DNA of 64,000 nucleotides, taken from positions 1 to 64,000 of the forward strand of contig JAJEIE010000038.1 in NCBI GenBank assembly GCA_022827625.1, given 5' to 3'. This DNA comes from Candidatus Poribacteria bacterium. Its GTDB lineage: Bacteria > Poribacteria > WGA-4E > WGA-3G. Positions 1-64,000 of this stretch are shown in pieces. Below the pieces are notes generated by a model that saw only the letters and a program-made list of their open reading frames with translations, made no database searches and was not told the DNA's origin. The translations under genes and the position numbers were made by a program. Position 1 is the first letter of the stretch. Each line of letters begins with the position of its first letter.

Positions 1-59
1 AATCGAACCGACGAATAAGAGTTTTGCAGACTCTGGCCTTACCACTTGGCTACGCCACC
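1..59 (-). tRNA. tRNA-Cys (GCA), 3' end cut by window edge
   Basis: Read on the minus strand, the 5' acceptor strand GGTGGCG (59 down to 53) is followed by TA, a D-arm and a 5-bp anticodon stem AGAGT/ACTCT around the loop CTGCAAA. This gives anticodon GCA for cysteine. The T-arm starts and the window ends inside it, so the 3' acceptor strand is not seen. It lies six bases downstream of tRNA-Gly and probably shares its transcript. Confidence 0.93.
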
Positions 60-65
60 TTAAGA

Positions 66-140
66 TGGAGCGGGAGACGAGATTTGAACTCGCGACCTCC
101 ACCTTGGCAAGGTGGAGCTCTACCACTGAGCTACTCCCGC
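66..140 (-). tRNA. tRNA-Gly (GCC)
   Basis: A complete cloverleaf reads on the minus strand. Acceptor strand GCGGGAG (140-134) pairs with CTCCCGC (76-70). The anticodon arm CCACC/GGTGG encloses TTGCCAA, giving anticodon GCC. The T-loop TTCAAAT is canonical, and the CCA end is encoded at 68-66. A promoter lies at 193-221. Confidence 0.96.
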
Positions 141-192
141 ACTGTTTTGCGCATCCGAACAGAAAATTCCTACGGATCCCAAAAGCGTATAT

Positions 193-221
193 AGTTTAAC
201 ATACCTGCGATTGAATGTCAA
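193..221 (-). promoter_or_regulatory. Promoter of the tRNA-Gly/tRNA-Cys transcript
   Basis: On the minus strand TTGACA (221-216) is separated by 17 bases from TAAACT (198-193). The expected start is about 45 bases before tRNA-Gly. The −35 box is a perfect consensus and the −10 box matches four of six positions. Confidence 0.75.
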
Positions 222-280
222 GTTAATTTTTCTTTAAGATAGCAGAAATTTGAATTTTTGTCAAAAATGTTTGGTAATTA

Positions 281-694
281 TCAGAGTTGTTCCTCTATCC
301 AATCATCCCCGTGTGCAGGATTGTAGATGAGCCCCTTCCTCATGTCAACACAGAGATCAAGTTCTTCCAAGACCATGTGCCCGATGAGGATTGGTGAACC
401 TTCAGGCAAATTGGTCACTCGAATAGTGCTGCTGCGCTCCAAGAGTGTATATTCAACTTCGGAATAGAGGGTACGCTCCACGATGCCGGTAGCTGTTCGT
501 GCGATCCGCGTATCAACAGGGGTAAGACCGAGGTGTTCGATGAGTGATGTGGGTAAACAGAGACGCGTCGCACCGGTATCAACGAGTGCATCATCAACGG
601 TGAGTCGTCTCACATCTTCGGATTTCTTAACACCTAATCTTACGGCATGTAAATCTTCCAGATTCGCGAGTTTGATTTCAGCTGTGTGTCTCAT
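281..694 (-). CDS. Retropepsin-like (clan AA) aspartic protease family protein
   Basis: A 137-residue protein. The segment ALVDTGATRLCLP (about residues 36-48) carries the D-T-G-A active-site motif of clan AA aspartic proteases, and a hydrophobic ILIGHMVLEELDL segment follows near residue 102, as in single-domain bacterial retropepsin-like proteins. Such proteins act as dimers in the known cases. There is no signal peptide, so it is probably cytoplasmic. The start has a good ribosome site (AAGGAGAACAGG). It lies 28 bases downstream of argJ on the same strand and may be co-transcribed with it. The substrate is unknown, and protease activity is inferred only from the motif. Confidence 0.8.
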   Translation of the reverse strand: MRHTAEIKLANLEDLHAVRLGVKKSEDVRRLTVDDALVDTGATRLCLPTSLIEHLGLTPVDTRIARTATGIVERTLYSEVEYTLLERSSTIRVTNLPEGSPILIGHMVLEELDLCVDMRKGLIYNPAHGDDWIEEQL

Positions 695-722
695 TGTTTC
701 CTGTTCTCCTTCCTATACAACA

Positions 723-1928
723 TTATGTCCGATAATCCGCATTAATTCGGATGTAATCGTAGGAGTAATCACACGTCCACATCGTTATTTTAGTGTCACC
801 AGCACAGAGATCAATGGTAATGCGTACCGGATCCTCTGCAAACAAGGCGGTGGCTTTGTCCTCATCGTACCCAGAATCCATTCCATCTTTGACGAGTTGG
901 TAATCGGCGAGCCAGACATCTACCTGATAGGGATCGAATTCTGCCCCAGATTTACCGATCGCCATCATGATGCGTCCCCAATTGGCATCGTTAGCGAAAA
1001 TAGCGGTCTTGACAAGCGGTGACTCCGCAACGGCGCGCGCTGCTTTTTCCGCATCTTCACGGTTTTTGGCACGTTTAACGACCACCTCAACAAGTTTCGT
1101 AGCACCTTCACCGTCGCGGGCGAGCATTTTTACCAATTCGGTGCAAACGAACTGAAGTCCCTCACAGAACGTTTCGTAATTTTCGCCGTTTGCTTCAACA
1201 ATATCGGCGTTCTCAGCACATCCGGTTGCGAGGATAATCACGGTGTCATTTGTGCTGCGATCGGTATCAACCGTCAAAAGATTGTAAGTATCGTCTACGA
1301 CGCGATTTAAGGCGATTTGGAGCGTTTTAGCGTTGATTCGGGCATCCGTTGTGAGATAGGAGAGCATGGTCGCCATATTGGGTGCAATCATCCCAGAACC
1401 TTTGGCAATCCCACCGATTCGCACGGGTGCGTCATCTATCTCTATCTCTATAGCGATAGACTTCGGGTGCGTATCGGTTGTCATAATGCCTTCTGCAGCG
1501 TCGCTGCCGCCTTCGGTGCTGAGTGCTTCCGCGGCGGTTTGGATTCCGTTTTCAATTTTGTCCATTGGCAACTGCTGTCCAATAACACCAGTCGAAGAAA
1601 CGAGAACAAGCTCTGCATCTATATCGAGCTGCTCGGCGGTTGCGGATGCCATCCGTCGCGCATTTGCCATACCGACTTCGCCGGTGCAGGCGTTGGCGTT
1701 CCCACTATTGACGATAACGGCTTGTGCCTGTCCATCGCTGAGATGCTCGCGGCACAATATGACGGGTGCGGCGGTGACGCTATTTTTCGTGAAGACTCCG
1801 GCAGCCGCTGCGGGGGTATCGGTAACGATGAGTGTCATATCTTTTGTATCTGCGGCTTTAATACCGGCGTGGATACCTGCTGCACGGATACCTTGGGCGG
1901 CGGTGATTCCACCATCTATCTTTTTCAT
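723..1928 (-). CDS. argJ: Bifunctional ornithine acetyltransferase / N-acetylglutamate synthase
   Basis: ArgJ transfers the acetyl group of N-acetylornithine to glutamate, recycling it in arginine biosynthesis; many family members also make N-acetylglutamate from acetyl-CoA. The 401-residue length is typical. The autocleavage site is visible as NMATML, where the precursor is cut between Ala186 and Thr187 and Thr187 becomes the N-terminal nucleophile of the beta chain. The C-terminus ends in the family-like INADYRT. AAGGAG lies 12 bases before the ATG. A near-consensus promoter (1964-1993) precedes it. No other arg gene is in the window. Whether it is bifunctional or only a transferase cannot be read from the sequence. 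Confidence 0.95.
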   Translation of the reverse strand: MKKIDGGITAAQGIRAAGIHAGIKAADTKDMTLIVTDTPAAAAGVFTKNSVTAAPVILCREHLSDGQAQAVIVNSGNANACTGEVGMANARRMASATAEQLDIDAELVLVSSTGVIGQQLPMDKIENGIQTAAEALSTEGGSDAAEGIMTTDTHPKSIAIEIEIDDAPVRIGGIAKGSGMIAPNMATMLSYLTTDARINAKTLQIALNRVVDDTYNLLTVDTDRSTNDTVIILATGCAENADIVEANGENYETFCEGLQFVCTELVKMLARDGEGATKLVEVVVKRAKNREDAEKAARAVAESPLVKTAIFANDANWGRIMMAIGKSGAEFDPYQVDVWLADYQLVKDGMDSGYDEDKATALFAEDPVRITIDLCAGDTKITMWTCDYSYDYIRINADYRT

Positions 1929-1963
1929 TTATGTAAAACGCTCCTTGAAAAAATGTAGGGTAA

Positions 1964-1993
1964 ATTTTAATACATCCAGAGGGTGTTTGTCAA
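1964..1993 (-). promoter_or_regulatory. argJ: Promoter of argJ
   Basis: On the minus strand TTGACA (1993-1988), 18 bases, then TAAAAT (1969-1964). It lies about 35 bases before the argJ start and is divergent from the promoter at 2033-2060. Confidence 0.7.
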
Positions 1994-2032
1994 GTGGATA
2001 GTGTTAGTTGTTAGGGTCATCTGGAATTTCCC

Positions 2033-2060
2033 TTGACATCCGATTGGGAGGGAATATAAT
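2033..2060 (+). promoter_or_regulatory. Promoter of the Gfo/Idh/MocA gene at 2107
   Basis: Perfect TTGACA (2033-2038) and perfect TATAAT (2055-2060) boxes with a 16-base spacer. The predicted start is about 40 bases upstream of the ATG at 2107. Confidence 0.8.
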
Positions 2061-2106
2061 AGGTATAAATCTTTAATTTATGAACTTTGGACTTTGGAGA
2101 TGAACT

Positions 2107-3108
2107 ATGACGAAAATACGGATGGCGCAGTACGGGACGAAACATGGGCACGCGGGGGGGAAGCTGCAGGCGATGCTTGTGAACCCTGATGTTGAAGTCG
2201 CAGGGGTGTTTGAACCGGATGCGGCGCAGCGCGCAAAACTGCAAAATGGTGGGGGCAGATTTGCTGATGTCCATTGGTACACGGACGCAGCGGAGATGCT
2301 GAGCGATGCGAGCATTGTCGCAATCGCTTCGGAAGGGAATAATGCCGAAAGCCTGGATCAGACCGAAGCGATTGTGAACGCTGGTAAACACGTTTGGTAC
2401 GATAAACCTGCGGGTGAGAACTGGGAACAGTGGCAACGGGTTATCAATACCGCCCAAGAAAAATCGTTGTTGGTGCAGATGGGGTATATGCTGCGGTATC
2501 ATTCCGCCTTTAAACAGGTTGCCGAGTGGGTGAAATCCGGTTTTTTAGGCGATGTTTTTTCCGTTCGCGCCCACATGTCAACTAATATTCCTCACGAATC
2601 CCGCAAGCGCATCAGTGAACACATTGGCGGTATCTTTTTTGATTTAGGTGGACACGTCCTCGACCAGGTCCTGTGGCTTCTCGGACGACCGGAAAAGGTG
2701 ACCTCTTTCCTCCGAAATGATGGCGATTCGGTCGAACCTTTCAAAGACAATACACTGACGGTGTATGAATTCGAGAAGGCGGTGGCGTTCATATCCATCT
2801 CTGCTTTGGAGCCGCGACCGGTTGCGCGTCGGTTTGAAGTGTATGGCAGCAGGGGGAGTGCTATCATTGTTGAACCCTTTGAACCGGGGTTGAAGATTCG
2901 CCTCTGTCTGGAGGAAGCAAAAGATGGATATGTAGCGGGTGAACAGATCGTGGAGATAGAGGGTGAAAGCCGTCAACGGACATACGAATTGGAACTTGAG
3001 GCATTCTTGGCGACTATCGCGGGAACACAGGCACCTGATCGTCCTGTATCGCATGAGTTGCTGGTGCAGGAAACGCTTTTACGAGCAACAGGGGTTATCG
3101 CGGCGTAA
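2107..3108 (+). CDS. Gfo/Idh/MocA family oxidoreductase
   Basis: A 333-residue NAD(P)-dependent oxidoreductase of the glucose-fructose oxidoreductase/inositol dehydrogenase/MocA family. The N-terminal half is a Rossmann fold, although the usual GxGxxG is loose here (MAQYGTKHGHAGG). The segment VWYDKPAGENWEQW near residue 98 matches the conserved EKP region, with Asp in place of Glu. HIGGIFFDLGGHVLDQVLWLLG (from about residue 166) is the typical substrate-site region, with Asp and His available for catalysis. These enzymes oxidise or reduce sugars and cyclitols; the substrate is unknown. Transcribed from a consensus promoter as a single gene, with a GC-rich hairpin after the stop. Confidence 0.88.
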   Translation: MTKIRMAQYGTKHGHAGGKLQAMLVNPDVEVAGVFEPDAAQRAKLQNGGGRFADVHWYTDAAEMLSDASIVAIASEGNNAESLDQTEAIVNAGKHVWYDKPAGENWEQWQRVINTAQEKSLLVQMGYMLRYHSAFKQVAEWVKSGFLGDVFSVRAHMSTNIPHESRKRISEHIGGIFFDLGGHVLDQVLWLLGRPEKVTSFLRNDGDSVEPFKDNTLTVYEFEKAVAFISISALEPRPVARRFEVYGSRGSAIIVEPFEPGLKIRLCLEEAKDGYVAGEQIVEIEGESRQRTYELELEAFLATIAGTQAPDRPVSHELLVQETLLRATGVIAA

Positions 3109-3122
3109 ATTGCGTGGAGAAT

Positions 3123-3143
3123 GGCGCGCGATCAAAGCGCGCC
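3123..3143. terminator. GC-rich hairpin between convergent genes
   Basis: GGCGCGC (3123-3129) and GCGCGCC (3137-3143) form a perfect 7-bp stem with a 7-base loop between the convergent oxidoreductase and ThuA genes. There is no clear T-run, so terminator activity is uncertain. It resembles the hairpin at 31714-31736. Confidence 0.4.
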
Positions 3144-3161
3144 TTAGCGTTCGGATAGCAG

Positions 3162-3827
3162 TTAGTCTTCGAGTCCGGCGGCCCATCTGATACATCCAAC
3201 AATGTGTTCATGGAACCACTTTTGGTCCCAGAGTTCATCAGGATGACCGAGTGCTGTGTACATCACGCGTCCTTGACCATAAGTATGACACCATCCGAGT
3301 GCGTAATCGTGGTCTTCACGGTTTCCGCGGGAGAGATCGATGGAGTCATTGTCCAAGCGCATGAGTACGCGTGTTTTGTTGCGATCCCAGTTTTTGAAGG
3401 TATAAATTTCATCGACGACCTTGAAACTACTGCCGAGCATGCGGGTTGCGGGATGGTCGGAATCCTCTACAATGACATTCACTTCTTCGTGCCACGGGTG
3501 TCCAGCGAAATAGCCGCCGAGCATCTCGCCGTATTCGGGCCAATCATAGCAGGTATCTGTTGCGTTATGGATACCAAAGAAGGCTTTTCCGTTGCGTACG
3601 AAACTGAGAAGTGCCTCTTTCTGTGCATCGTTAAAAGAGAGATTACCGGTGGTTGCGAATGCGACGAGGTCCTGTTTTTCAAGATTTTCAGCGTTTATCA
3701 GTTCGCAACGGTGCGTTGTGACGACGTTCCAACCGTTTTCTGCGCCGAGCTGCTTCAGCGTGACTTCAGCATTGGGTAGATACGAGTGCTCAAAACCGGC
3801 AGAATGACGCAACATGAGAATGTTCAT
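3162..3827 (-). CDS. ThuA-domain protein (glutamine-amidotransferase-like fold)
   Basis: A 221-residue ThuA-family protein with a class I glutamine-amidotransferase-like fold. Visible family features are the N-terminal strand MNILMLRH, the segment GKAFFGIHNATD (about residues 91-102), HPWHEEVNV, and the C-terminal GQGRVMYTALGHPDELW. ThuA was named from trehalose utilisation in rhizobia, but the biochemical role of most members is unknown. In related genomes such genes travel with Gfo/Idh/MocA oxidoreductases, as here, which suggests sugar or polyol catabolism. The ATG follows AAAAGGAG with good spacing. Confidence 0.88.
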   Translation of the reverse strand: MNILMLRHSAGFEHSYLPNAEVTLKQLGAENGWNVVTTHRCELINAENLEKQDLVAFATTGNLSFNDAQKEALLSFVRNGKAFFGIHNATDTCYDWPEYGEMLGGYFAGHPWHEEVNVIVEDSDHPATRMLGSSFKVVDEIYTFKNWDRNKTRVLMRLDNDSIDLSRGNREDHDYALGWCHTYGQGRVMYTALGHPDELWDQKWFHEHIVGCIRWAAGLED

Positions 3828-4051
3828 AAAAAACTCCTTTTGAGTAGTTGTCGGTTATCAGTTTTCGGTTGTCGGTTAAAGAGATATTAGCACAATCAAA
3901 AGATCGCTTCGCAACTGTAGACTGAACAATCCGACCGATCTTTAAAACGAAATGCCTGACGTTATTATACACAATCACGAGAAAAAGTGCTAAACTATTT
4001 GGGTGTGGTAAGTATTTTTTAATTGTCTGAATCAAGTTAGGAGAATGTACC

Positions 4052-5014
4052 ATGAGATTTTTGAAGAAAGGCGACACAAAAAAACCGAAACCGGCATCAG
4101 CGCCGACAGCAAAGGAACACCCAGAGCTACAGGTCATCAGCGGTTCACAAATTCCTGGACGGCAAGGACGACAGCCGAGTCCACAACAGCAAACACCACA
4201 ACAAGCACCGCAACAGAACATTACTTTACCAAACATAAAACATAAAATCGCCGTTGCGAGCGGAAAGGGGGGTGTCGGGAAATCAACTGTCGCCACGAAT
4301 ATTGCAATTTCACTTGCAAACGCCGGTGCGAAAGTCGGTTTGATGGATGCAGATGCCTACGGTCCGAGTATCCCGACGATGATGGGGATCCAAGAACGCC
4401 CGCGGACGAGTCCGGAACGCAAATTAATCCCGTTGGTTCGGCATAACATTAAACTGATGTCCATCGGGTTTATGGTGCCGGAAGAACAGGCGATGATCTG
4501 GCGGGGCCCGATGCTACACAGTGCGATTCGCCAATTTCTGAGCGACGTAGCGTGGGGTGAACTCGACTATCTGATTATCGATCTACCACCGGGAACAGGA
4601 GATGTCGCGCTCACCTTAACGCAAGCGATCCCGTTGACTGGGGCAGTTATTGTTACAACACCTCAAGACGTTGCGCTTGCGGATGTTCGGCGGGGTGTCG
4701 CCATGTTTGAACGTCTCGGCGTGCCGATTCTGGGGATTATAGAGAACATGAGCTACTTCCTTTGTCCGCATTGCAATGAAAAAACTGAGATTTTCAGTGC
4801 GAATGGTGGTAAAAATACAAGTGAGCGGTTTGGTGTTACGTTCTTAGGTCAGATTCCGCTTGACGCTGAAGTTTGCACTGCAGGGGACCTCGGGGTCCCG
4901 ATTGTCGCTGGGAATCCGGAGTCGCCGCAATCTGAAGCATTCGGTGGGGTCGCGAACGAATTAGTGGCGGTTCTGGCGGAGAGCGGTGAGGAAGATGAAT
5001 TGACGATTCTGTGA
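4052..5014 (+). CDS. Mrp/ApbC-type iron-sulfur carrier ATPase
   Basis: A P-loop ATPase of the Mrp/NBP35 family that carries Fe-S clusters to apoproteins in the cytosol. The deviant Walker A GKGGVGKST lies near residues 71-79, followed by DADAYGPSIPTMMG and DYLIIDLPPGTGD. The C-terminal CPHC (in SYFLCPHCNEKTE) supplies the bridging cysteines. Instead of the usual N-terminal MIP18/DUF59 domain there is a short, Lys/Pro/Gln-rich, probably unstructured leader of about 60 residues. GGAG lies 8 bases before the ATG. It stands alone between repeat-rich spacers; NfuA, a possible partner in Fe-S delivery, is at 32.8 kb. Confidence 0.93.
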   Translation: MRFLKKGDTKKPKPASAPTAKEHPELQVISGSQIPGRQGRQPSPQQQTPQQAPQQNITLPNIKHKIAVASGKGGVGKSTVATNIAISLANAGAKVGLMDADAYGPSIPTMMGIQERPRTSPERKLIPLVRHNIKLMSIGFMVPEEQAMIWRGPMLHSAIRQFLSDVAWGELDYLIIDLPPGTGDVALTLTQAIPLTGAVIVTTPQDVALADVRRGVAMFERLGVPILGIIENMSYFLCPHCNEKTEIFSANGGKNTSERFGVTFLGQIPLDAEVCTAGDLGVPIVAGNPESPQSEAFGGVANELVAVLAESGEEDELTIL

Positions 5015-5040
5015 TGGTTGTCAGCAGTCGGCATGATACG

Positions 5041-5175
5041 GAACGGGCAATGAATTGCCCTACTACGAACGAGTGTGTGAGATAGACAGAACGGGCAATG
5101 AATTGCCCTACTACGAACGAGTGTGTGAGATAGACAGAACGGGCAATGAATTGCCCTACTACGAACGAGTGTGTG
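5041..5175. repeat. 48-bp tandem repeat, two full copies plus most of a third
   Basis: The unit starts at 5041, 5089 and 5137 with an exact 48-base period. Each unit contains the palindrome GGGCAATGAATTGCCC followed by TACTACGAACGAGTGTGTG. The third copy stops after GTGTGTG. An inverted single copy of the palindrome and its TAC tail occurs at 7081-7101. No spacers separate the units, so this is not a CRISPR array. It lies between the stop of mrp and the promoter region of the next gene. Confidence 0.95.
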
Positions 5176-5195
5176 GACATAAAAAATTAAACGGG

Positions 5196-5224
5196 TTGAC
5201 AAATTGTGCGTTTCCTATTAAAGT
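5196..5224 (+). promoter_or_regulatory. Probable promoter of the SelA-like gene
   Basis: TTGACA (5196-5201) followed after 17 bases by TAAAGT (5219-5224). The −35 box is perfect and the −10 box is weak (four of six). The leader to the ATG at 5305 would be about 75 bases. Confidence 0.5.
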
Positions 5225-5304
5225 GTGCTTAGATTTCTCACCCAAAACCGTTAACGCTTTCTCTTTTGAGTTACAGAGAACCCTTTATATAAGGAGATTA
5301 TCTC

Positions 5305-6423
5305 ATGGCGAATACAAGTTGGGGAAACGTCTATAAAAAACTCGGTGCGCGTCCTTTGATTAACGCGACAGGCAACCAGACAGTGCGCGGTGGGTCTACA
5401 CCTTCAGCAGTCGTCCGCAAGGCGATGCTCGAAGCCGATGCCAGCTACGTCGAAATGGCAGAATTGCTGGAAAAATCTGGACGATTCATAGCGGAACGCC
5501 TCGGTGTTGAGGATGCCTATATTACCGCGGGGTGCTATACTGCACTCGTTTTGGCATCAGCAACAGTGATGACCGGGAACGATCCTGACAAAATGGCGCA
5601 ACTGCCAGACACCACCGGGCTTAAGAATGAAATCGTTTTTCAGAGGATGCAACATTACACCTACGATCGGGCGTTTACGATTCCGGGAAGTAAACTCATT
5701 TACGCAGGTGATGACGACGGTTGCACGGCTGAAGCGTTAGAAGCTGCTATCGGGGAAAACACGGCAGCGGTTGCCTATCTCATTCAAGCCGAACATGAAA
5801 ACGGGGTGTCGTTAGCAGATGCGACTGAGATTGCTCGTTCGCACAATCTCCCAGTGATTGCTGATGCAGCCGCCCAAATCTACCCGCTTGACTATTTCAG
5901 TCGGAATGCCCAATCCGCTGACCTTGTCTGTTTTGGTGGTAAGTATTTCAACGCGCCACATTCAACGGGTTTTGTCTGTGGAAGAAAGGACATGATCGAA
6001 ACGGTGCGGCAGCACGGGTTTATCGGACCGAGACCGGTCGGGCGTGGTATGAAAGTGGATCGGCAGGAGATTATTGGGTTGGTAACTGCTATCGATATCT
6101 GGCTGTCAACTGACCACGACAAACGCTTAAAGGAACAGGACACGAGATACGGGGCGTTGGAGCATGAACTTGCGAACGTTGACGGCGTATCCTGCGAAGT
6201 TCACTATCCAGAAAGGAGCCATACCCTGTCGAATCTGCATGTGAAGATTGATGCCGCTATTACTGGGAAGGACGCTGCGCAAATCACACAGGAACTTGAC
6301 GCTGGCACACCGAGGATTAAAGTGAACGCACAGGGCAAAGCGGCTCTGGTTATTAACGCCTACACGCTCAATGCCGGTGAAGAGTATATCATCGCAAACG
6401 CCTTACGACATATATTAGCGTGA
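5305..6423 (+). CDS. SelA/DgaE-like PLP-dependent enzyme
   Basis: A 372-residue fold-type I PLP enzyme of the SelA-like group, which includes selenocysteine synthase and D-glucosaminate-6-phosphate ammonia-lyase. The opening LGARPLINATGNQTVRGGS is typical. Asp187 (PVIADAAAQ) should bind the pyridine nitrogen, and Lys213 (CFGGKYFNAP) is the expected Schiff-base lysine. It is shorter than true SelA (about 460 residues) and lacks the SelA N-terminal tRNA-binding region. No selB or selenocysteine tRNA is seen, so a role in amino-acid or amino-sugar catabolism is more likely than selenocysteine synthesis. Ribosome site AAGGAG at 5291; single gene. Confidence 0.85.
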   Translation: MANTSWGNVYKKLGARPLINATGNQTVRGGSTPSAVVRKAMLEADASYVEMAELLEKSGRFIAERLGVEDAYITAGCYTALVLASATVMTGNDPDKMAQLPDTTGLKNEIVFQRMQHYTYDRAFTIPGSKLIYAGDDDGCTAEALEAAIGENTAAVAYLIQAEHENGVSLADATEIARSHNLPVIADAAAQIYPLDYFSRNAQSADLVCFGGKYFNAPHSTGFVCGRKDMIETVRQHGFIGPRPVGRGMKVDRQEIIGLVTAIDIWLSTDHDKRLKEQDTRYGALEHELANVDGVSCEVHYPERSHTLSNLHVKIDAAITGKDAAQITQELDAGTPRIKVNAQGKAALVINAYTLNAGEEYIIANALRHILA

Positions 6424-6455
6424 TTTTTTGGCTATCAGCATAGGGCGATTAGTGG

Positions 6456-6476
6456 TTAGCAGTTGCTAACTGCTAA
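6456..6476. terminator. Hairpin between convergent genes
   Basis: TTAGCAGTT (6456-6464) and AACTGCTAA (6468-6476) form a perfect 9-bp stem with a 3-base loop, placed between two convergent genes. No strong T-run follows on either strand. Confidence 0.45.
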
Positions 6477-6486
6477 TTGCCAATTC

Positions 6487-6918
6487 CTACCAGAGAACGA
6501 AATCCGCCCACGGCTTTATCTTCACCAACCCTAACATACAGAACACAGCCGATCCACCGAGTGCGCCTTTTCCAGCAGCAATCAACCGTAGACTGCGTGA
6601 CTTGGCTTTGTAAGCATCCGTGTAAACAGTGACGTATTCCGCCGATTTGCCGAGCAATCGCTCCGCGGGTGGCATAGGCTGATAGACATACGCGCCGCCG
6701 ATAGCGACGGCACCGAGTGGAAGATTACCAACCACTCCTAAAACTCCACCAGCAGCGAGCCATATTGCCGTATTGACATCGTCCTCGGCATCGTATTCAG
6801 CAGCGGTTTTTGCGTCAGTGAATGTCGTGTCCTGCTGTGCGATGGCTTGTAAGGGGAAGCTGAAACCCAGTATTGACATTAAAATGACTAAAACACGAAA
6901 TAGTAGCTCTGTTCTCAT
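6487..6918 (-). CDS. Hypothetical exported or membrane protein
   Basis: A 143-residue protein of unknown function. The N-terminus (MRTELLFRVLVILMSILGF, then a likely cleavage after AIAQ) looks like a Sec signal peptide. After a short acidic stretch, residues of about 50-77 (TAIWLAAGGVLGVVGNLPLG onward) are a Gly/Ala-rich hydrophobic segment, and a second one lies near residues 115-133. It therefore may be membrane-inserted or a small secreted protein. The start is preceded by AAGGAAAT. No neighbours suggest a role. Confidence 0.6.
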   Translation of the reverse strand: MRTELLFRVLVILMSILGFSFPLQAIAQQDTTFTDAKTAAEYDAEDDVNTAIWLAAGGVLGVVGNLPLGAVAIGGAYVYQPMPPAERLLGKSAEYVTVYTDAYKAKSRSLRLIAAGKGALGGSAVFCMLGLVKIKPWADFVLW

Positions 6919-6967
6919 TTTATTTCCTTAATTTCTCAACGTGCGATAATGCACATCGCATGAATCA

Positions 6968-7037
6968 GAATCAACGGTATGAATGCCTTATGGCATTCAC
7001 CAGGTATTCAGGTTCTCCTTATGGCATGAACCGGAGC
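6968..7037 (+). repeat. AATCAACGGTAT-hairpin repeat, copy A with a degenerate second copy
   Basis: AATCAACGGTAT is followed by the hairpin GAATGCC-TTAT-GGCATTC (6981-6998) and CACCAGG. A second, partial unit follows (GGTATTCA, then GGCATGAACCGG, 7003-7034) that matches the copy at the end of the IsrB gene. Related copies are at 55707-55745, 57245-57285 and 61201-61236. Confidence 0.8.
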
Positions 7038-7057
7038 GAGTACGCCGCAAAATCGTA

Positions 7058-7101
7058 CTACTACGAACCAGGCTGTTTGTAGTAGGGCAATTCATTGCCC
7101 G
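7058..7101. repeat. Palindromic repeat related to the 48-bp unit
   Basis: CTACTACGAAC (7058-7068) is followed by GTTTGTAGTAG (7075-7085), its near-perfect inverse, and then GGGCAATTCATTGCCC (7085-7100). GTAGTAGGGCAATTCATTGC and the following CCGTT are the exact inverse of the core of the repeat at 5041-5175. Confidence 0.85.
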
Positions 7102-7152
7102 TTAATTACTTACAATTTGCGCTACGTGGATGCTTTATTGACCGCACGTTTT

Positions 7153-8208
7153 TTAGGGCAGTAAAATCTCAATTGCGCGGCGTTCTGTCGTCGCCTTGCG
7201 TGCTGCTTCAATAATGGCGAGGTTGTGGTATGGCCTCTTCGGATCTACAGGCAGTGGTGCACCCGCTGCAAGCGCATTAAAGGTCTCTGTAAAATAGCGG
7301 ACATGTCCGCTTGCGTCCTTCTGCTCAGTTTCGTTAAATTCAGGGAGTTCCAACTGTTTCCAGCCATCTGCTCTCGTGAAACGACGGAGGGCGTCCGCGA
7401 CATTCACGCGATGTCGTACACGTAGGGAACCGTTCTCAGCGTGCATCTCGCACCACCCAAAATCTGTGGCAGGCACACACCACGCTCCCGATACAGTCGT
7501 AATCCCACCGTTTTCGTGTTCACAGAGCAACATGGCGATGTCATCGACATCAATATCGAAGCGGAGGGTTTGGACGCGCGCCTCAACGTATCGGACAGGT
7601 GATCGCATTAAGGCACAGACGGAATAGATTTCGTGGTAACTGGTATCAATGATACACCCGCCGCCTCTGGCTTTGCTGGCACGCCACGCAAACGCCGGTG
7701 TCGGATGATCTGCCGAGAAATCCGTCGGTTTCAGTCCCATTCCAACGCTTCTTCCGAAGTGAGATGCACCGAGCGCGTCGAGTTCTGTCATCGCTGCTCT
7801 CATGCCGGCATTGAAGAGGTAGTTATGCACGACTGTGTAAGGTACACTGTTGCGATGCACGGCTGCCAGAATATTGTCTGCTTCTTCGAGTGTCGTTGCC
7901 ATCGGTTTTTCGGAAATAATAGCCACGCCTGCGTTTGCGGCTTCAACGACCTGCTCGGCGTGAAATGAATGGGGTGTGGCAATGGTCACGGCATCGATTG
8001 ATGCGTGTTCCAACATCTCCCGATAATCTACGTATCGGTTTTCTGGTGGGACGTTGAACTGTTCGCCTACTTTTTGTAGATTCTCTGGGACGATATCTGC
8101 GAGTGCGGTTACCTGAACGGTATCTGTGAGGGCGCGGTAGGCACGGGCATGTGTGTTTTGCACAATCCCGCCACAGCCGATGAGTCCTAAGCGAATGGGT
8201 TTTTCCAT
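7153..8208 (-). CDS. Gfo/Idh/MocA family oxidoreductase
   Basis: A 351-residue NAD(P)-dependent oxidoreductase. Its Rossmann motif is LGLIGCGGIVQNTH at the N-terminus, then SEKPMATTLEEA (the EKP motif) and RGGGCIIDTSYHEIYSVCALM (catalytic Asp/His region). The start is placed at 8208, where AGGAGA lies 7 bases upstream, rather than 10 codons earlier. Substrates are typically sugars, inositols or their derivatives and cannot be told here. It is transcribed alone from the promoter at 8229-8256 and is unlike the enzyme at 2107 in its cofactor and active-site regions. Confidence 0.9.
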   Translation of the reverse strand: MEKPIRLGLIGCGGIVQNTHARAYRALTDTVQVTALADIVPENLQKVGEQFNVPPENRYVDYREMLEHASIDAVTIATPHSFHAEQVVEAANAGVAIISEKPMATTLEEADNILAAVHRNSVPYTVVHNYLFNAGMRAAMTELDALGASHFGRSVGMGLKPTDFSADHPTPAFAWRASKARGGGCIIDTSYHEIYSVCALMRSPVRYVEARVQTLRFDIDVDDIAMLLCEHENGGITTVSGAWCVPATDFGWCEMHAENGSLRVRHRVNVADALRRFTRADGWKQLELPEFNETEQKDASGHVRYFTETFNALAAGAPLPVDPKRPYHNLAIIEAARKATTERRAIEILLP

Positions 8209-8228
8209 AGCGTTTCTCCTTTGCGTAG

Positions 8229-8256
8229 AGTTTAGCATATTTTAGGATTATGTCAA
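8229..8256 (-). promoter_or_regulatory. Promoter of the oxidoreductase gene at 7153-8208
   Basis: On the minus strand TTGACA (8256-8251), 16 bases, TAAACT (8234-8229). It lies about 20 bases before the chosen start and supports the 8208 start over the longer reading frame. Confidence 0.7.
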
Positions 8257-8303
8257 ATTGTTTGATATCTGTGTGAATATGGAAGGATGGAAGTTCAAAA
8301 GAC

Positions 8304-9677
8304 TCACACATCATAACGCATGAACACCAGAAACGCGCCCATAAAGAAGACGAGATCGAATAGAAACAACAGTAGAATGTCCAAACTGGCTTCGGCAAAT
8401 GCGGTGGAAAAATCGGAAAGCGTATCGCCAAATTTTGGAATCTTGTCCAAGCTTATCTTCAATTCCCTCAATTTCTGCCTTTCCGCATCTTCAAGAAAGA
8501 CATTGGGATTGAAAGGATATTCTTCATAGGTAAACTGTAGGAGACTGCGCCGATATTCGATTGCCTTCTTGAAAAACCGCTCATAATGTGTGATGCCGGT
8601 GCCAATCAACGCTTCACAACCGATTTGATAGATCGCCGTTGGCGAAATACGGGATATGTTCTGCGCCAGTTTCACCTGATGGAGTTGTTGCTGGCGGTAT
8701 TCATTGTAGATCGCTTGCTGGGCATCGGCAATTCTGGCAGAACGTGTTAGCGGTTCGCCCCTCGACCAGTGCAAGCTAAATCTACCTTCACCGTATCGCT
8801 TACGGATATCGTGCGATGTATTGCTTGCCTGTCTGGCGACCGTTTTCTCATCGGGAAGTTCCGCCAATCGACTTGCGAGCAATCCGCCTGTCCGCGGGAT
8901 AAACACTGCAAAACAGACCCACACCAGAAGGAGTAGGACGAGGCTGACCGATGAACTTCTCGTTAGGCAAGAGATGAACATTCCAAGTGTCGCGAAAACA
9001 GAAATATAGAGGACTGAAAACAGAACGACCCCGCCAATCTGTAGCCAATAGGTCGATTCAAAAGGCAGAACCCCGAACAGGGAGATGATGAGGGTGTTCA
9101 TGCAAATCCCGATGATCAACGGAATCGCGAGGCTGACGATTGTGCCGATGTATTTCCCGAAAAGCAGCGTTGCGCGCGGGAGCGAATTGGAGAGACAGAG
9201 ACGGAGCGTGCCTGTTTCTGCCTCACCTGAGATGCCGTCGTAGGTCATTGCAAACGCCGCGAAACTCAGGATAACGCCGACGGTGAACACCCAATCTAAT
9301 GCGTCAAATCTTTGGAGCGTGTAGTTCCTGCGCAGAATCGTTTGGGGACCAACCATTTCAAACGCATCCACAGCAAAGGCATTCGGCAGGTCCTTTTCAT
9401 GCCCTTCAGCGATAAATCCCAATGGACTCGGCGCGCGATATATCAGCAGGTTTGGTGGATCACTGACCACCTCGTGTAAGTCTTTCTCCGCTTTCTTTTT
9501 CAAGAGCTCCAGGTTTTCGCTGACGTTTTCACGGTAATCTGCGACCTGTTGGCGGTAATCGTGTATGTACAGCACGCTTCCTGTCAACATTAAGACGATT
9601 ACGAGGAGCAACGTCAAGGCGAAGCGAAGGCTCTGTAAATGATCTAAAAGCTCTCGCCAGATAATTTCACGTAGCAT
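8304..9677 (-). CDS. ABC-2 type transporter permease (second of two)
   Basis: A 457-residue membrane protein. TM1 lies near residues 18-40 (ALTLLLVIVLMLTGSVLYI), followed by an extracytoplasmic domain of about 100 residues, then a five-helix ABC-2 core. The conserved loop YDGISGEAETGTLRLCLS sits between helices. A second soluble region precedes the last C-terminal helix, which starts near residue 428. The start at 9677 is chosen because GGAGGTGAGG precedes it and the upstream gene ends five bases before. It forms an operon with the 512-residue permease and the HTH gene upstream. No ATP-binding subunit is encoded beside it. Substrate unknown. Confidence 0.88.
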   Translation of the reverse strand: MLREIIWRELLDHLQSLRFALTLLLVIVLMLTGSVLYIHDYRQQVADYRENVSENLELLKKKAEKDLHEVVSDPPNLLIYRAPSPLGFIAEGHEKDLPNAFAVDAFEMVGPQTILRRNYTLQRFDALDWVFTVGVILSFAAFAMTYDGISGEAETGTLRLCLSNSLPRATLLFGKYIGTIVSLAIPLIIGICMNTLIISLFGVLPFESTYWLQIGGVVLFSVLYISVFATLGMFISCLTRSSSVSLVLLLLVWVCFAVFIPRTGGLLASRLAELPDEKTVARQASNTSHDIRKRYGEGRFSLHWSRGEPLTRSARIADAQQAIYNEYRQQQLHQVKLAQNISRISPTAIYQIGCEALIGTGITHYERFFKKAIEYRRSLLQFTYEEYPFNPNVFLEDAERQKLRELKISLDKIPKFGDTLSDFSTAFAEASLDILLLFLFDLVFFMGAFLVFMRYDV

Positions 9678-9682
9678 CTTTT

Positions 9683-11221
9683 TTACCTCACCTCCCTTTT
9701 TAAGAACATCGCTCCGGTGATCAGAAATAGCAAAATGTTGAGAAAAATTAGATAGACCAAATCGGGGAAGGCACCACTGAGCGCGACGTTTCCCCACGCC
9801 GGTCCACTGCTAAAGATAGGCATACCACTTAAGTCAAGTCGTTCCACATCATCCCAGCTTTTCGGTGTGACGTTTGCGAAAAACGTGTCTTCGTCCGATT
9901 CTGCGAGTCCCGCTTGTGAGGGCATATCGTTGAGACTGACGGACGTGAACCAGTTGATACTTGAGAAAGCCCCTTGTTCCTGCATGTAGGTCATGAGCGC
10001 CTTTCGGTAATCTTGTGCTTGATGGATGAATCGCTCATGTCTTTTCAAATTCGTACCAGACAGAGCCGTAGAGAGGTTGTAATAAACCCATGCAGGCGAA
10101 AGTCTGGACAGGTTTTCAGCCAAGACGGTCTGTCTTTTCAGCGAGCGGTAGTAGTCCTGATGGAGGTTTCCTATCTGCTCTGCGTATTCAATGCGGTGTG
10201 GAATGTAAAATTTGGCACCGTCAAGATACCAGCGCATCGCTTCTCTGGATCCTGTTAGCACATGGAAAGCAAATGGCTGATTGCCACTGATCACACTGCG
10301 TTCCGATGTAAAGTAGGATCCACTTCGATGCTTTGCACCATAATCTCTGATTTTCTCCCGAAACGCTGTCTCGACCGCCGCGCTTTCTATGTTGACCACA
10401 GATTTAGAAGGTATCGGTCGCACTTGTTTTGCGATATACACGGCACCGTTCGGGATGATGAACACAATCACAATCCATAGGAATAGCAACCAGACGAGTG
10501 CCCTCGCCGACCGACCGGTGATTGCTGAAACCAGCATCGAAAGCAAAAAAAAGACAGAAAGATATAACGCCAAAACCGCGAACAGTAGAGCGAACCGGTT
10601 CCATTCAGCAGCGTGGAATTCTATCATCGGGTTTAGGTTTATCAATAGTGCAGCGGCTATCCAGCCGATCACAAGTGGCACGAGGAGACTTGCCATCCCA
10701 CCGAGGTATTTCCCAATCAGGATATGGTATTTCGAGACTGGGTTTGATGCGACAAGTGCGAGTGTTCCGCTTTCACGCTCACCGCAGATGACATCGTAAG
10801 CGATGGAAATCACTAACAGGCTGAACGCAATTTGCACCATGAGTACTGCATCAACAGCGGCAAAAACGTTCAGAAGTGGGTTGCCGCCGCCGAGTATCTT
10901 TGCTTCCGTAGGGACATCTTCGTAGGAAACCTTTACCGTGCTTCCGAGCTGCCGTTCCATCCCTAAGCAGATAACGCTTAAGGGTTCAGGCGGTTTTGCT
11001 ACGTCCACCCGTAGGTACGAATAAACCTTCACTGCCTCAAGTGCGTTCCGGTGTTCGGCTTCTGCTGCATTGTGGACGCTGAGTCGTTTCTCGTAGTCCT
11101 CTATCAGTACATAAGTGCTGGCGATGAAAAGCGCGAGGCAGACGATTAACCCGATGAGTAGACGGAGGGAGAAGATGTTTTCTGTGAACTCTCTTTTGGC
11201 AATTATCCAGATGGGGGACAT
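9683..11221 (-). CDS. ABC-2 type transporter permease (first of two)
   Basis: A 512-residue paralogue of the next gene with the same plan: N-terminal TM helix (about residues 19-41), an extracytoplasmic region, and a block of helices with the typical loop YDVICGERESGTLALVAS. A large soluble insert (about residues 275-470) separates the core from the C-terminal helix. The two proteins probably form a heterodimer. The start overlaps the end of the HTH gene by 19 bases, indicating translational coupling. A separately encoded ATPase would be needed. Confidence 0.88.
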   Translation of the reverse strand: MSPIWIIAKREFTENIFSLRLLIGLIVCLALFIASTYVLIEDYEKRLSVHNAAEAEHRNALEAVKVYSYLRVDVAKPPEPLSVICLGMERQLGSTVKVSYEDVPTEAKILGGGNPLLNVFAAVDAVLMVQIAFSLLVISIAYDVICGERESGTLALVASNPVSKYHILIGKYLGGMASLLVPLVIGWIAAALLINLNPMIEFHAAEWNRFALLFAVLALYLSVFFLLSMLVSAITGRSARALVWLLFLWIVIVFIIPNGAVYIAKQVRPIPSKSVVNIESAAVETAFREKIRDYGAKHRSGSYFTSERSVISGNQPFAFHVLTGSREAMRWYLDGAKFYIPHRIEYAEQIGNLHQDYYRSLKRQTVLAENLSRLSPAWVYYNLSTALSGTNLKRHERFIHQAQDYRKALMTYMQEQGAFSSINWFTSVSLNDMPSQAGLAESDEDTFFANVTPKSWDDVERLDLSGMPIFSSGPAWGNVALSGAFPDLVYLIFLNILLFLITGAMFLKREVR

Positions 11222-11613
11222 CTAAAAGCCTCTTGTATCACCTGACGAGCGTGGTTAGTTTCATCTTCAAAAATCGACCGAAGACTCGCCAGAGATGTCG
11301 CAATTGATTCCAGTGCCTCTACTTCTCGGATCCGAAGTTCAGTTTCCTCCGAGACGGCTAACTCAACCTGGTTTGCCTCAACCTGGTTTGCCTCAGCCTC
11401 TTTTGGCGCAAAGGAATCGACGGGAAAGGTACTGATGTATCGAGAACGTAAATGAATTTTGAGAGTCTCCTGTAACTCAATAATCTCTGGGTCATTCAGT
11501 GCCTTCTGAACCACACTGCGGTGTATACCAGTAGCCTCCGCGATCTGGTTCACAGACGGCTGCCTTAGTGACTCCTGTGCTATGCGTAATTTTTCCTCGT
11601 AAGAAATCAACAT
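11203..11613 (-). CDS. Small HTH-containing protein, probable regulator of the ABC-2 operon
   Basis: A 136-residue protein. Residues of about 1-45 resemble a helix-turn-helix (NQIAEATGIHRSVVQKALND). The middle contains a direct repeat (EANQV twice), seen as two exact 15-base copies at 11362-11391, and the C-terminal half (about residues 85-130) is probably helical. It is the first gene of the operon and overlaps the first permease gene, so local regulation is a fair inference. It has no recognised effector domain. Ribosome site GGAGG lies nine bases before the ATG. Confidence 0.7.
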   Translation of the reverse strand: MLISYEEKLRIAQESLRQPSVNQIAEATGIHRSVVQKALNDPEIIELQETLKIHLRSRYISTFPVDSFAPKEAEANQVEANQVELAVSEETELRIREVEALESIATSLASLRSIFEDETNHARQVIQEAFRCPPSG

Positions 11614-11662
11614 TTTTCATTGCCTCCATAGCATTTTATGCCATATTTTTCTATATTACGTT

Positions 11663-11691
11663 ATTATATAATAGAAAATGTCAAATGTCAA
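11663..11691 (-). promoter_or_regulatory. Consensus promoter of the HTH/ABC-2 permease operon
   Basis: On the minus strand a perfect TTGACA (11691-11686), a 17-base spacer and a perfect TATAAT (11668-11663). A second TTGACA overlaps the spacer (11683-11678). It is among the best promoter matches in the window. Confidence 0.85.
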
Positions 11692-11969
11692 CAAAAAAGT
11701 TATATTTTCGTCAGATTACGCTAAATTTGGCAGTTTTTTTAGTATCAATGCCTGATAGCGGAACCCTTCCACAATTTTACGCTGTTGCTTACCTGCCCTA
11801 ACACAATATTAAGATTGAATAGTCGCGAGCGAAACTCGCTCCTACAAGAAAACTGAATGCCTTTTCACAGCAATTTTTGTGACACCCGTTTCTGCAAAAT
11901 GTGCTATAATGCGGCTATGAGGCAACGTGTTTAAGTCTCGGAAATAAAAAGCAGGGAGGGAATTCACAG
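11692..11969. other. Gene-free spacer before the S10 carboxypeptidase
   Basis: With the preceding promoter this is a 356-base stretch without a gene. It contains a small palindrome with a TCCTAC tail (11825-11844) and a perfect TATAAT at 11905-11910 without a convincing −35 box, which may serve the carboxypeptidase gene. I see nothing else in it. Confidence 0.6.
11821..11850 (+). repeat. Small palindrome with TCCTACAAG tail
   Basis: GCGAG-CGAAA-CTCGC followed by TCCTACAAGAAA. The same plan (palindrome then TCCTACAGAA) occurs at 35450-35475 and, inverted, twice at 59228-59303. Confidence 0.6.
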
Positions 11970-13451
11970 ATGAGTGAGAAAGAAAAACAAGCGTCTGAAG
12001 AGGGTTCGGCTGAAGAGAAAAATCCACCTACACCTGAAGATAACCTTTCGGTTACGCATCACAGCGTCACGATTAACAGCGAAGAGATTCGCTACACCGC
12101 GACGACAGGGACACTCGTGCTAAAAGAGGAAGTCGATAAAGAAGGCGAGAAGGCGAAAGCGTCGGTGTTTTTTATTGCGTATACCCGTGATGATGTAGAA
12201 AATATGTCCGAACGTCCAATAACTTTTTCGTTTAATGGGGGTCCTGGATCCTCGTCGGTATGGTTACATTTGGGTGTGTTGGGACCGCGGTGTGTGACAC
12301 CCGATGACGATGGTGAATTACCACACCCGCCGTATCAACTCAAAAACAACGAATGCTCCATTTTAGACAAAACAGATCTGGTCTTCATTGATCCGGTGAG
12401 TACCGGCTTTAGCAGAGCGGTACCGGGGGAAGAGGCGAAGCAATTCCATGGATTCAAGAAGGATATTGAGTCTGTGGGCGATTTTATTCTGCTCTACCTG
12501 GGACGCTACAAACGCTGGGGTTCACCGAAGTTCCTAATCGGTGAAAGTTATGGAACGACGCGTGCGAGTGGACTCTCCGGTTACCTGCAGGAACGGCACG
12601 GCACCTATCTCAACGGTATTATGCTCGTCTCGGTTGTTCTGAATTTCCAGACAATTCGGTTCGCGCCGGGGAACGATCTACCCTATATCCTCTATTTGCC
12701 GACTTATGCAGCGACGGCACTTTATCACGGTAAATTGGAAGCGGATGTCCAACTTGAGTCGTTCATGGACGAGGTCCGAGCATTCGCTATGGGCGATTAC
12801 ACGACGGCTCTGATGCAAGGGAGCGCGTTACCGGCTGATCAACGCGCCAACATTACGCAACAACTCGCTAAATATACCGGACTCACCCCTGAATACATCG
12901 AGCAGACCGACTTGAGAATCAACATTATGCGTTTTTGTAAGGAGCTCCTCCGAGACGAAGGTCGGACGGTCGGACGGTTCGATAGTCGTTACAAAGGTAT
13001 TGACCGAGATGCCGCAGGCGAGACGTTTGAATATGATCCGAGTTCTGCAGTCGTTCAAGGCGCATATACGGCAATGCTCAACTATTACGTCCGTGATGAG
13101 CTGGAATTTGCGTCTGACCTTCCGTATGAAATCTTGAGTAGACGTGTGCATCCGTGGGATTATGGCGACCATCAGAACGAGTACGTCAACGTTGCGGATA
13201 CGCTTCGGAAGGCGATGACGACCAATCCTGCGCTAAAGGTTTTCGTTGCGAACGGGTACTACGATCTGGCAACGCCGTTTTTGGCATCGGAGTATACCTT
13301 CACACACCTTGGACTCGATAAATCCTTACAGGACAACATCTCAATGGCTTACTATCAGGCAGGGCACATGATGTACATCGATCAAGGGGAACTACAGAAG
13401 ATGAAAAGAGACCTGGATGCATATCTTGATAGTGTGCTTTCGGGGGAGTAA
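11970..13451 (+). CDS. S10 family serine carboxypeptidase
   Basis: A 493-residue alpha/beta-hydrolase of peptidase family S10. FNGGPGSSSVWLH (residues 88-100) forms the oxyanion region, GESYG holds nucleophile Ser193, the Asp is in ANGYYDLATPF and the His in YQAGHMMYID near the C-terminus. These enzymes remove C-terminal amino acids, typically at acid pH. The N-terminus is hydrophilic and acidic with no signal peptide, which is unusual for the family and implies a cytoplasmic or non-classically exported protein. Start supported by GGGAGGG. The next gene begins four bases after the stop, so they form an operon. Confidence 0.92.
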   Translation: MSEKEKQASEEGSAEEKNPPTPEDNLSVTHHSVTINSEEIRYTATTGTLVLKEEVDKEGEKAKASVFFIAYTRDDVENMSERPITFSFNGGPGSSSVWLHLGVLGPRCVTPDDDGELPHPPYQLKNNECSILDKTDLVFIDPVSTGFSRAVPGEEAKQFHGFKKDIESVGDFILLYLGRYKRWGSPKFLIGESYGTTRASGLSGYLQERHGTYLNGIMLVSVVLNFQTIRFAPGNDLPYILYLPTYAATALYHGKLEADVQLESFMDEVRAFAMGDYTTALMQGSALPADQRANITQQLAKYTGLTPEYIEQTDLRINIMRFCKELLRDEGRTVGRFDSRYKGIDRDAAGETFEYDPSSAVVQGAYTAMLNYYVRDELEFASDLPYEILSRRVHPWDYGDHQNEYVNVADTLRKAMTTNPALKVFVANGYYDLATPFLASEYTFTHLGLDKSLQDNISMAYYQAGHMMYIDQGELQKMKRDLDAYLDSVLSGE

Positions 13452-13454
13452 GTT

Positions 13455-14501
13455 ATGAGTTATCAGAGAGAATTTGAGAAGCGATTAGATGTTGCGGTTG
13501 TGGGTGTCGGTTCACACGGTTATCGGAATGTCCTACCGACAATGACTTTTCTTCCGGTCCGACTGAAAGCATTGTGCGATCTCGATATCGAACGTGCGCG
13601 TATCACTGCCAAACAGTACGGTGTTGATGCGTTTTATCCGAACATGGCGGAGATGTTTGAGAGCGAAGAATTGGACGCTGTTTTTCTATGTGCGCCGCCG
13701 CGTCTGCATCCTGAATTGACGTGTGAAGCACTGGATGCGGGGATGCATGTCTGGTTAGAAAAGCCACCTGGGATGTTTGCGGATGAAGTTTCGGAGATGA
13801 TCGCCCACCGTAAGGATCGCGTCGTCGTCGTCGGATTCAAAAAGGCATTTATGCCGGCGACGCAGAAGATTATCGAGATTTTTGCAACAGAGGCATACGG
13901 TGCCTTACGTAGCATTTTAGGGGTCTATCCGATGACGATTGCGGGCGATGGTAGACGGGTGCTACGTGAGAAAGAGCATACCAATTGGCTTCAAAATGGG
14001 GTGCATCCGTTGTCGCTGCTTGTGGCGGTCGGTGGGAAGGTTGCCAATGTAACGGTTCATAGAAGCCAGCGGGGTGGCGGTGCGTGTATATTGGAATATG
14101 AGAGTGGGGTCCTCGGAAACTTCCATCTGGCGGATGGTGCCAGACACGGACAACCCTCGGAACTCTATCAATTCTTTGGTGACGGATGTCACGCTGAGAT
14201 TCGGAATAGCACCCGTGTCTTACTCCAGCGCGGCGTGTCTCTTAATTATAGTGGTAGCACGAGTTATGTGCCTGAAGGCTTTGACAGTGGCGCGATCGTC
14301 TGGGAACCACAATTTAGCTTGGGAACCCTTGAAAACAAAGGGCTTTTTACTCAAGGCTTCTACCAAGAGATGCGGTATTTCTGTGATTGTATTCTGGAGG
14401 GCAAACCGGCAGAGCAAGGATCGCTTGAGTTTGCTTTGGAAGTGATGAAGGTTTACGAGGCAGGCCTCCGATCAGAAGGTGAGACCGTTGCCGTTTCATG
14501 A
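13455..14501 (+). CDS. Gfo/Idh/MocA family oxidoreductase
   Basis: A 348-residue member of the family with the Rossmann motif [11 protein letters not shown], the EKP motif in [15 protein letters not shown] (near residue 99) and the segment [18 protein letters not shown] in the active-site region. It is four bases behind the S10 carboxypeptidase gene and most likely on the same transcript. The pairing has no obvious pathway meaning. The C-terminal domain is complete. Substrate unknown. Confidence 0.88.
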
Positions 14502-14550
14502 GGCGTTTGAAATAGGTAGCAAATGCTTTTGGTATGCTATTGGAGGAGAA

Positions 14551-16275
14551 ATGTTAACCAAGCTAATTTGCCGCAATTTCAAAAACTTTGGCGAGATTGA
14601 GATTGAATTGGGGAACCCAGTTGTATTCATCGGTCCAAATAATTCAGGCAAGACAACAGCACTACAAGCACTCGCTCTGTGGGAAATCGGTCTCAAACGT
14701 TGGAACGAGAACCGGAAAGGGAAAACAAATCCTGAAAAGCGTCCGGGTGTGGTTATCAACCGACTCGACCTTATCTCTGTTCCTGTGCCGAATGCGCGAT
14801 TGCTCTGGCGAGCTTTGCAAGTTCGTGACGTGAAAAGGGTTGAGGGTAGACAACGCACTCAAAATGTCCGTATAGACATCACTGTGAAGGGCGTTACCGC
14901 TAATAAAGCATGGCAATGTGGTTTCGAGTTTGATTATGCCAATCAGGAATCTTTTTACTGCCGCCCACTGAGAACATCAGAAATAGATGGGGAAGTATCC
15001 GCTCGAATGCCTGTCCCAGAAGAGACGGAACGCCTTTCTGTTGCCTTCCTGCCCCCGATGTCTGGACTCACCTCCAATGAAACACGACTCGATCAAGGTG
15101 CAATCAATGTCCGGATTGGAGAGGGACGGACAGCAGAAGTTTTGCGGAATCTCTGTTATCAAATTTCACAAGATGAAGAAAAATGGAAAGGGCTCTGCCA
15201 GCAAATCAACGCTCTGTTTGGCGTGCAACTTGAGAAACCGGATTATATTCCGGGACGTGGAGAGATCACGATGAGTTATCGGGAAGCGTCTAATGTATCT
15301 TTAGACCTTTCTTCATCGGGACGCGGTTTACAGCAAACGCTTCTACTACTTGCCTACATTGCTACACACCCGGGTTCTGTTCTATTACTTGACGAACCCG
15401 ATGCACACCTTGAAATCCTTCGACAACGGCAGATTTATCAAGTACTTACAGACTTAGCAATGGAACACGGGAGCCAGATCGTTGCCGCCAGCCATTCCGA
15501 GGTTGTCCTCAGAGCAGCAGTAAAGCGTGACGATGCTGTTATCGCATTTCTTGGTAAGCCCCATCGTATTAACGATCGCGGCAGTCAATTGCTTAAATCG
15601 CTTATAGACTTTGATTTTGAACAGTATTACCAAGCACAGCAAAGGGGTTGGGTGCTTTATCTTGAAGGGTCCACAGATCTCTCAATCTTGCAAGCCTTTG
15701 CCGAGAAACTCAATCACCCGGCGCAAAAAATATTGAAAGCACCTTATACCTATGACATCAGCAATCGACAAGGAAAAGCGCATAAGCACTTTTATGCCTT
15801 ACGCGAGGCAAAACCAGATCTGGTGGGATTCTGTCTCCTTGATCGAATTACTGGACAACTTCAGCAAGTTCCTGGATTAATAACCTATGCTTGGCAGCGG
15901 CGCGAGATTGAGAACTACATTGTCCCCACCCAAAAAGTGTTAATTGACTGGGCACGCAATGCAGCTGGAGGTCCTCTGTTCTCGGATATTTGGGCACCTA
16001 CAATGAAGGAAATCATTACAGAAATTGAAAAAGCCCGAGCAGTGCTTCGTCAAGAATCGCCATGGTCTCCAGATATAAAAGTGACCGACGATTTCCTAGA
16101 CCCACTTTTCGAGGCTTTCTTTGAAAAATTGGAATTACCAAATACCATGCGAAAGACGAATTATCACACTTTGGTTCAATATTTGTCAACAGATCAAATT
16201 GACCCGGAAGTCACCGAAGTGCTTGATGCTATCTTGGAAGTCGCCGACAAAGCGGTCCCGTTAAGTAACATGTAA
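14551..16275 (+). CDS. OLD-family ATPase with TOPRIM-like nuclease domain
   Basis: A 574-residue protein. An ABC-type ATPase domain is seen: Walker A GPNNSGKTT (residues 28-36), a signature-like LSSSGRGLQQ (about 253), Walker B VLLLDEPDAH (about 277-287) and the H-loop AASHSEVVL. From about residue 365 a TOPRIM-like domain follows with the acidic motif LYLEGSTDLSIL and later FCLLDRITG. This is the layout of overcoming-lysogenisation-defect nucleases, many of which act in phage defence. No UvrD-type helicase or reverse transcriptase is adjacent, so it is not recognisably Gabija or a retron. Start at 14551 chosen for GGAGGAG, 49 bases after the oxidoreductase gene. Confidence 0.85.
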   Translation: MLTKLICRNFKNFGEIEIELGNPVVFIGPNNSGKTTALQALALWEIGLKRWNENRKGKTNPEKRPGVVINRLDLISVPVPNARLLWRALQVRDVKRVEGRQRTQNVRIDITVKGVTANKAWQCGFEFDYANQESFYCRPLRTSEIDGEVSARMPVPEETERLSVAFLPPMSGLTSNETRLDQGAINVRIGEGRTAEVLRNLCYQISQDEEKWKGLCQQINALFGVQLEKPDYIPGRGEITMSYREASNVSLDLSSSGRGLQQTLLLLAYIATHPGSVLLLDEPDAHLEILRQRQIYQVLTDLAMEHGSQIVAASHSEVVLRAAVKRDDAVIAFLGKPHRINDRGSQLLKSLIDFDFEQYYQAQQRGWVLYLEGSTDLSILQAFAEKLNHPAQKILKAPYTYDISNRQGKAHKHFYALREAKPDLVGFCLLDRITGQLQQVPGLITYAWQRREIENYIVPTQKVLIDWARNAAGGPLFSDIWAPTMKEIITEIEKARAVLRQESPWSPDIKVTDDFLDPLFEAFFEKLELPNTMRKTNYHTLVQYLSTDQIDPEVTEVLDAILEVADKAVPLSNM

Positions 16276-16296
16276 CCAATCAACTGGAGGAAAAAC

Positions 16297-17310
16297 GTGG
16301 AATATAGAAGACTGGGGAAAAGTGGACTCAAGGTATCTGAAATCTGTTTAGGTACGATGACCTTCGGTCACGGTGCCGATGAAGCGGAGTCAACCCGCAT
16401 GACCCATCTTGCTTGCGATGCGGGTGTGAACTTTTTTGATACCGCCAATTCCTATGCGGATGGTGAGTCTGAAGTTCTGCTGGGTAAAGCACTTAAAGGG
16501 AGACGACGGGGTGCGGTTGTCGCAACCAAGTTTAGCAATCCGATGGGTACCGGTCCTAACGACTCTGGCATGTCCCGCGTCCACATCATGCAGGCGATCG
16601 ATGACAGTCTGAAACGCCTACAGATGGATTATGTAGATATTTACTATATTCACCACGTTGATATTCAAACCCCTTTAGAGGAAATGCTTCAGGCACTCGA
16701 CGATCTCGTTCGCCAAGGGAAAGTCCGCTACACAGCGTGCAGCAACTACCAAGCGTGGCGACTCTCTGAAGCGTTATGGCTTAGCGATACGCACGGATGG
16801 ACACGGTTTTCTTGTTATCAACCGCAATATAGCCTCGTTGTGCGGGATATAGAGCAGGAGCTGGTCCCGCTTTGCGAACTTAAAGGATTAGGGGTCGTTG
16901 TATGGAGTCCGTTAGCGGGTGGATTTCTCTCTGGTAAATATAAACCGGGGGAACGGACACAAGGTGGTACGCGATCCGAAGAGGGCTGGGCATACCCGGA
17001 ACGCTACTTTGCAGATAACGCCGATGAGACGTTGCAGACCCTCTTCGACGTTTCTGACGAACTTGGACGCAGTCCCGCCCAAGTCGCGCTCCGGTGGGTG
17101 CTTGAACAACGCGCAATGACTTCTGTGATTGTCGGTGCCAGGCATACGGGGCATTTGCGTGATAACCTCGGTGCAGCGGGATGGTGTCTTGAAGGTGAGG
17201 CACTCCAAAAACTCAACGCAGTTTCACACCTGCCAGATCGGTACCCGGAAGCGATGGAAAAGAATATGCACGAACGACGGGATAGTGCCGTTGATATGCC
17301 GAGTTTGTAG
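16297..17310 (+). CDS. Aldo/keto reductase
   Basis: A 337-residue TIM-barrel NADPH-dependent reductase. The catalytic tetrad is present: Asp48 and Tyr53 (FDTANSYADG), Lys78 (ATKF) and His119 (YYIHH). The late motif GARHTGHLRDNLGA binds the cofactor phosphate, as in the YhdN/Tas-type subfamily. It reduces aldehydes or ketones; substrate unknown. It starts with GTG after CTGGAGG and lies 21 bases behind the OLD-type gene, so they may be co-transcribed. Confidence 0.93.
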   Translation: MEYRRLGKSGLKVSEICLGTMTFGHGADEAESTRMTHLACDAGVNFFDTANSYADGESEVLLGKALKGRRRGAVVATKFSNPMGTGPNDSGMSRVHIMQAIDDSLKRLQMDYVDIYYIHHVDIQTPLEEMLQALDDLVRQGKVRYTACSNYQAWRLSEALWLSDTHGWTRFSCYQPQYSLVVRDIEQELVPLCELKGLGVVVWSPLAGGFLSGKYKPGERTQGGTRSEEGWAYPERYFADNADETLQTLFDVSDELGRSPAQVALRWVLEQRAMTSVIVGARHTGHLRDNLGAAGWCLEGEALQKLNAVSHLPDRYPEAMEKNMHERRDSAVDMPSL

Positions 17311-17454
17311 ACCTGTCCCTCAAAAAAGCGAACCTTTCTCTTTTAGATTTGACTAAATTAGCAAGATGGCACGTATACCAGCCAAATAATCTTCGGAGCG
17401 GAAGAAAAGGAAAATATAATTTAGCGTCTTACTATTATAAAGGGAGTAGCTATA

Positions 17455-19533
17455 ATGGGAAAATGGAAACTTATTGCGATTGTTGGTGCAGCGGTGCTGG
17501 TTGTCGCAGTCGCGGTTGTCGTAGGACGCATGGTATTTGCCACCAAAGACGAAGCCGCCGGTACTGACGCGTCAGCAATCAAAACAGCAATGGTTGAACG
17601 CGGTGATATCGCAGTCACGATTGACGCAACAGGTACTATTAAACCGTTGAATATTGTTAAGGTTAGCTCGAAAGCGAGTGGAAAGATTTTAAAACTCAAT
17701 GTTGATGCCGGTGATTATGTGGAAAAGGACGACATCATTGCGGTCATTGAAACGACCTACGTTCAAATTAGTCTGGAGCAGGCACAAGCGGATCTGAGAT
17801 CCGCCCAAGCGCGCTTGCAACAGGCAGAAATCGACCTCCAACTCCAGAAAGAACAATCGGCAATCCAGATTCGTCAGGCACAAGAATCCCTGGTTGAAGC
17901 CAAACAACGCCTTGTTCAACTACAAGAAGAGATCCGCCTTGAGAAGATAGCAAATGCGCGCGGTGTCATGGATGCGGAAAACAGCCTTAATATCGCCAAG
18001 ATTCGGTATAAATTGCTCACCTCCGATGAGGTGCGGGATGAAAATAGAAGACGCGCCCAAGCCTCCTTAGAACAGGAAAAGGCAAACTTAGACTTGGTGA
18101 CTGCGGAGCATGAAAGGAACAAGACGCTTTATGAGAAAGAACTCATCTCCCAAGCTGCGTTAGAATCTTCAGAGGCACAACTGAAATCGGCACAGGCGCG
18201 GCACCGTTCTGCTGAAGAAAACCTGAAATTGGTAGAGGAGCCCGCCACTGAAGCCGAACTTGAATTGGGGCAAGCCGATATTAGAAAGGCGGAATTCAAT
18301 CTTGAAATCGCTGAAGAACGCGTCGAAGCGGAAGCCACGCGAGATATGGATATTGAACTTCAGCAGCAACGGATTGTACAGAGTGAAGAAGCTTTGAAAC
18401 TCGCAGAAGCGAATCGAAAACAGATTGAACGTAAGGAACGCGACTTGGAGACTGCACGCTCCTCTGTCACACGGAGTGAAACGCAGCTGGAACTTCGTCA
18501 AATCGAATATGACGATACCGTTATCAAAGCACCCATTTCTGGAACGATTCTTGAGAAATTGGTTGAAGAGGGACAGGTCATCACCTCACGTCTCTCCTCA
18601 CTCGCCTCAGAAGAGGGGCAAACGCTTGTCACGATGGCAGATCTTGACACGGTTTATGTCGTAACGGAGGTTGATGAAACCGACATCGGTAAGGTAGAGA
18701 TCGGGCAACCTGTGACAATTACCGTCGAAGCCTACCCCGACACACCGTTTCAGGGGGAAGTCTTGAAGATTGCGCCGCAAGGCCAAGCGATTCAGAACGT
18801 GACGACGTTTGAAGTGACCTCCGAGTTGAAAAACGTGGAAGCGACAAGCACACGGCAAGGCATAGGCAGGGGTGCTGGTAGATGGCAAGGACAAGGTGGG
18901 GGTGCCCGTCCAGACTTCGCAAATATGACTGAGGAAGAGCGTGAACGTTTTCGTGCGATGCGCCAACAACGTCAGGCAGAGGGTGGTACTGGTGAAGGAG
19001 CAAGACCGGACTCGCAAGAAACACCGACGCAAGCGGCCGCGACAGAGAATGAACCCGTTGCTCAAGCGGAAGAAGAAACCGATGGAGACGATTGGGGTGG
19101 ACTTTTCGGCGGCTTTTTTGCGGAAGCACCGGCTGAAGAGGCACCGACGCAACCCGAACCCGCAGCGGAAACTGAAGATGCCAAGATACCCTTCCTTAAG
19201 CCGGGTATGAATGCCACCGTCCAGATCTCGGCTGTAAATAAAATGGGGATTCTCACGCTACCCACGGAAGCAGTCCTCGATATGCGAGGCAGAAAAATGG
19301 TTAGGATTATCGGGGCAGACGGACAACCCGGTCGACCGCAGCCGGTCGTGACGGGTGTGAACAGTTTTGATAAGATTGAAATTGTCTCTGGACTTGCTGA
19401 AGGCGATACCGTTGTAATCGGGGGTGCGGGACCTGGCGGTGGCGGTGGTGAAGACTGGCGGCGACGCATGATGCAGAATCCGGCTTCCACAATGCGCCGA
19501 ATGGGTGGCGGCGGTGGCCGCGGAGGACGATAG
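17455..19533 (+). CDS. MacA/HlyD-type periplasmic adaptor with large low-complexity insert
   Basis: A 692-residue membrane fusion protein. TM anchor at residues 5-28, then the split lipoyl/barrel-sandwich domain (KASGKILKLNVDAGDYVEK) and a very long coiled-coil hairpin (about residues 100-345). The second lipoyl half, DDTVIKAPISGTILEKLVEEG, follows, then a beta-barrel. Between barrel strands (about residues 462-580) lies a Gly/Gln/Glu-rich insert absent from typical MacA (about 370 residues). The C-terminus is Gly/Arg-rich. It links an inner-membrane ABC exporter to a TolC channel. The MacB-like permease gene follows after about 110 bases. A TATAAT at 17415-17420 may be its −10 box. Confidence 0.9.
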   Translation: MGKWKLIAIVGAAVLVVAVAVVVGRMVFATKDEAAGTDASAIKTAMVERGDIAVTIDATGTIKPLNIVKVSSKASGKILKLNVDAGDYVEKDDIIAVIETTYVQISLEQAQADLRSAQARLQQAEIDLQLQKEQSAIQIRQAQESLVEAKQRLVQLQEEIRLEKIANARGVMDAENSLNIAKIRYKLLTSDEVRDENRRRAQASLEQEKANLDLVTAEHERNKTLYEKELISQAALESSEAQLKSAQARHRSAEENLKLVEEPATEAELELGQADIRKAEFNLEIAEERVEAEATRDMDIELQQQRIVQSEEALKLAEANRKQIERKERDLETARSSVTRSETQLELRQIEYDDTVIKAPISGTILEKLVEEGQVITSRLSSLASEEGQTLVTMADLDTVYVVTEVDETDIGKVEIGQPVTITVEAYPDTPFQGEVLKIAPQGQAIQNVTTFEVTSELKNVEATSTRQGIGRGAGRWQGQGGGARPDFANMTEEERERFRAMRQQRQAEGGTGEGARPDSQETPTQAAATENEPVAQAEEETDGDDWGGLFGGFFAEAPAEEAPTQPEPAAETEDAKIPFLKPGMNATVQISAVNKMGILTLPTEAVLDMRGRKMVRIIGADGQPGRPQPVVTGVNSFDKIEIVSGLAEGDTVVIGGAGPGGGGGEDWRRRMMQNPASTMRRMGGGGGRGGR

Positions 19534-19591
19534 GTTTATCAATCGGCTTGCTGGTGTAGTTAGTGAAGTAAAAACACATTTGGCAAGGTCC

Positions 19592-19612
19592 GGTGCGGTT
19601 GCAAACCGTACC
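19592..19612. repeat. Hairpin between adaptor and permease genes
   Basis: GGTGCGGTT (19592-19600) and AACCGTACC (19604-19612) form a 9-bp stem with one G-U pair. The left arm is identical to that of the hairpin at 21625-21649, so both belong to one dispersed family. It could attenuate transcription between the two genes. Confidence 0.55.
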
Positions 19613-19643
19613 TACCGCGGTCAGAGGCATAGGAGGAAATACT

Positions 19644-20855
19644 ATGAGTATATTAGAGAGTCTTACAAACGCATTAAGTGCCTTGTTGGCTAACAAACTT
19701 CGGTCTATGTTAACGATGTTGGGGGTCATCATCGGTGTCGGTGCGATTATAACGACGACTTCCATTGGAGAAGGTGCGAAAGCCGATATTACAGAACGGA
19801 TTCAGACATTGGGTGCGAACATCCTCGCTGTCCGACCTGGGCAGAGCATGTTTCGTGGACGTGGGTCTGCGGATGCACGTAAAAGCCTGACTGTCAAAGA
19901 CATGGAAGCATTAGAGGCACGCGGACAGACGTTTAGTTATGTCACCCCTGAAGTTAGCAGCCGCGCACAAGTGAAATATTTGAGTAGAAACACAAATACG
20001 ACCATCGTTGGCACCTCGCCAGCGTATCTCGTCACAGCAAATTTTACGGTTGAAAACGGACGCTTTTTTTCAGATAGTGAGATCCGATACCGTGAACGTG
20101 TCTGTGTGCTTGGCAAAACCGTTGTTGATAACCTCTTTGAAACTGTGGACCCCGTTGGTAAAACTGTGAAAATTAAGAATGTCAGTTTCCACGTCGTCGG
20201 AGTCATGAAGGAAAAAGGGGCAAGCGGATGGCGGAACCCAGATGACCAGATTTTCATTCCTTATACGACCGCTATGAAACGGGTTTTCGGAGAGGAGTAT
20301 CTATCAAGTATTAGTATACAAGCCAACAGTGATAAACTTATCGAAGCAGCAGAAACTGAGGTAACAGAGCTCCTCCGAAAACAGCATGAGATTCCAATAA
20401 ACAAAGAACTTGACTTCCATATACGCAACCAAGCGGAATTCATGGAAACGCTTGAAGAATCGAGTCAGTCGTTTACAAATATGATTTTGGGTATCGCTGT
20501 TGTTTCGCTTGTTGTCGGGGGTATCGGTATTATGAATATCATGCTCGTCTCAGTGACGGAACGGACGAAAGAGATTGGGCTTCGGAAAGCCGTCGGTGCA
20601 CAGCGTTCAGACATCCTTGTTCAATTCCTCGTCGAATCTACGACGCTTGCCCTTGTCGGTGGGATCGTCGGGATCGGTGTAGGAATAGCCGGTGCAGAAA
20701 TGGTGCCTTCGCTTTGGGGATGGAAAACGGTGATCCCGGTGATGTATGCAATTGTCTCTTTTATCGTCAGTGCGTTGGTAGGCATCTTTTTCGGGGCATA
20801 TCCGGCGTGGAAAGCGTCGAAACTCCATCCGATTGATGCGCTTAGACATGAATAG
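19644..20855 (+). CDS. MacB-like ABC transporter permease (FtsX fold)
   Basis: A 403-residue permease with the MacB/LolC plan: N-terminal TM (ANKLRSMLTMLGVIIGVGAI), a periplasmic domain (about residues 45-270), then three C-terminal helices with the conserved loop ERTKEIGLRKAVGAQRSDIL. It lacks the fused ATPase of E. coli MacB. The adaptor gene is upstream; the matching stand-alone ATPase may be the one at 30997. Such exporters move peptides, lipids or macrolides. The start at 19644 is set by AGGAGG; the in-frame start 17 codons earlier has no ribosome site. Confidence 0.92.
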   Translation: MSILESLTNALSALLANKLRSMLTMLGVIIGVGAIITTTSIGEGAKADITERIQTLGANILAVRPGQSMFRGRGSADARKSLTVKDMEALEARGQTFSYVTPEVSSRAQVKYLSRNTNTTIVGTSPAYLVTANFTVENGRFFSDSEIRYRERVCVLGKTVVDNLFETVDPVGKTVKIKNVSFHVVGVMKEKGASGWRNPDDQIFIPYTTAMKRVFGEEYLSSISIQANSDKLIEAAETEVTELLRKQHEIPINKELDFHIRNQAEFMETLEESSQSFTNMILGIAVVSLVVGGIGIMNIMLVSVTERTKEIGLRKAVGAQRSDILVQFLVESTTLALVGGIVGIGVGIAGAEMVPSLWGWKTVIPVMYAIVSFIVSALVGIFFGAYPAWKASKLHPIDALRHE

Positions 20856-20899
20856 CGGTCAACGGTTTAATCAAACTCACGTACTAAGAAGGAATCACT

Positions 20900-21616
20900 A
20901 TGGAACAAATAGCAGTTATCGCGGGTGTGGGCCCCGGTTTAGGGGCTGCCCTCGCCCGTAAATTCGTAAAGGAAGGGTGCGACGTAGCCCTCCTGTCACG
21001 CTCATCCCCGTACATTAAAAATCTCTCCACACGGTTGGCAGAATCCGGTCGGAAAGCCATACCGATCCCAACAGATATTGCAGACCCTGAACAGGTTGCG
21101 GAAAGTTTTGCCCGGATTCGAGAAGAGCTCGGCGATCCGGATATCCTTGTGAACCACGCAGCAAACGCCGCTTGGGGAAGTTTCGCGGACCTCACACCTG
21201 AAGCGTTTGAAGGTGCATGGCGCGTCTGCACGCTCGGCGGCTTTCTCTGTTCAAAGCAGGTTGTACCGGGGATGCTACGGAAAGGTGGCGGGAATATTCT
21301 ATTTACCGGCGCAACGTCTGCCGTCCGTGGTAGAGCGGGGGCATTGGCGTTCAGCAGTGCAAAGTTCGCCACACGCGGTTTAGCCTCGGCACTTGCCCGT
21401 GAAGTCGGTCCGCACGGCATTCATGTCTCGCATATTATTGTTGATGGTGTTATTGACACACCAGGGGTACGGCAACGTTTTAAACTCCGAGAAAACGAAC
21501 CGCTGCTTGAACCGGATGCGATTGCGGATACCTATTGGGCTTTGATACAGCAGGAACGGAGTTCATGGACTTTTGAGGTGGATGTCCGTCCGTATAACGA
21601 GGAATTTTTCACATAA
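20900..21616 (+). CDS. SDR family oxidoreductase with Phe in place of the catalytic Tyr
   Basis: A 238-residue classical-length short-chain dehydrogenase/reductase. The cofactor motif reads AGVGPGLG rather than TGxxxGIG, and NHAANAAWG replaces the usual NNAG region. The active-site Ser is in TGATSAVRG, but the YxxxK motif reads FSSAK, so the general-acid Tyr is Phe while the Lys is kept. It may therefore be inactive, use another residue or bind without catalysis; I believe a subgroup of SDRs shares this substitution. A perfect hairpin follows the stop. Ribosome site AAGGAA. Confidence 0.85.
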   Translation: MEQIAVIAGVGPGLGAALARKFVKEGCDVALLSRSSPYIKNLSTRLAESGRKAIPIPTDIADPEQVAESFARIREELGDPDILVNHAANAAWGSFADLTPEAFEGAWRVCTLGGFLCSKQVVPGMLRKGGGNILFTGATSAVRGRAGALAFSSAKFATRGLASALAREVGPHGIHVSHIIVDGVIDTPGVRQRFKLRENEPLLEPDAIADTYWALIQQERSSWTFEVDVRPYNEEFFT

Positions 21617-21624
21617 AAGGAAGA

Positions 21625-21649
21625 TCGGTGCGGTTTGTAACCGCACCGA
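21625..21649. terminator. Bidirectional hairpin between convergent genes
   Basis: TCGGTGCGGTT (21625-21635) and AACCGCACCGA (21639-21649) form a perfect 11-bp stem with a 3-base loop between the SDR and PhyH-HEAT genes. No T-run is present. Shares its core with the hairpin at 19592-19612. Confidence 0.55.
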
Positions 21650-21673
21650 CCCGGACTGGGAACACTGGGTCAC

Positions 21674-23047
21674 CTAAAACGTGCTTTCTTTTGAGGTTAA
21701 GGGACACCAGCGCGTGGTTTCAAGGTGGTGGAGTAGAATTGCCTTCGCTGCGGGTGTTCCGATACGATAAAGCGCGTGCACGGCATCTCCACGCACGTAA
21801 CGATTCTCATCGAAGAGGACATTCTGCAACCCTTCAACCGCTCCGGGTGCGTCTTTCCCGATTCGCGCCAAGGCGAAAACTGAATTCCGACGAACGCCTG
21901 GGTTTTCATCTTCCAGTGCTTTCACAATCGCAGGAACGGCGATGGTACTCGTCTGGCTTGTTGTGCCCAATGCCTCGATTGTCCGAGCACGGACATTACC
22001 TGAAGGGTCTTTAAGTGTTTCGATGAGTGCTGGCACCGCCGGTTCCGCTTTGGTCCCCAAATCACCGAGTGCCTCCGCTGCGTTACTACGAACGTATTCA
22101 CAAGAATCTTTCAATGCCTCACGCAAGCGTTCAACTGCCGGAGTTCCGACTGCGTTGAGGGCATAACAAGCGTTTCGGCGCGTCATCTCCGATTCATCTT
22201 GTAAACACTGCACCAACGCAGGCACCGCCGCCTCGCCAAACCCAGGTAATTCATAAGCAGCCCGTAATCCTACCGATTCTGATGTACCGTTGAGCGCACT
22301 GATTAAACCAGAGAGTGATTCACCATTCGATGTCCCGTGCGTGTCGTTATCTTCTATTCCGCGATGCCAGTCCCAAAGGTGTCGGAACATTTCCTGATGC
22401 TCGGTTGGTCCCACGTGTGTGCCGTTTGCCCACTCTGTTTCTTTGTTTGCCCAGGTGGGTTCTTGAGGTTCCGACATCCGGGTATAGAGAAATTTCATCA
22501 TGTAGCGTCTCTTTTCGCTACCGTTAGGCATGGCACGATGCCAGAGGTCGTAGTTTGCGAAGGCGACTGTTCCGGCTTTGCCAACGATAGGCTGTTCGGA
22601 TGAGATTTCCGCGCCTTCACGGGTGCTATAGTAGTGACTCATCGGCACGACACCCGTCGGACCGAGTTCTAAGGGGGTATCTTGCGGATAATAAAAGACG
22701 AGTAACCTACGTGTATGATGCGACCAACGTTTTCCACCATCTTGGTGCAGCCCTTGCCCCTTGCTACCGGGTGGATTATAGTGGGGATGGCGATGCGGTT
22801 GCATGTAGTAATCCGCGCCCAGTAGGCTTGTCAAGGCACCTTTAACGTTTGGGTCGTCAAGCACTTTCTGAATTTCAGGTATCCGCGGCACAAGATTATT
22901 ACCGGGATTGCCTTCTTTATCGAAGACGGTCATCGTTTTCTCATAGATTGCATCGTGAAACTGTGCGGGCAGATCGGTTGTAACGGTGACGTAACCGTTC
23001 ACGATAAAATGCCGCATTTGCGCATCTGTTAAAAGGTGTTCTGCCAT
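21674..23047 (-). CDS. PhyH-family dioxygenase fused to HEAT repeats
   Basis: A 457-residue two-part protein. Residues 1 to about 240 are a phytanoyl-CoA dioxygenase-like Fe(II)/2-oxoglutarate oxygenase: iron ligands in GLHQDGG (HxD, near residue 100), a distal His in YDLWHRAMPNGSEKRR with the following Arg for 2-oxoglutarate. Residues of about 250-440 are five to six HEAT/PBS-lyase-type repeats, recognisable by recurring units such as RSNAAEALGDLG and RRNSVFALARIG. HEAT repeats bind proteins, so the oxygenase may act on a protein or in a complex. Start supported by GGAGGGATC. Single gene on the minus strand. Confidence 0.88.
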   Translation of the reverse strand: MAEHLLTDAQMRHFIVNGYVTVTTDLPAQFHDAIYEKTMTVFDKEGNPGNNLVPRIPEIQKVLDDPNVKGALTSLLGADYYMQPHRHPHYNPPGSKGQGLHQDGGKRWSHHTRRLLVFYYPQDTPLELGPTGVVPMSHYYSTREGAEISSEQPIVGKAGTVAFANYDLWHRAMPNGSEKRRYMMKFLYTRMSEPQEPTWANKETEWANGTHVGPTEHQEMFRHLWDWHRGIEDNDTHGTSNGESLSGLISALNGTSESVGLRAAYELPGFGEAAVPALVQCLQDESEMTRRNACYALNAVGTPAVERLREALKDSCEYVRSNAAEALGDLGTKAEPAVPALIETLKDPSGNVRARTIEALGTTSQTSTIAVPAIVKALEDENPGVRRNSVFALARIGKDAPGAVEGLQNVLFDENRYVRGDAVHALYRIGTPAAKAILLHHLETTRWCPLTSKESTF

Positions 23048-23098
23048 TTCTTGATCCCTCCTCTTTTTTGAGACTTGCTATAATTTCATCGCATTATT

Positions 23099-23428
23099 TC
23101 ATTGGGGTCTATTCTCAAGCAACTCTATTGAAAACTTAAAACCGAGCCCATGTAGAATCGCACCGATTGTGTTGAATTGCAGCGTCCCATTTTCTGATAA
23201 CACTTTGTAAAGACTCTGATGACTCAGTTGGACACGCGCTGCTAACTTTGATAAACCACCTTGGGCGTTTGCGACATCTTTGACTGCAAGCAAAAATGCT
23301 TCAATGTTACCATCCTCCTCATACTCCTCAAGTGCCACGGCAAGATACTCCTTTGCATACGCCGAATCTTCCAATCTTGCCTTGAGACTCTCTTCGTAGT
23401 TCCTGCATTCCCTCATCTGTATATCCAT
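23099..23428 (-). CDS. HigA-like HTH antitoxin-type protein without visible toxin
   Basis: A 109-residue protein of the type annotated as addiction-module antidote. The C-terminal half contains an HTH (GGLSKLAARVQLSHQSLYKVLSENG) followed by FNTIGAILHGLGFKFSIE. The RelE/HigB-like toxin usually found next to this family is absent on either side. The start is placed at 23428 because a consensus promoter (23435-23463) ends six bases before that ATG, so the mRNA would be leaderless; an internal ATG four codons later is also possible. Longer in-frame starts lie inside the promoter. Confidence 0.8.
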   Translation of the reverse strand: MDIQMRECRNYEESLKARLEDSAYAKEYLAVALEEYEEDGNIEAFLLAVKDVANAQGGLSKLAARVQLSHQSLYKVLSENGTLQFNTIGAILHGLGFKFSIELLENRPQ

Positions 23429-23434
23429 GAAACA

Positions 23435-23463
23435 ATTATACACCAGAAACGAAAAGTTTTCAA
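23435..23463 (-). promoter_or_regulatory. Promoter of the HTH antitoxin-like gene (leaderless)
   Basis: On the minus strand TTGAAA (23463-23458), a 17-base spacer and a perfect TATAAT (23440-23435). The ATG at 23428 starts after only six bases, at the expected +1 position. Confidence 0.75.
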
Positions 23464-23569
23464 GAAAGAGACCCATCTAAAGAAATTTTCTCACCAAATC
23501 CAGAATTGTGGTAGAATAGTTAAAATTAAAGCAAATCTTAACACAGGATACGAACTTGGAGGTTTTAGG

Positions 23570-24775
23570 ATGGGACTGAGTTTTGAAAAATCATTGGCCT
23601 GGCAGCAGCGCGCCAGAGCTGCGCTGGTCGGTGGTGGGCAACCGCATAAGCAGAGCCAACCGCCGAGACCGGTTATGATTGCGGGCGCGAAAGGTGCACA
23701 TTTTTGGGATGCCGACGGGAACGACTACATCGATTATCTGATGGGATACGGACCGATGATCCTTGGACACGCCTATCCTACCGTGATTGAGACGGTTAGA
23801 AAATATCTCGTTGAACGCGGTAACGTTTACAATTTCGGACATACGCTTGAGGTGGAACTTGCCGAAAAATTGGTTGAGATTATCCCATCGGCTGACAAGG
23901 TTGGCTATTTTGTTGGCGGTTCAGATGCCACGACGGGTGCGATTAAGTTCGCACGGGCATATACGGGTAGAGAAAAGATAATTCGTTCAGGTTATCACGG
24001 ATGGCACGATTGGTGTAGCCACGCCCGCGGACACCTGCCGAGCGCTGCTGCCTCTACACTCAGTGTTGATTTCAATGATCTTGAAGGACTCGCTGACCTC
24101 TTTAAAGCGCATCCTGACGAGATCGCGTGTCTGATTATGGAACCCTCTGGGCACGACCTTCCGAAAGATAACTTCCTTGAAGAGGCAAAGAAGTTGGTGA
24201 ATGCTAACGGCGCGTTAATGATTTTCGATGAAGTCAAAACGGGATTCCGCTACGCTTTGGGCGGTGCACAGGAATACTTCGGGGTCACCCCTGACATGTC
24301 GGTTTTCGGAAAAGCACTCGCTAACGGTTTTGCGACTGCTGTCGTTGTGGGTAAAAAAGAGATTATGGACGAAGTCGGCGATGTCTGGGTAGCCGCGACC
24401 TTCCACGGAGAGGTCTCCCTTGTTGCCGCTGCAATGGCTACGATCGCAGAACTTGAGGCAAAAGACGGTGTGGCATTCATGTGGAAACAGGGACAGAAAC
24501 TCCTCGATGGCTACAAGGAGATGGTAGCACGACTTGGTATTGAGAACGCCCAGATTGGTGGTATCGGTCCGATGCCATACTTCGGATTGAACACCGATAG
24601 CAGCGATGAACGCCAACAACGTTTCCATAAAACCTTCTATGAAGCGACCTTAGACGGCGGTTTGTACCTACCGGAAGGACACATCTGGTTTATGTCAATG
24701 TCGCATACCGATGAAGACATTGCGAAGACGCTTACGGTTTCTGAAGATGCCCTTAAACGCGCCAAAACCGCATAG
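23570..24775 (+). CDS. Glutamate-1-semialdehyde aminomutase-like class III aminotransferase
   Basis: A 401-residue class III PLP aminotransferase close to HemL. Seen are GGSDATTGAIKFARAYTGR (phosphate-binding region), GYHGWHDW (residues 141-148), Asp220 in MIFDEVKTGFR and the PLP lysine Lys248 in FGKALANGF. Similarity to HemL suggests a 2,1-aminomutase or a related transaminase; a true HemL is usually about 430 residues and its gene sits with other heme genes, which are absent here. Start at 23570 fixed by TTGGAGG; the longer frame upstream has no ribosome site. Two bases-tight coupling to the next PhyH gene (14-base gap) indicates an operon. Confidence 0.85.
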   Translation: MGLSFEKSLAWQQRARAALVGGGQPHKQSQPPRPVMIAGAKGAHFWDADGNDYIDYLMGYGPMILGHAYPTVIETVRKYLVERGNVYNFGHTLEVELAEKLVEIIPSADKVGYFVGGSDATTGAIKFARAYTGREKIIRSGYHGWHDWCSHARGHLPSAAASTLSVDFNDLEGLADLFKAHPDEIACLIMEPSGHDLPKDNFLEEAKKLVNANGALMIFDEVKTGFRYALGGAQEYFGVTPDMSVFGKALANGFATAVVVGKKEIMDEVGDVWVAATFHGEVSLVAAAMATIAELEAKDGVAFMWKQGQKLLDGYKEMVARLGIENAQIGGIGPMPYFGLNTDSSDERQQRFHKTFYEATLDGGLYLPEGHIWFMSMSHTDEDIAKTLTVSEDALKRAKTA

Positions 24776-24789
24776 GATAGGTAAAAAAA

Positions 24790-25677
24790 ATGGCAAAAGT
24801 TATACATCACAGCGAACCCTTCATTGTTGATAAAAATCTCGGTTCTGCGCTCAACCTTGAGAACGCGCAACTCACTGCAACAACCTCTGACGGCACCCCC
24901 GTTGTCGCGCCGACGCAAGAGCAGAAATATCTTTTTGATATGCGGGGCTGGCTCTTAGTCCCCGGCGTACTGTCAGGTGATGAACTTGCGGAGATGCAGG
25001 AATTCGGTCATCGACTCCGCCAGGATCCAGCGTCGATCCCAGCACATGAGCGTTCTCCGCTTGGCGGTCCCTTGCAACGCCTATCGGACCATCCAAACGT
25101 TGTCGGCTTCCTCAACGAGTTTCTCGCCCACCCTGCGCTATCGGGTCAGGAATGCTACGGGTTCCGGATGGAGTCGTGTAGTCTGTTTTATCGTACTGTC
25201 GGTGATGGCAATTTTGGACCCCACAACGGAAACGGGATGCTCCGTTTTCCGGGGGACTCTCACCTCTACCGGTGCATCCCAGGCAAGGCACACAGCGGGT
25301 TAACCCGTGTTGTTTGGGAATTGAATCCGGTAAAATACCGACAAGGTGGCACGCTATTTATTACAGCAAGCCATAAGGCAGTCTACACAGCACCGGACAC
25401 AATCCAGAGTCCAGATTCCCCTATCTGGGATACGTACGAGTGTCCTGCCGGCTCCCTACTGTTTTTCACGGAAGCACTGACGCATAGCACCCATCAATGG
25501 ACGAATGCAGATAACGATCGGCTGGCTATTTTCAGTTGTTACAACACGGTGAATAGCAAATGGCACGACTGGGATCCGCACCCGAAACTGTTAGCGGAAA
25601 TGCCTGCGAAACGGCAGACGCTCTTCCGTCCAGTCCGAGCGGCGAATAATTTGATTGGGGAGACTTATCGGCATTAG
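24790..25677 (+). CDS. PhyH-family protein with an HxG-like motif in place of HxD
   Basis: A 295-residue protein related to phytanoyl-CoA dioxygenases. The segment FITASHKAVY matches the family PGSHK region, and THSTHQWTNADNDR holds the distal His and the 2-oxoglutarate Arg. Where the first iron ligands HxD are expected I see PHNGNG, that is His-Asn-Gly; no other HxD fits. In non-heme iron halogenases the Asp is replaced by Gly or Ala, but other PhyH subgroups also lack a clear HxD, so function is open. It follows the aminotransferase gene by 14 bases and probably shares its pathway. Confidence 0.8.
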   Translation: MAKVIHHSEPFIVDKNLGSALNLENAQLTATTSDGTPVVAPTQEQKYLFDMRGWLLVPGVLSGDELAEMQEFGHRLRQDPASIPAHERSPLGGPLQRLSDHPNVVGFLNEFLAHPALSGQECYGFRMESCSLFYRTVGDGNFGPHNGNGMLRFPGDSHLYRCIPGKAHSGLTRVVWELNPVKYRQGGTLFITASHKAVYTAPDTIQSPDSPIWDTYECPAGSLLFFTEALTHSTHQWTNADNDRLAIFSCYNTVNSKWHDWDPHPKLLAEMPAKRQTLFRPVRAANNLIGETYRH

Positions 25678-25696
25678 TGGCAATCGGCTGTCAGCA

Positions 25697-25746
25697 ATCG
25701 GCTATCGGTAATAACCTACGATGCAATATCTTTGCCGATAGCCGAT
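25697..25746. terminator. Inverted repeat between convergent genes
   Basis: ATCGGCTATCGG (25697-25708) and CCGATAGCCGAT (25735-25746) form a perfect 12-bp stem with a 26-base loop, between the PhyH gene and the PEGA protein gene. An extra partial copy (ATCGGCTGTC) precedes it. No T-run. Confidence 0.5.
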
Positions 25747-25758
25747 AGCGATTTATCT

Positions 25759-27384
25759 CTATGAAGCCGCTTGTTTTGTTTTTCGATACCTGAAATACGT
25801 CCACACGCCAGAGGCGATTAGAATTACAACGACAACAGCGAGACCGATATTGAAAAGATAACGCGAACGATTGAGTTGCCAGAGGCGTTGGCTCGCCAGT
25901 TTTGCAGCGGGTGTTCCCTTTCGCGCCTTCGCTTTTAACTCTTGCCAATACCTTTTTGCGAGGTCTGGTTGTCCGTGCTGTTCGGCGAGTTTCGCCGTAA
26001 CAATCAGTGTGTTAACATCGTGAACGTCTTGTTTGTCGAGCGCATCCGCGAAAGAACTGAGCAGTAAAACCGTTAACTCTGGGGACATCTGCGGGAAATC
26101 CGTGGTCCCTTCAATCCCGTTCTGGAAGGCGATAATCGCGCCCTGATGGTCATTCTGATCAAAAGCGATCTGTGCGATTTCAAACCACGTCCGTTTAACA
26201 AGTTGAATAGCGTGTTCTATATCGGTATAGCCATCGAACGTAAAAGTAACGGCTTCATAATTTAGGTCGCCGCGTTTTGCGTGAATCGTGTAAGTTTCAC
26301 CGAGTGTGAGTGAACCCGAATCCTTCCAATCGTCAAAGCGGTAGACACCATCTGCTTCGAGCGTCTGCTGATGTGTTGTTCCACCAATCCAAACGATTGT
26401 CCCAGCGACCGATTGCCCCTCCACGCCTGCGACAGTGCCATGTACAGCAATAGGCTGGAGCACCCATCCCATGCGGACAGACTCGCCGAGCACCAATTGC
26501 AATTCGGCAGTTTTTGGGAGCGGGATGTGATAACCAGGTTTCTTAACCGACACTGTGGAAGTGCCTTGTTGCAAGTTCTCCGTGACGAGTGCCGGTGTCG
26601 TTCCAACATCTACATCGTTAATAGAAATTTGTGCACCATCAGGGAAGGTCTCAATTTTAATCGCAGGACTGAGTTTGAGGAGTGCCTCCTCAACATCACC
26701 CGTTGGTGCAAGCACACCGTTAGGGAGGACCTCATCTGTCCGGAACAATTCAAACGCCTCAACGATACTGATCTGCCTGTTCTCATTCGTATCGGTTGTG
26801 TCTGCAGCGAGTGCATCATTGAGGACCCGAAGGGCTCTTGTAGCATCCGTTTGTGATGCCAATTGAATCACATTTAGGGCAGCACTTCCGAGGATCTCAC
26901 GGTTGGCATAGTAAGTGTTTAAGTCTGTATCATCACTATAGCCATCAAGCACAACAATTGCGCGACCGCTGAAAGACTCCCTAAACCACTGATTAAGCAC
27001 TGCATCTTGAATGGTTTGGGTATCACCTGGGATTAGCAGATGCATGGCATTCGGGCGTCTGTGCTTGATAACCATCCCATGGTATAAAAAGATTAACGTT
27101 GCATCCGGCTGCACTTGCTGCCCGACTTCTTGCAGCGAAGCGTAAATCTCTTGCGTGGTAACAACATCGCCTTCAAGACGATGGATCTGCTCACTCGGCA
27201 CCTTTCCGCGCGTTGTTAGGAGTTCAGTCAGCGAATTCAACTGTTCATGTGCGCGAGCATCCGGGGTTGCATCCACAATCAACCAGTGCACACCAGAATC
27301 GACCGAAAACACTGGCACTGATACGGTCATAACGAGTGCGACCGAGATAGACATAAGGATGAAAATAGTGTTGGGTTTTGGCAT
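25759..27384 (-). CDS. Membrane-anchored PEGA protein with degenerate caspase-like domain
   Basis: A 541-residue protein. An N-terminal signal or anchor (residues 7-27) is followed by a region resembling a caspase-like fold: HWLIVDA, LIFLYHGMVI where the catalytic His would lie, and IVVLDGYSDD where caspases have D-x-C-x-S. The Cys is Tyr here, so peptidase activity is unlikely. A PEGA-type domain follows (about residues 243-285, with FPDGAQISINDVDVGTTP), then a beta-rich region, a helical TPR-like stretch (from about 395) and a C-terminal TM helix (about 507-530) with a basic tail. It probably works as an envelope scaffold or sensor. Confidence 0.6.
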   Translation of the reverse strand: MPKPNTIFILMSISVALVMTVSVPVFSVDSGVHWLIVDATPDARAHEQLNSLTELLTTRGKVPSEQIHRLEGDVVTTQEIYASLQEVGQQVQPDATLIFLYHGMVIKHRRPNAMHLLIPGDTQTIQDAVLNQWFRESFSGRAIVVLDGYSDDTDLNTYYANREILGSAALNVIQLASQTDATRALRVLNDALAADTTDTNENRQISIVEAFELFRTDEVLPNGVLAPTGDVEEALLKLSPAIKIETFPDGAQISINDVDVGTTPALVTENLQQGTSTVSVKKPGYHIPLPKTAELQLVLGESVRMGWVLQPIAVHGTVAGVEGQSVAGTIVWIGGTTHQQTLEADGVYRFDDWKDSGSLTLGETYTIHAKRGDLNYEAVTFTFDGYTDIEHAIQLVKRTWFEIAQIAFDQNDHQGAIIAFQNGIEGTTDFPQMSPELTVLLLSSFADALDKQDVHDVNTLIVTAKLAEQHGQPDLAKRYWQELKAKARKGTPAAKLASQRLWQLNRSRYLFNIGLAVVVVILIASGVWTYFRYRKTKQAAS

Positions 27385-27608
27385 AAATTCTGTCCGTAAG
27401 TTGCGTTTGGAATTCGTTTAAGAGATTAGTTTAACAAAAATCGTGAACGATTTCAAGAAAAAAGAACTATATTAGATGTTAAAATGTCTAAACGTTTAGC
27501 GGAAAACTGCGTCAAAAGATTATAGGTTAAGGTTTCTTGGTGCAGCTTGCAAGTTTCTAAAATTTACTGTTAAAAGTTAAGCGTCTGTATAGGATTAAGG
27601 AGTTGTTA

Positions 27609-28985
27609 ATGATTCACGGGAAAACTAAATTCACTGTTTTGTCAAAGTTCGCGGGTACTCAAAACCCATTGCTAAAAATCATCTTAATTGCTCAATTTGC
27701 AGTGGTTCTCTGTGTAGGCGCGCAAGAACCGGGAGGTGAAATTGATTTATCACAACCTCTGACCCTTGAGCAGTGCATTCAAATAGGTTTGGAAAGAGCG
27801 ACAAGCATGCGGAATGCGCGCTTGAACCTTGCGATCCAAGAACTTCGTGTGAAGACCGCACGCGCCGACTATTTTCCACAAATCTTTGCTACCGGTAGTT
27901 ACGATTTTTCTGACCGGATTGATTTCGGATTTGAACCCGAAAATTATAATTTGGGGCTACGCGGACAATATACAATTTGGGATAACGGTCAACGCGAAGG
28001 CGGGTTCGCCCAAGCGAAAGAGAATTTAAACGCCACAATCAGCCGCAATGAAAGCACTAAACAAGGCTTAATTCTTGATATTACCCAGGCTTACTACGAT
28101 GTTCTCCAATCACAGGAACTCGTCAGTGTAAGTGAGCAAATCCTGGCGAGGTCTCAAGAGAATACACGACGCACGCGAGATTTCGTAGAGGCGGGTTCAC
28201 TCATCCCCGCAGATGTCGCGACTGCTGAAGTTCGCGAAGCAAACGACCAATTAAGTTTGCTAAACAACCAAAATTCACTTCAAATTGCACAGGCAACGCT
28301 GCCACGACTCCTCGGGTTGGACCCAGGCGTGCTGCTCACCGTTGCGGTTGATGAAGCATATCAATTGTATCAAGACCGAGGCACCATTGAACGGATAGAA
28401 ACGCCGGTTGAAGAAGCCATCCAGACAGCACTCGACAATCGTCCAGAGTTCCAAGAACTTCAGGCACAATTAAGAGTGCAAGAATGGAGTCTAACCTTGG
28501 CAAAATTACAGCGATGGCCCCAGTTGAATGCGGATGCCAGTTACGATGTGAATCTTGACGATTATCTCCGCGAGCGCGAGAATTTCTCCGACTTTCGGAG
28601 TTGGAGCATCGGTGCCTCACTCAACTTTACACTTTTTGATGGGGGTATCTTAGGCAATCGTGTCAAAGAATTAACCATGCAGTTAGAGCAGACCCGTGAA
28701 AACGCGAGCGACTTGGAACGGAATGTGGCACTCGCTGTCAGACAAACGTACCTCAATCTGAAACGGAGTGAAACCTCGCTTGACATTTCCAAAGCGCAGG
28801 TTAATAATGCACAACTGAGTTTGGATGTGATTCAAGGGCGTTTTGATGTAGACAAAGCAATTCTACTTGAGTTGCTCGATGCGCAAACAAGTTATGCCCA
28901 AGCGTTGACGAATCAGGTGAATGCTTTCTACGATTACAAGATTGCACAAACCCGTCTGCAAGACGCAATGGGAGTTTTACAATAG
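27609..28985 (+). CDS. TolC-like outer membrane efflux protein
   Basis: A 458-residue outer-membrane channel of the OEP family. After a signal-like N-terminus (hydrophobic ILIAQFAVVLCVGA), the mature part starts with LTLEQCIQIGLERATSMRNARL, and the protein shows the usual two-fold repeat of beta-hairpin and long helices, ending with the typical FYDYKIAQTRLQDAMG. It is shorter at the C-terminus than TolC. The ATG at 27609 is chosen because AAGGAG is six bases upstream; a TTG two codons earlier would abut the ribosome site. It heads an operon with the adaptor and ATPase genes. Confidence 0.93.
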   Translation: MIHGKTKFTVLSKFAGTQNPLLKIILIAQFAVVLCVGAQEPGGEIDLSQPLTLEQCIQIGLERATSMRNARLNLAIQELRVKTARADYFPQIFATGSYDFSDRIDFGFEPENYNLGLRGQYTIWDNGQREGGFAQAKENLNATISRNESTKQGLILDITQAYYDVLQSQELVSVSEQILARSQENTRRTRDFVEAGSLIPADVATAEVREANDQLSLLNNQNSLQIAQATLPRLLGLDPGVLLTVAVDEAYQLYQDRGTIERIETPVEEAIQTALDNRPEFQELQAQLRVQEWSLTLAKLQRWPQLNADASYDVNLDDYLRERENFSDFRSWSIGASLNFTLFDGGILGNRVKELTMQLEQTRENASDLERNVALAVRQTYLNLKRSETSLDISKAQVNNAQLSLDVIQGRFDVDKAILLELLDAQTSYAQALTNQVNAFYDYKIAQTRLQDAMGVLQ

Positions 28986-28987
28986 CC

Positions 28988-30961
28988 ATGAAGAATCGAA
29001 AAAAGTGGTTCATTATTGGGGCGATTGCCGTTGTTGTTATCGCCGTTGGGGCAATCGGCGCGACCCGGATGAATTTCAGCTTCGGTCAAGAAAAAAAGGA
29101 CGAAGAGGTTAAACAAGAGGTTGTCCGGCGTGGGGAATTCCGCGTGAGAGTGCGCGAATCGGGCAATCTACGTTCTTTCCTTGAGGTGGATGTCCGCTCA
29201 AATGTTGAGGGTGAGATCATCAAAATCCTCGTTGACGAAGGACAAAAAGTTGAAGTGGGAGATCCTCTCCTCCGCATTGATGATGAACAAATTTTAGAGC
29301 AAAAGAAGCAAGCAGAGGCAAATCTCGAAGCCCGCGATGCTGAACTCAAACGCGCGGAACTCCAGATTCAGATCACTGACAAACAACAAGATAGCAATCT
29401 CGCACAAGCACGAAATTCGGTACTTAAGGCACAAGCGACTTTAGATTCATTTGTCGCCACAACGCAGCAACGGATAACGGAGGCAGAAACACTCGTCGCT
29501 ACAACCCAAAATTCTCTGAATCAGGATATTATCGGTCTGAAACAAGCAGAGATTGCATTAGGACAGGCAAAACTGACGCTTGAACGGGCAAAGACAACAG
29601 TTGAATCGGCTAAAATCTCCTACGAGACAACAGAATCAGAACACGAACGAAACAAGGAACTGTTCGACAAACAACTCATTTCAAAACAGGCGTTAGAAGA
29701 CTCACAAAAGCAATTGATCATCGCCAAATCAAATTATGAGACCTCCGAAAAAGAGGTAGAATCACAACTCGAAACCATAAAATCCCAAGACGAAAACATC
29801 AAAGCAATGGAGCAGGCGATCGAGAGCAGGCGATCGACGCTTGATTTAAATAAAAAAAATATTGAAACCCTCAAAGATTCGTTAGATGCCCAACGTAAGC
29901 AGTATCAAGCAGAACTTGAGGACGCGCAGACCCGCCTTGATCAGATACAAGAAACAATAGAAGAACAAAAAGCATTGGCGAAACACGCGAGGGTCGGGGC
30001 AGAGGCAAGTCGACTTGAAGCAGAAAGCCGACTTAAGTCGCAAGAGGAGCGGTACAACTGGACAACCGTCACCGCGCCTATCTCTGGTACGATTACACGC
30101 CTCATCGTAGAAGAGGGCGAAATTATCACTTCGGGACGTTCCGCCTTCTCACGCGGGGACCCAATCATGCGGATCGCCGATCTCAATCAGATGATCGTCA
30201 GAACACAAATCAATCAAGTAGAGATTGGAAAAATAGAGTTAGGACAACGTGCTGAAATCAGCGTTGATAGCTACCCGAATCGTATCTTTCCGGGTAGGGT
30301 GAGTGAAATCTCACCGAGCGCGACACCGCGAGGTCCACAGAACCAGAGTTCTGTGATTACATTTGAGGTAGATGTAGAAGTAACTGGTTCACCGCGGGAA
30401 CTACTCCCTGGTATGTCCGCTGATGTTGACATCATTGTGTTTGAAGAGTCGGATATCCTGCAACTCCCGATACCCTCGGTATTAAGCCCTGAAATTTTCA
30501 CTGTCAAAGCAAAGGTCAATCCGAGTGATTTGGAACGCTTTCGAGCAGGGCAGGAGCTCAAAATTCGGAGTCTGGTCGGAAAAGAGTTCACTGGAAGTGT
30601 TGGTAAAATTTCACCGGAGCAGGATCGCGGGAATCTCGAAATCTTACTTGAAGGTGACCAGAAAGGCTTGCGGACGGGTCCAATAGAGATCAGCATTATG
30701 ATTGCCGATGGAAATGTCCTCTCTGGTATAGAAGCCGAAGTGAGTAGTGAACGCCAGTACTTTGTTATGTTAGACACTGGTGAATCTGAGAAAAACAAAA
30801 ACGAAGAAAAAGGGGTCAAGACCCATATTGCAATTGGACAACGCAATAACACACACTTTCAAATCACTGGCGGTCTGAAAGAAGGTGATCGCGTTTTTGT
30901 GCCTTCCATGCAAGAATTAACAAAAGGTGAAAAAACTTCGGACGATGAAGAAGACAAGTAA
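28988..30961 (+). CDS. HlyD/MacA-type periplasmic adaptor (second)
   Basis: A 657-residue membrane fusion protein: TM anchor (residues 7-26), lipoyl half-motif NVEGEIIKILVDEGQKVEVGD, a very long coiled-coil hairpin (about residues 95-355), second lipoyl half WTTVTAPISGTITRLIVEEG, beta-barrel and C-terminal membrane-proximal domain. Length far exceeds E. coli MacA because of the coiled coil. The gene begins two bases after the TolC-like gene and is followed by the ATPase gene, so the three proteins should act as one exporter lacking only its permease. Confidence 0.92.
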   Translation: MKNRKKWFIIGAIAVVVIAVGAIGATRMNFSFGQEKKDEEVKQEVVRRGEFRVRVRESGNLRSFLEVDVRSNVEGEIIKILVDEGQKVEVGDPLLRIDDEQILEQKKQAEANLEARDAELKRAELQIQITDKQQDSNLAQARNSVLKAQATLDSFVATTQQRITEAETLVATTQNSLNQDIIGLKQAEIALGQAKLTLERAKTTVESAKISYETTESEHERNKELFDKQLISKQALEDSQKQLIIAKSNYETSEKEVESQLETIKSQDENIKAMEQAIESRRSTLDLNKKNIETLKDSLDAQRKQYQAELEDAQTRLDQIQETIEEQKALAKHARVGAEASRLEAESRLKSQEERYNWTTVTAPISGTITRLIVEEGEIITSGRSAFSRGDPIMRIADLNQMIVRTQINQVEIGKIELGQRAEISVDSYPNRIFPGRVSEISPSATPRGPQNQSSVITFEVDVEVTGSPRELLPGMSADVDIIVFEESDILQLPIPSVLSPEIFTVKAKVNPSDLERFRAGQELKIRSLVGKEFTGSVGKISPEQDRGNLEILLEGDQKGLRTGPIEISIMIADGNVLSGIEAEVSSERQYFVMLDTGESEKNKNEEKGVKTHIAIGQRNNTHFQITGGLKEGDRVFVPSMQELTKGEKTSDDEEDK

Positions 30962-30996
30962 AACCTGCATGTCAGCAATGCTAAGGAGGATAGATC

Positions 30997-31701
30997 GTGT
31001 TAATAGATGTAAAGGATCTGACAAAAGTTTACCAAATGGGTGATGTCCAGGTGCACGCCTTGCGAGGCGTGACCTTCACAGTAACATCCGGTGAATTCAT
31101 TGCGATTATGGGACCCTCGGGTTCAGGAAAATCGACGATGATGGATATTCTCGGATGCCTTGCGACACCGACATCGGGTGAGTACTTCCTCGAAGGCGAA
31201 GAGGTGGGCAAACTTTCGGACAATCGTCTGGCAGACATCCGAAATAAGAAGATCGGTTTTGTGTTTCAGTCGTTTAACTTACTGCCACGGACGAGCGCGC
31301 TCAACAACGTTGAACTGCCCCTCATCTACTCCGGTTTGGGCAGGAAGGAGCGGAAACGGCGGGCATTTGAAGCCTTAGAGGCAGTCGGCTTAGCGGATCG
31401 CGTGGATCACAAGTCAACGGAGTTATCGGGTGGACAGATCCAACGTGTTGCGATTGCGCGCGCCTTAGTCAACAGCCCGTCGATGATCTTCGCCGATGAA
31501 CCGACGGGTAATTTAGATACCCGCTCTGGTACTGAAATTATGGCGATCTTCAACCGACTTAACGACGAAGGCAACACTATCATTATGGTGACACACGAAC
31601 CCGAAGTCGCGGAACATGCGAAACGTGTGTTGCATATCCGAGACGGTTTAATCGAGCGAGATGTCAAGAAAAATGGACATAATGGCACGGATGCCGAATA
31701 G
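30997..31701 (+). CDS. LolD/MacB-type ABC transporter ATPase
   Basis: A 234-residue stand-alone ATP-binding subunit. Walker [10 protein letters not shown] (near residue 39), Q-loop [10 protein letters not shown], signature [16 protein letters not shown], Walker [13 protein letters not shown] and H-loop MVTHEP are all intact. The sequence style is that of LolD/MacB-type exporters that pair with FtsX-like permeases. No permease gene follows; the MacB-like permease at 19644 is the nearest candidate partner. Start is GTG after AAGGAGGA. Confidence 0.95.
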
Positions 31702-31713
31702 ATGCACTTCAAT

Positions 31714-31736
31714 GGGCGTGCTTTTCAAGCGCGCCC
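31714..31736. terminator. Hairpin after the efflux operon
   Basis: GGGCGTGCTT (31714-31723) and AAGCGCGCCC (31727-31736) form a 10-bp stem with one G-U pair and a 3-base loop just behind the ATPase gene. There is no T-run, so termination is possible but not shown. Confidence 0.5.
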
Positions 31737-31797
31737 AAATTCGTATAGATAATACTCACCAGTCGCGCCTATAAGCCTATCAAAACCCGATCCAACT

Positions 31798-32766
31798 ATG
31801 CACCATGTTAGAATTACCACGCCGTCCCGGTTACATTTTTCTCTGCTTGATTTGAACGGTGCGCTGGGACGTATTGATGGCGGTTTCGGTTTAGCGATTA
31901 CCGATCCACATTTTCAAATCGTCGCTGAACAGGCAACTGTCATTGATGTCGCTGCTTCTGTATACCGCGATCGCGCATACGCTGCTCTCGAACGCCTCCA
32001 AAAAATCCATCCATTTCCCGGTATTAAATTAACGCTTGAAACCGAAATCCCGATGCATTGTGGCTTCGGGTCGGGCACACAACTCGCCCTGGGTGTCGCA
32101 CAAGCCGCGAATGTCTTGTATGAACTCGGTTTGGAGGTTCAAGAACTGGCGCGAATCGTCGGACGCGGTGGCACTTCAGGCATCGGGATCGCAGCGTTCG
32201 ACACAGGCGGCTTTATCGTAGATGGCGGACATCGTTTCCCAGATCAAAAGTCTTCCTTCCTGCCTTCTTCTGCCGTGGGTGATATTCCACCCCCTCCTAT
32301 CCTCTTGCGTTACCCATTTCCAGAGTCACCGATGCTGATTGTGATGCCGAACTGTTCGAGGATTTACGGCGAGGCAGAGATAGAATTGTTCCAGACGCTG
32401 TGCCCACAACCCGAATGGATTGCTCAAAAACTATCCCATATCCTCCTCCTCCAAATACTCCCTGCTCTCATCGAAGCGGATATGTCTAACTTCGGCAACG
32501 CTTTAAATCGTATCCAGCAATTTGGATGGAAGCGGGTAGAAATTGACGCGCAAGGTGATGAGTTGCAACGCACACTCGATTTCTTAAGCACGACTGGTGC
32601 CTTCGGTGCTGGCGTTAGCAGTTGGGGACCCGCGATTTGTGTATTAGGCGAGGAAATTGGGGAACTGAAGCGGGAGACGGAGGCATTCCTGAAAACGCTT
32701 CCCAATGGGGGTTCATGTTTTATTACGCGAGCGAACAATTCAGGTGCCAGCGTTATATTAGATTAA
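31798..32766 (+). CDS. Beta-ribofuranosylaminobenzene 5'-phosphate synthase-like (GHMP fold)
   Basis: A 322-residue member of the beta-RFAP synthase family. In methanogens and methylotrophs this enzyme joins 4-hydroxybenzoate or p-aminobenzoate with PRPP in the first committed step of methanopterin synthesis. Matches include RLHFSLLDLNG, the GHMP-type loop PMHCGFGSGTQLALGVA (about residues 82-98) and the very characteristic RGGTSGIGIAAFDTGGFIVD (about 122-141). It implies tetrahydromethanopterin-type C1 chemistry or a related pathway, but no other gene of that pathway is in the window. It is 97 bases after the ATPase gene, with a hairpin between. Confidence 0.87.
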   Translation: MHHVRITTPSRLHFSLLDLNGALGRIDGGFGLAITDPHFQIVAEQATVIDVAASVYRDRAYAALERLQKIHPFPGIKLTLETEIPMHCGFGSGTQLALGVAQAANVLYELGLEVQELARIVGRGGTSGIGIAAFDTGGFIVDGGHRFPDQKSSFLPSSAVGDIPPPPILLRYPFPESPMLIVMPNCSRIYGEAEIELFQTLCPQPEWIAQKLSHILLLQILPALIEADMSNFGNALNRIQQFGWKRVEIDAQGDELQRTLDFLSTTGAFGAGVSSWGPAICVLGEEIGELKRETEAFLKTLPNGGSCFITRANNSGASVILD

Positions 32767-32805
32767 AAACAGAAACGGGCAGATGTAGCAACCTACCCGT
32801 CTGTC

Positions 32806-33420
32806 TTAGCCTTTGCTTGGGGAATAATAGGGATTATCCCCAGCAGCATGGTCTGTCGTATCAACAACATGCTTAATTTCAGGGAAAACTTCCTGAATCA
32901 TGGCTTCAATGCCGTGTTTGAGGGTGACATTCGCCATCCCACAGCCTTGACAGCCACCGCCCATGTGAATATAGATAGAGTCCTCCTCAACGTTCAAGAG
33001 CTCTATCTGTCCGCCGTGTGCAGCGACTGCTGGGTTGATCCGTTCGTCAATAAGTTTTTGAATCTCCTGCGCTTTGGGATTGTCCCACGTCGGCGTGTTG
33101 GGATTCTCAATGTTAAAGCCACTGGAATTTAGGTCCTCAACATAATCAATAACCGCCCCTTTGAGATCAGGCGCACTTTCTGCATCGACGAGGACTTTAA
33201 AATTCTCACATTCGACGATAATATCGCCGTCTTGAACTTCGGTGGCTAAGCCGAGGCTGTACTGGAAAGCGGTAGCGGTTCTACCTTGGATCCCAATCCG
33301 TAGCCCTTGAACTTCAACCTCCTCAGTTTGTATAACTGCGTGAATTTTCTCTTGTGCGGTTTCCGTAACTTCAAGCAAAGGGGTTTCGGTTCCCGTGAAC
33401 TTCTTCAAGAAATTCTTCAT
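32806..33420 (-). CDS. nfuA: NfuA-type iron-sulfur cluster carrier
   Basis: A 204-residue protein with two parts. Residues of about 15-100 form an IscA/HesB-like domain that lacks the three cluster-binding Cys residues, as in E. coli NfuA. Residues of about 117-185 form the NifU C-terminal domain with C157-x-x-C160 in MGGGCQGCGMANVTLKHG. As a dimer it binds a 4Fe-4S cluster and passes it to apoenzymes. There is a Mrp-type carrier at 4 kb. The gene lies 20 bases downstream of the sigma factor gene on the same strand and may be co-transcribed. Confidence 0.93.
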   Translation of the reverse strand: MKNFLKKFTGTETPLLEVTETAQEKIHAVIQTEEVEVQGLRIGIQGRTATAFQYSLGLATEVQDGDIIVECENFKVLVDAESAPDLKGAVIDYVEDLNSSGFNIENPNTPTWDNPKAQEIQKLIDERINPAVAAHGGQIELLNVEEDSIYIHMGGGCQGCGMANVTLKHGIEAMIQEVFPEIKHVVDTTDHAAGDNPYYSPSKG

Positions 33421-33439
33421 AGTCGCCTTCCGTGATTAT

Positions 33440-34741
33440 TTATGCGGCTCTGGAGGACGCAGATCGCAATTCACTCATCTCTTCATATTGAAATTCGCTC
33501 ATTTCTTTATAAAGATTATTCAACCGTTTGAGTGCGTCTATTTCAAGCTGGCGGACTCGTTCCCGAGTCACCTTCAAGGCAACCCCAATTTCTCGGAGCG
33601 TTTTCCGTTCTCCGTCCTCAAGTCCAAAACGCATCCTCAGGACTGTCTGCTCGCGTTCCGGTAACTTGTCAAGAAATTGAGCGATCAGATCGGCGTTAAT
33701 TAATTCAGCGATGGGCCCTTCTTCGCCACTGGTCGTGGGGTCCTCGATTAAATCACCTAACGTTGAAGCGGAACGTTCATCACTGAGCGGCAGATCCATA
33801 GAAATGGCATCAGCGTTAAAGGTAAGAATCTCTTCAACCTGATTAACTGTAAGGTCCAAAGCCTCGGCTATCTCATCGCGTCTGGGTTCACGTTGCAACT
33901 CTTGGCACAACGTTGCATAAATAGAATCAAATTTATTCATCTTCGCGACGATATAGGAAGGTAATCGAATCGAACGAGAGAAATTATCAAGCGTGCGCAT
34001 AATCGCCTGCTTAATCCACCAGATAGCATAAGTGCTGAATTTAAACCCTTTCCGATAATCAAATTTGCTTGCCGCCTTAATGAGTCCGATATTTCCTTCC
34101 TGAATCAAATCTTCAAGTGGGACATTGTGGCCCTGGTACTTAACGGCAATAGAAATAACGAGCCGTAGATTGGCTTGGACTAATTCATCGCGCGCGCTGT
34201 GCGCTTCGATCTCAGCAACTTCAATTCGCTCCACCAGCTCTCTTTTCTGCTCGTCCGGTAACGTATCAGATTGCACGAGAATGTTTAGGAGTTCACCCAC
34301 CAAGGTATTGCGTGCGTCACTACCACCGGGTTCAATCTGCTTCGCCAGCTCCTCTTTTCTCTCAAGAGACAACAAGTTGTTTTCCGATAGTGTTTTCAAC
34401 AATTCATCGACTGCTTCTCGCGGTTCGTCCTCGCTGGCTCTCATCTGTTCCACCAGTTCCACTTTGACCTTGGGAGATAATAGTTCAACTTTTACTAATA
34501 CTTCCAGTAGTTCGTCCAGTGGTTGTGCCTCGGCGGCTTCAATCCGTTTCGCTAATTCAACTTCTTCTTCTCGTGACAACAGGCGATGACCTGCTACGCT
34601 TCGGAGCCAACTTGTTAGTGCCGTCCGATCGCTGCCCTTAGAATTTTCAGAATACTCTGTCTCGTCCATTGGAAACGCCGGATCTATATAAGATTCAACA
34701 TTTCCTATATTAGCTGTTTCACCGAAATACTCGGCTTCCAT
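33440..34741 (-). CDS. Sigma-70 family RNA polymerase sigma factor with expanded region 1.2
   Basis: A 433-residue primary-type sigma factor. Region 2 is clear (ANLRLVISIAVKYQ, DLIQEGNIGLIKAASKFDYR, FSTYAIWWIKQAIMRTL), region 3 follows, and region 4 ends with LREIGVALKVTRERVRQLE. Region 1.1 is absent. Residues 54-195 contain four units of about 35 residues, each starting like LLSREEEVELAKRIE; the last runs into region 2 as normal region 1.2 does. Region 2.4 (SRSIRLPSYIVAKMNK) differs from typical RpoD, so group 1 versus group 2 is unsettled. Start at 34741 is set by AAGGAGAGGAG. Promoter at 34783-34812. Confidence 0.92.
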   Translation of the reverse strand: MEAEYFGETANIGNVESYIDPAFPMDETEYSENSKGSDRTALTSWLRSVAGHRLLSREEEVELAKRIEAAEAQPLDELLEVLVKVELLSPKVKVELVEQMRASEDEPREAVDELLKTLSENNLLSLERKEELAKQIEPGGSDARNTLVGELLNILVQSDTLPDEQKRELVERIEVAEIEAHSARDELVQANLRLVISIAVKYQGHNVPLEDLIQEGNIGLIKAASKFDYRKGFKFSTYAIWWIKQAIMRTLDNFSRSIRLPSYIVAKMNKFDSIYATLCQELQREPRRDEIAEALDLTVNQVEEILTFNADAISMDLPLSDERSASTLGDLIEDPTTSGEEGPIAELINADLIAQFLDKLPEREQTVLRMRFGLEDGERKTLREIGVALKVTRERVRQLEIDALKRLNNLYKEMSEFQYEEMSELRSASSRAA

Positions 34742-34782
34742 TGTTCTCCTCTCCTTATCCATAGATTTTGATAACAAAGATT

Positions 34783-34812
34783 ATGATACATTCTTTTTAA
34801 ACGCTTTGTCAA
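34783..34812 (-). promoter_or_regulatory. Promoter of the sigma factor gene
   Basis: On the minus strand TTGACA (34812-34807), an 18-base spacer and TATCAT (34788-34783), about 40 bases before the chosen start. Confidence 0.65.
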
Positions 34813-34930
34813 GCAAAATGTTTAAAAAAAATGAAATATTGCGAAAAAAAAGCGTATGACCCTATAATTTATTCAAATTCATCCATAATTTGTCTTCATT
34901 TCATACGTTGAAAATTATAGCCGCAGCAAA

Positions 34931-35425
34931 CTATGTAGCATGCCCGACCAGTAACACCGCTGCGGGAAACGAAGTGGCAGCGGCTTTTTCAAAGGCTTTA
35001 CTGACACACGAAATATCGTTATCTGTCTCCAGCATCTCGTAAGGCAAATTCCACGCCTTGAGCGTCGGCTCAAGAAAGGTCGCTACAGAATCGACCCAAT
35101 TCCCTTTTGCGTCGCGGTTGTGATACCCCCGATAGCCAATAAAGATGACTACCGGTACTCGCATGTTAACGACTGTACCCCGGATAGCATCACCGGACTC
35201 CAGAAAACCCGTGTTTTGGATGATGATGACGGGTTTCTTACCACCGACGTATAACCCGGATGCAATAGCAAATGCCTCACCCTCACGGGTTACGGTGATG
35301 ACCTCGATATCAGATTCTGCCCGCAAAATTTCATACATCCGGGCGCTCCCGTTATCGGGAACGCCTATGGCATGGGTGATGCCCTGTTTTTTCAATTCAT
35401 CTACGATGTTTTGTGCTGAGGCCAA
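34931..35425 (-). CDS. Sulfopyruvate/phosphonopyruvate decarboxylase alpha-like subunit
   Basis: A 164-residue protein matching the N-terminal (pyrimidine-binding) half of thiamine-diphosphate enzymes, like ComD, the alpha subunit of sulfopyruvate decarboxylase. Seen are GVPDNGSARMYEIL and the cofactor Glu in VTREGEAFAIASGLYVGGKKPVI, then IIQNTGFLESGDAIRG and VIFIGYRGYHN. The beta subunit with the diphosphate-binding domain is required for activity, yet none is adjacent: upstream is acs and downstream the sigma factor. It starts with TTG, six bases after AAGGAG. Possible roles are coenzyme M-like, sulfonate or phosphonate metabolism. Confidence 0.85.
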   Translation of the reverse strand: MASAQNIVDELKKQGITHAIGVPDNGSARMYEILRAESDIEVITVTREGEAFAIASGLYVGGKKPVIIIQNTGFLESGDAIRGTVVNMRVPVVIFIGYRGYHNRDAKGNWVDSVATFLEPTLKAWNLPYEMLETDNDISCVSKAFEKAAATSFPAAVLLVGHAT

Positions 35426-35442
35426 TTTCTACTCCTTACGCA

Positions 35443-35515
35443 TTCAGTCGGGATTTGGAAATCCCTCCTACAGAAAAACCTACCGTCCGGATGTGGAAAT
35501 CTCTCCTATAGTTAC
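35443..35515 (+). repeat. Two small palindromes with CTCCTA tails
   Basis: GGGATTT-GG-AAATCCC (35450-35465) is followed by TCCTACAGAAAAACC. A diverged second unit follows (CCGGATGTGGAAATCTCTCCTATAG, about 35487-35511, only partly self-complementary). Same plan as the repeats at 11821 and 59228. Confidence 0.7.
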
Positions 35516-35526
35516 GCGCCTGAATG

Positions 35527-37470
35527 TTACTGCCTGCCTTCAACCAAGGCATCAACAACCGTTGGATCCGCGAGGGTTGAGGTATCTCCGAGTTCAGAGA
35601 GGTCGCCTTCTGCTATCTTTCGGAGGATACGGCGCATAATTTTTCCGGATCTCGTCTTCGGTAATGCGGGTGTAAACTGGATCTTATCAGGCGTGGCGAT
35701 AGGCCCGATATGTTGCCGTACCGCCTGTTTGATACCGGTTTCTACCGTATCAGAGGGAGCCTCACCCGTCATCAGCGTGACATAGGCATAGATACCCTGC
35801 CCTTTGATGTCGTGCGGATAACCGACAACGGCTGCTTCCGCGACCGCCTCATGTTGCCCGATTGCCCCTTCAACTTCGGCAGTTCCCAACCGATGTCCAG
35901 AGACATTCAGGACATCATCAACGCGCCCTGTAATCCAATAGTATCCATCTTCATCGCGTAGTACGCCATCACCTGTCATATAGTAGCCGGGGAATCGGCG
36001 AAAATAGGTGTCCAAAAACCGTTCATGGTCGCCATAGACAGTCCGCATGATACCGGGCCAAGCGGTTTTAATACAGAGGTAACCAGTCGCCGGGTTGCCT
36101 TCCACCTCGTTCCCTTCTTCATCGAGTATCACAGGTTCAATCGCAAAGAACGGGAAGGTTGCTGAACCGGGTTTCAAGGGTGTTGCTGCGGGCAGCGGTG
36201 TCATCAAGATTCCGCCTGTCTCCGTCTGCCACCACGTATCGACAATCGGACAACGCCCGTCGCCAACGGTATTGTAGTACCATAACCACTCAGGCTCTTT
36301 GATGGGTTCGCCGACGGTGCCGAGCAACCTGAGTGTGGAGCGGTCGTACTTCTCGACCCATGTATCGCCCTCCTTCATCAATGCACGGAGTGCGGTCGGC
36401 GCGGTGTAGAAGATGTTGATACGATGTTTTTCGACGACCTGCCAGAATCTTCCGAAGTCGGGATAATTCGGTACGCCTTCAAACATAACAGTAATTGCCC
36501 GATTTGCAAGCGGACCGTAGATGATGTAAGAGTGCCCGGTAATCCATCCTATATCAGCGGTACACCAGTAAACATCGCCTTCGTGGTAGTCAAAAACCTG
36601 TTGGTGTGTGTAAGACGTGTAGGTAAGGTAGCCACCTGTGGTATGTAAAACACCTTTGGGTTTCCCCGTCGAACCGGAGGTATAGAGAATAAAAAGCGGG
36701 TCTTCAGCGTCCATAACAGTGGGTTCACATTCGGCATCTGCATCTGCCATTGCTTCATGCCACCAAATATCCCGTGAGGCATCAAAATCGACTGCGTCTC
36801 CGGTGCGCTCAACGACAACGACCTTTTCAATAGATGGACATTCGGCGACTGCAGCATCAGCATTCGCCTTCATGGGTATATCGCTACGGGGTCCACGCAT
36901 TGCGGTATCTTGCGTAATGAGCATTTTACACGCAGAGTCGTTAATCCGGTCTCGGAGGGATTCGGCTGAAAATGCGCCAAAGACGATAGAGTGAACGGCA
37001 CCAATCCTTGCGCATGCGAGCATCGCGATGGCTAACTCTGGGACCATCTGTAGATAGATACAGACGCGGTCGCCTTTTTTAATACCTTGTGCTTTGAGAA
37101 CGTTGGCAAATTTTTTGACCTCCGTTAGGAGTTCATCAAATGTGAACGTTTTATCTTCAGATGGGTCATTTCCCTCCCAGATAATAGCAGTCGCATCGCC
37201 GTGTCCAGCCTCCACATGCCGATCAAGGCAGTTATAGCAAGCGTTGAGTGTGCCACCTTCAAACCATTTAATTTCTCCGTTGACGAAGTCATAATCGCGA
37301 ACGGTATGCCATTTCTGATACCACGTCAACCGTTCGGCAACCGTTGCCCAGAACGCTTCAGGGTCTTGGACGGATTCGGCGTATTGTGCTTGATACGCCT
37401 CTAAACTGTTGACATGCGCCTTATCTATAGGATAGGTAGTGTCTACCGGTGGAAAAACGTTGTTAGCCAT
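35527..37470 (-). CDS. acs: Acetyl-CoA synthetase
   Basis: A 647-residue AMP-forming acetate-CoA ligase that activates acetate through acetyl-AMP. The family hallmarks are [19 protein letters not shown] near the N-terminus, the P-loop-like [29 protein letters not shown], and the C-terminal [12 protein letters not shown], whose Lys is the acetylation-controlled catalytic residue. Full family length. Its minus-strand promoter at 37540-37568 is close to consensus. No deacetylase or acetate permease is adjacent. Confidence 0.97.
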
Positions 37471-37539
37471 TTTATATTTTTATCTCCTCTCCAAGTAATC
37501 TATAGTTCTCAAAATGCCTCTACAAGTTGTATTGGGTAT

Positions 37540-37568
37540 ATTTTATAGAAAAACTGTAATCATGTCAA
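37540..37568 (-). promoter_or_regulatory. acs: Promoter of acs
   Basis: On the minus strand a perfect TTGACA (37568-37563), 17 bases, TAAAAT (37545-37540). Leader of about 65 bases. Confidence 0.75.
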
Positions 37569-37758
37569 CTGCAATTATACCTTTAGCATATTCCAGAAGG
37601 TCTTTGGTGTACTTGGATAAGTTAAGGATTCGATGACTTTCTGTTGGATTTCAATTTGCTTATCGGGTTTAATTAAGCGATATGTTCATGGGCAAATCCA
37701 TCTACTGATGCCTGCCTGCCTCTCTCTTCTATTTTCAGCATGTTTTGCCTTTGTCTTG

Positions 37759-39051
37759 TTATTTTTTTAAGACCAAAATCCAATCCGTATGGATTCGCTC
37801 TTTTCTGGGCATTTTAACGAAATGATTGATAATTTCCGAACCGAAGTAGGTTTCAATCTCAAAACCAATATCTTCGGCAATTGGCATGAGATATTTCCAA
37901 TTCTCAAACAGATGCCCCCGGATCCGATTATTACCAACGACAACGACGTATCTACCCCCGTCTCGCAGCGCTTTGTAAACTTCACTTAGATTTTTTCGCA
38001 TATCCTCTAAGTATTTGAAAGCGATAAAGGCACGGCGTGGGTCGATTTCAAAAATGTTCGTCATAACCCTATCTGCCTCCGGTATCCCAATTTCGTGCAG
38101 GATTTTGTAATCACTGGCTGAGACGCTTTCTGTGCCGACATTTTGCTTTTTCAACGGCGTTAGTGTATCTTGTGCGAAGCCTAACCAGTACATCTCTAAT
38201 TGATGCGTTCTCGGATAGTCAACTGCGTTGACATAAGGCGGCGAAGTTACAGCTAAATCAAAGTAATTTCTCTCGTATTTGATGTTCCTGGCATCCATAT
38301 CCTCTGGGAAATCAGTGATTATGTGTGCTGGATAGTTCCCAGAGAACGCAACCATCTTAGGGACTTTAGTCAGAACGGCTTTTGCGAATCGATTTAGTGC
38401 GTCAGAGGGTCGGATCAATTTGCCCAATTTTTTTCGGATCACCGTTCGCGTACAATTATCGTCGGCGTTAGAAACAGCTCGGATGATCGACGAAAGGCAG
38501 ATTTTAAAGAAGTCCTTAACGCCATCGGTCGTACTCAGGGACTGAATCTGCTTTCTTAAATAGGTTAGCTCCAACAGAATCTCTTTGTTGAACCAGTTGT
38601 CTCTATACGGGAAATCTGGGAAATCGGATTCGGTGACAAGCGAAGGTCGGTAATCAAGAATAGCATCCAAAAGGACTTTTTGCGCTAATTTGAGCTCTTT
38701 TTCTGCCAGAGGTGTTACTTTCACTTTTGAAATGAAACGGGAAAATGGATCGACATCAATCCCGACAGAATTACGCCTTGAGAGAAGAGCTTCTACATTT
38801 GTGGTGCCACTACCGGCAAATGGATCAAGGATCCAGTCATCTTCTTGAGAATATCGTTTAATGAGCCACCGCGGTAACTCTGGGAAAAATTTGGCGGGGT
38901 ACTTGTGTAAACCGTGCGTTAGGATACTCTGATCGTGACTAATAAATAGAAATCTGTCACCATCCTTTGTTGGTAGGTTGACAGGAATGTCGCCATCTAC
39001 GCGAATAATGCTTTCGCCAAAGTCGTTTACAATTTCAGTAATGTTGTCCAT
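37759..39051 (-). CDS. Orphan site-specific DNA methyltransferase (m4C-type motifs)
   Basis: A 430-residue S-adenosylmethionine-dependent DNA methyltransferase. The SAM-binding motif is WILDPFAGSGTTNVEALL (residues 73-90) with GIDVDPFS after it; the catalytic motif TSPPYVNAVDYPR (near residue 275) has the S-P-P-Y form usual for N4-cytosine enzymes. The order, SAM motif then about 190 residues then SPPY, places the recognition domain between them. No restriction endonuclease is adjacent, so it may be a regulatory or solitary methylase. Codon use looks like its neighbours. Target sequence unknown. Confidence 0.88.
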   Translation of the reverse strand: MDNITEIVNDFGESIIRVDGDIPVNLPTKDGDRFLFISHDQSILTHGLHKYPAKFFPELPRWLIKRYSQEDDWILDPFAGSGTTNVEALLSRRNSVGIDVDPFSRFISKVKVTPLAEKELKLAQKVLLDAILDYRPSLVTESDFPDFPYRDNWFNKEILLELTYLRKQIQSLSTTDGVKDFFKICLSSIIRAVSNADDNCTRTVIRKKLGKLIRPSDALNRFAKAVLTKVPKMVAFSGNYPAHIITDFPEDMDARNIKYERNYFDLAVTSPPYVNAVDYPRTHQLEMYWLGFAQDTLTPLKKQNVGTESVSASDYKILHEIGIPEADRVMTNIFEIDPRRAFIAFKYLEDMRKNLSEVYKALRDGGRYVVVVGNNRIRGHLFENWKYLMPIAEDIGFEIETYFGSEIINHFVKMPRKERIHTDWILVLKK

Positions 39052-39179
39052 ATTGTTCTCGTATGATGGGATTCTTCAGCTTTTTTCGTAAAAATATAAT
39101 CAGTATTTTCTATCACACATATCCCAGAAACACCATTGAGGCATTATAACACAATTGCTAAGCAACAGCAACCCAATTG

Positions 39180-39914
39180 TTATCCCCAAAAACGTGAGAA
39201 CAAGACAGCCACTACATCCATCGTCATCGCCACGAGCCAGTGCATTATTGCGCCATAGATAAACGAACGCGTCTCCAATGCCAGCACACCGAGTAAGACA
39301 CCCGCGATGATTGAACCGAGTGCCTCTGGTAATGGCTTTGAATAGTGCAGCACCGCAAATGGAACCGTCTGGATCAAGAGCGCGTAGTTCCCGAATCTCC
39401 GTTCTAACCCGAAGAGCATAAACCCACGGAAGAAAAATTCCCACGAGAACATGTAAACGCCATAAGCGAGTTGATAGGGTAAAAACGTCTGCCAACTGTC
39501 CGCAATCACCTTGCAGAGTGGATACTTCATGCGGAAAGGCGGATACACAATGACTGCAAGGATGACGACTGGAATCATCAGAATCCATGCTGCCCCGGTT
39601 ATACTCCATCCAAGTTTCTGATTTCCGAGTTGGAGTCCGTAGTCCTGCAGTCGCTGGGTTGTCCCGAATCTGGCGACGAGAACGGGGACGAGGAATAACG
39701 TAACTCCCGTGGCCAAAAACCAGTAATAGTACGGATAGCTTTCCGCCAGCGGTCCGCCCCCAAAGTATTCTGCGAAATGGAGTCTGAAAAAACTTCGGCG
39801 GGTATAATACCGATGCAGCATTAAGAGTAAGGCAGAGGCAAGCAAAATGACGGTTGTTTGGCGTTCCCAACCGTGTAGATACTTCTCTTTTAAAGTTTGA
39901 ATTCGTGAAATCAT
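39180..39914 (-). CDS. CPBP-family intramembrane protein (CAAX protease-like)
   Basis: A 244-residue multi-helix membrane protein of the CPBP/Rce1 family. Motif 1 reads FSWEFFFRG (E159, R163): the usual first Glu of EExxxR, regarded as the catalytic one, is Trp158. His190 (FAVLHYSKP) and His225 (IMHWLVA) match motifs 2 and 3. About six to seven TM helices. It could be a protease with altered motif or a non-catalytic family member. Promoter at 39940-39968. Confidence 0.82.
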   Translation of the reverse strand: MISRIQTLKEKYLHGWERQTTVILLASALLLMLHRYYTRRSFFRLHFAEYFGGGPLAESYPYYYWFLATGVTLFLVPVLVARFGTTQRLQDYGLQLGNQKLGWSITGAAWILMIPVVILAVIVYPPFRMKYPLCKVIADSWQTFLPYQLAYGVYMFSWEFFFRGFMLFGLERRFGNYALLIQTVPFAVLHYSKPLPEALGSIIAGVLLGVLALETRSFIYGAIMHWLVAMTMDVVAVLFSRFWG

Positions 39915-39939
39915 CTTGACAACCTGTAGGTTTTAGGGT

Positions 39940-39968
39940 ATTATACCGTTACCCTCGAAAATTAGCAA
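39940..39968 (-). promoter_or_regulatory. Promoter of the CPBP gene
   Basis: On the minus strand TTGCTA (39968-39963), 17 bases, perfect TATAAT (39945-39940), about 25 bases before the start. Confidence 0.7.
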
Positions 39969-40035
39969 TAGACGACAAGACTCTTAGCACTTTAAAGATT
40001 TGATTGGACAAATATATATTTATATTAAGGATAGG

Positions 40036-41052
40036 ATGTTTGCACCTGAGCAGATTGAACGGATCTTAATCATTAGACTCGCACCGTTGGGTGAAACGGT
40101 TTTGACGACTCCGGTTATCCGTGCCTTACGGCACCACTTTCGAGAGGCGTATATCGCTTATATGGTAGCACCGACGCGAGAGGATCTGGTCTCGGCGAAC
40201 CCGCACCTGAACGAGGTACTGACCTATCAAGTGTCGGTGCCAAAACTTATCTACCAAATCGCTCGTCGACGATTTCAAATGGCAATCGTGCTACAACCGA
40301 CCTTTCGTTTGGTACTTCACACATGCCTCGCTCGAATTCCGTTCCGTATCGGGTTTGAAACAAACGCCGGTGGACAGAAGTTGTTGAGCCTCTCAGTGCC
40401 GAATAACACAGCGCAGCATGAAGCACAACGCTATCTTGATGTCGTCCGGGCATTGGGCATCGAAGTAACAGACGATGAACCGGAAGTATTCGTTGATAGT
40501 ACCGGCACGGCGTGGGTGAATAATTTCTTTGAAAGCCAGAAACTTAAGGATAGCCGCCCTATTATCGGTCTTAATCCTGGGGCGGCGACTGCCTATCGCC
40601 GTTGGGAAGCCTCCAACTTTGCGGTCCTCGGCGACCAACTTCACGAAAGGTATGGCGCGCATATCGTCATCACAACCGGACCGCGGGAAGGTGAATTGGC
40701 AGCTCAGGTCGCGAAGCAGATGTCGTACTCGCCTGCTATCGTTAGCCAAGCGACGCCAATGGAACTTGCGGCACTTCTGCAACGGTGTAATCTATACATC
40801 AGCAACGATACAGGACCGATGCACCTCAGCACCGCCGTGAAAACGCCGACCGTTGCCTTGTTCGGTGCGTCAAATCTCGGACAATGGGCACCGCCGTGGG
40901 ATAAACACGCAGTGGTCGCGCGCACAACGTGTCCATTTATGAAAACATTATCGTCCAAGGAATGGGACGCGCATACCGATCGCGCACGCGAAAATCTGGA
41001 AGCGATTACCCCGGATATGGTTATGACAACAGTGGAGAAGCTCCAATGGTGA
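40036..41052 (+). CDS. Family 9 glycosyltransferase (heptosyltransferase-like)
   Basis: A 338-residue GT-B fold glycosyltransferase of family GT9. The N-terminal IERILIIRLAPLGETVLTTP and the middle GLNPGAATAYRRWEASNFAVLGDQL are typical; the C-terminal YISNDTGPMHLSTAVKTPTVALFG binds the nucleotide sugar. In Gram-negative bacteria such enzymes add heptoses to the lipopolysaccharide core. The start at 40036 follows AAGG with proper spacing; an upstream TTG is less likely. The stop overlaps the next gene by seven bases, suggesting a three-gene operon. Confidence 0.9.
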   Translation: MFAPEQIERILIIRLAPLGETVLTTPVIRALRHHFREAYIAYMVAPTREDLVSANPHLNEVLTYQVSVPKLIYQIARRRFQMAIVLQPTFRLVLHTCLARIPFRIGFETNAGGQKLLSLSVPNNTAQHEAQRYLDVVRALGIEVTDDEPEVFVDSTGTAWVNNFFESQKLKDSRPIIGLNPGAATAYRRWEASNFAVLGDQLHERYGAHIVITTGPREGELAAQVAKQMSYSPAIVSQATPMELAALLQRCNLYISNDTGPMHLSTAVKTPTVALFGASNLGQWAPPWDKHAVVARTTCPFMKTLSSKEWDAHTDRARENLEAITPDMVMTTVEKLQW

Positions 41053-42554
41053 AATCCGAACAGCATCAGACCCCAGAAGCAGATGCGCAACGCATTCAAC
41101 ATTATTTAACCGCCATCCGCTCACGGATGTTTCGACAGGCACTCTTGCAAACGGTTACAATGACGTTTTTCTGTGGTCTCATTCTGCTTGTTATTCTATT
41201 TTTTCTGAATCGGTTGATTCCCTTACCGATGCGAATGGTAAATATCAGTTGGATGGTTCCGTTTGTAAGCTTAATTGCCGGTGTCTGTCTCAGCATTAAA
41301 CAGTGGAAGGATCTATCATTTGTTGCCGAAGTTGTTGACGAAAAAATGGAACTCAAGGAACGACTCAGGACAGCATTTGGACTGATACAACACATCTCGG
41401 AAGGTGAGTTCGCGCAACTCCAAATCCGAGATGCCGCTGAGACCCTGACCTCCTTGGATATGCGGAAAGTCTGTCCGTATCGTGTGCCAAAACTATTGCG
41501 ATTGTTTCCAATCCCACTTTTGTTAGTAGGACTCTCTTTCGCAATTCCGCTTTTCTATGAAGTGCCGAAGTCGCTGACTGCGTCTCAACAACAGGCGTTA
41601 GATCGGGTTATCCAAAACCTTGAGGAGAAACAGGTCAGAGATCCAGAACTCCAGCAGCAAATTCGTGATACAGTGGACAAGTTGAAAGCCGCAACAGATC
41701 TCGACACTGCACAAGCGCATCTCAGCAATCTAAACACAGAAGTCCGTAAACAAAAATTAACGCAAGACGTTATTACTGAAGCGACAGAAACAAGCCAACA
41801 TTTTCAGGGCATGGATGCTGAACAACTCGCTTCAGAACTGAAAGATCTCAGAGAACAGACTGAGATACCACCAGAACTCCAAGCGGAACTGCAAAACCTC
41901 TTTGAACAACTGGCTGAAAACCTTCCAGAAGGTGAACTCCGCAATTCATTGAATCAGGCGCAGGGCAAGGCGGTTACACCAGAGACATTGCAGGAGATTA
42001 TTGATGCGCTGCAAGAAGCAGAAACGCCGATGAACCTTGCGCAGCTGGAAGCAGAATTGATGTCCAACCGGAAGGAATTGGCACTTGCGGATATTGAAAC
42101 GTTGGCATCCGACGGGGGCATTGCTAATGTGGATGGCACACCTGGGCAAAATGCGGGGACTCGTGAGGTACAAGGCACTCGTGAAGTTCCGTCAAACGCT
42201 GAATCTCAGTCCCTATCGGAGGAAGCCGATGACAGAACCACGAATAACACAACAGACGCAGAAATTCTCACAACGCCGCTGCTCGGCGATGAAGTACTGG
42301 GTTCAGAAATTAATGGAAAACGCCTGACGCTTACAGCCGATGCATCTGGTGATTCAGAAAGTTTCTCTAACGTCTTTACCGGAGAGATCCGTGTCAATGC
42401 GCCACCGTATCAACCCTTCAGCGATGTAGTTCTCAACGCAACGCGAGCGTATGCCGAAGCCATTAATAACAATCGCATTCCTGTGAAATACCAGACACAA
42501 ATTAAAGCGTATTTGGAGGCAATTTCCGAAAAAAATGAAAAAAAGCGTAATTAA
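41046..42554 (+). CDS. Uncharacterised membrane protein with helical, low-complexity C-terminal part
   Basis: A 502-residue protein I do not recognise by family. Two TM helices lie near residues 34-55 and 66-83, a third near 160-178, followed by a long Gln/Glu/Leu-rich helical region (about 185-350), a disordered Thr/Glu/Gly stretch, and a C-terminal block (PPYQPFSDVVLNATRAYAEA) that resembles the end of large membrane proteins found near aerotolerance-type operons. It overlaps both neighbours (seven and 20 bases), so it is translationally coupled to the glycosyltransferase and the TVP38-type gene. Confidence 0.75.
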   Translation: MVKSEQHQTPEADAQRIQHYLTAIRSRMFRQALLQTVTMTFFCGLILLVILFFLNRLIPLPMRMVNISWMVPFVSLIAGVCLSIKQWKDLSFVAEVVDEKMELKERLRTAFGLIQHISEGEFAQLQIRDAAETLTSLDMRKVCPYRVPKLLRLFPIPLLLVGLSFAIPLFYEVPKSLTASQQQALDRVIQNLEEKQVRDPELQQQIRDTVDKLKAATDLDTAQAHLSNLNTEVRKQKLTQDVITEATETSQHFQGMDAEQLASELKDLREQTEIPPELQAELQNLFEQLAENLPEGELRNSLNQAQGKAVTPETLQEIIDALQEAETPMNLAQLEAELMSNRKELALADIETLASDGGIANVDGTPGQNAGTREVQGTREVPSNAESQSLSEEADDRTTNNTTDAEILTTPLLGDEVLGSEINGKRLTLTADASGDSESFSNVFTGEIRVNAPPYQPFSDVVLNATRAYAEAINNNRIPVKYQTQIKAYLEAISEKNEKKRN

Positions 42555-43215
42555 AATTCTGATTGCTGTCGGCATTATCGTAGCAGTCTATTTCGTGTTG
42601 AGGCACTACGGCATAACAAAACATATTCGATTAGAAAACGTACCGAAAATCAAAACATGGGTAGAAAGTTTTGGTGTCATCGCGCCACTGATTTATATCG
42701 GACTCTATCTTATATCTACTGTCTTCTTTCTTCCAGGTTTTCCGGTAACCGTGTTAGCAGGTTTTGTCTTCGGACCGCTATGGGGTGTTTTTTATGCATC
42801 CATCGCCTCCATCATCTCTGTCGCTTCTGCTTTTCTCGTAGCGCGTTACGTTGCGCGGGACCTCGTTGAGGGATGGGTTAAGGAGAACGCGCAATTCCGC
42901 AAAATAGATGAACAGGTTGAAGAACAGGGATGGCGGATTTTGATGGTTACACGCTTGATTCCGATCTTTCCGTTTAACCTACAAAATTACGCATACGGAT
43001 TGACCAAGATTCGGTTTTGGACATTCGTATTTACTTCCGCTGTTTTTATGTTACCGGGAACAATAGCGTTAGTGATGCTCGGTGGCGCGTTTGTTAGCGG
43101 TGAGGGGAACATTTTGAAGACCATGCTCTACCTCGGAATTGCTGGTGTGTTTATGTTCGCGCTATCATTAGTACCGAACCTCCTCCGAAAGTATCAAAAC
43201 AAAGAAATTAAATAA
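42535..43215 (+). CDS. TVP38/TMEM64 (DedA-like) membrane protein
   Basis: A 226-residue polytopic protein of the TVP38/TMEM64 (SNARE-associated/VTT) family. The family core is LPGFPVTVLAGFVFGPLWGVFYAS, followed by ARYVARDLVEGW and LMVTRLIPIFPFNLQNYAYGLT. Members are thought to move or flip lipids across the inner membrane. About six helices; starts 20 bases inside the upstream gene. Confidence 0.9.
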   Translation: MKKSVIKILIAVGIIVAVYFVLRHYGITKHIRLENVPKIKTWVESFGVIAPLIYIGLYLISTVFFLPGFPVTVLAGFVFGPLWGVFYASIASIISVASAFLVARYVARDLVEGWVKENAQFRKIDEQVEEQGWRILMVTRLIPIFPFNLQNYAYGLTKIRFWTFVFTSAVFMLPGTIALVMLGGAFVSGEGNILKTMLYLGIAGVFMFALSLVPNLLRKYQNKEIK

Positions 43216-43220
43216 GCGAT

Positions 43221-44555
43221 CTACTCGGACTGGCGGACTAACGCTGCGACGGCAGCAAACGCTTCTTCACGCGTTCGGATTTCACCATTAAATTGACGTT
43301 CTTCGATCTGTTCCAACAAACTTCCTATCCGTTTTCCCTCCTTTAAGTTGAATACCTGGATCAGATCGTCTCCGGTGATGAGTCTGCCTTGCTTTTGGAT
43401 TGGTAGGATATGTTCGTCGTAAGTATCAGCAATCTGATTAAGAACCACTGAATCCAGTGGATGTGTCGCGGCGGCATAGAGCAACACGCCCCACCAATGA
43501 GACGCAGCAGCTCTGAAGAAATAGATGATCTGTTCACGGGTCAATTGGGTGTCCACATCTCTAAGGAATTGCGCATATTTAGAGATAACGCTCCTTATGA
43601 ACTGCGTCGCTTTGCGACTCAACCGAAGCTGTTTTCCAATGTCGCCGAGATTGTCGCCCAAAAGCAGCGCGAGTTTGATTAAAGCGCGTCGGCTAACACC
43701 ATCCCCCAATTCTTCCTGGAGATAACTATCAATTTCCTCAGAATAAGCGCGGAGCGGGATGGGAATCGGAATCTCCTCAAATTTTTCGAGGAGCCGCCAC
43801 GGCATAGACACTTGACGGCTATTCGGCAAAACGTGTGTTAACAGTCCACTGGCATCTATCTGTTGCAAATATGGATGCGCTTTCTTAACATCAAGAACCT
43901 TCATCAATTCATCACGACATCGCTCCACGGCAACGTTTGGCAATAACGCCCGGTGCTTCCGTATGAATGCGACTGCCTGCTCGGAAATCTCAAACTCCAA
44001 TTGCGCAGCGAACCTATAAATCCGTAGTAGGCGTATCGGATCTGCTAAGATCACGCGTTCACTCGGAAATTGAAGCCGACCGGCTTTTAAGTCCTTCATA
44101 CCGCCACATGGATCAATTACGCGATGTAAACCCAACCTGTGGACGCTGTCTGTAGCGAACTCCACATCCTCAAACGCAACTGCCATTGCATTAATCGTTA
44201 AATCTCGCAAACGCAGATCATCGGTCAGGGACTTGGCTCGGAATTGTGCGAAATCCATGGTTAATTGCGAGTTATATGAAGAACCGTCCGCCTTAACAAT
44301 CACGCGTGCGGTAGGCGGATCCTCTTCAAGGGTGATGCATGTCGCTTTGATGTTAGCAGCAAACGCTTTCGCAAAGAGGATTGCATCAGCAGCCAGCGCA
44401 AAATCAAAATCTGTGATTTGACGCTCAAGGAATAGATCTCGGACGCTCCCGCCGACAAGATAGAGACGTACCCCTCGCGCTTTCGCGAAAGTATCAAGTG
44501 CCTGCATAGCAGCGTGGTGAAACACATCTCGGTGGGTCACAGTGCTAATTTTCAT
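43221..44555 (-). CDS. cca: CCA tRNA nucleotidyltransferase / poly(A) polymerase family
   Basis: A 444-residue class II nucleotidyltransferase. LYLVGGSVRDLFLERQITDFDFAL (residues of about 32-55) contains the GGxVRD motif and the catalytic D-F-D pair; DLRLRDLTINAMAV and DPIRLLRIYRFAAQL define the next two family motifs. It adds or repairs the CCA end of tRNAs; a role as poly(A) polymerase or an A-only/CC-only enzyme cannot be excluded from sequence. At least one tRNA in this window already encodes CCA. The start overlaps the stop of the upstream membrane gene as ATGA. Confidence 0.9.
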   Translation of the reverse strand: MKISTVTHRDVFHHAAMQALDTFAKARGVRLYLVGGSVRDLFLERQITDFDFALAADAILFAKAFAANIKATCITLEEDPPTARVIVKADGSSYNSQLTMDFAQFRAKSLTDDLRLRDLTINAMAVAFEDVEFATDSVHRLGLHRVIDPCGGMKDLKAGRLQFPSERVILADPIRLLRIYRFAAQLEFEISEQAVAFIRKHRALLPNVAVERCRDELMKVLDVKKAHPYLQQIDASGLLTHVLPNSRQVSMPWRLLEKFEEIPIPIPLRAYSEEIDSYLQEELGDGVSRRALIKLALLLGDNLGDIGKQLRLSRKATQFIRSVISKYAQFLRDVDTQLTREQIIYFFRAAASHWWGVLLYAAATHPLDSVVLNQIADTYDEHILPIQKQGRLITGDDLIQVFNLKEGKRIGSLLEQIEERQFNGEIRTREEAFAAVAALVRQSE

Positions 44556-45163
44556 TGGCTTACCCGTGCCTTGCGTCTCTGTGCTTTACGAGAACGAAAT
44601 AGGATGCCATCAAGATAGAGGTGGCTTGCATAACCGATGAAACTCGCTACGTAAAAAGGTAAACCGGTACGGACAACACGTGGCAGCTCATCCCATCCGA
44701 GCAACGCATCGAAAGCATCTAAAAACGTTTCACCGCTGTACCACTCTGGATACGCAGCGTAAATCGGTATGAGCAGGAACAGTCCAGGCAGTAGAAGCAT
44801 TGTCCCTTTTGCATGTGTCCATCCGCGATGTTTACTCATAATCGGGAGCATCGCAAATAGACCGAGCAACGCCGATTCTAAATACCTTCCGAAAAAAACG
44901 ATTAGCACAACATTCAGGATAAATAGGAGCGTATAGAATATCTTTTGGCTCTTGCTCTTGATATCGACATCTGGCCACAATCCGAAGAGCACAGCGACCG
45001 TAAAACACCCAACAATCTTTATCGGATTCAAGGAGATTGTCGGGTTCCACACCATAGGAAGCGTGTAAATAATTGAAATAGCGATAGTTGTAATAAGGGA
45101 AACGATGAAGAAGGTACTATAAGCAACCAACCCGCCGATCCAGTGTTCACGAAACATACTCAT
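44552..45163 (-). CDS. YdjM/DUF457-type membrane metal-dependent hydrolase family
   Basis: A 203-residue membrane protein of the YdjM (DUF457) family. The motif HRGWTHAKG near residue 113 and GYASHLYLDG near the C-terminus supply the His/Asp residues expected to bind metal; four to five TM helices. Start placed at 45163 because a TATAAT ends seven bases upstream, which would give a leaderless mRNA; the in-frame ATG eight codons earlier lies across that −10 box. It is coupled by a four-base overlap to cca. Biological role unknown. Confidence 0.8.
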   Translation of the reverse strand: MSMFREHWIGGLVAYSTFFIVSLITTIAISIIYTLPMVWNPTISLNPIKIVGCFTVAVLFGLWPDVDIKSKSQKIFYTLLFILNVVLIVFFGRYLESALLGLFAMLPIMSKHRGWTHAKGTMLLLPGLFLLIPIYAAYPEWYSGETFLDAFDALLGWDELPRVVRTGLPFYVASFIGYASHLYLDGILFRSRKAQRRKARVSQ

Positions 45164-45170
45164 GGAAAAT

Positions 45171-45176
45171 ATTATA
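45171..45176 (-). promoter_or_regulatory. −10 box for a leaderless membrane-protein mRNA
   Basis: TATAAT on the minus strand, seven bases before the chosen ATG. The −35 region is weak. Listed because it decides the start. Confidence 0.5.
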
Positions 45177-45273
45177 CCACGTTTCAAAGAAAAATTAAAG
45201 AAAAATGAAATTGGAAATCGGGTTTCAATAACCCTAATCAGAGGGTTTCGGCTTTACGGATCGGAATTTTAAT

Positions 45274-45303
45274 TTGACTTTATTAAACGAATTATGATAC
45301 AAT
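45274..45303 (+). promoter_or_regulatory. Promoter of the rimP-nusA-infB operon
   Basis: TTGACT (45274-45279), an 18-base spacer, TACAAT (45298-45303). The predicted leader to rimP is about 270 bases. Confidence 0.7.
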
Positions 45304-45309
45304 TATGTT

Positions 45310-45580
45310 GTGATTGTTGAAGCCAAAGATTAAAATTACAAGCAAATTGAGTTGAAAAAAAAAAGGAAAAGGGCTATCATGTAACAATAGAGGCAGGTCC
45401 GTAAGAATTAACACACTGCTGCTTAAACATCGGTAGAAGTTGTAACACGCAGTAGCTCGGGATTACAGATAAGATTTTTATACTGCAGTTTTACTCCCAT
45501 CATCTGCGTGCGACGAAATCCAAACGAACCGCGAAGAACCTCTATTATTGGGACATATCGCGTTTTTTTTTATATTTATT
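45310..45580 (+). other. Long untranslated leader before rimP
   Basis: About 270 bases without a convincing gene, part of a 417-base gene-free stretch that begins at 45164. It contains an A-run, a purine-rich AGGAAAAGGG followed by ATG-TAA (start directly followed by stop, 45379-45384), and weakly complementary segments ACTGC/GCAGT (near 45415 and 45452). I recognise no known leader RNA. Confidence 0.5.
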
Positions 45581-46030
45581 ATGACGGTCAGCGAGAAAAA
45601 TTCGATTTTTGAACTGTTAGCACCGATACTTGACATTGATGGCATTGAACTTGTAGATGTTGAAACGCAGTTAAAGACCCTCCGACTCCTAATTCATAAA
45701 CCCGGAGGCCTTTCAGTATCAGATTGCCAAGCAGTCAATAGTGTTGTGCGACCAATTTTAGAAGTGCATGAACACTTGGCAAGTTATAGACAATTAGAAG
45801 TCGCCTCACCGGGCTTAGACAGGCCCTTACGAACCGCTGCGGATTTTCGGCGAAATTGCGGACGCACAGTTCGGATAGAAGTCGCTTCAAAAGATGATAA
45901 AAAGCGTCAAGTACAAGGCACCGTGGCAGAAGTATCCGAAGAGCAGGTGGTCTTAGTAGCAACTAACGACAACCGCGTCGCCATTAATATTTCAGAAATC
46001 TGCAATGGCTATATCCACCTGAAATGGTAG
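45581..46030 (+). CDS. rimP: Ribosome maturation factor RimP
   Basis: A 149-residue protein needed for late 30S subunit assembly. It has the two-domain family plan, with GIELVDVETQLKTLRLLIHKPGGLSVSDCQ in the N-domain (read in two parts), YRQLEVASPGLDRPLRT at the domain junction and an Sm-like C-terminal domain. First gene of the nusA operon, as in most bacteria. The ATG at 45581 has no clear Shine-Dalgarno sequence upstream. Confidence 0.93.
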   Translation: MTVSEKNSIFELLAPILDIDGIELVDVETQLKTLRLLIHKPGGLSVSDCQAVNSVVRPILEVHEHLASYRQLEVASPGLDRPLRTAADFRRNCGRTVRIEVASKDDKKRQVQGTVAEVSEEQVVLVATNDNRVAINISEICNGYIHLKW

Positions 46031-46097
46031 TCGGCACAAATAACTGGAAGCGTAGTTCACAAGCGTACATTCAGCGGACCTGTACATAGAAATTCGG

Positions 46098-46131
46098 AAA
46101 GGAGTACGCGGGGTGACCGGAAAAGTCCCCG
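46098..46131 (+). promoter_or_regulatory. nusA: Hairpin between ribosome site and start of nusA
   Basis: AAAGGAG (46098-46104) lies 39 bases before the nusA ATG. Between them CGCGGGG (46107-46113) pairs with CCCCGTG (46127-46133 region, one G-U pair). Folding would bring the ribosome site nearer to the ATG, which otherwise has none. Confidence 0.4.
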
Positions 46132-46143
46132 TGGATATTATTT

Positions 46144-47457
46144 ATGTTAGAAAGCCTCCAAAACGCTATTCGCCAAAATACAGCGCAAACAGAACTTCCG
46201 GAGCACGTTTTCGTTGAAGCCATAGAAGCCGCTTTACGTGCTGCTGCGCGTCGCGTTTACGGTCAAGATGCCGATATTTCCGTAGAGATCGATCTCGAAA
46301 AAGGAGACATACGGTGCTATGTCCCGAAGAAAGTCGTCAATATTATGCGAGATTTCTCAACAGAAATCCCGATTGAGGAAGCAAAGAAACTCCAAGCGGA
46401 CGTTGAACTTGATGAAGTCCTAAACGTTGAGATCAATCCGAGTGAGTTTGGGCGCATCCCTGCACAATTGGCGAAGCAGATTCTCTTCCAAAAAATCAAA
46501 CAGGCAGAACGCGAAAAAATCTATCAGGAATTCGCCGGTCGTGAAGGCGAAATCGTTACGGGATACGTCCAGCGTTTTGAACGTGGCGGTGTTATCTTAG
46601 ACCTTGAACAGACGGAAGCTTTTTTGCCGCCGCGCGAGATGCCCCGTTCAAAAACTTACGAACGCGGTAAACGTCTACAATGCCTGATTCTGGCAGTGAA
46701 AAACGAGGCACGCGGTGCGCCAGTTATCGTATCGCGTACACACCGTGATCTCCTCGCAATGCTTTTTGAGCAAGAAGTCCCTGAAATTTATGAAGGTCAG
46801 GTCCGTATCATGGCAGTTGCGCGTGATCCGGGAAATAGGGCGAAAGTCGCTGTCATGGCAACTGAAGAAGGCATAGATGCCGTCGGTACATGCGTTGGTG
46901 TCAAGGGAATTCGAGTCCAAACAATCGTCAGTGAACTTGACGACGAAAAAATTGATTTGTTAGAATGGAGCGAAGATACCAGTGTCTTCATCGCCAATGC
47001 TTTAAGACCTGCCGCCGTCCGTCGGGTGGAACTCGATGAGGAAAATAAAAGCGCACGTGTCGTCGTTCCTGATAACCAACTCTCGTTAGCAATCGGTCAA
47101 CGCGGGCAGAATGCACGGCTCGCCGCAAAATTGACTGGATGGAAAGTTGACATAAAAGGTGAATCCGAAGCGACTGTTTCGATTGACGAACTCTTTAAAC
47201 CGTCTCCGGCCGACGAAGCTTCGGACGCAACAGCACTCGAGGAAATACCCGTAGAGGCCGAAGCCAACTCTGAACAAACAGAAACAGCAGCGGAAGAAAC
47301 CGCTGAACAACCAACGGATTCGGAAGTGAATGTTGAAACGGACACAGACACTGAGAGTCTCGAAACTGTGCCAGCAAATACACAAGACGAAGACGCGTCT
47401 GTGATAAACTCTGAAGAAGACCCTGAAGATGATGACTTTGACACCGAAGACTCATAA
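46144..47457 (+). CDS. nusA: Transcription termination/antitermination factor NusA
   Basis: A 437-residue RNA polymerase-binding factor. Residues 1 to about 125 are the polymerase-binding domain, then an S1 domain (about 130-200, with REGEIVTGYVQRFERGGVIL), KH1 (GNRAKVAVMATEEGIDAVG, CVGVKGIRVQ) and KH2 (LAIGQRGQNARLAAKLTGW). The C-terminal 75 residues or so are Glu/Asp/Thr-rich and probably disordered, in place of the E. coli acidic repeats. Located between rimP and ylxR as usual. Confidence 0.97.
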   Translation: MLESLQNAIRQNTAQTELPEHVFVEAIEAALRAAARRVYGQDADISVEIDLEKGDIRCYVPKKVVNIMRDFSTEIPIEEAKKLQADVELDEVLNVEINPSEFGRIPAQLAKQILFQKIKQAEREKIYQEFAGREGEIVTGYVQRFERGGVILDLEQTEAFLPPREMPRSKTYERGKRLQCLILAVKNEARGAPVIVSRTHRDLLAMLFEQEVPEIYEGQVRIMAVARDPGNRAKVAVMATEEGIDAVGTCVGVKGIRVQTIVSELDDEKIDLLEWSEDTSVFIANALRPAAVRRVELDEENKSARVVVPDNQLSLAIGQRGQNARLAAKLTGWKVDIKGESEATVSIDELFKPSPADEASDATALEEIPVEAEANSEQTETAAEETAEQPTDSEVNVETDTDTESLETVPANTQDEDASVINSEEDPEDDDFDTEDS

Positions 47458-47541
47458 TATTCCCACAGTCTTTTTTCTCGGATTTACGCAGGAGTTTTTC
47501 CGCACGCCAGCGGTGTGCTATGTCTATAGAAGGTGACGTTT

Positions 47542-47847
47542 TTGAGGGACGTTATTCGCACTTGTATCGGGTGCCGTGGTAAATTTCTACAGAAAACGCT
47601 AATCCGATTTGTATGTCAAGGGGACGAAACGCTTCACATAGATAAACAGAAGAAGGCAGGGGGTCGCGGGGCTTATGTCTGCTGGTCTCAACCTTGCATT
47701 CAAAAAGCGTTCCAGTCTCCAAAACGGATTAATGCTCTATTACGTGCAGAACTGACAAGTAACGTTATTGCGCGGTTTGAACAAGTTCTTCTCGAATATA
47801 CAAGAACATCCACGAACTCAATCGGAAAAAAGGAGGAACTATCATGA
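47542..47847 (+). CDS. ylxR: YlxR/RnpM family RNA-binding protein
   Basis: A 101-residue YlxR-family protein; in Bacillus the homologue RnpM binds and modulates RNase P. The family signature RTCIGCRGKF at the N-terminus and KAGGRGAYVC in the middle are present. The start is taken as TTG at 47542, six bases after AAGGTG; a GTG at 47533 overlaps that ribosome site. The stop overlaps infB by four bases. A small GC hairpin (47503-47519) precedes the gene. Confidence 0.9.
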   Translation: MRDVIRTCIGCRGKFLQKTLIRFVCQGDETLHIDKQKKAGGRGAYVCWSQPCIQKAFQSPKRINALLRAELTSNVIARFEQVLLEYTRTSTNSIGKKEELS

Positions 47848-49874
47848 GTAAAGCCACACGGCGGCGAAAATCTACAAAAGGGAATCGTGAAGTGAATCAA
47901 AGTTCAGGTGTGCCTGTTTCTAAATTGGCAAGGCAATATAAACTCGCAAGCAGGGAACTCATCGCCATACTAAGAGACCACGGCGTTCAGGTTAAAAATG
48001 AACAGAGCACGCTTGATCCAGACACTGTTGCCCTCGTCGAATCTGAATTAGCAGTAGATCCCAATGCGGAAAATACATCAGCGGAGTCTATAGAAAACGA
48101 TGCCGATACAAGTGCCAACACGACAGATGGTTTGCAAATTACAGAAGGGGTAACGGTAGCGGCTCTCGCCGAATCACTCGGATTACAGCCTTCGGCACTA
48201 ATTATGCGGCTGATGAAGTTACGGGTGATGGCAAATATTAATCAACGTCTCGATTATGACACGCTCGTAATGCTCGGAGAACACTTAAATTTTCAGGTAA
48301 TCAAAGAACGGACCCTCGAAGAAGACTTATTAACGGATCCACCGGACCCGCCGGACTCCTTACAACCCCGGGCTCCAGTTGTCACAATCATGGGGCACGT
48401 TGATCACGGTAAAACTTCTCTCTTGGACTCTATTCGTCAATCAAACGTCAGTGAATCTGAGGCAGGGAATATTACACAACACATTGGGGCTTACCACGTG
48501 ACCTTGGAAACTGGAAGCGTCGTTTTCCTGGATACGCCCGGACACGCTGCTTTTACGGCGATGCGGGCACGTGGTGCCCAGGTAACCGATATTGTTGTTC
48601 TGATTGTCGCAGCCGATGACGGGGTTATGCCGCAGACAGTTGAAGCGATTAGCCATGCCAAAGCCGCCAAAGTCCCAATCGTAGTCGCGATTAATAAAGT
48701 CGATGTCCCTGGGGCACGCCCCGACTATATCCGACAACAACTGTCAGAACACGACCTAATGCCAGAGGAATGGGGTGGGCAGACGATCTGTGTTGAAACC
48801 TCCGCGACAGAAGGAACCGGGATTGACACTTTGCTGGAAATGCTGCTCTTGGAAGCCGCACTCCTTGAACTGAAAGCGAATCGCAATAAATCTGCGCGCG
48901 GTGTTGTTATTGAAGCAGAAGTGGATAAAGAACGAGGGGCTGTTGCGACTGTTCTTGTGCAATCCGGCACCCTGCGTGTTGGAGACTCCTTTGTTTCAGG
49001 ACGATACTCTGGCAAAGTTAGGGCAATGATAGATGACCACGGTAAACGGATGAGAGAGGTAGGCCCATCACGCCCGGTTGAAATCCTCGGTTTTACGGGC
49101 GTTCCAGAGGCGGGCGATAGATTTTATGCCGTTGACTCTGATCGGGATGCCCGCACCATTAGTGAAGCGCGACAAGACCAATATCGGACTGAAAAACTGG
49201 GTGCGAACAGCCATGTCAGTTTAGAAAACCTGTTCCAACAGATTCAGGAAGGCGAGATTAAGGAGCTGAACGTTGTTCTTAAAGGTGACGTGCAAGGCTC
49301 CGTGCAGGCAGTCGCCTCATCCCTCCTTGATCTGAGTACGGCAGAAGTCAAAATCAACATCATTCACCAAGCAGTTGGGGGTATCACCGAAACCGATATT
49401 TTGCTCGCCTCGGCATCTGATGCTATTGTCGTCGGTTTTAATGTACATCCGACAACAGAAGCCGTACAAGCCAAGGAAACTGAAGGGATTGATGTCCGCA
49501 CGTATAACGTCATCTATAACCTCATCTCCTACATTCGTTCAGCTATGGAAGGCTTATTAGATCCAGAAGTCCGTGAGGTCGTTATCGGACGGGCAGAGGT
49601 TCGCGAATTATTTAGAGTGCCGCGACTCGGTTTAGTTGCGGGAAGTTATGTGAATTGGGGTCGGATCTCCTACAATCAACCGCTTCGTGTGCTTCGCGAC
49701 AACCGCTTAATTCACGAAGGGAAAGTGAATTCGCTGCGGCGTTTCAAGGATAATGTGAACGAGGTACAAGCGAACTATGAATGCGGTATAGGTATCGAGA
49801 CTTTTGATGACCTGAAGGTCGGGGACGTTCTGGAATGCTACGTCCACGAACAGGTGGCGCGCTCGCTTTCTTGA
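47844..49874 (+). CDS. infB: Translation initiation factor IF-2
   Basis: A 676-residue GTPase that places initiator tRNA on the 30S subunit. The N-terminal part is short, with two IF2N-type modules ([20 protein letters not shown] and [20 protein letters not shown]). The G domain starts near residue 174: [12 protein letters not shown] (G1), DTPGHAAF (G3), NKVD (G4). Domains II, III and the fMet-tRNA-binding IV follow, ending ECYVHEQVA. Ribosome site GGAGG overlaps the end of ylxR. Confidence 0.98.
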
Positions 49875-49953
49875 CGGATATAGCTTAATAACGAATTACT
49901 CTTAGAATAAAGTCTGGTTGGAAAACCGTGCTTGTAACCGACGGACAGCGTTC

Positions 49954-50238
49954 ATGCACATCGGTGTTTGTAAAATCTGGCTACGCATCCCGCAGAGCCA
50001 CTCGCTAAAGGCGAAACGTCGAGTTATCAAAAGTCTGGTAGAGCGGCTCAAGAACCGGTTCAATATCGCTATTGCCGAAGTGGAAGCTCTCAATGCGCAC
50101 GAAGCTGCGGTATTAGCCGCTGTCTCCGTTTCTAACGATGCAGCACATCTGAATAGACTCATCTCACACGTCATTACCTTTATTGAGACGAATGTAGACG
50201 CTGAGTTGGTGGATTACAAGACTGAATTTTTCTTTTAA
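49954..50238 (+). CDS. ylxP: YlxP/DUF503 family protein
   Basis: A 94-residue protein of the DUF503 family, usually encoded between infB and rbfA as here. Family features are the N-terminal MHIGVCKIWLRIPQSHSLKAKRR and the middle NIAIAEVEALNAHEAAVLA, and a C-terminal helix. Function unknown; the position suggests ribosome assembly or translation. Start at 49954 matches the family N-terminus better than the longer frame. Confidence 0.9.
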   Translation: MHIGVCKIWLRIPQSHSLKAKRRVIKSLVERLKNRFNIAIAEVEALNAHEAAVLAAVSVSNDAAHLNRLISHVITFIETNVDAELVDYKTEFFF

Positions 50239-50287
50239 TTATTGAAGATTGTAGGTGACAACCTACTGTTGTAAAGATAGGGAAATC

Positions 50288-50671
50288 ATGGTAAACAATA
50301 GAAGGCAAGATCGGGTTAGTGCCTTAATTCAACGAGAATTGAGCGAAATTATCCAACGTTCTGTTAAGGATCCACGCGTTGCGCTCTGTACGATTACGCA
50401 AGCAGAACTTTCACCAGATCTGAAATATGCGGATGTGAAAGTTAGTGTCATCGGTGACAAAACCCAAAAGGATAATACGCTTGCCGGTCTGAAAAGTGCG
50501 GCGGGGTTCCTGAGGCGGGAAATCGGGAACCGTCTGACGCTCCGCTACTCACCAGAGCTTCGGTTCACTATAGATGAATCTGCCGACTATCTTTTCAAAA
50601 TAGACGGACTCCTTAAATCCGTTGAATCTGAAGACGAAACACCTGAGAACGACACTTCGGACCTTTCATGA
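50288..50671 (+). CDS. rbfA: 30S ribosome-binding factor RbfA
   Basis: A 127-residue KH-type protein that helps mature the 5' end of 16S rRNA. RRQDRVSALIQRELSEIIQR at the N-terminus and the motif SPDLKYADVKVSVIG are family-typical, as is LRYSPELRFTIDES. The C-terminal 20 residues are acidic. ATGA overlap with nrnA shows coupling. Confidence 0.95.
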   Translation: MVNNRRQDRVSALIQRELSEIIQRSVKDPRVALCTITQAELSPDLKYADVKVSVIGDKTQKDNTLAGLKSAAGFLRREIGNRLTLRYSPELRFTIDESADYLFKIDGLLKSVESEDETPENDTSDLS

Positions 50672-51690
50672 ACACCCAATATATGGCAGATATGCATAAC
50701 TACGGCACACTCTTGGCATTACTGGATCGGTACCAGTACTTCGCGCTCTCGACGCATATAAATCCCGACGGTGATGCGATTGGTTCCGAACTCAGTCTCT
50801 ATCTATTTTTAACGGATTTAGGAAAATCCGTTAGAATATTCAACACTGACGCGGTGCCGGTTAACTATAGATTTCTGCCGTCTTGGAATAACATCGAAGA
50901 TGTCCATTCAGTCGGGACGTATCGTCCAGAGGTCATGATTGTATTAGATGCAAGCACGCTGGAACGGATCGGTAAGACCCTATCGAAAATTTTGCTGCCT
51001 GTCCATACACTTGTTAATATCGATCACCATGCAACGGCAGAAGCATTCGGAGACATCAATCTCATTAACCCTTCAGCCTCCTCCACATCAGAAATTGTAT
51101 ACACACTCATCAAACACCACCAAACGCCAATAAGCAAAGCGTGTGCGATCTGTCTGTACACCGGACTTATGTTTGATACCGGCTGCTTTCGGTATAGTAA
51201 TGCAACAGCAGAAACCCACCGCATTGCTGCAGAGTTAATTGAGGTAGGGGAATTTGCGCCTGATGAAGTCTACCGCTATGTCTATGAACACATCCCGGTC
51301 AGTAAGATTCGTTTATTGAGTGAGATCCTCCGTACCTTGCAAGTAACAGATAATGGCAAGATCGCCTCGGTGTATGCGACGCAAACGATGTTCGGGAAGA
51401 CGGGGACAACGCCTGAAGCCGTAGAGGGTGTTGTCAATCAGATTCAAGCGATTGCAGGCGTCGAGGTGGCTTTGTGCGTATGCGAGCTGCCAGATGGCAG
51501 TACAAAGGTCAGTTTACGGAGCCAAGGTCAGGTAGACGTTAGTGAATTGGCTTCGGAGTTTGAAGGTGGCGGGCACTCACGCGCCGCGGGTTGTCGGATC
51601 GTGATGCCGTATTTATCAGCAATTACAGCCCTTACGCACTGTGCACAACAATACATCGACCAGACCCCACGAGATGTGGTGATTCGCTGA
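50668..51690 (+). CDS. nrnA: DHH-family oligoribonuclease / pAp phosphatase NrnA
   Basis: A 340-residue DHH/DHHA1 phosphoesterase. STHINPDGDAIGSEL (motif I), VIVLDAST, NIDHHATAEAFGDINL (the DHH motif) and the DHHA1-domain ending FEGGGHSRAAGCRI are all intact. It degrades nano-RNAs and 3'-phosphoadenosine 5'-phosphate in the cytoplasm. In many genomes this gene sits between rbfA and truB; truB is not found here. Confidence 0.94.
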   Translation: MNTQYMADMHNYGTLLALLDRYQYFALSTHINPDGDAIGSELSLYLFLTDLGKSVRIFNTDAVPVNYRFLPSWNNIEDVHSVGTYRPEVMIVLDASTLERIGKTLSKILLPVHTLVNIDHHATAEAFGDINLINPSASSTSEIVYTLIKHHQTPISKACAICLYTGLMFDTGCFRYSNATAETHRIAAELIEVGEFAPDEVYRYVYEHIPVSKIRLLSEILRTLQVTDNGKIASVYATQTMFGKTGTTPEAVEGVVNQIQAIAGVEVALCVCELPDGSTKVSLRSQGQVDVSELASEFEGGGHSRAAGCRIVMPYLSAITALTHCAQQYIDQTPRDVVIR

Positions 51691-51702
51691 AGGACTGAAA
51701 AC

Positions 51703-52674
51703 GTGGAAAACGCTGGCAATAAGAACGATCCCGCAATCGCGATAACAACTTATAATTTCGAGGACATCGCTGAGTTCGAGAGGGCTACAGCGGTTACCTT
51801 CGGCGTGTTTGATGGGATCCACATAGGACACCAAGCGGTTATCAAGACGCTGTTGCAGCGCGCTGCACAAGACAGATTGATGAGCGTGCTTGTTGGCTTC
51901 TATCCACATCCACTTGCGTTTTTATCTCCAGAACGATGTCCCCCCATCCTGACACCTCTCTCCAAACGTATCGAAATTCTTCAGCAATCCGGCATTGATA
52001 AAATCGTCATGCTTAACTTTGATGCCCAGATTGCGGCAATGTCTCCAGAATCCTTTGTCGAAAAGGTGCTTTTGGAAAAATGCCGAGCCAAACACGTTGT
52101 CGTTGGGTACGCCTGTCAATTCGGGAAAAATCGCGCCGGTAACGCGCAACGCTTGGCAGAAATCAGTGAGGATTACCCATTTGATGTCTCGATCGTTCCA
52201 CCAACCGAAATAAACGGTGCGCCTGTTCATAGTACCCGTATTCGTCAAGCCCTCGCAAGGGGAGACCTCCGATGGAGTGCCCAACTCTTGGGCCGTCCGT
52301 ACTCATTAATCGGCGAGGTTATCCACGGCGATGGCAGAGGCAGGCAACTCGGGTTTCCAACAGCAAATATAGACACCCGCAACCAAATCTGTCCACCTAA
52401 CGGCGTATACGCAATCCGCGCGAAATTAGAGGGCAAATGGTTAGACGGTGTATTGAACATTGGGACCCGTCCGACCTTTAACGAGTTGAACTTTCAAGTA
52501 GAAAGCTACTTTTTTGATTTTAATGAAACCATCTACGGTAAATCGGTAGAAATCTTTTTCGTGGAAAAAATTAGAAGCGAACGGAAGTTTCCAAACCTTC
52601 AATCCCTTGTGCAACAGATACAACGCGATATCATGGCTGCTGCAGAGATCCTTGCTGAATCTGCGCTGCAGTAG
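51703..52674 (+). CDS. ribF: Bifunctional riboflavin kinase / FAD synthetase
   Basis: A 323-residue enzyme that makes FMN and FAD from riboflavin. The N-terminal nucleotidyltransferase domain shows VTFGVFDGIHIGHQAVI and later STRIRQALARGD; the C-terminal kinase domain shows GDGRGRQLGFPTANI and NIGTRPTF. Complete. Start is GTG after AAGGA, 12 bases behind nrnA. Confidence 0.96.
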   Translation: MENAGNKNDPAIAITTYNFEDIAEFERATAVTFGVFDGIHIGHQAVIKTLLQRAAQDRLMSVLVGFYPHPLAFLSPERCPPILTPLSKRIEILQQSGIDKIVMLNFDAQIAAMSPESFVEKVLLEKCRAKHVVVGYACQFGKNRAGNAQRLAEISEDYPFDVSIVPPTEINGAPVHSTRIRQALARGDLRWSAQLLGRPYSLIGEVIHGDGRGRQLGFPTANIDTRNQICPPNGVYAIRAKLEGKWLDGVLNIGTRPTFNELNFQVESYFFDFNETIYGKSVEIFFVEKIRSERKFPNLQSLVQQIQRDIMAAAEILAESALQ

Positions 52675-52709
52675 ATGGTATCAAAACTATTTGGACGCAA
52701 GAGTTTAAT

Positions 52710-52738
52710 TTGAATTTCAGGTCGATATGTAGTATTAT
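52710..52738 (+). promoter_or_regulatory. Promoter of rpsO-pnp
   Basis: TTGAAT (52710-52715), 17 bases, TATTAT (52733-52738). The leader of about 180 bases before rpsO is long enough for S15 autoregulation, but I see no recognised S15-binding structure. Confidence 0.65.
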
Positions 52739-52928
52739 ATACGTATCAAGTATAGATAAGAAGTGGAATACTCATCGCAAACAGCTGAGTTCTCATACCA
52801 TACAGTGTCTCGCGTATTATTTTCTCATAGAGTCCGCTTTATAAGATGATTTTTGATGAGACTCAATGAATAAGTTTCTAAAACTTGTTGTTTAAATCAG
52901 TTGTTCAACCCAAAGGAGGCGAACGCAA

Positions 52929-53219
52929 TTGGCAATTAGTGCAGCAGAGAAAAAGGAATTAATGCAACAGCATCAGCTACACCAGCAGGATACTGGCTCT
53001 CCGGAGGCACAAGTGGCAATTTTAACTGCTCGTATTCGGCAGTTGACTGAACATTTTCAGACACACCGGAAGGATTATCATTCCCGTCATGGACTCTTCC
53101 GCCTTGTTGGTAAGCAGCGCCGTTTGTTACGGTATCTATACAAAAAAGATGTTACGCGCTATTACCGTTTAATTAATGAACTTGGAATTCGTGACACTAT
53201 CGGATCGAGGAGAAGTTAG
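52929..53219 (+). CDS. rpsO: 30S ribosomal protein S15
   Basis: A 96-residue four-helix protein that binds the central domain of 16S rRNA. The signature [19 protein letters not shown] and [19 protein letters not shown] are unmistakable. It starts with TTG after AAAGGAGG; no better start exists. Slightly longer than the usual 89 residues at the C-terminus. pnp follows after about 50 bases, as in most bacteria. Confidence 0.98.
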
Positions 53220-53271
53220 GTTTTGCGTTGGTAACACGAGAAAAAATGGAAATACAGGAGTAGTATATAGA

Positions 53272-55590
53272 ATGAAAGTTGAAATGCAACTTGGGAGCGA
53301 GAAGTTATCAATTGAAACTGGGAAAGTTGCGAAACAGGCAGACGGAGCAGTTTGGGTCCAATACGGTGGAACGGTTGTCTTAGTCACAGTAGTAGCCGAT
53401 GACAGTGGACATGACTTGGATTTTTTTCCGTTAACAGTAGATTACCGTGAGAGAGGTTATGCGACAGGGCGCATCCCAACGGTCTACGGTAGGCGCGAGC
53501 CACGTCCTGGAACATCAGAACAACTGATTGCCCGCTTAATTGATCACTGCATTCGCCCTCTCTTTCCAAAAGACTTCAAAGCAGAAGTCCAAGTTTTATG
53601 TAACGTGTTTTCATCGGACGGCATTCATCCTGCGGATGTTCCTGCGCTTATCGGTACATCTGCGGCGCTGTCGATTTCCGATATCCCGTTTAACGGGCCA
53701 GTTGCCGCGGTCACAGTCGGGAAAATTGAAAACGAATTGATAATCAATCCGAGTTATGAAGAATTACACGCCTCCGAGATGGAACTGTTCGTCAGTGGCA
53801 AGGCGGACGCGGTGATGTCTGTCGAAGGTAGTGGCCATGAAATCCCGGACGACGAAGTTATTGATACAATTGTTGCTGCCCACGCGCAGATCAAAGAAGT
53901 TATCAAACTTCAAGAAGGATTGGCAGCGGTATGCAGTAATGCCAAACGGGATTACGCCTCCAAAGACATCGAATCAGACCTTAGCTCTCGTGTCCGAAAT
54001 CTCGCGACATCGCGGATTCGAGAATCTATCGGAATGGCAGACAAAAAACTGCGGGAAGATTACCTCGAACAGGTCCAAGAAGAAGTCCTATCAGAAATCC
54101 TTGAAGATATACCTGAGGAAACGGATCCGAATGCGACAAAGGACACGATTTCTATCTTAAGCGAAATCGAAAAAGAAGAGATGCGCGAAGCCATTCTGAC
54201 AGAAGGCAAACGTGTTGATGGACGCGGTGTAACAGATATTCGTCCGATCTCTGGAGAGGTTGCCCTGCTCCCGCACACGCACGGATCAGCACTCTTTACC
54301 AGGGGCCAGACGCAGGCACTTTGTGTAACGACCCTCGGCACATCAGGCGATGAAGATGTCCAACGCGGACTTGATGGCGAAGCGAGGCGCTCTTTCTTTT
54401 TACACTACAACTTCCCTCCCTTCAGTACCGGTGAAGTCAAAAGGATGATGGGTCCGGGGCGTCGGGAAATCGGTCACGGTGCCTTGGCACAAAAGGCACT
54501 CGAACCTGTTATCCCAGAGAAGGAAGACTTCCACTATACCATCCGAGTGGTATCGGAAATCTTGGAATCTAACGCCTCATCGTCAATGGCAAGCGTCTGT
54601 GGGGCAACCTTAGCACTCTTGGATGCTGGTGTCCCGTTAAAAAGACCTGTCGCTGGAATTGGTGTTGGTCTAATTAAAGAAGCGGACCAGGAAGCAATAC
54701 TTACCGACATGCTCGGCACTGAAGATTTCCTCGGCGATATGGACTTTAAAGTCGCCGGGACCAGCGAAGGTGTTACCGCGATTCAGATGGACATCAAGAT
54801 TGACGGGGTTAGTCCAGAGTTGATGCGCCGCGCCATCCATCAAGCGAAAGAGGCACGCCTCGCAGTCATTGAGCAGATGAACGCTGTCATAGCGGAACCG
54901 CGTGCAGAACTCTCTCCCTACGCACCGCGAATTCACTCGCTCCAAATTGCTCAGCAAAAAATTAAAGACCTCATCGGACCCCGGGGTAAAACTGTGCAAG
55001 GCATCCAAGAAGAGACCAACACAACCATCAATATTGAAGATGATGGTACTGTTGAGATCGCGGCGACAAGTGCTGAAGATGTCAAACGCGCTGAGGAAAA
55101 AGTTCTTGCAATCACGGCGATGCCTGAGATTGGGAAAGAGTATACCGGAAAGGTCGTCCGAACTGCGCCCTTCGGTGCATTTGTGGAGATCTTGCCCGGG
55201 AAGGATGGACTTGTCCATATTTCGCAAATGGGAGATGGCTATGTCCGCCGCGCTGAGGATGTCATGCAGGTCGGTGATGAAGTCACTGTTCGTATTCTCA
55301 CTATCGACGAACAGGATCGTGTAGATCTGACACTCGTCGCAGCGGGTGGAGTCCCGGTTGAAGAACTGAATATCGAATCGAATGATGATCGTGAATTCTC
55401 AAGTGAGCGAGAGGGTCCAAGAGACTATCGTGATACCGGACGTTCTGGCTATCGCGATAACCGCGACTCACGGAATAGGCGTGGTAACGATACTCGCGAC
55501 CGCCGTAATAGTCGTTATGACCAACGTGACAATACACGCGACTTCCGAAATCGTCGCTCGCCACGTATCCCGAAAGGACGACCTCGATAG
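53272..55590 (+). CDS. pnp: Polyribonucleotide nucleotidyltransferase (PNPase)
   Basis: A 772-residue 3'-5' phosphorolytic exonuclease. Two RNase PH-like domains, KH (IKDLIGPRGKTVQGIQEE) and S1 (GKVVRTAPFGAFVEILPGKD) domains are complete. FFLHYNFPPFSTGEVKRMMG marks the catalytic core. After the S1 domain comes a tail of about 60 residues rich in Arg, Asp, Asn and Gly, with many RD and NRR units; it is probably an RNA- or protein-binding disordered tail. Start at 53272 follows AGGAG; the longer frame overlaps rpsO. A strong terminator follows. Confidence 0.97.
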   Translation: MKVEMQLGSEKLSIETGKVAKQADGAVWVQYGGTVVLVTVVADDSGHDLDFFPLTVDYRERGYATGRIPTVYGRREPRPGTSEQLIARLIDHCIRPLFPKDFKAEVQVLCNVFSSDGIHPADVPALIGTSAALSISDIPFNGPVAAVTVGKIENELIINPSYEELHASEMELFVSGKADAVMSVEGSGHEIPDDEVIDTIVAAHAQIKEVIKLQEGLAAVCSNAKRDYASKDIESDLSSRVRNLATSRIRESIGMADKKLREDYLEQVQEEVLSEILEDIPEETDPNATKDTISILSEIEKEEMREAILTEGKRVDGRGVTDIRPISGEVALLPHTHGSALFTRGQTQALCVTTLGTSGDEDVQRGLDGEARRSFFLHYNFPPFSTGEVKRMMGPGRREIGHGALAQKALEPVIPEKEDFHYTIRVVSEILESNASSSMASVCGATLALLDAGVPLKRPVAGIGVGLIKEADQEAILTDMLGTEDFLGDMDFKVAGTSEGVTAIQMDIKIDGVSPELMRRAIHQAKEARLAVIEQMNAVIAEPRAELSPYAPRIHSLQIAQQKIKDLIGPRGKTVQGIQEETNTTINIEDDGTVEIAATSAEDVKRAEEKVLAITAMPEIGKEYTGKVVRTAPFGAFVEILPGKDGLVHISQMGDGYVRRAEDVMQVGDEVTVRILTIDEQDRVDLTLVAAGGVPVEELNIESNDDREFSSEREGPRDYRDTGRSGYRDNRDSRNRRGNDTRDRRNSRYDQRDNTRDFRNRRSPRIPKGRPR

Positions 55591-55633
55591 TAACGGAAAC
55601 CCTCTGAATCAGATCGCAATCCTAATACTGGTA

Positions 55634-55659
55634 GGCGAGGTTTCTAACCTCGCCTTTTT
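55634..55659 (+). terminator. Intrinsic terminator of rpsO-pnp
   Basis: GGCGAGGTT (55634-55642) and AACCTCGCC (55646-55654) form a 9-bp stem with a 3-base loop followed by TTTTT. The hairpin has the same plan as the dispersed palindromes in this window and may be a repeat taken over as a terminator. Confidence 0.85.
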
Positions 55660-55669
55660 CCTTTAAGGT

Positions 55670-55858
55670 AACCCAAGTTGCCACCCATTTATAGACATAG
55701 CACTCCAAATCAACGGTATGAATGCCTTAATGGCATTCCCCGGGAGTGCAAGAGTTCACATACGCCATTTTCTATAGACATATCACCCCACTGGGGTGAA
55801 GAGGGCATCTGGAGACTTCTTTGAAAACGTTCAAAACCTGTTAGTAGCAACTTGGGTT
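55670..55858. mobile_element. 189-bp MITE-like element
   Basis: Perfect 12-bp terminal inverted repeats AACCCAAGTTGC (55670-55681) and GCAACTTGGGTT (55847-55858). TTAAGGTA occurs directly at both ends (55663-55670 and 55857-55864), like a target duplication overlapping the ends by one or two bases. Inside are the direct repeat TATAGACATA, the hairpin TCACCCC-ACT-GGGGTGA (55783-55799) and one AATCAACGGTAT repeat. It has no gene. Confidence 0.6.
55707..55745 (+). repeat. AATCAACGGTAT-hairpin repeat, copy B
   Basis: AATCAACGGTAT followed by GAATGCC-TTAAT-GGCATTC and CCCCGGG. CACTCC (55701-55706) and GGAGTG (55743-55748) add an outer stem. Nested in the MITE-like element. Confidence 0.8.
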
Positions 55859-55870
55859 AAGGTAGGCAGG

Positions 55871-55888
55871 CGAGGTCACCCTACCTCG
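55871..55888. repeat. Small hairpin after the MITE-like element
   Basis: CGAGGT and ACCTCG form a 6-bp stem around CACCCT. Resembles the pnp terminator arm and may be another member of that palindrome group. Confidence 0.4.
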
Positions 55889-55942
55889 ACTATCAGGGAT
55901 GCAGTGAATGTTCGTTTATTTTTCAAGTGTACCATAAATGTT

Positions 55943-55971
55943 TTGCATATCATTTATTTTTTTGCTATAAT
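55943..55971 (+). promoter_or_regulatory. Promoter of the candidate omega-RNA / IsrB transcript
   Basis: TTGCAT (55943-55948), a 17-base spacer and perfect TATAAT (55966-55971). The expected start is near 55978, about 50 bases before the structured RNA region and about 250 before the IsrB ATG. Confidence 0.7.
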
Positions 55972-55977
55972 TTGAAG

Positions 55978-56231
55978 AAGTGATTTATACAAAAATAACA
56001 CAGATCAATGCAACAAGAGGTAGCAGAAGTCAACTACCCAAGTCTAAAGACTTGGGCTTGTGCGAAGCGTAGCCAGCGTCCACTCCATAAGTTAAACGGT
56101 TGACTACAGTAAAATATCGTAATATCTGTGGTGGTTCGCAAAAGTATTTAGGATACTCCCCTCGTCCTATATCAATGCCGATATTACGATCTGGAAGGGG
56201 CAATATAAACTCCATTGGAGCATTACAAACG
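55978..56231 (+). ncRNA. Candidate omega-RNA (HEARO-type guide RNA) of IsrB
   Basis: About 250 bases with no protein-coding signal directly upstream of IsrB, the place where IscB and IsrB guide RNAs are encoded. AGTCAAC (56028-56034) pairs with GTTGACT (56099-56105). Inside is the perfect hairpin CCCAAGTC-TAAA-GACTTGGG (56037-56056) followed by CTTGTGCGAAGCG. In known systems the guide is the 5' segment copied from the DNA flanking the element, which here would be near 55978-56020. Boundaries are inferred; the 3' end may reach into the gene. Confidence 0.65.
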
Positions 56232-57272
56232 ATGTTTGTTCCTGTTGTAGACGAAAACCAAAATCCACTTATGCCCACTAAGCCTTCACGGGCACGGAAG
56301 TGGATTAGAGACAAGAAGGCGACACCCTTTTGGAAAAATGGCGTGTTTTGTCTGCGTCTGAATGTGGATCCTTCTGATAGGTATTTCCAAGAGATATGCG
56401 TCGGTGTTGACCCCGGCAGTAAGAAGGAAGGCTTTACCATCAAATCAGAGGCACACACTTATTTGAATATCCAAGCCGATGCCCACAGCAAAGTTGGCAA
56501 GAAAGTTGAAAAGCGTCGTGAGTTGCGGAGGGGGCGTCGTTCTCGCAAATGTCCGAATCGCAAACAGAAAAAACACAATCTATCTAACAGAGATCGTATC
56601 CCCGCCGGCACACGTGCGAGATGGAACTGGAAACTGCGTATTCTTGACTGGTTATCGAAAATCTATCCCATCACACATGTCTGTGTTGAAGATATTAAGG
56701 CACGAACGATAGAACGTGCGAAGAAGTGGAACACCTCTTTCAGTCCACTTGAAGTCGGTAAGCAGTGGTTCTATACCGAAATCCGAAAACGGTGGGAGTT
56801 GCTGACGTTACCCGGATGGGAAACCCAAGAGATACGGGAGAGTCTCGGTCTGAAGAAATCCTCAAAGAAACTATCAGAGACGTTTGATGCCCATTGTGTC
56901 GATTCTTGGTGTCTCGCTTACCATGTCGTTGGCGGTGAGGGTGTCGTAGATAACACAGCTATATTCTGTATATCGCCGATACCGCTCCGGAGACGTGAAC
57001 TCCACAGACAGAACCCACAGAAAGGTGGGGAACGTCCGCGTTACGGTGGCACGACTTGCGATGGATTCGTGAAGAACACTCTCGTGAAACATGTTAAGCA
57101 CGGCTTGACGCGTATTAGTGGATTTGGCAAGACAGGTATTTCTCTGTATGCTTTAGAGGGAAACCAACGTCTCTGTCAAAATGCGAAAACAGAAGATTTT
57201 AAAGTGCTAACACGCCTCAACTTCAACTATAGGAGCGGGCATGCCTCCCCCGGTTCATGCCACACGGCATGA
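56232..57272 (+). CDS. isrB: IsrB-type RNA-guided nickase (IscB relative without HNH)
   Basis: A 346-residue protein. The N-terminal PLMP domain reads VVDENQNPLMPTKPSRARKW (residues 6-24). RuvC-I is GVDPGSKKEGFTI with Asp60; an Arg-rich bridge helix (KRRELRRGRRSRK, 94-106) follows; RuvC-II has Glu153 (CVEDIKA); RuvC-III has His221 and Asp224 (DAHCVDSWCLA). Only about 66 residues separate RuvC-II and III, leaving no room for the HNH domain of IscB. The C-terminal part (RRRELHRQNPQKGG onward) matches the target-adjacent-motif domain of the family. ATG at 56232 fits the family start; the longer TTG frame runs through the RNA. No TnpA transposase is nearby. Confidence 0.87.
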   Translation: MFVPVVDENQNPLMPTKPSRARKWIRDKKATPFWKNGVFCLRLNVDPSDRYFQEICVGVDPGSKKEGFTIKSEAHTYLNIQADAHSKVGKKVEKRRELRRGRRSRKCPNRKQKKHNLSNRDRIPAGTRARWNWKLRILDWLSKIYPITHVCVEDIKARTIERAKKWNTSFSPLEVGKQWFYTEIRKRWELLTLPGWETQEIRESLGLKKSSKKLSETFDAHCVDSWCLAYHVVGGEGVVDNTAIFCISPIPLRRRELHRQNPQKGGERPRYGGTTCDGFVKNTLVKHVKHGLTRISGFGKTGISLYALEGNQRLCQNAKTEDFKVLTRLNFNYRSGHASPGSCHTA

Positions 57273-57285
57273 ATACCGTTGATTC
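57245..57285 (-). repeat. AATCAACGGTAT-hairpin repeat, copy C, at the IsrB gene end
   Basis: Read on the minus strand: GAATCAACGGTAT, then stem TTCATGCC-GTGT-GGCATGAA and CCGGGGGAG. It contains the IsrB stop codon and the last nine or so codons. It may be the right end of the IsrB element, or an independent repeat inserted there. Confidence 0.75.
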
Positions 57286-57315
57286 TAAAGGATGGGGTCC
57301 CCTGCCCGAAGATTG

Positions 57316-57576
57316 ATGAAAATAAGACGAAACACCAGCAAACACACTCTCGACAAAGCAGATCTGCTCGACCAGAAATGGGTAACCTACTTTTTAGCGA
57401 TTGTTCTCATTCTGCTTGTCCTCATCTTTGTTGTTTTACTATCGCCTACCTATAAACGATACATTGTTGATACCGCCAAATCCGTGTTTTACGGCGGAAA
57501 ACAGAAAGTACCGCGTCCAAAGGCTTCACCAGCGAACTTCCAAAGCCCTGCGGTGCTAAATGGTTTAATATTCTGA
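57316..57576 (+). CDS. Small single-pass membrane protein
   Basis: An 86-residue protein: a basic N-terminus (MKIRRNTSKHTL), one TM helix at about residues 25-45 (YFLAIVLILLVLIFVVLL), then a basic segment with YKRYIVDTAK and a Pro-rich end. I recognise no family. It lies 76 bases before the LptE-like gene on the same strand, so an envelope role is possible. No strong ribosome site precedes the ATG. Confidence 0.55.
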   Translation: MKIRRNTSKHTLDKADLLDQKWVTYFLAIVLILLVLIFVVLLSPTYKRYIVDTAKSVFYGGKQKVPRPKASPANFQSPAVLNGLIF

Positions 57577-57651
57577 ACCTAACAGACGAACACAGAACGA
57601 CGATACAACACGAGTCGGATTACACTTTTCGGCAAAATTCGGGAGAGAAAG

Positions 57652-58170
57652 ATGTACAGGACCTTGTTCACGTTAGCGATACTGATAACACTATCCCTAT
57701 TGGTTTCTGGGTGCGGTTACTACTCTAAATCAGAATATCTTGAGCATATCTCAACCATCCGTATTTCGCCAATTGAAATTTTGGATGCCGATTTCGCTTA
57801 TGACACGACCTCTCAACGACCATACGACGAAGTGATTCATGAAAAATTAACACAACGCTTCAATCGAAAATGGCGAGACGGGAACGACTCCGAATTTACG
57901 ATGCGGATACAGGATTACACTTTAGTAGAGTACGGCTTCGGTCCGCAAGGCGAGGTTGAAATGCTACGGATGACGCTACAAATTGAATACGAATTTCTGG
58001 ATCGGGTTCGCAATACGATGATCGCTGAAAGAGACAACTACATCCAAGTTCACGATTTCTATGTCGTCCCGAATCGAGCTGAGCCGATGGAAACCCCGGC
58101 ACAAGCCAGAAACCTTATTGTCGAAGAGTTGATAGAAGACCTTTATAACAATCTTGCTGAACAGTGGTAA
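57652..58170 (+). CDS. LptE-like outer membrane lipoprotein
   Basis: A 172-residue lipoprotein. The signal peptide ends in the lipobox LVSGC (Cys near residue 21), followed by GYYS, close to the C-GYxx start of LptE proteins. The rest (HEKLTQRFNRKWRDGND, then a beta strand-rich part) fits the LptE fold, which plugs the LptD pore for lipopolysaccharide insertion in the outer membrane. No lptD is in the window, so the name is withheld. Ribosome site GGGAGAG. Confidence 0.75.
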   Translation: MYRTLFTLAILITLSLLVSGCGYYSKSEYLEHISTIRISPIEILDADFAYDTTSQRPYDEVIHEKLTQRFNRKWRDGNDSEFTMRIQDYTLVEYGFGPQGEVEMLRMTLQIEYEFLDRVRNTMIAERDNYIQVHDFYVVPNRAEPMETPAQARNLIVEELIEDLYNNLAEQW

Positions 58171-58198
58171 CAAGACGTTGCACGGGAGCGCTGCGCGA

Positions 58199-59281
58199 AT
58201 GAAACGCAAGGCAATACACATCTTTTATAGACTTCCTCACTTTTCACTCGGTACGCTGCTCTTTTTCAGTTCAATGCTGATTTCGTGCGGTGAAGAACGG
58301 GGGAACTGGACATCTGTCCAACAGGAAGCCGAATACATCTACGGTGTATGGCATAGCCCGACAACGAAGCAGGCACAACAGACGATACTTAAAGTCGAAG
58401 AAAACATCAAAAACGCGTCAAGACTCTTAGAGCAATCCGTAACAACAGCAGCCAACGTCCAAACAACTGTTTCACCCGAACACCTTTTACCGAGTGATGG
58501 CGGCTTATCGGGTTGGGTACAGTCGCGCGCGCCATCAACTTACGAAGGCACAACACTTTATCGTGACAGACCCTCGTCCCCGGATCTCTACTACGCTTTC
58601 GGCTTCAAACGTCAGGCAGAAGTGGAATACGAAACGCCTCAATTCGGTTCAAAACCGTTGATTCTACTCGAAGTCTTCGATATGGGTTCACCAGAAAACG
58701 CCTTTGGGATTTATAATTTTCACACCTACCCAAAAATGAAATTTGAATGGATTGGGAGTAAGGCAATGCTTTCAGGTAACTATCTCCGATTTTCAAAAGG
58801 CAAGTATTTCATTCAAATTGAGGGCTACGAAATAGCGACCGGCATCCGAGAAGGCATGGTCACACTCGCTAAAACTATCGCTACGCAGATTAAAGACCCG
58901 TCACCAGAACCGCCAATCCTTGCGTTATTGCCGAGTCACAATAAGGTAAACGGAAGTATCAAGGTATTCCGTTCAAATTGGGTATTGCGTCAACTCTACA
59001 GCACACTCCCTGTTAGCACACCACAATTAACGGATACAGCCATCGGGGTATCTGCGCGTTATCTGGACAACACGAAATCAAAAAACTGGACGGATGCCCA
59101 AATTGCTTTCATCATCCGTTTCGCTGACACCACTACTGCGGAAGCCGCGTATACGCTTTATCGAGATTCCTTAACGAAAGGGAAAATGCCTTTTGAAGTC
59201 GGCACGAGTGGAAACCTTCTCATCAACGAAGCCTCTTCTGTAGGAGGGGTTTCCAACCCCGATACGAAACCTCTTCTGTAG
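58199..59281 (+). CDS. DUF6599-like lipoprotein
   Basis: A 360-residue lipoprotein. Signal peptide with lipobox MLISCGEE (Cys near residue 30). Blocks resembling DUF6599 proteins are DLYYAFGFKRQAEVEYE, LEVFDMGSPENAFGIYNF and FSKGKYFIQIEG. The fold is probably a duplicated PsbP/DUF-like domain, function unknown. The last 17 codons and the stop lie inside a 38-bp tandem palindromic repeat, so the C-terminus seems to have been rewritten by the repeat. The start at 58199 follows GGGAG; the longer frame starts inside the LptE-like gene. Confidence 0.78.
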   Translation: MKRKAIHIFYRLPHFSLGTLLFFSSMLISCGEERGNWTSVQQEAEYIYGVWHSPTTKQAQQTILKVEENIKNASRLLEQSVTTAANVQTTVSPEHLLPSDGGLSGWVQSRAPSTYEGTTLYRDRPSSPDLYYAFGFKRQAEVEYETPQFGSKPLILLEVFDMGSPENAFGIYNFHTYPKMKFEWIGSKAMLSGNYLRFSKGKYFIQIEGYEIATGIREGMVTLAKTIATQIKDPSPEPPILALLPSHNKVNGSIKVFRSNWVLRQLYSTLPVSTPQLTDTAIGVSARYLDNTKSKNWTDAQIAFIIRFADTTTAEAAYTLYRDSLTKGKMPFEVGTSGNLLINEASSVGGVSNPDTKPLL

Positions 59282-59303
59282 GAGGGGTTTCCAACCCCGA
59301 TAC
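59228..59303 (-). repeat. 38-bp tandem palindromic repeat, two copies
   Basis: Two units (59228-59265 and 59266-59303) that differ at one base. Each contains GGGGTTT-CC-AACCCC preceded by CTTCTGTAGGA, the inverse of the palindrome-TCCTACAGAAG plan seen at 11821 and 35450. The first copy and the start of the second are coding for the upstream lipoprotein. Confidence 0.9.
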
Positions 59304-59324
59304 CTTATAAAAAAGGAGCTTTTT

Positions 59325-60077
59325 ATGCGAGGTGATTTTGAAGCTTATCTTAACGATTCATTTCGTGACGAAAATGGCAAACTTAATTTAGCAGCGTTGC
59401 TGGCTTTAGAAGACGAAGCCGATATGGACGTTGCCGTTATCATGCCGAACACTCAACCGCTCCCACAAAACGATGAGCTTGCTGAAGCAATTAGGGGCAA
59501 TCGGCGCGCCCTTGGTTGCGCACTCGTACACCCAACGGAACCCGATCCCGTCGAGCAGGTTCAGTTGGCTGCGGAGGCGTGGGGTATGCGTGGCATTAAA
59601 TTGATGCCAGCCGTCCATAACTACGACGTAGATGACCCAATTGTCCGTCCCGTCGTTGAAGCCGCCCGGGACCATGGACTCATCGTCTCAATCCACTCTG
59701 GACCTAACAATTGTCATCCAAATCGGATTGGTACGGTCGCCGGTTGGGTCCCAGAAACACCCGTTATTATGGATCACATGGGGTTCCCAGACGATTTAGA
59801 CGCGGCAATCTCTGTGGCAAAGACTCACAAAAACATTTCGCTTGGAACAACTATCCTACGTTTTCACCGACGTTGGGGAACGGATCCAGACAAGGTTGTT
59901 CCGACGGAGGTCAAAAAAGCGGTTGATGCACTTGGACCTGAGCAGATCGTTTTCGGCTCTAACCTGCCGGAATACCGTCCTATTCAGGTTATCAATGCGC
60001 TCAAGCGATTAGAACTCGGTGACAACGCAGAAGCACTCATTTTCGGTGAGAATCTTGCACGCATCTATGGGCTTTAA
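59325..60077 (+). CDS. Amidohydrolase 2 family protein
   Basis: A 250-residue TIM-barrel hydrolase of the amidohydrolase-2 type. Seen are RGIKLMPAVHNYDVDDP, the metal-site His in VSIHSGPNN, VIMDHMG, and IVFGSNLPEYRP, where the usual GSDxP has Asn. Family members are decarboxylases or lactone/amide hydrolases. The usual N-terminal HxH motif is missing, so one metal ligand pair is absent and the gene may be short at the N-terminus or represent a divergent type. Ribosome site AAAAGGAG. gcvT follows after 36 bases. Confidence 0.82.
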   Translation: MRGDFEAYLNDSFRDENGKLNLAALLALEDEADMDVAVIMPNTQPLPQNDELAEAIRGNRRALGCALVHPTEPDPVEQVQLAAEAWGMRGIKLMPAVHNYDVDDPIVRPVVEAARDHGLIVSIHSGPNNCHPNRIGTVAGWVPETPVIMDHMGFPDDLDAAISVAKTHKNISLGTTILRFHRRWGTDPDKVVPTEVKKAVDALGPEQIVFGSNLPEYRPIQVINALKRLELGDNAEALIFGENLARIYGL

Positions 60078-60113
60078 ACCGGTGGCGTGCGTAAGTCCTA
60101 AACCATTAAAAAC

Positions 60114-61199
60114 ATGAAACAAACGCCCCTTTATCAAGCACACAAATCCCTCAATGCGAAATTCACGGAATTCGGTGGTTGGGAAATGCCGCTCCAATAC
60201 AGCAGCATTGTTAAGGAGCATCTGGCTGTTCGGACTACCGTCGGTTTGTTTGATCTGTCGCACATGGGAGAACTTGAGGTTTATGGTCAAGGTGCGAACG
60301 CGTTGGTGCAAAAACTCAGCACGAATGATGTAGGTCGCTTAACCGATGGACGTGTGTTGTATACCCTCTTCTGCAACGAAGCAGGTGGGATCGTTGACGA
60401 CCTTCTTGTCTACCGACATGCGGATAACCACTATATGCTGGTCGTCAATGCAGCCAACATCGAAAAAGATCGGACGTGGGTAGAAAACCACAATGATACG
60501 GGGGCAGAAATCAGAGATGTGAGCGAAGATACAGCCCTTATTGCACTACAGGGTCCAAAATCAATTGACATCCTAAAACCGTTGGTTCCCGAACAAGCGA
60601 TTTCTGAAATTCGGTATTTTCGGTTTATACTCGGTGAGGTAGCAGGCATCCCGACTACGATTTCGCGGACGGGTTATACGGGGGAAGTCGGTTTTGAGTT
60701 ATACGTTTCGGCTGACAATGCGGAACGTCTATGGCATGCGCTTTATCCTGAGGTGATAGCCGCTGAGGGACAACCGGTGGGACTGGGTGCTCGTGATACG
60801 CTACGGCTTGAAGCCGGGCTCCGCCTCTACGGGATGGACATGGATGATAATACGAACCCGTTTGAAGCTGGACTCGGTAAGTTTGTCAAATCCAAGGGGC
60901 GACAGTTTATTGGAAAAGACGTACTCGTTGCTGCGAAAAAGAAGGGTATCGCGAAACAGATGATAGGCTTTCAGATGCTTGATCGTGCTGTGGCGCGTTC
61001 AGGCTACACCGTTTACCAAGCAGGTGAACACATTGGGAATGTGACGAGTGGTGCCCCCTCACCGGCGCTCAAATGCAGCATCGGTTTCGCTTCTATCACG
61101 TCGGAAGCAATGCTTAATGATAAAATTGATATAGAAATTCGGGGCAAGCTGCATCCGGCGAAGATTGTAAAAGTACCTTTTATTATTAGCAGTCAGTAG
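60114..61199 (+). CDS. gcvT: Glycine cleavage system T protein (aminomethyltransferase)
   Basis: A 361-residue tetrahydrofolate-dependent aminomethyltransferase that releases ammonia from the H-protein-bound aminomethyl group and forms methylene-THF. TPLYQAHKSLNAKFTEFGGWEMP, FDLSHMGELEV, and SRTGYTGEVGFELYV are standard; Asp in NDVGRLTDGRVLYTLFCNEAGGIVDDLL (read in parts) is in the active site. Complete. It is the first gene of the gcvT-H-P cluster. Confidence 0.97.
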   Translation: MKQTPLYQAHKSLNAKFTEFGGWEMPLQYSSIVKEHLAVRTTVGLFDLSHMGELEVYGQGANALVQKLSTNDVGRLTDGRVLYTLFCNEAGGIVDDLLVYRHADNHYMLVVNAANIEKDRTWVENHNDTGAEIRDVSEDTALIALQGPKSIDILKPLVPEQAISEIRYFRFILGEVAGIPTTISRTGYTGEVGFELYVSADNAERLWHALYPEVIAAEGQPVGLGARDTLRLEAGLRLYGMDMDDNTNPFEAGLGKFVKSKGRQFIGKDVLVAAKKKGIAKQMIGFQMLDRAVARSGYTVYQAGEHIGNVTSGAPSPALKCSIGFASITSEAMLNDKIDIEIRGKLHPAKIVKVPFIISSQ

Positions 61200-61200
61200 T

Positions 61201-61236
61201 CCGGGGAAGCCCACGCGGGCTTCATACCGTTGATTC
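61201..61236 (-). repeat. AATCAACGGTAT-hairpin repeat, copy D
   Basis: On the minus strand: GGAATCAACGGTAT, stem GAAGCCC-GCGT-GGGCTTC, then CCCCGG. It starts right behind the gcvT stop codon. Confidence 0.8.
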
Positions 61237-61355
61237 CAATCGGCAGTCAGTAAAGTGTATAGTAGGTGAGAACGTTCACAACCGCCTCTTTACTGATCAC
61301 TGAGAGTGAACGGAGCAAACGTCGTGACAGCTGACGGATATTATAGAGAACAAAT

Positions 61356-61742
61356 ATGATTCCAGAAAATTTAAAATATATGGAAAGCCATGAATGGGCA
61401 AGACAAGAAGGCGACATTGCCACTATCGGTATCAGCGACTACGCGCAATCCGAAATTCAGGATATTGTCTACGTCGAATTGCCAGAAGTTGGCACCGAAC
61501 TCACACAAAAAACGGAGTTCGGTGTGATAGAATCTGTCAAAGCAGCGTTTGATCTTTATGCACCGGTCAGTGGTGAAGTGATTGATGTCAATGAATCTCT
61601 CCCTGACGCACCGGAACAGGTGAATGAATCTCCTTATGATGACGGGTGGTTTCTTAAAATCAGGATGACCGATCCCGCTGAACTTGACGCGCTTCTTGAT
61701 GCTGATAGCTACCAAGCACATATTGAGGCGGAACATGCCTGA
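61356..61742 (+). CDS. gcvH: Glycine cleavage system H protein
   Basis: A 128-residue lipoyl carrier that shuttles the aminomethyl group between the P and T proteins. The lipoylated lysine is Lys62 in [32 protein letters not shown] at the N-terminus is typical. It lies 156 bases after gcvT, with a repeat between, and its stop overlaps gcvP by eight bases. Confidence 0.97.
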
Positions 61743-64000
61743 AAAAGATAACAGAACACCCTTCGCAAATCGACATATCGGTCCCCGCTCAGAAGATATT
61801 GAACTGATGTTGACGACGCTCGGCTATTCTTCGATGGCAGATTTTATGGAAGACGTTGTACCAGCGGACATCCGGTCATCGGCAGCCTTAAGTTTAGATG
61901 AAGAGGCAGGTGGTTCAAGGTCAGAATCGGAAGCACTTTCGGCATTAAAAGAACTCGCGTCCGAAAATCAGGTTTTCCGTTCTTTTATCGGGATGGGATA
62001 CTACAACTGCTTTGTCCCGCCGGTGATTCAACGAAATATTCTGGAGAACCCAGGCTGGTACACACAATATACACCCTATCAAGCCGAAATCTCGCAGGGA
62101 CGTTTGGAAGCACTTCTCAACTTCCAAACAATGGTTATTGACTTAACGGGGTTACCCGTTGCGAATGCTTCGCTTTTAGACGAAGGAACAGCCGCCGCCG
62201 AGGCGATGGGGATGTGCCTCACTCCTACGATACCCAAAGCATATCGCGATTTTTTTGTCTCCAAGACCTGTCACCCACAAACGATCGCCGTCCTACAAAC
62301 ACGTGCCGAACCGCTCGGTATCCGATTAGTCGTCGGTGACCATCAGTCAACAAATTTTACGATGCCAATCTTGGGGGCTATCGTGCAATACCCTGCGACT
62401 GATGGAACGATTCACGATTATAGCAAGTTCGCTGAACAGGTACACGCCGCGGGTGGTCTATTCATTACGGCAACAGATCTGCTGGCACTGACGCTTTTAC
62501 GTCCACCTGGCGAGTTTGGTGCAGACATCGCTATCGGTAGCACGCAACGTTTTGGGGTGCCGCTCGGTTATGGTGGCCCGCACGCAGCCTTCCTCGCCAC
62601 CCATGATGAACTTAAACGACAGATTCCGGGACGGATCGCCGGGGTCTCTCAAGATGCGATGGGCAAACCGGCTATCCGTTTAGCACTTCAAACACGGGAA
62701 CAGCACATCCGACGTGAAAAAGCAACGAGTAACATCTGCACGGCACAAGTCCTACTCGCCGTTATGGCGGGGATGTACGCTGTCTATCATGGACCCGAAG
62801 GACTTAAGCAGATCGCTACACGTGTGCACGCTCACACCTCTATGCTACGTGCTGGACTTGAAGAACTTGGCTATACCACTGGAGATTTGTCGTGTTTTGA
62901 TACCGTTTCTGTTACCGTCCCGGCAGAAAAAACAGATGATTTCTTAACTTCTGCCCGTAGTAAACAGATAAACCTTCGCGCAATTGATACGACACATATC
63001 GGTATCTCCTTAGATGAAACAACAACAACAGCAGATGTTGACGAGCTTCTTGAAATATTTGGTGCTAAGACCGGCTTAAAAACTTTGTCCACAAGTGGCA
63101 TTCCGTTAGATTTACAACGCGAAAGCCCCTATCTGACGCATCCAGTTTTCAATAGCTACCATTCTGAAACCGAGATGCTCCGCTACATCCACAGACTTCA
63201 AACCAAAGACCTCTCTCTTGTGAATGCGATGATCCCTCTGGGTTCCTGTACAATGAAACTTAACGCTACAGCGGAGATGATTCCAGTGACATGGCGCGAG
63301 TTCTGCGAACTTCATCCGTTTGCACCGCGCGAACAAGCGAAAGGGTACGATCGCCTCTTTTCGCAATTGGAAACGTGGTTAGCCGAGATAACAGGTTACA
63401 GCGGCATCTCATTGCAACCGAACGCCGGTTCGCAAGGTGAATATGCCGGATTGTTAGTGATTCGTAAATATCACCAGAGTCGGAATGAAGCACATCGCAA
63501 CGTCTGCTTAATCCCGACCTCTGCCCACGGCACAAACCCAGCAAGCGCAGTAATGGCGGGCATGCAAGTTGTGGTCGTGGCATGCGATTCGGAAGGAAAT
63601 ATTGATCTTGAAGATCTCCAAGCGAAAGCAGATATGCATCGTGAAAATCTCGCCGCCGCCATGATTACGTATCCATCAACGCACGGGGTTTTTGAAGAGA
63701 AGATTCGCAAGATTTGTGACATTGTTCATCGAGCAGGTGGACAGGTCTACATGGATGGTGCGAATCTGAATGCCCTCGTCGGGATTGGACAGCCTGCCGA
63801 TATCGGTGCGGATGTTTGTCACCTGAACTTGCACAAAACCTTCTGTATACCGCACGGTGGTGGTGGACCAGGGATGGGCCCGATTGGTGTCAAAGCACAT
63901 CTTACGGACTTCTTACCAACACACCCACTCGTTCGTGTCGGTGGTCCAGCAGGCATCGGAGCCGTATCTGCTGCACCGTGGGGAAGCCCTGGAATTCTGC
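61735..64000 (+). CDS. gcvP: Glycine dehydrogenase (decarboxylating), P protein, 3' end outside the window
   Basis: A PLP-dependent glycine decarboxylase, open from the ATG at 61735 to the window end (755 codons without stop). The single-chain type is shown by the N-terminal half ([32 protein letters not shown]) continuing directly into the C-terminal half ([26 protein letters not shown]). The PLP lysine is in [18 protein letters not shown]. Full family length is about 950 residues, so roughly 200 are missing. ATG overlaps the end of gcvH, indicating coupling. The frame continues past the edge. Confidence 0.96.

What the first reader, a model, noticed from the sequence alone, without database searches (positions are those of the whole stretch)
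56232..57272. IsrB-type RNA-guided nickase gene with intact RuvC residues and no HNH
The sequence shows a PLMP domain, an Arg-rich bridge helix, Asp60, Glu153 and His221/Asp224 in three RuvC motifs, and only about 66 residues between RuvC-II and III. Known IscB proteins carry an HNH domain there; IsrB proteins do not and nick one DNA strand. All catalytic residues are kept, so this copy looks active. The presence in a poribacterium-like chromosome next to pnp, without a TnpA, is notable.
Basis: partly seen in the sequence, partly recalled or inferred. Interest (0 to 1): 0.75.

Follow-up and report, generated by a model that had tools for sequence, protein, structure and literature searches.

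The report
RNA-guided nickase transposon at start codons
The gene encodes a small RNA-guided DNA nickase (IsrB) carried by a short mobile element that, here and in many relatives, sits exactly between a host gene's ribosome-binding site and its start codon, and whose end appears to carry a spare ribosome-binding site that would keep the invaded gene translated.

Summary
Window 56232-57272 (+) encodes an IsrB: RRXRR domain, Asp60/Glu153/His221/Asp224 invariant in 46 copies, no HNH, best structure match DtIsrB, dN/dS about 0.13, and an omega-RNA (HEARO-like) directly upstream.

The larger finding is the element. It spans 56029-57315 and lies exactly between the Shine-Dalgarno sequence (56015-56021) and the ATG (57316) of the gene after pnp. 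About 18 related poribacteria have the empty site. Of 131 IsrB copies with a readable right end, most are followed by ATGA or GTGA. At 59% of tested sites this opens an ORF of at least 80 codons (control 19%), including dnaN, glnS and purD.

The flanking motif follows the two residues aligned with DtIsrB's TAM-reading pair: Arg-Gln/Thr with RTGA, Arg-Arg with ATGG, Gln-Leu with ATAA, Gln-Arg with ATAG. The last two are unreported in the papers I could read.

The right end carries AGGAG, a strongly covarying hairpin and 7-9 bases before the start codon. I infer a transposon-borne ribosome-binding site presented by hairpin folding. The end is shared with IS605 tnpA/tnpB elements in opposite orientation, which would explain the missing TnpA. 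Function is inferred; nothing was assayed.

The parts
55942..55971 (+). sigma-70-like promoter TTTGCA-N18-TATAAT of the invaded gene; would also start the omega RNA
   Evidence: 10 of 12, TG before -10; two found against 3.5 expected, so weak alone; TATAAT in 13/125 left flanks against 26/1561 controls
56009..56028 (+). host leader, predicted 20-nt omega-RNA guide; contains the host gene's Shine-Dalgarno AAGAGGT (56015-56021)
   Evidence: empty sites in relatives keep this leader directly before ATG; SD-like words enriched at -7 to -10 of the left end in 124 copies; guide length from DtIsrB (PMC9581776)
56029..57315 (+). whole mobile element (1287 bp)
   Evidence: left edge GTCAAC conserved in 125 copies; right edge by conservation and by contiguous empty sites; no target duplication
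56029..56231 (+). omega RNA scaffold (HEARO-like)
   Evidence: Rfam HEARO full length at 56029-56206, E=2.7e-4 but below gathering score; alignment of 28 copies folds with 36 pairs, 22 with compensatory changes
56232..57272 (+). isrB gene: PLMP (12-15), RuvC I (D60), Arg-rich bridge helix (~88-106), RuvC II (E153), RuvC III (H221, D224), TAM-interacting domain with R313/Q316
57231..57315 (+). right end: AGGAG (57231-57235), stem CGGGCA (57236-57241) with TGCCCG (57303-57308), tail AAGATTG (57309-57315)
   Evidence: model R1 hit 57228-57319, E=9.5e-9; family alignment: 14 pairs, 90.4% paired against 62% shuffled, 13 with two-sided change
57250..57284 (.). 35-bp palindromic dispersed repeat nested in the right-end hairpin loop; changes the IsrB C-terminus
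   Evidence: absent from this place in the other IsrB homologues listed; matches to this stretch at more than 25 places in the genome
57316..57576 (+). invaded gene: 86-aa membrane protein; its ATGA (57316-57319) is the TAM
   Evidence: orthologues found in 31 of 36 genomes; the aligned ones start with the same ATG directly after an SD

Best explanation
This is a complete IsrB/omega-RNA element of the IS200/IS605 type. A TnpA acting in trans inserts it, without target duplication, directly upstream of RTGA (in sister clades ATGG, ATAA or ATAG). Because the motif is often a start codon on the sense strand, the element sits between the host SD and ATG, and the host promoter then transcribes guide (host leader), omega RNA, isrB and host gene together. 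The IsrB-omega RNA complex would recognise the empty site (guide = SD region, TAM = start codon) and nick it, favouring copying of the element back from a sister chromosome. The right end supplies a new SD (AGGAG); the hairpin that follows collapses the distance so that the SD lies about 8 bases from the host start codon and the gene stays translated. Shown from sequence: identity, boundaries, insertion site, TAM-residue covariation, hairpin covariation, shared ends, purifying selection. Inferred: nicking, retention, trans-mobilisation, co-transcription and SD-hairpin translation.
For: Identity. Empty sites: pnp locus, an ATAA copy and a dnaN copy. Start codons: SD in left flank plus ORF of 80 codons or more in 36/102 insertions against 30/1621 control RTGA sites, p=1e-29; NCBIfam matches from residue 1-4 of purD, dnaN, pcrA, moaD. 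TAM-residue association p about 1e-15 per position. Hairpin covariation. AGGAG/GGAGG next to the stem: 75/116 copies; kept where the IsrB stop precedes it; AGG in 78 of 82 Arg codons there against 12% overall, p=7e-64; kept in noncoding tnpB-type ends; same layout with GGAGG in many of about 30 distant IsrBs on viral contigs. Shared end with tnpA/tnpB elements. dN/dS about 0.13.
Against: About 40% of copies do not open a long ORF at the flanking RTGA. Some copies have AGAAG or AAGGA instead of AGGAG. The right-end model used to find tnpB-type ends contains AGGAG, so that count is biased. RNA folding of the right end beats shuffles clearly in 2 of the 4 intact ends tried. No TnpA of the end-sharing group was found in this genome. 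The window copy carries a palindrome in its right-end loop and may no longer move. Host-gene expression was not measured.
Confidence: 0.72

Rival explanations
1. Translational coupling: ribosomes that finish isrB near the right end reinitiate at the host ATG; AGGAG helps reinitiation or serves the IsrB C-terminus, and the hairpin is only a TnpA binding site.
For: IsrB stops inside the hairpin in most poribacterial copies and apparently within about 10 bases of the ATG in several viral-contig copies; inner hairpins resembling those that TnpA binds are present at both ends.
Against: tnpB-type elements run antisense yet carry the same AGGAG-hairpin-ATGA end; AGGAG is kept where isrB stops earlier.
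Confidence: 0.3
2. No special design: TnpA targets RTGA anywhere, and only insertions outside coding sequence survive; start codons are simply the commonest tolerated RTGA sites and the host gene may be silenced.
For: 40% of sites are not obvious start codons; intergenic survival alone enriches starts; dnaN may be duplicated in these genomes.
Against: 36/102 against 30/1621 for SD plus ORF (the control includes genic sites, so part of this is purifying selection); insertions before glnS and purD; conserved AGGAG at the end.
Confidence: 0.25
3. Exapted regulator: IsrB has become a guide-directed repressor of the gene it precedes, like the TnpB-derived TldR factors.
For: The predicted guide covers a promoter-proximal RBS.
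Against: Catalytic residues are invariant in 46 copies and copies sit at many different sites.
Confidence: 0.04
4. IscB with cryptic HNH, or another RuvC family (TnpB/Cas12).
For: NCBIfam IscB and PDB IscB are second-best matches.
Against: DtIsrB is clearly best by sequence and fold; no room for HNH; TnpB structures score far lower.
Confidence: 0.01

Closest known systems
DtIsrB of Desulfovirgula thermocuniculi (PDB 8dmb, PMC9581776)
   Same: Domain order, catalytic motifs, no HNH, upstream omega RNA, aligned TAM-reading Arg and Gln (R323/Q326 = R313/Q316 here), TAM TTGA/ATGA
   Different: About 30% identical (structural alignment); right-end SD-hairpin and start-codon insertion are not mentioned in the passages of that paper I read
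HEARO RNA (Rfam RF02033) / IscB elements
   Same: Structured RNA directly upstream of an RRXRR protein; first base of the model match coincides with the element edge
   Different: Scores 31.6 bits, below the gathering score of 83; protein lacks HNH
IS200/IS605 tnpA-tnpB elements of Poribacteria (L129, L130, L131, L137)
   Same: Share the right-end hairpin, tail and target motif with the ATAA clade of IsrB elements (L131 has GTAA)
   Different: Carry tnpA and a tnpB-like ORF, in opposite orientation to isrB
BbIsrB and Q326R DtIsrB (PMC9581776)
   Same: NTGG TAM; Arg at the residue-326 position goes with ATGG flanks here
   Different: Here seen as natural covariation of residue and insertion site; I did not check which residue BbIsrB has there

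Membership tests
IsrB | PLMP/RRXRR N-terminus | tested here: met
   Pfam RRXRR 5e-31; PLMP at residues 12-15; matches DtIsrB from residue 3
IsrB | three RuvC motifs with catalytic residues | tested here: met
   D60, E153, H221, D224 invariant
IsrB | bridge helix and no HNH domain | tested here: met
   Arg-rich helix 88-103 in the model (low confidence there); 67 residues between E153 and H221; no HNH hit; best fold DtIsrB
IsrB | C-terminal TAM-interacting domain | tested here: met
   beta-rich 284-325; R313/Q316 align to R323/Q326; residue pair tracks flanking motif
IsrB | upstream omega RNA with 5' guide | tested here: met
   HEARO match and covariation; guide position inferred from empty sites
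IsrB | RNA-guided nicking of the non-target strand | not testable with these tools
   needs biochemistry
Rfam HEARO | score above gathering threshold | tested here: not met
   31.6 against 83 bits; no relative reached it
IscB | HNH domain between RuvC II and III | tested here: not met
IS200/IS605 element | subterminal hairpins, fixed target motif, no target duplication | tested here: met
IS200/IS605 element | own tnpA (needed only for autonomous elements) | tested here: not met
   none in the element; end shared with tnpA elements elsewhere

The most novel reading that the evidence does not exclude
A transposon family that uses bacterial start codons as its TAM and carries, in its own end, a Shine-Dalgarno sequence that a hairpin brings to the right spacing, so that insertion between RBS and ATG is translationally silent; isrB and tnpB elements share this end, and IsrB clades have evolved ATGG, ATAA and ATAG TAMs by changes at two residues.
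Probability: 0.5. Interest if true: 0.85.

Novelty: new variant of a known kind. Interest (0 to 1): 0.72.

Why it matters
It would explain how IscB/IsrB-type elements, whose guide must be transcribed from outside the element, obtain a promoter and do little harm. It offers a natural two-residue code for TAM specificity, including NTAA and NTAG, which is useful for compact nickase engineering. It also links isrB and tnpB elements through one shared end: the same target motif would serve as a 3' TAM for the Cas9-like protein and, on the other strand, as a 5' TAM for the Cas12-like one.

Tried and rejected
Right end at 57249 or at the palindrome CCGGTTCATGCC..CGTTGATT: rejected, because the palindrome is a separate dispersed repeat. 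TAM TTGA inside that palindrome: rejected by empty sites. Automatic ORF start 57292 for the next gene: rejected; orthologues start at the ATG equivalent to 57316. First TAM assignments for the Arg-Arg and Gln-Leu clades were offset and were corrected by conservation across sites and by empty sites. Rfam gathering threshold in relatives found nothing. First AlphaFold job failed. Weinberg 2009, Altae-Tran 2021 and Kapitonov 2015 are not held, so prior reports of ATGA/GTGA or start-codon insertion of HEARO elements could not be checked; from memory, an RTGA preference was noted for HEARO. Literature searches found no report of start-codon insertion or an end-borne SD.

Full report
Observation. 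The ORF at 56232-57272 is real and is an IsrB. Pfam RRXRR matches residues 3-156 at 5e-31. The best solved relative is DtIsrB, colinear over residues 3-281 with one sequence and 3-333 with a profile. The AlphaFold model (mean pLDDT 71.8) finds DtIsrB first (E=2.5e-23), then IscBs, then RuvC resolvases; TnpB and Cas12 are far below. D60, E153, H221 and D224 are invariant in 46 copies, the others 63-86% identical to the window's. Median dN/dS is 0.13 (55 usable pairs; 28 for the window copy). No HNH is present.

A family, not a single gene. 37 of 60 searched genomes hold matches, up to 23 in one. A scan of GTDB genomes gave 59 loci, all named as Poribacteria. This genome holds five copies, three of them truncated, with many more element ends, several at or near contig ends. 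145 distinct copies were collected.

Boundaries and empty sites. The left edge is GTCAAC at 56029, which is also position 1 of the HEARO match. The right edge is read from the point where copies at different sites diverge. In relatives without the element, pnp is followed by a leader and then directly by ATGA of the next gene. For example, L252 reads CAATAAGAGGTGGCACAC|ATGAAAACG; the window reads CAACAAGAGGTAGCAGAA, then 1287 bp, then ATGAAAATA. Two other copies were tested: one before dnaN (empty in L301, AACAAGGAGAATTATAC|ATGGAATTAAC) and one at ATAA (empty in L282-L284). Both are contiguous with no duplication.

Start codons. In the collected set, 117 of 131 right ends were scored as followed by ATGA or GTGA; about ten of these were later reassigned to ATGG or ATAA. 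Host SD words are enriched at -7 to -10 of the left end (AGGAG or GGAGG 17.7% in the last 20 bases against 0.8% further upstream). SD plus an ORF of at least 80 codons occurs in 36/102 insertions and 30/1621 control RTGA sites. The control includes sites inside genes, so part of this contrast is purging of harmful insertions. NCBIfam models for purD, dnaN, pcrA and moaD match from residue 1-4, so these are probably true N-termini; glnS, thiI and dprA are also among the invaded genes. In G017 a copy sits at the start codon of a tnpA.

TAM pattern. R313/Q316 align with DtIsrB R323/Q326, whose roles in reading TAM positions 3 and 4 were shown by mutation (PMC9581776). I matched numbering by the Arg-x-x-Gln spacing in the profile alignment. 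Across 124 proteins: RT 50/52 and RQ 42/45 have RTGA; RR 11/12 have ATGG; QL/QF 8/8 have ATAA; QR 2/2 have ATAG; KP 3/3 read ATAA, although NTGA is possible. Some Gln-Leu assignments were read by eye, because the script's filter missed short right ends. The copies are related, so the Fisher p-values overstate independence. Arg at residue 316 in several diverged lineages argues that this is more than one ancient event; L188 (RR with ATGA) and L190 (RQ with ATGG) are exceptions.

Right end. Order: AGGAG, 6-bp outer stem, internal loop, inner stem with loop CTAAAG, usually 7-9 bases, start codon. 13 of 14 pairs show two-sided changes; 90.4% of cells pair against 62% in shuffles. With the hairpin folded, AGGAG lies about 8 bases from the ATG, a normal SD spacing. 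Reasons to read it as an SD: where it is coding, Arg is AGG in 78 of 82 copies against 12% elsewhere; where the IsrB stop comes earlier, purine-rich AGGAG, AGGAT or GAGGG is still there; tnpB-type elements in opposite orientation have AAAAAGGAG or CGAGGG at the same place (biased, as the search model contains it); distant IsrBs on IMG/VR contigs have GGAGG-hairpin-ATGA followed by long ORFs. IsrB copies flanked by ATAA or ATAG lack AGGAG or GGAGG directly at the stem, consistent with not needing it; L126, an IS605 element at ATAA, has one, so this control is imperfect.

Promoter. The guide lies outside the element, so transcription must start in the flank. The window leader has TTTGCA-N18-TATAAT at 55942-55971, and TATAAT is enriched in left flanks (13/125 against 26/1561). 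Insertion just downstream of promoters would give the omega RNA its promoter and guide together.

Mobility. The right-end model finds the same end upstream of IS605 tnpA genes (L129, L130, L131, L137 and others), in opposite orientation, mostly with TTAT as target there, the complement of the ATAA clade's motif. So IsrB elements probably ride on these transposases. In this genome no such tnpA was found next to an end. The window copy also has a 35-bp palindrome in the right-end loop, so its own mobility is doubtful.

Window copy. It keeps all catalytic and TAM residues, AGGAG, the outer stem and ATGA. It is probably still able to make an active complex aimed at its own empty site.

Noticed in passing
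57250-57284; also near 55709-55754: A ~35-bp palindromic repeat (CCGGTTCATGCC..GGCATGAATACCGTTGATT) occurs at more than 25 places in the genome, often in tandem modules ending in TTGATT; in L333 it sits at the same position of a right-end hairpin as in the window.
   Followed up: partly
L232, L230, L235, L238, L240, L243, L244: IsrB clade with Gln at the TAM-reading Arg position, inserted before ATAA rather than ATGA.
   Followed up: yes
L210 (G017): An IsrB copy inserted at the start codon of an IS200/IS605 tnpA gene.
   Followed up: partly
L323, L324, L328-L331: tnpB-type elements in the window's genome share the IsrB element's right end in opposite orientation.
   Followed up: partly
L342-L378: IMG/VR contigs carry IsrBs of 41-56% identity, many with the same SD-hairpin-ATGA right end.
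   Followed up: partly
52929-58170: Order of an rpsO-like ORF, pnp, an 86-aa membrane protein and an LptE-like lipoprotein; pnp next to the membrane gene is conserved in relatives.
   Followed up: no
L301 and other dnaN loci: Several Poribacteria genomes give two nearby tandem matches to the dnaN 5' region, suggesting duplicated dnaN.
   Followed up: no
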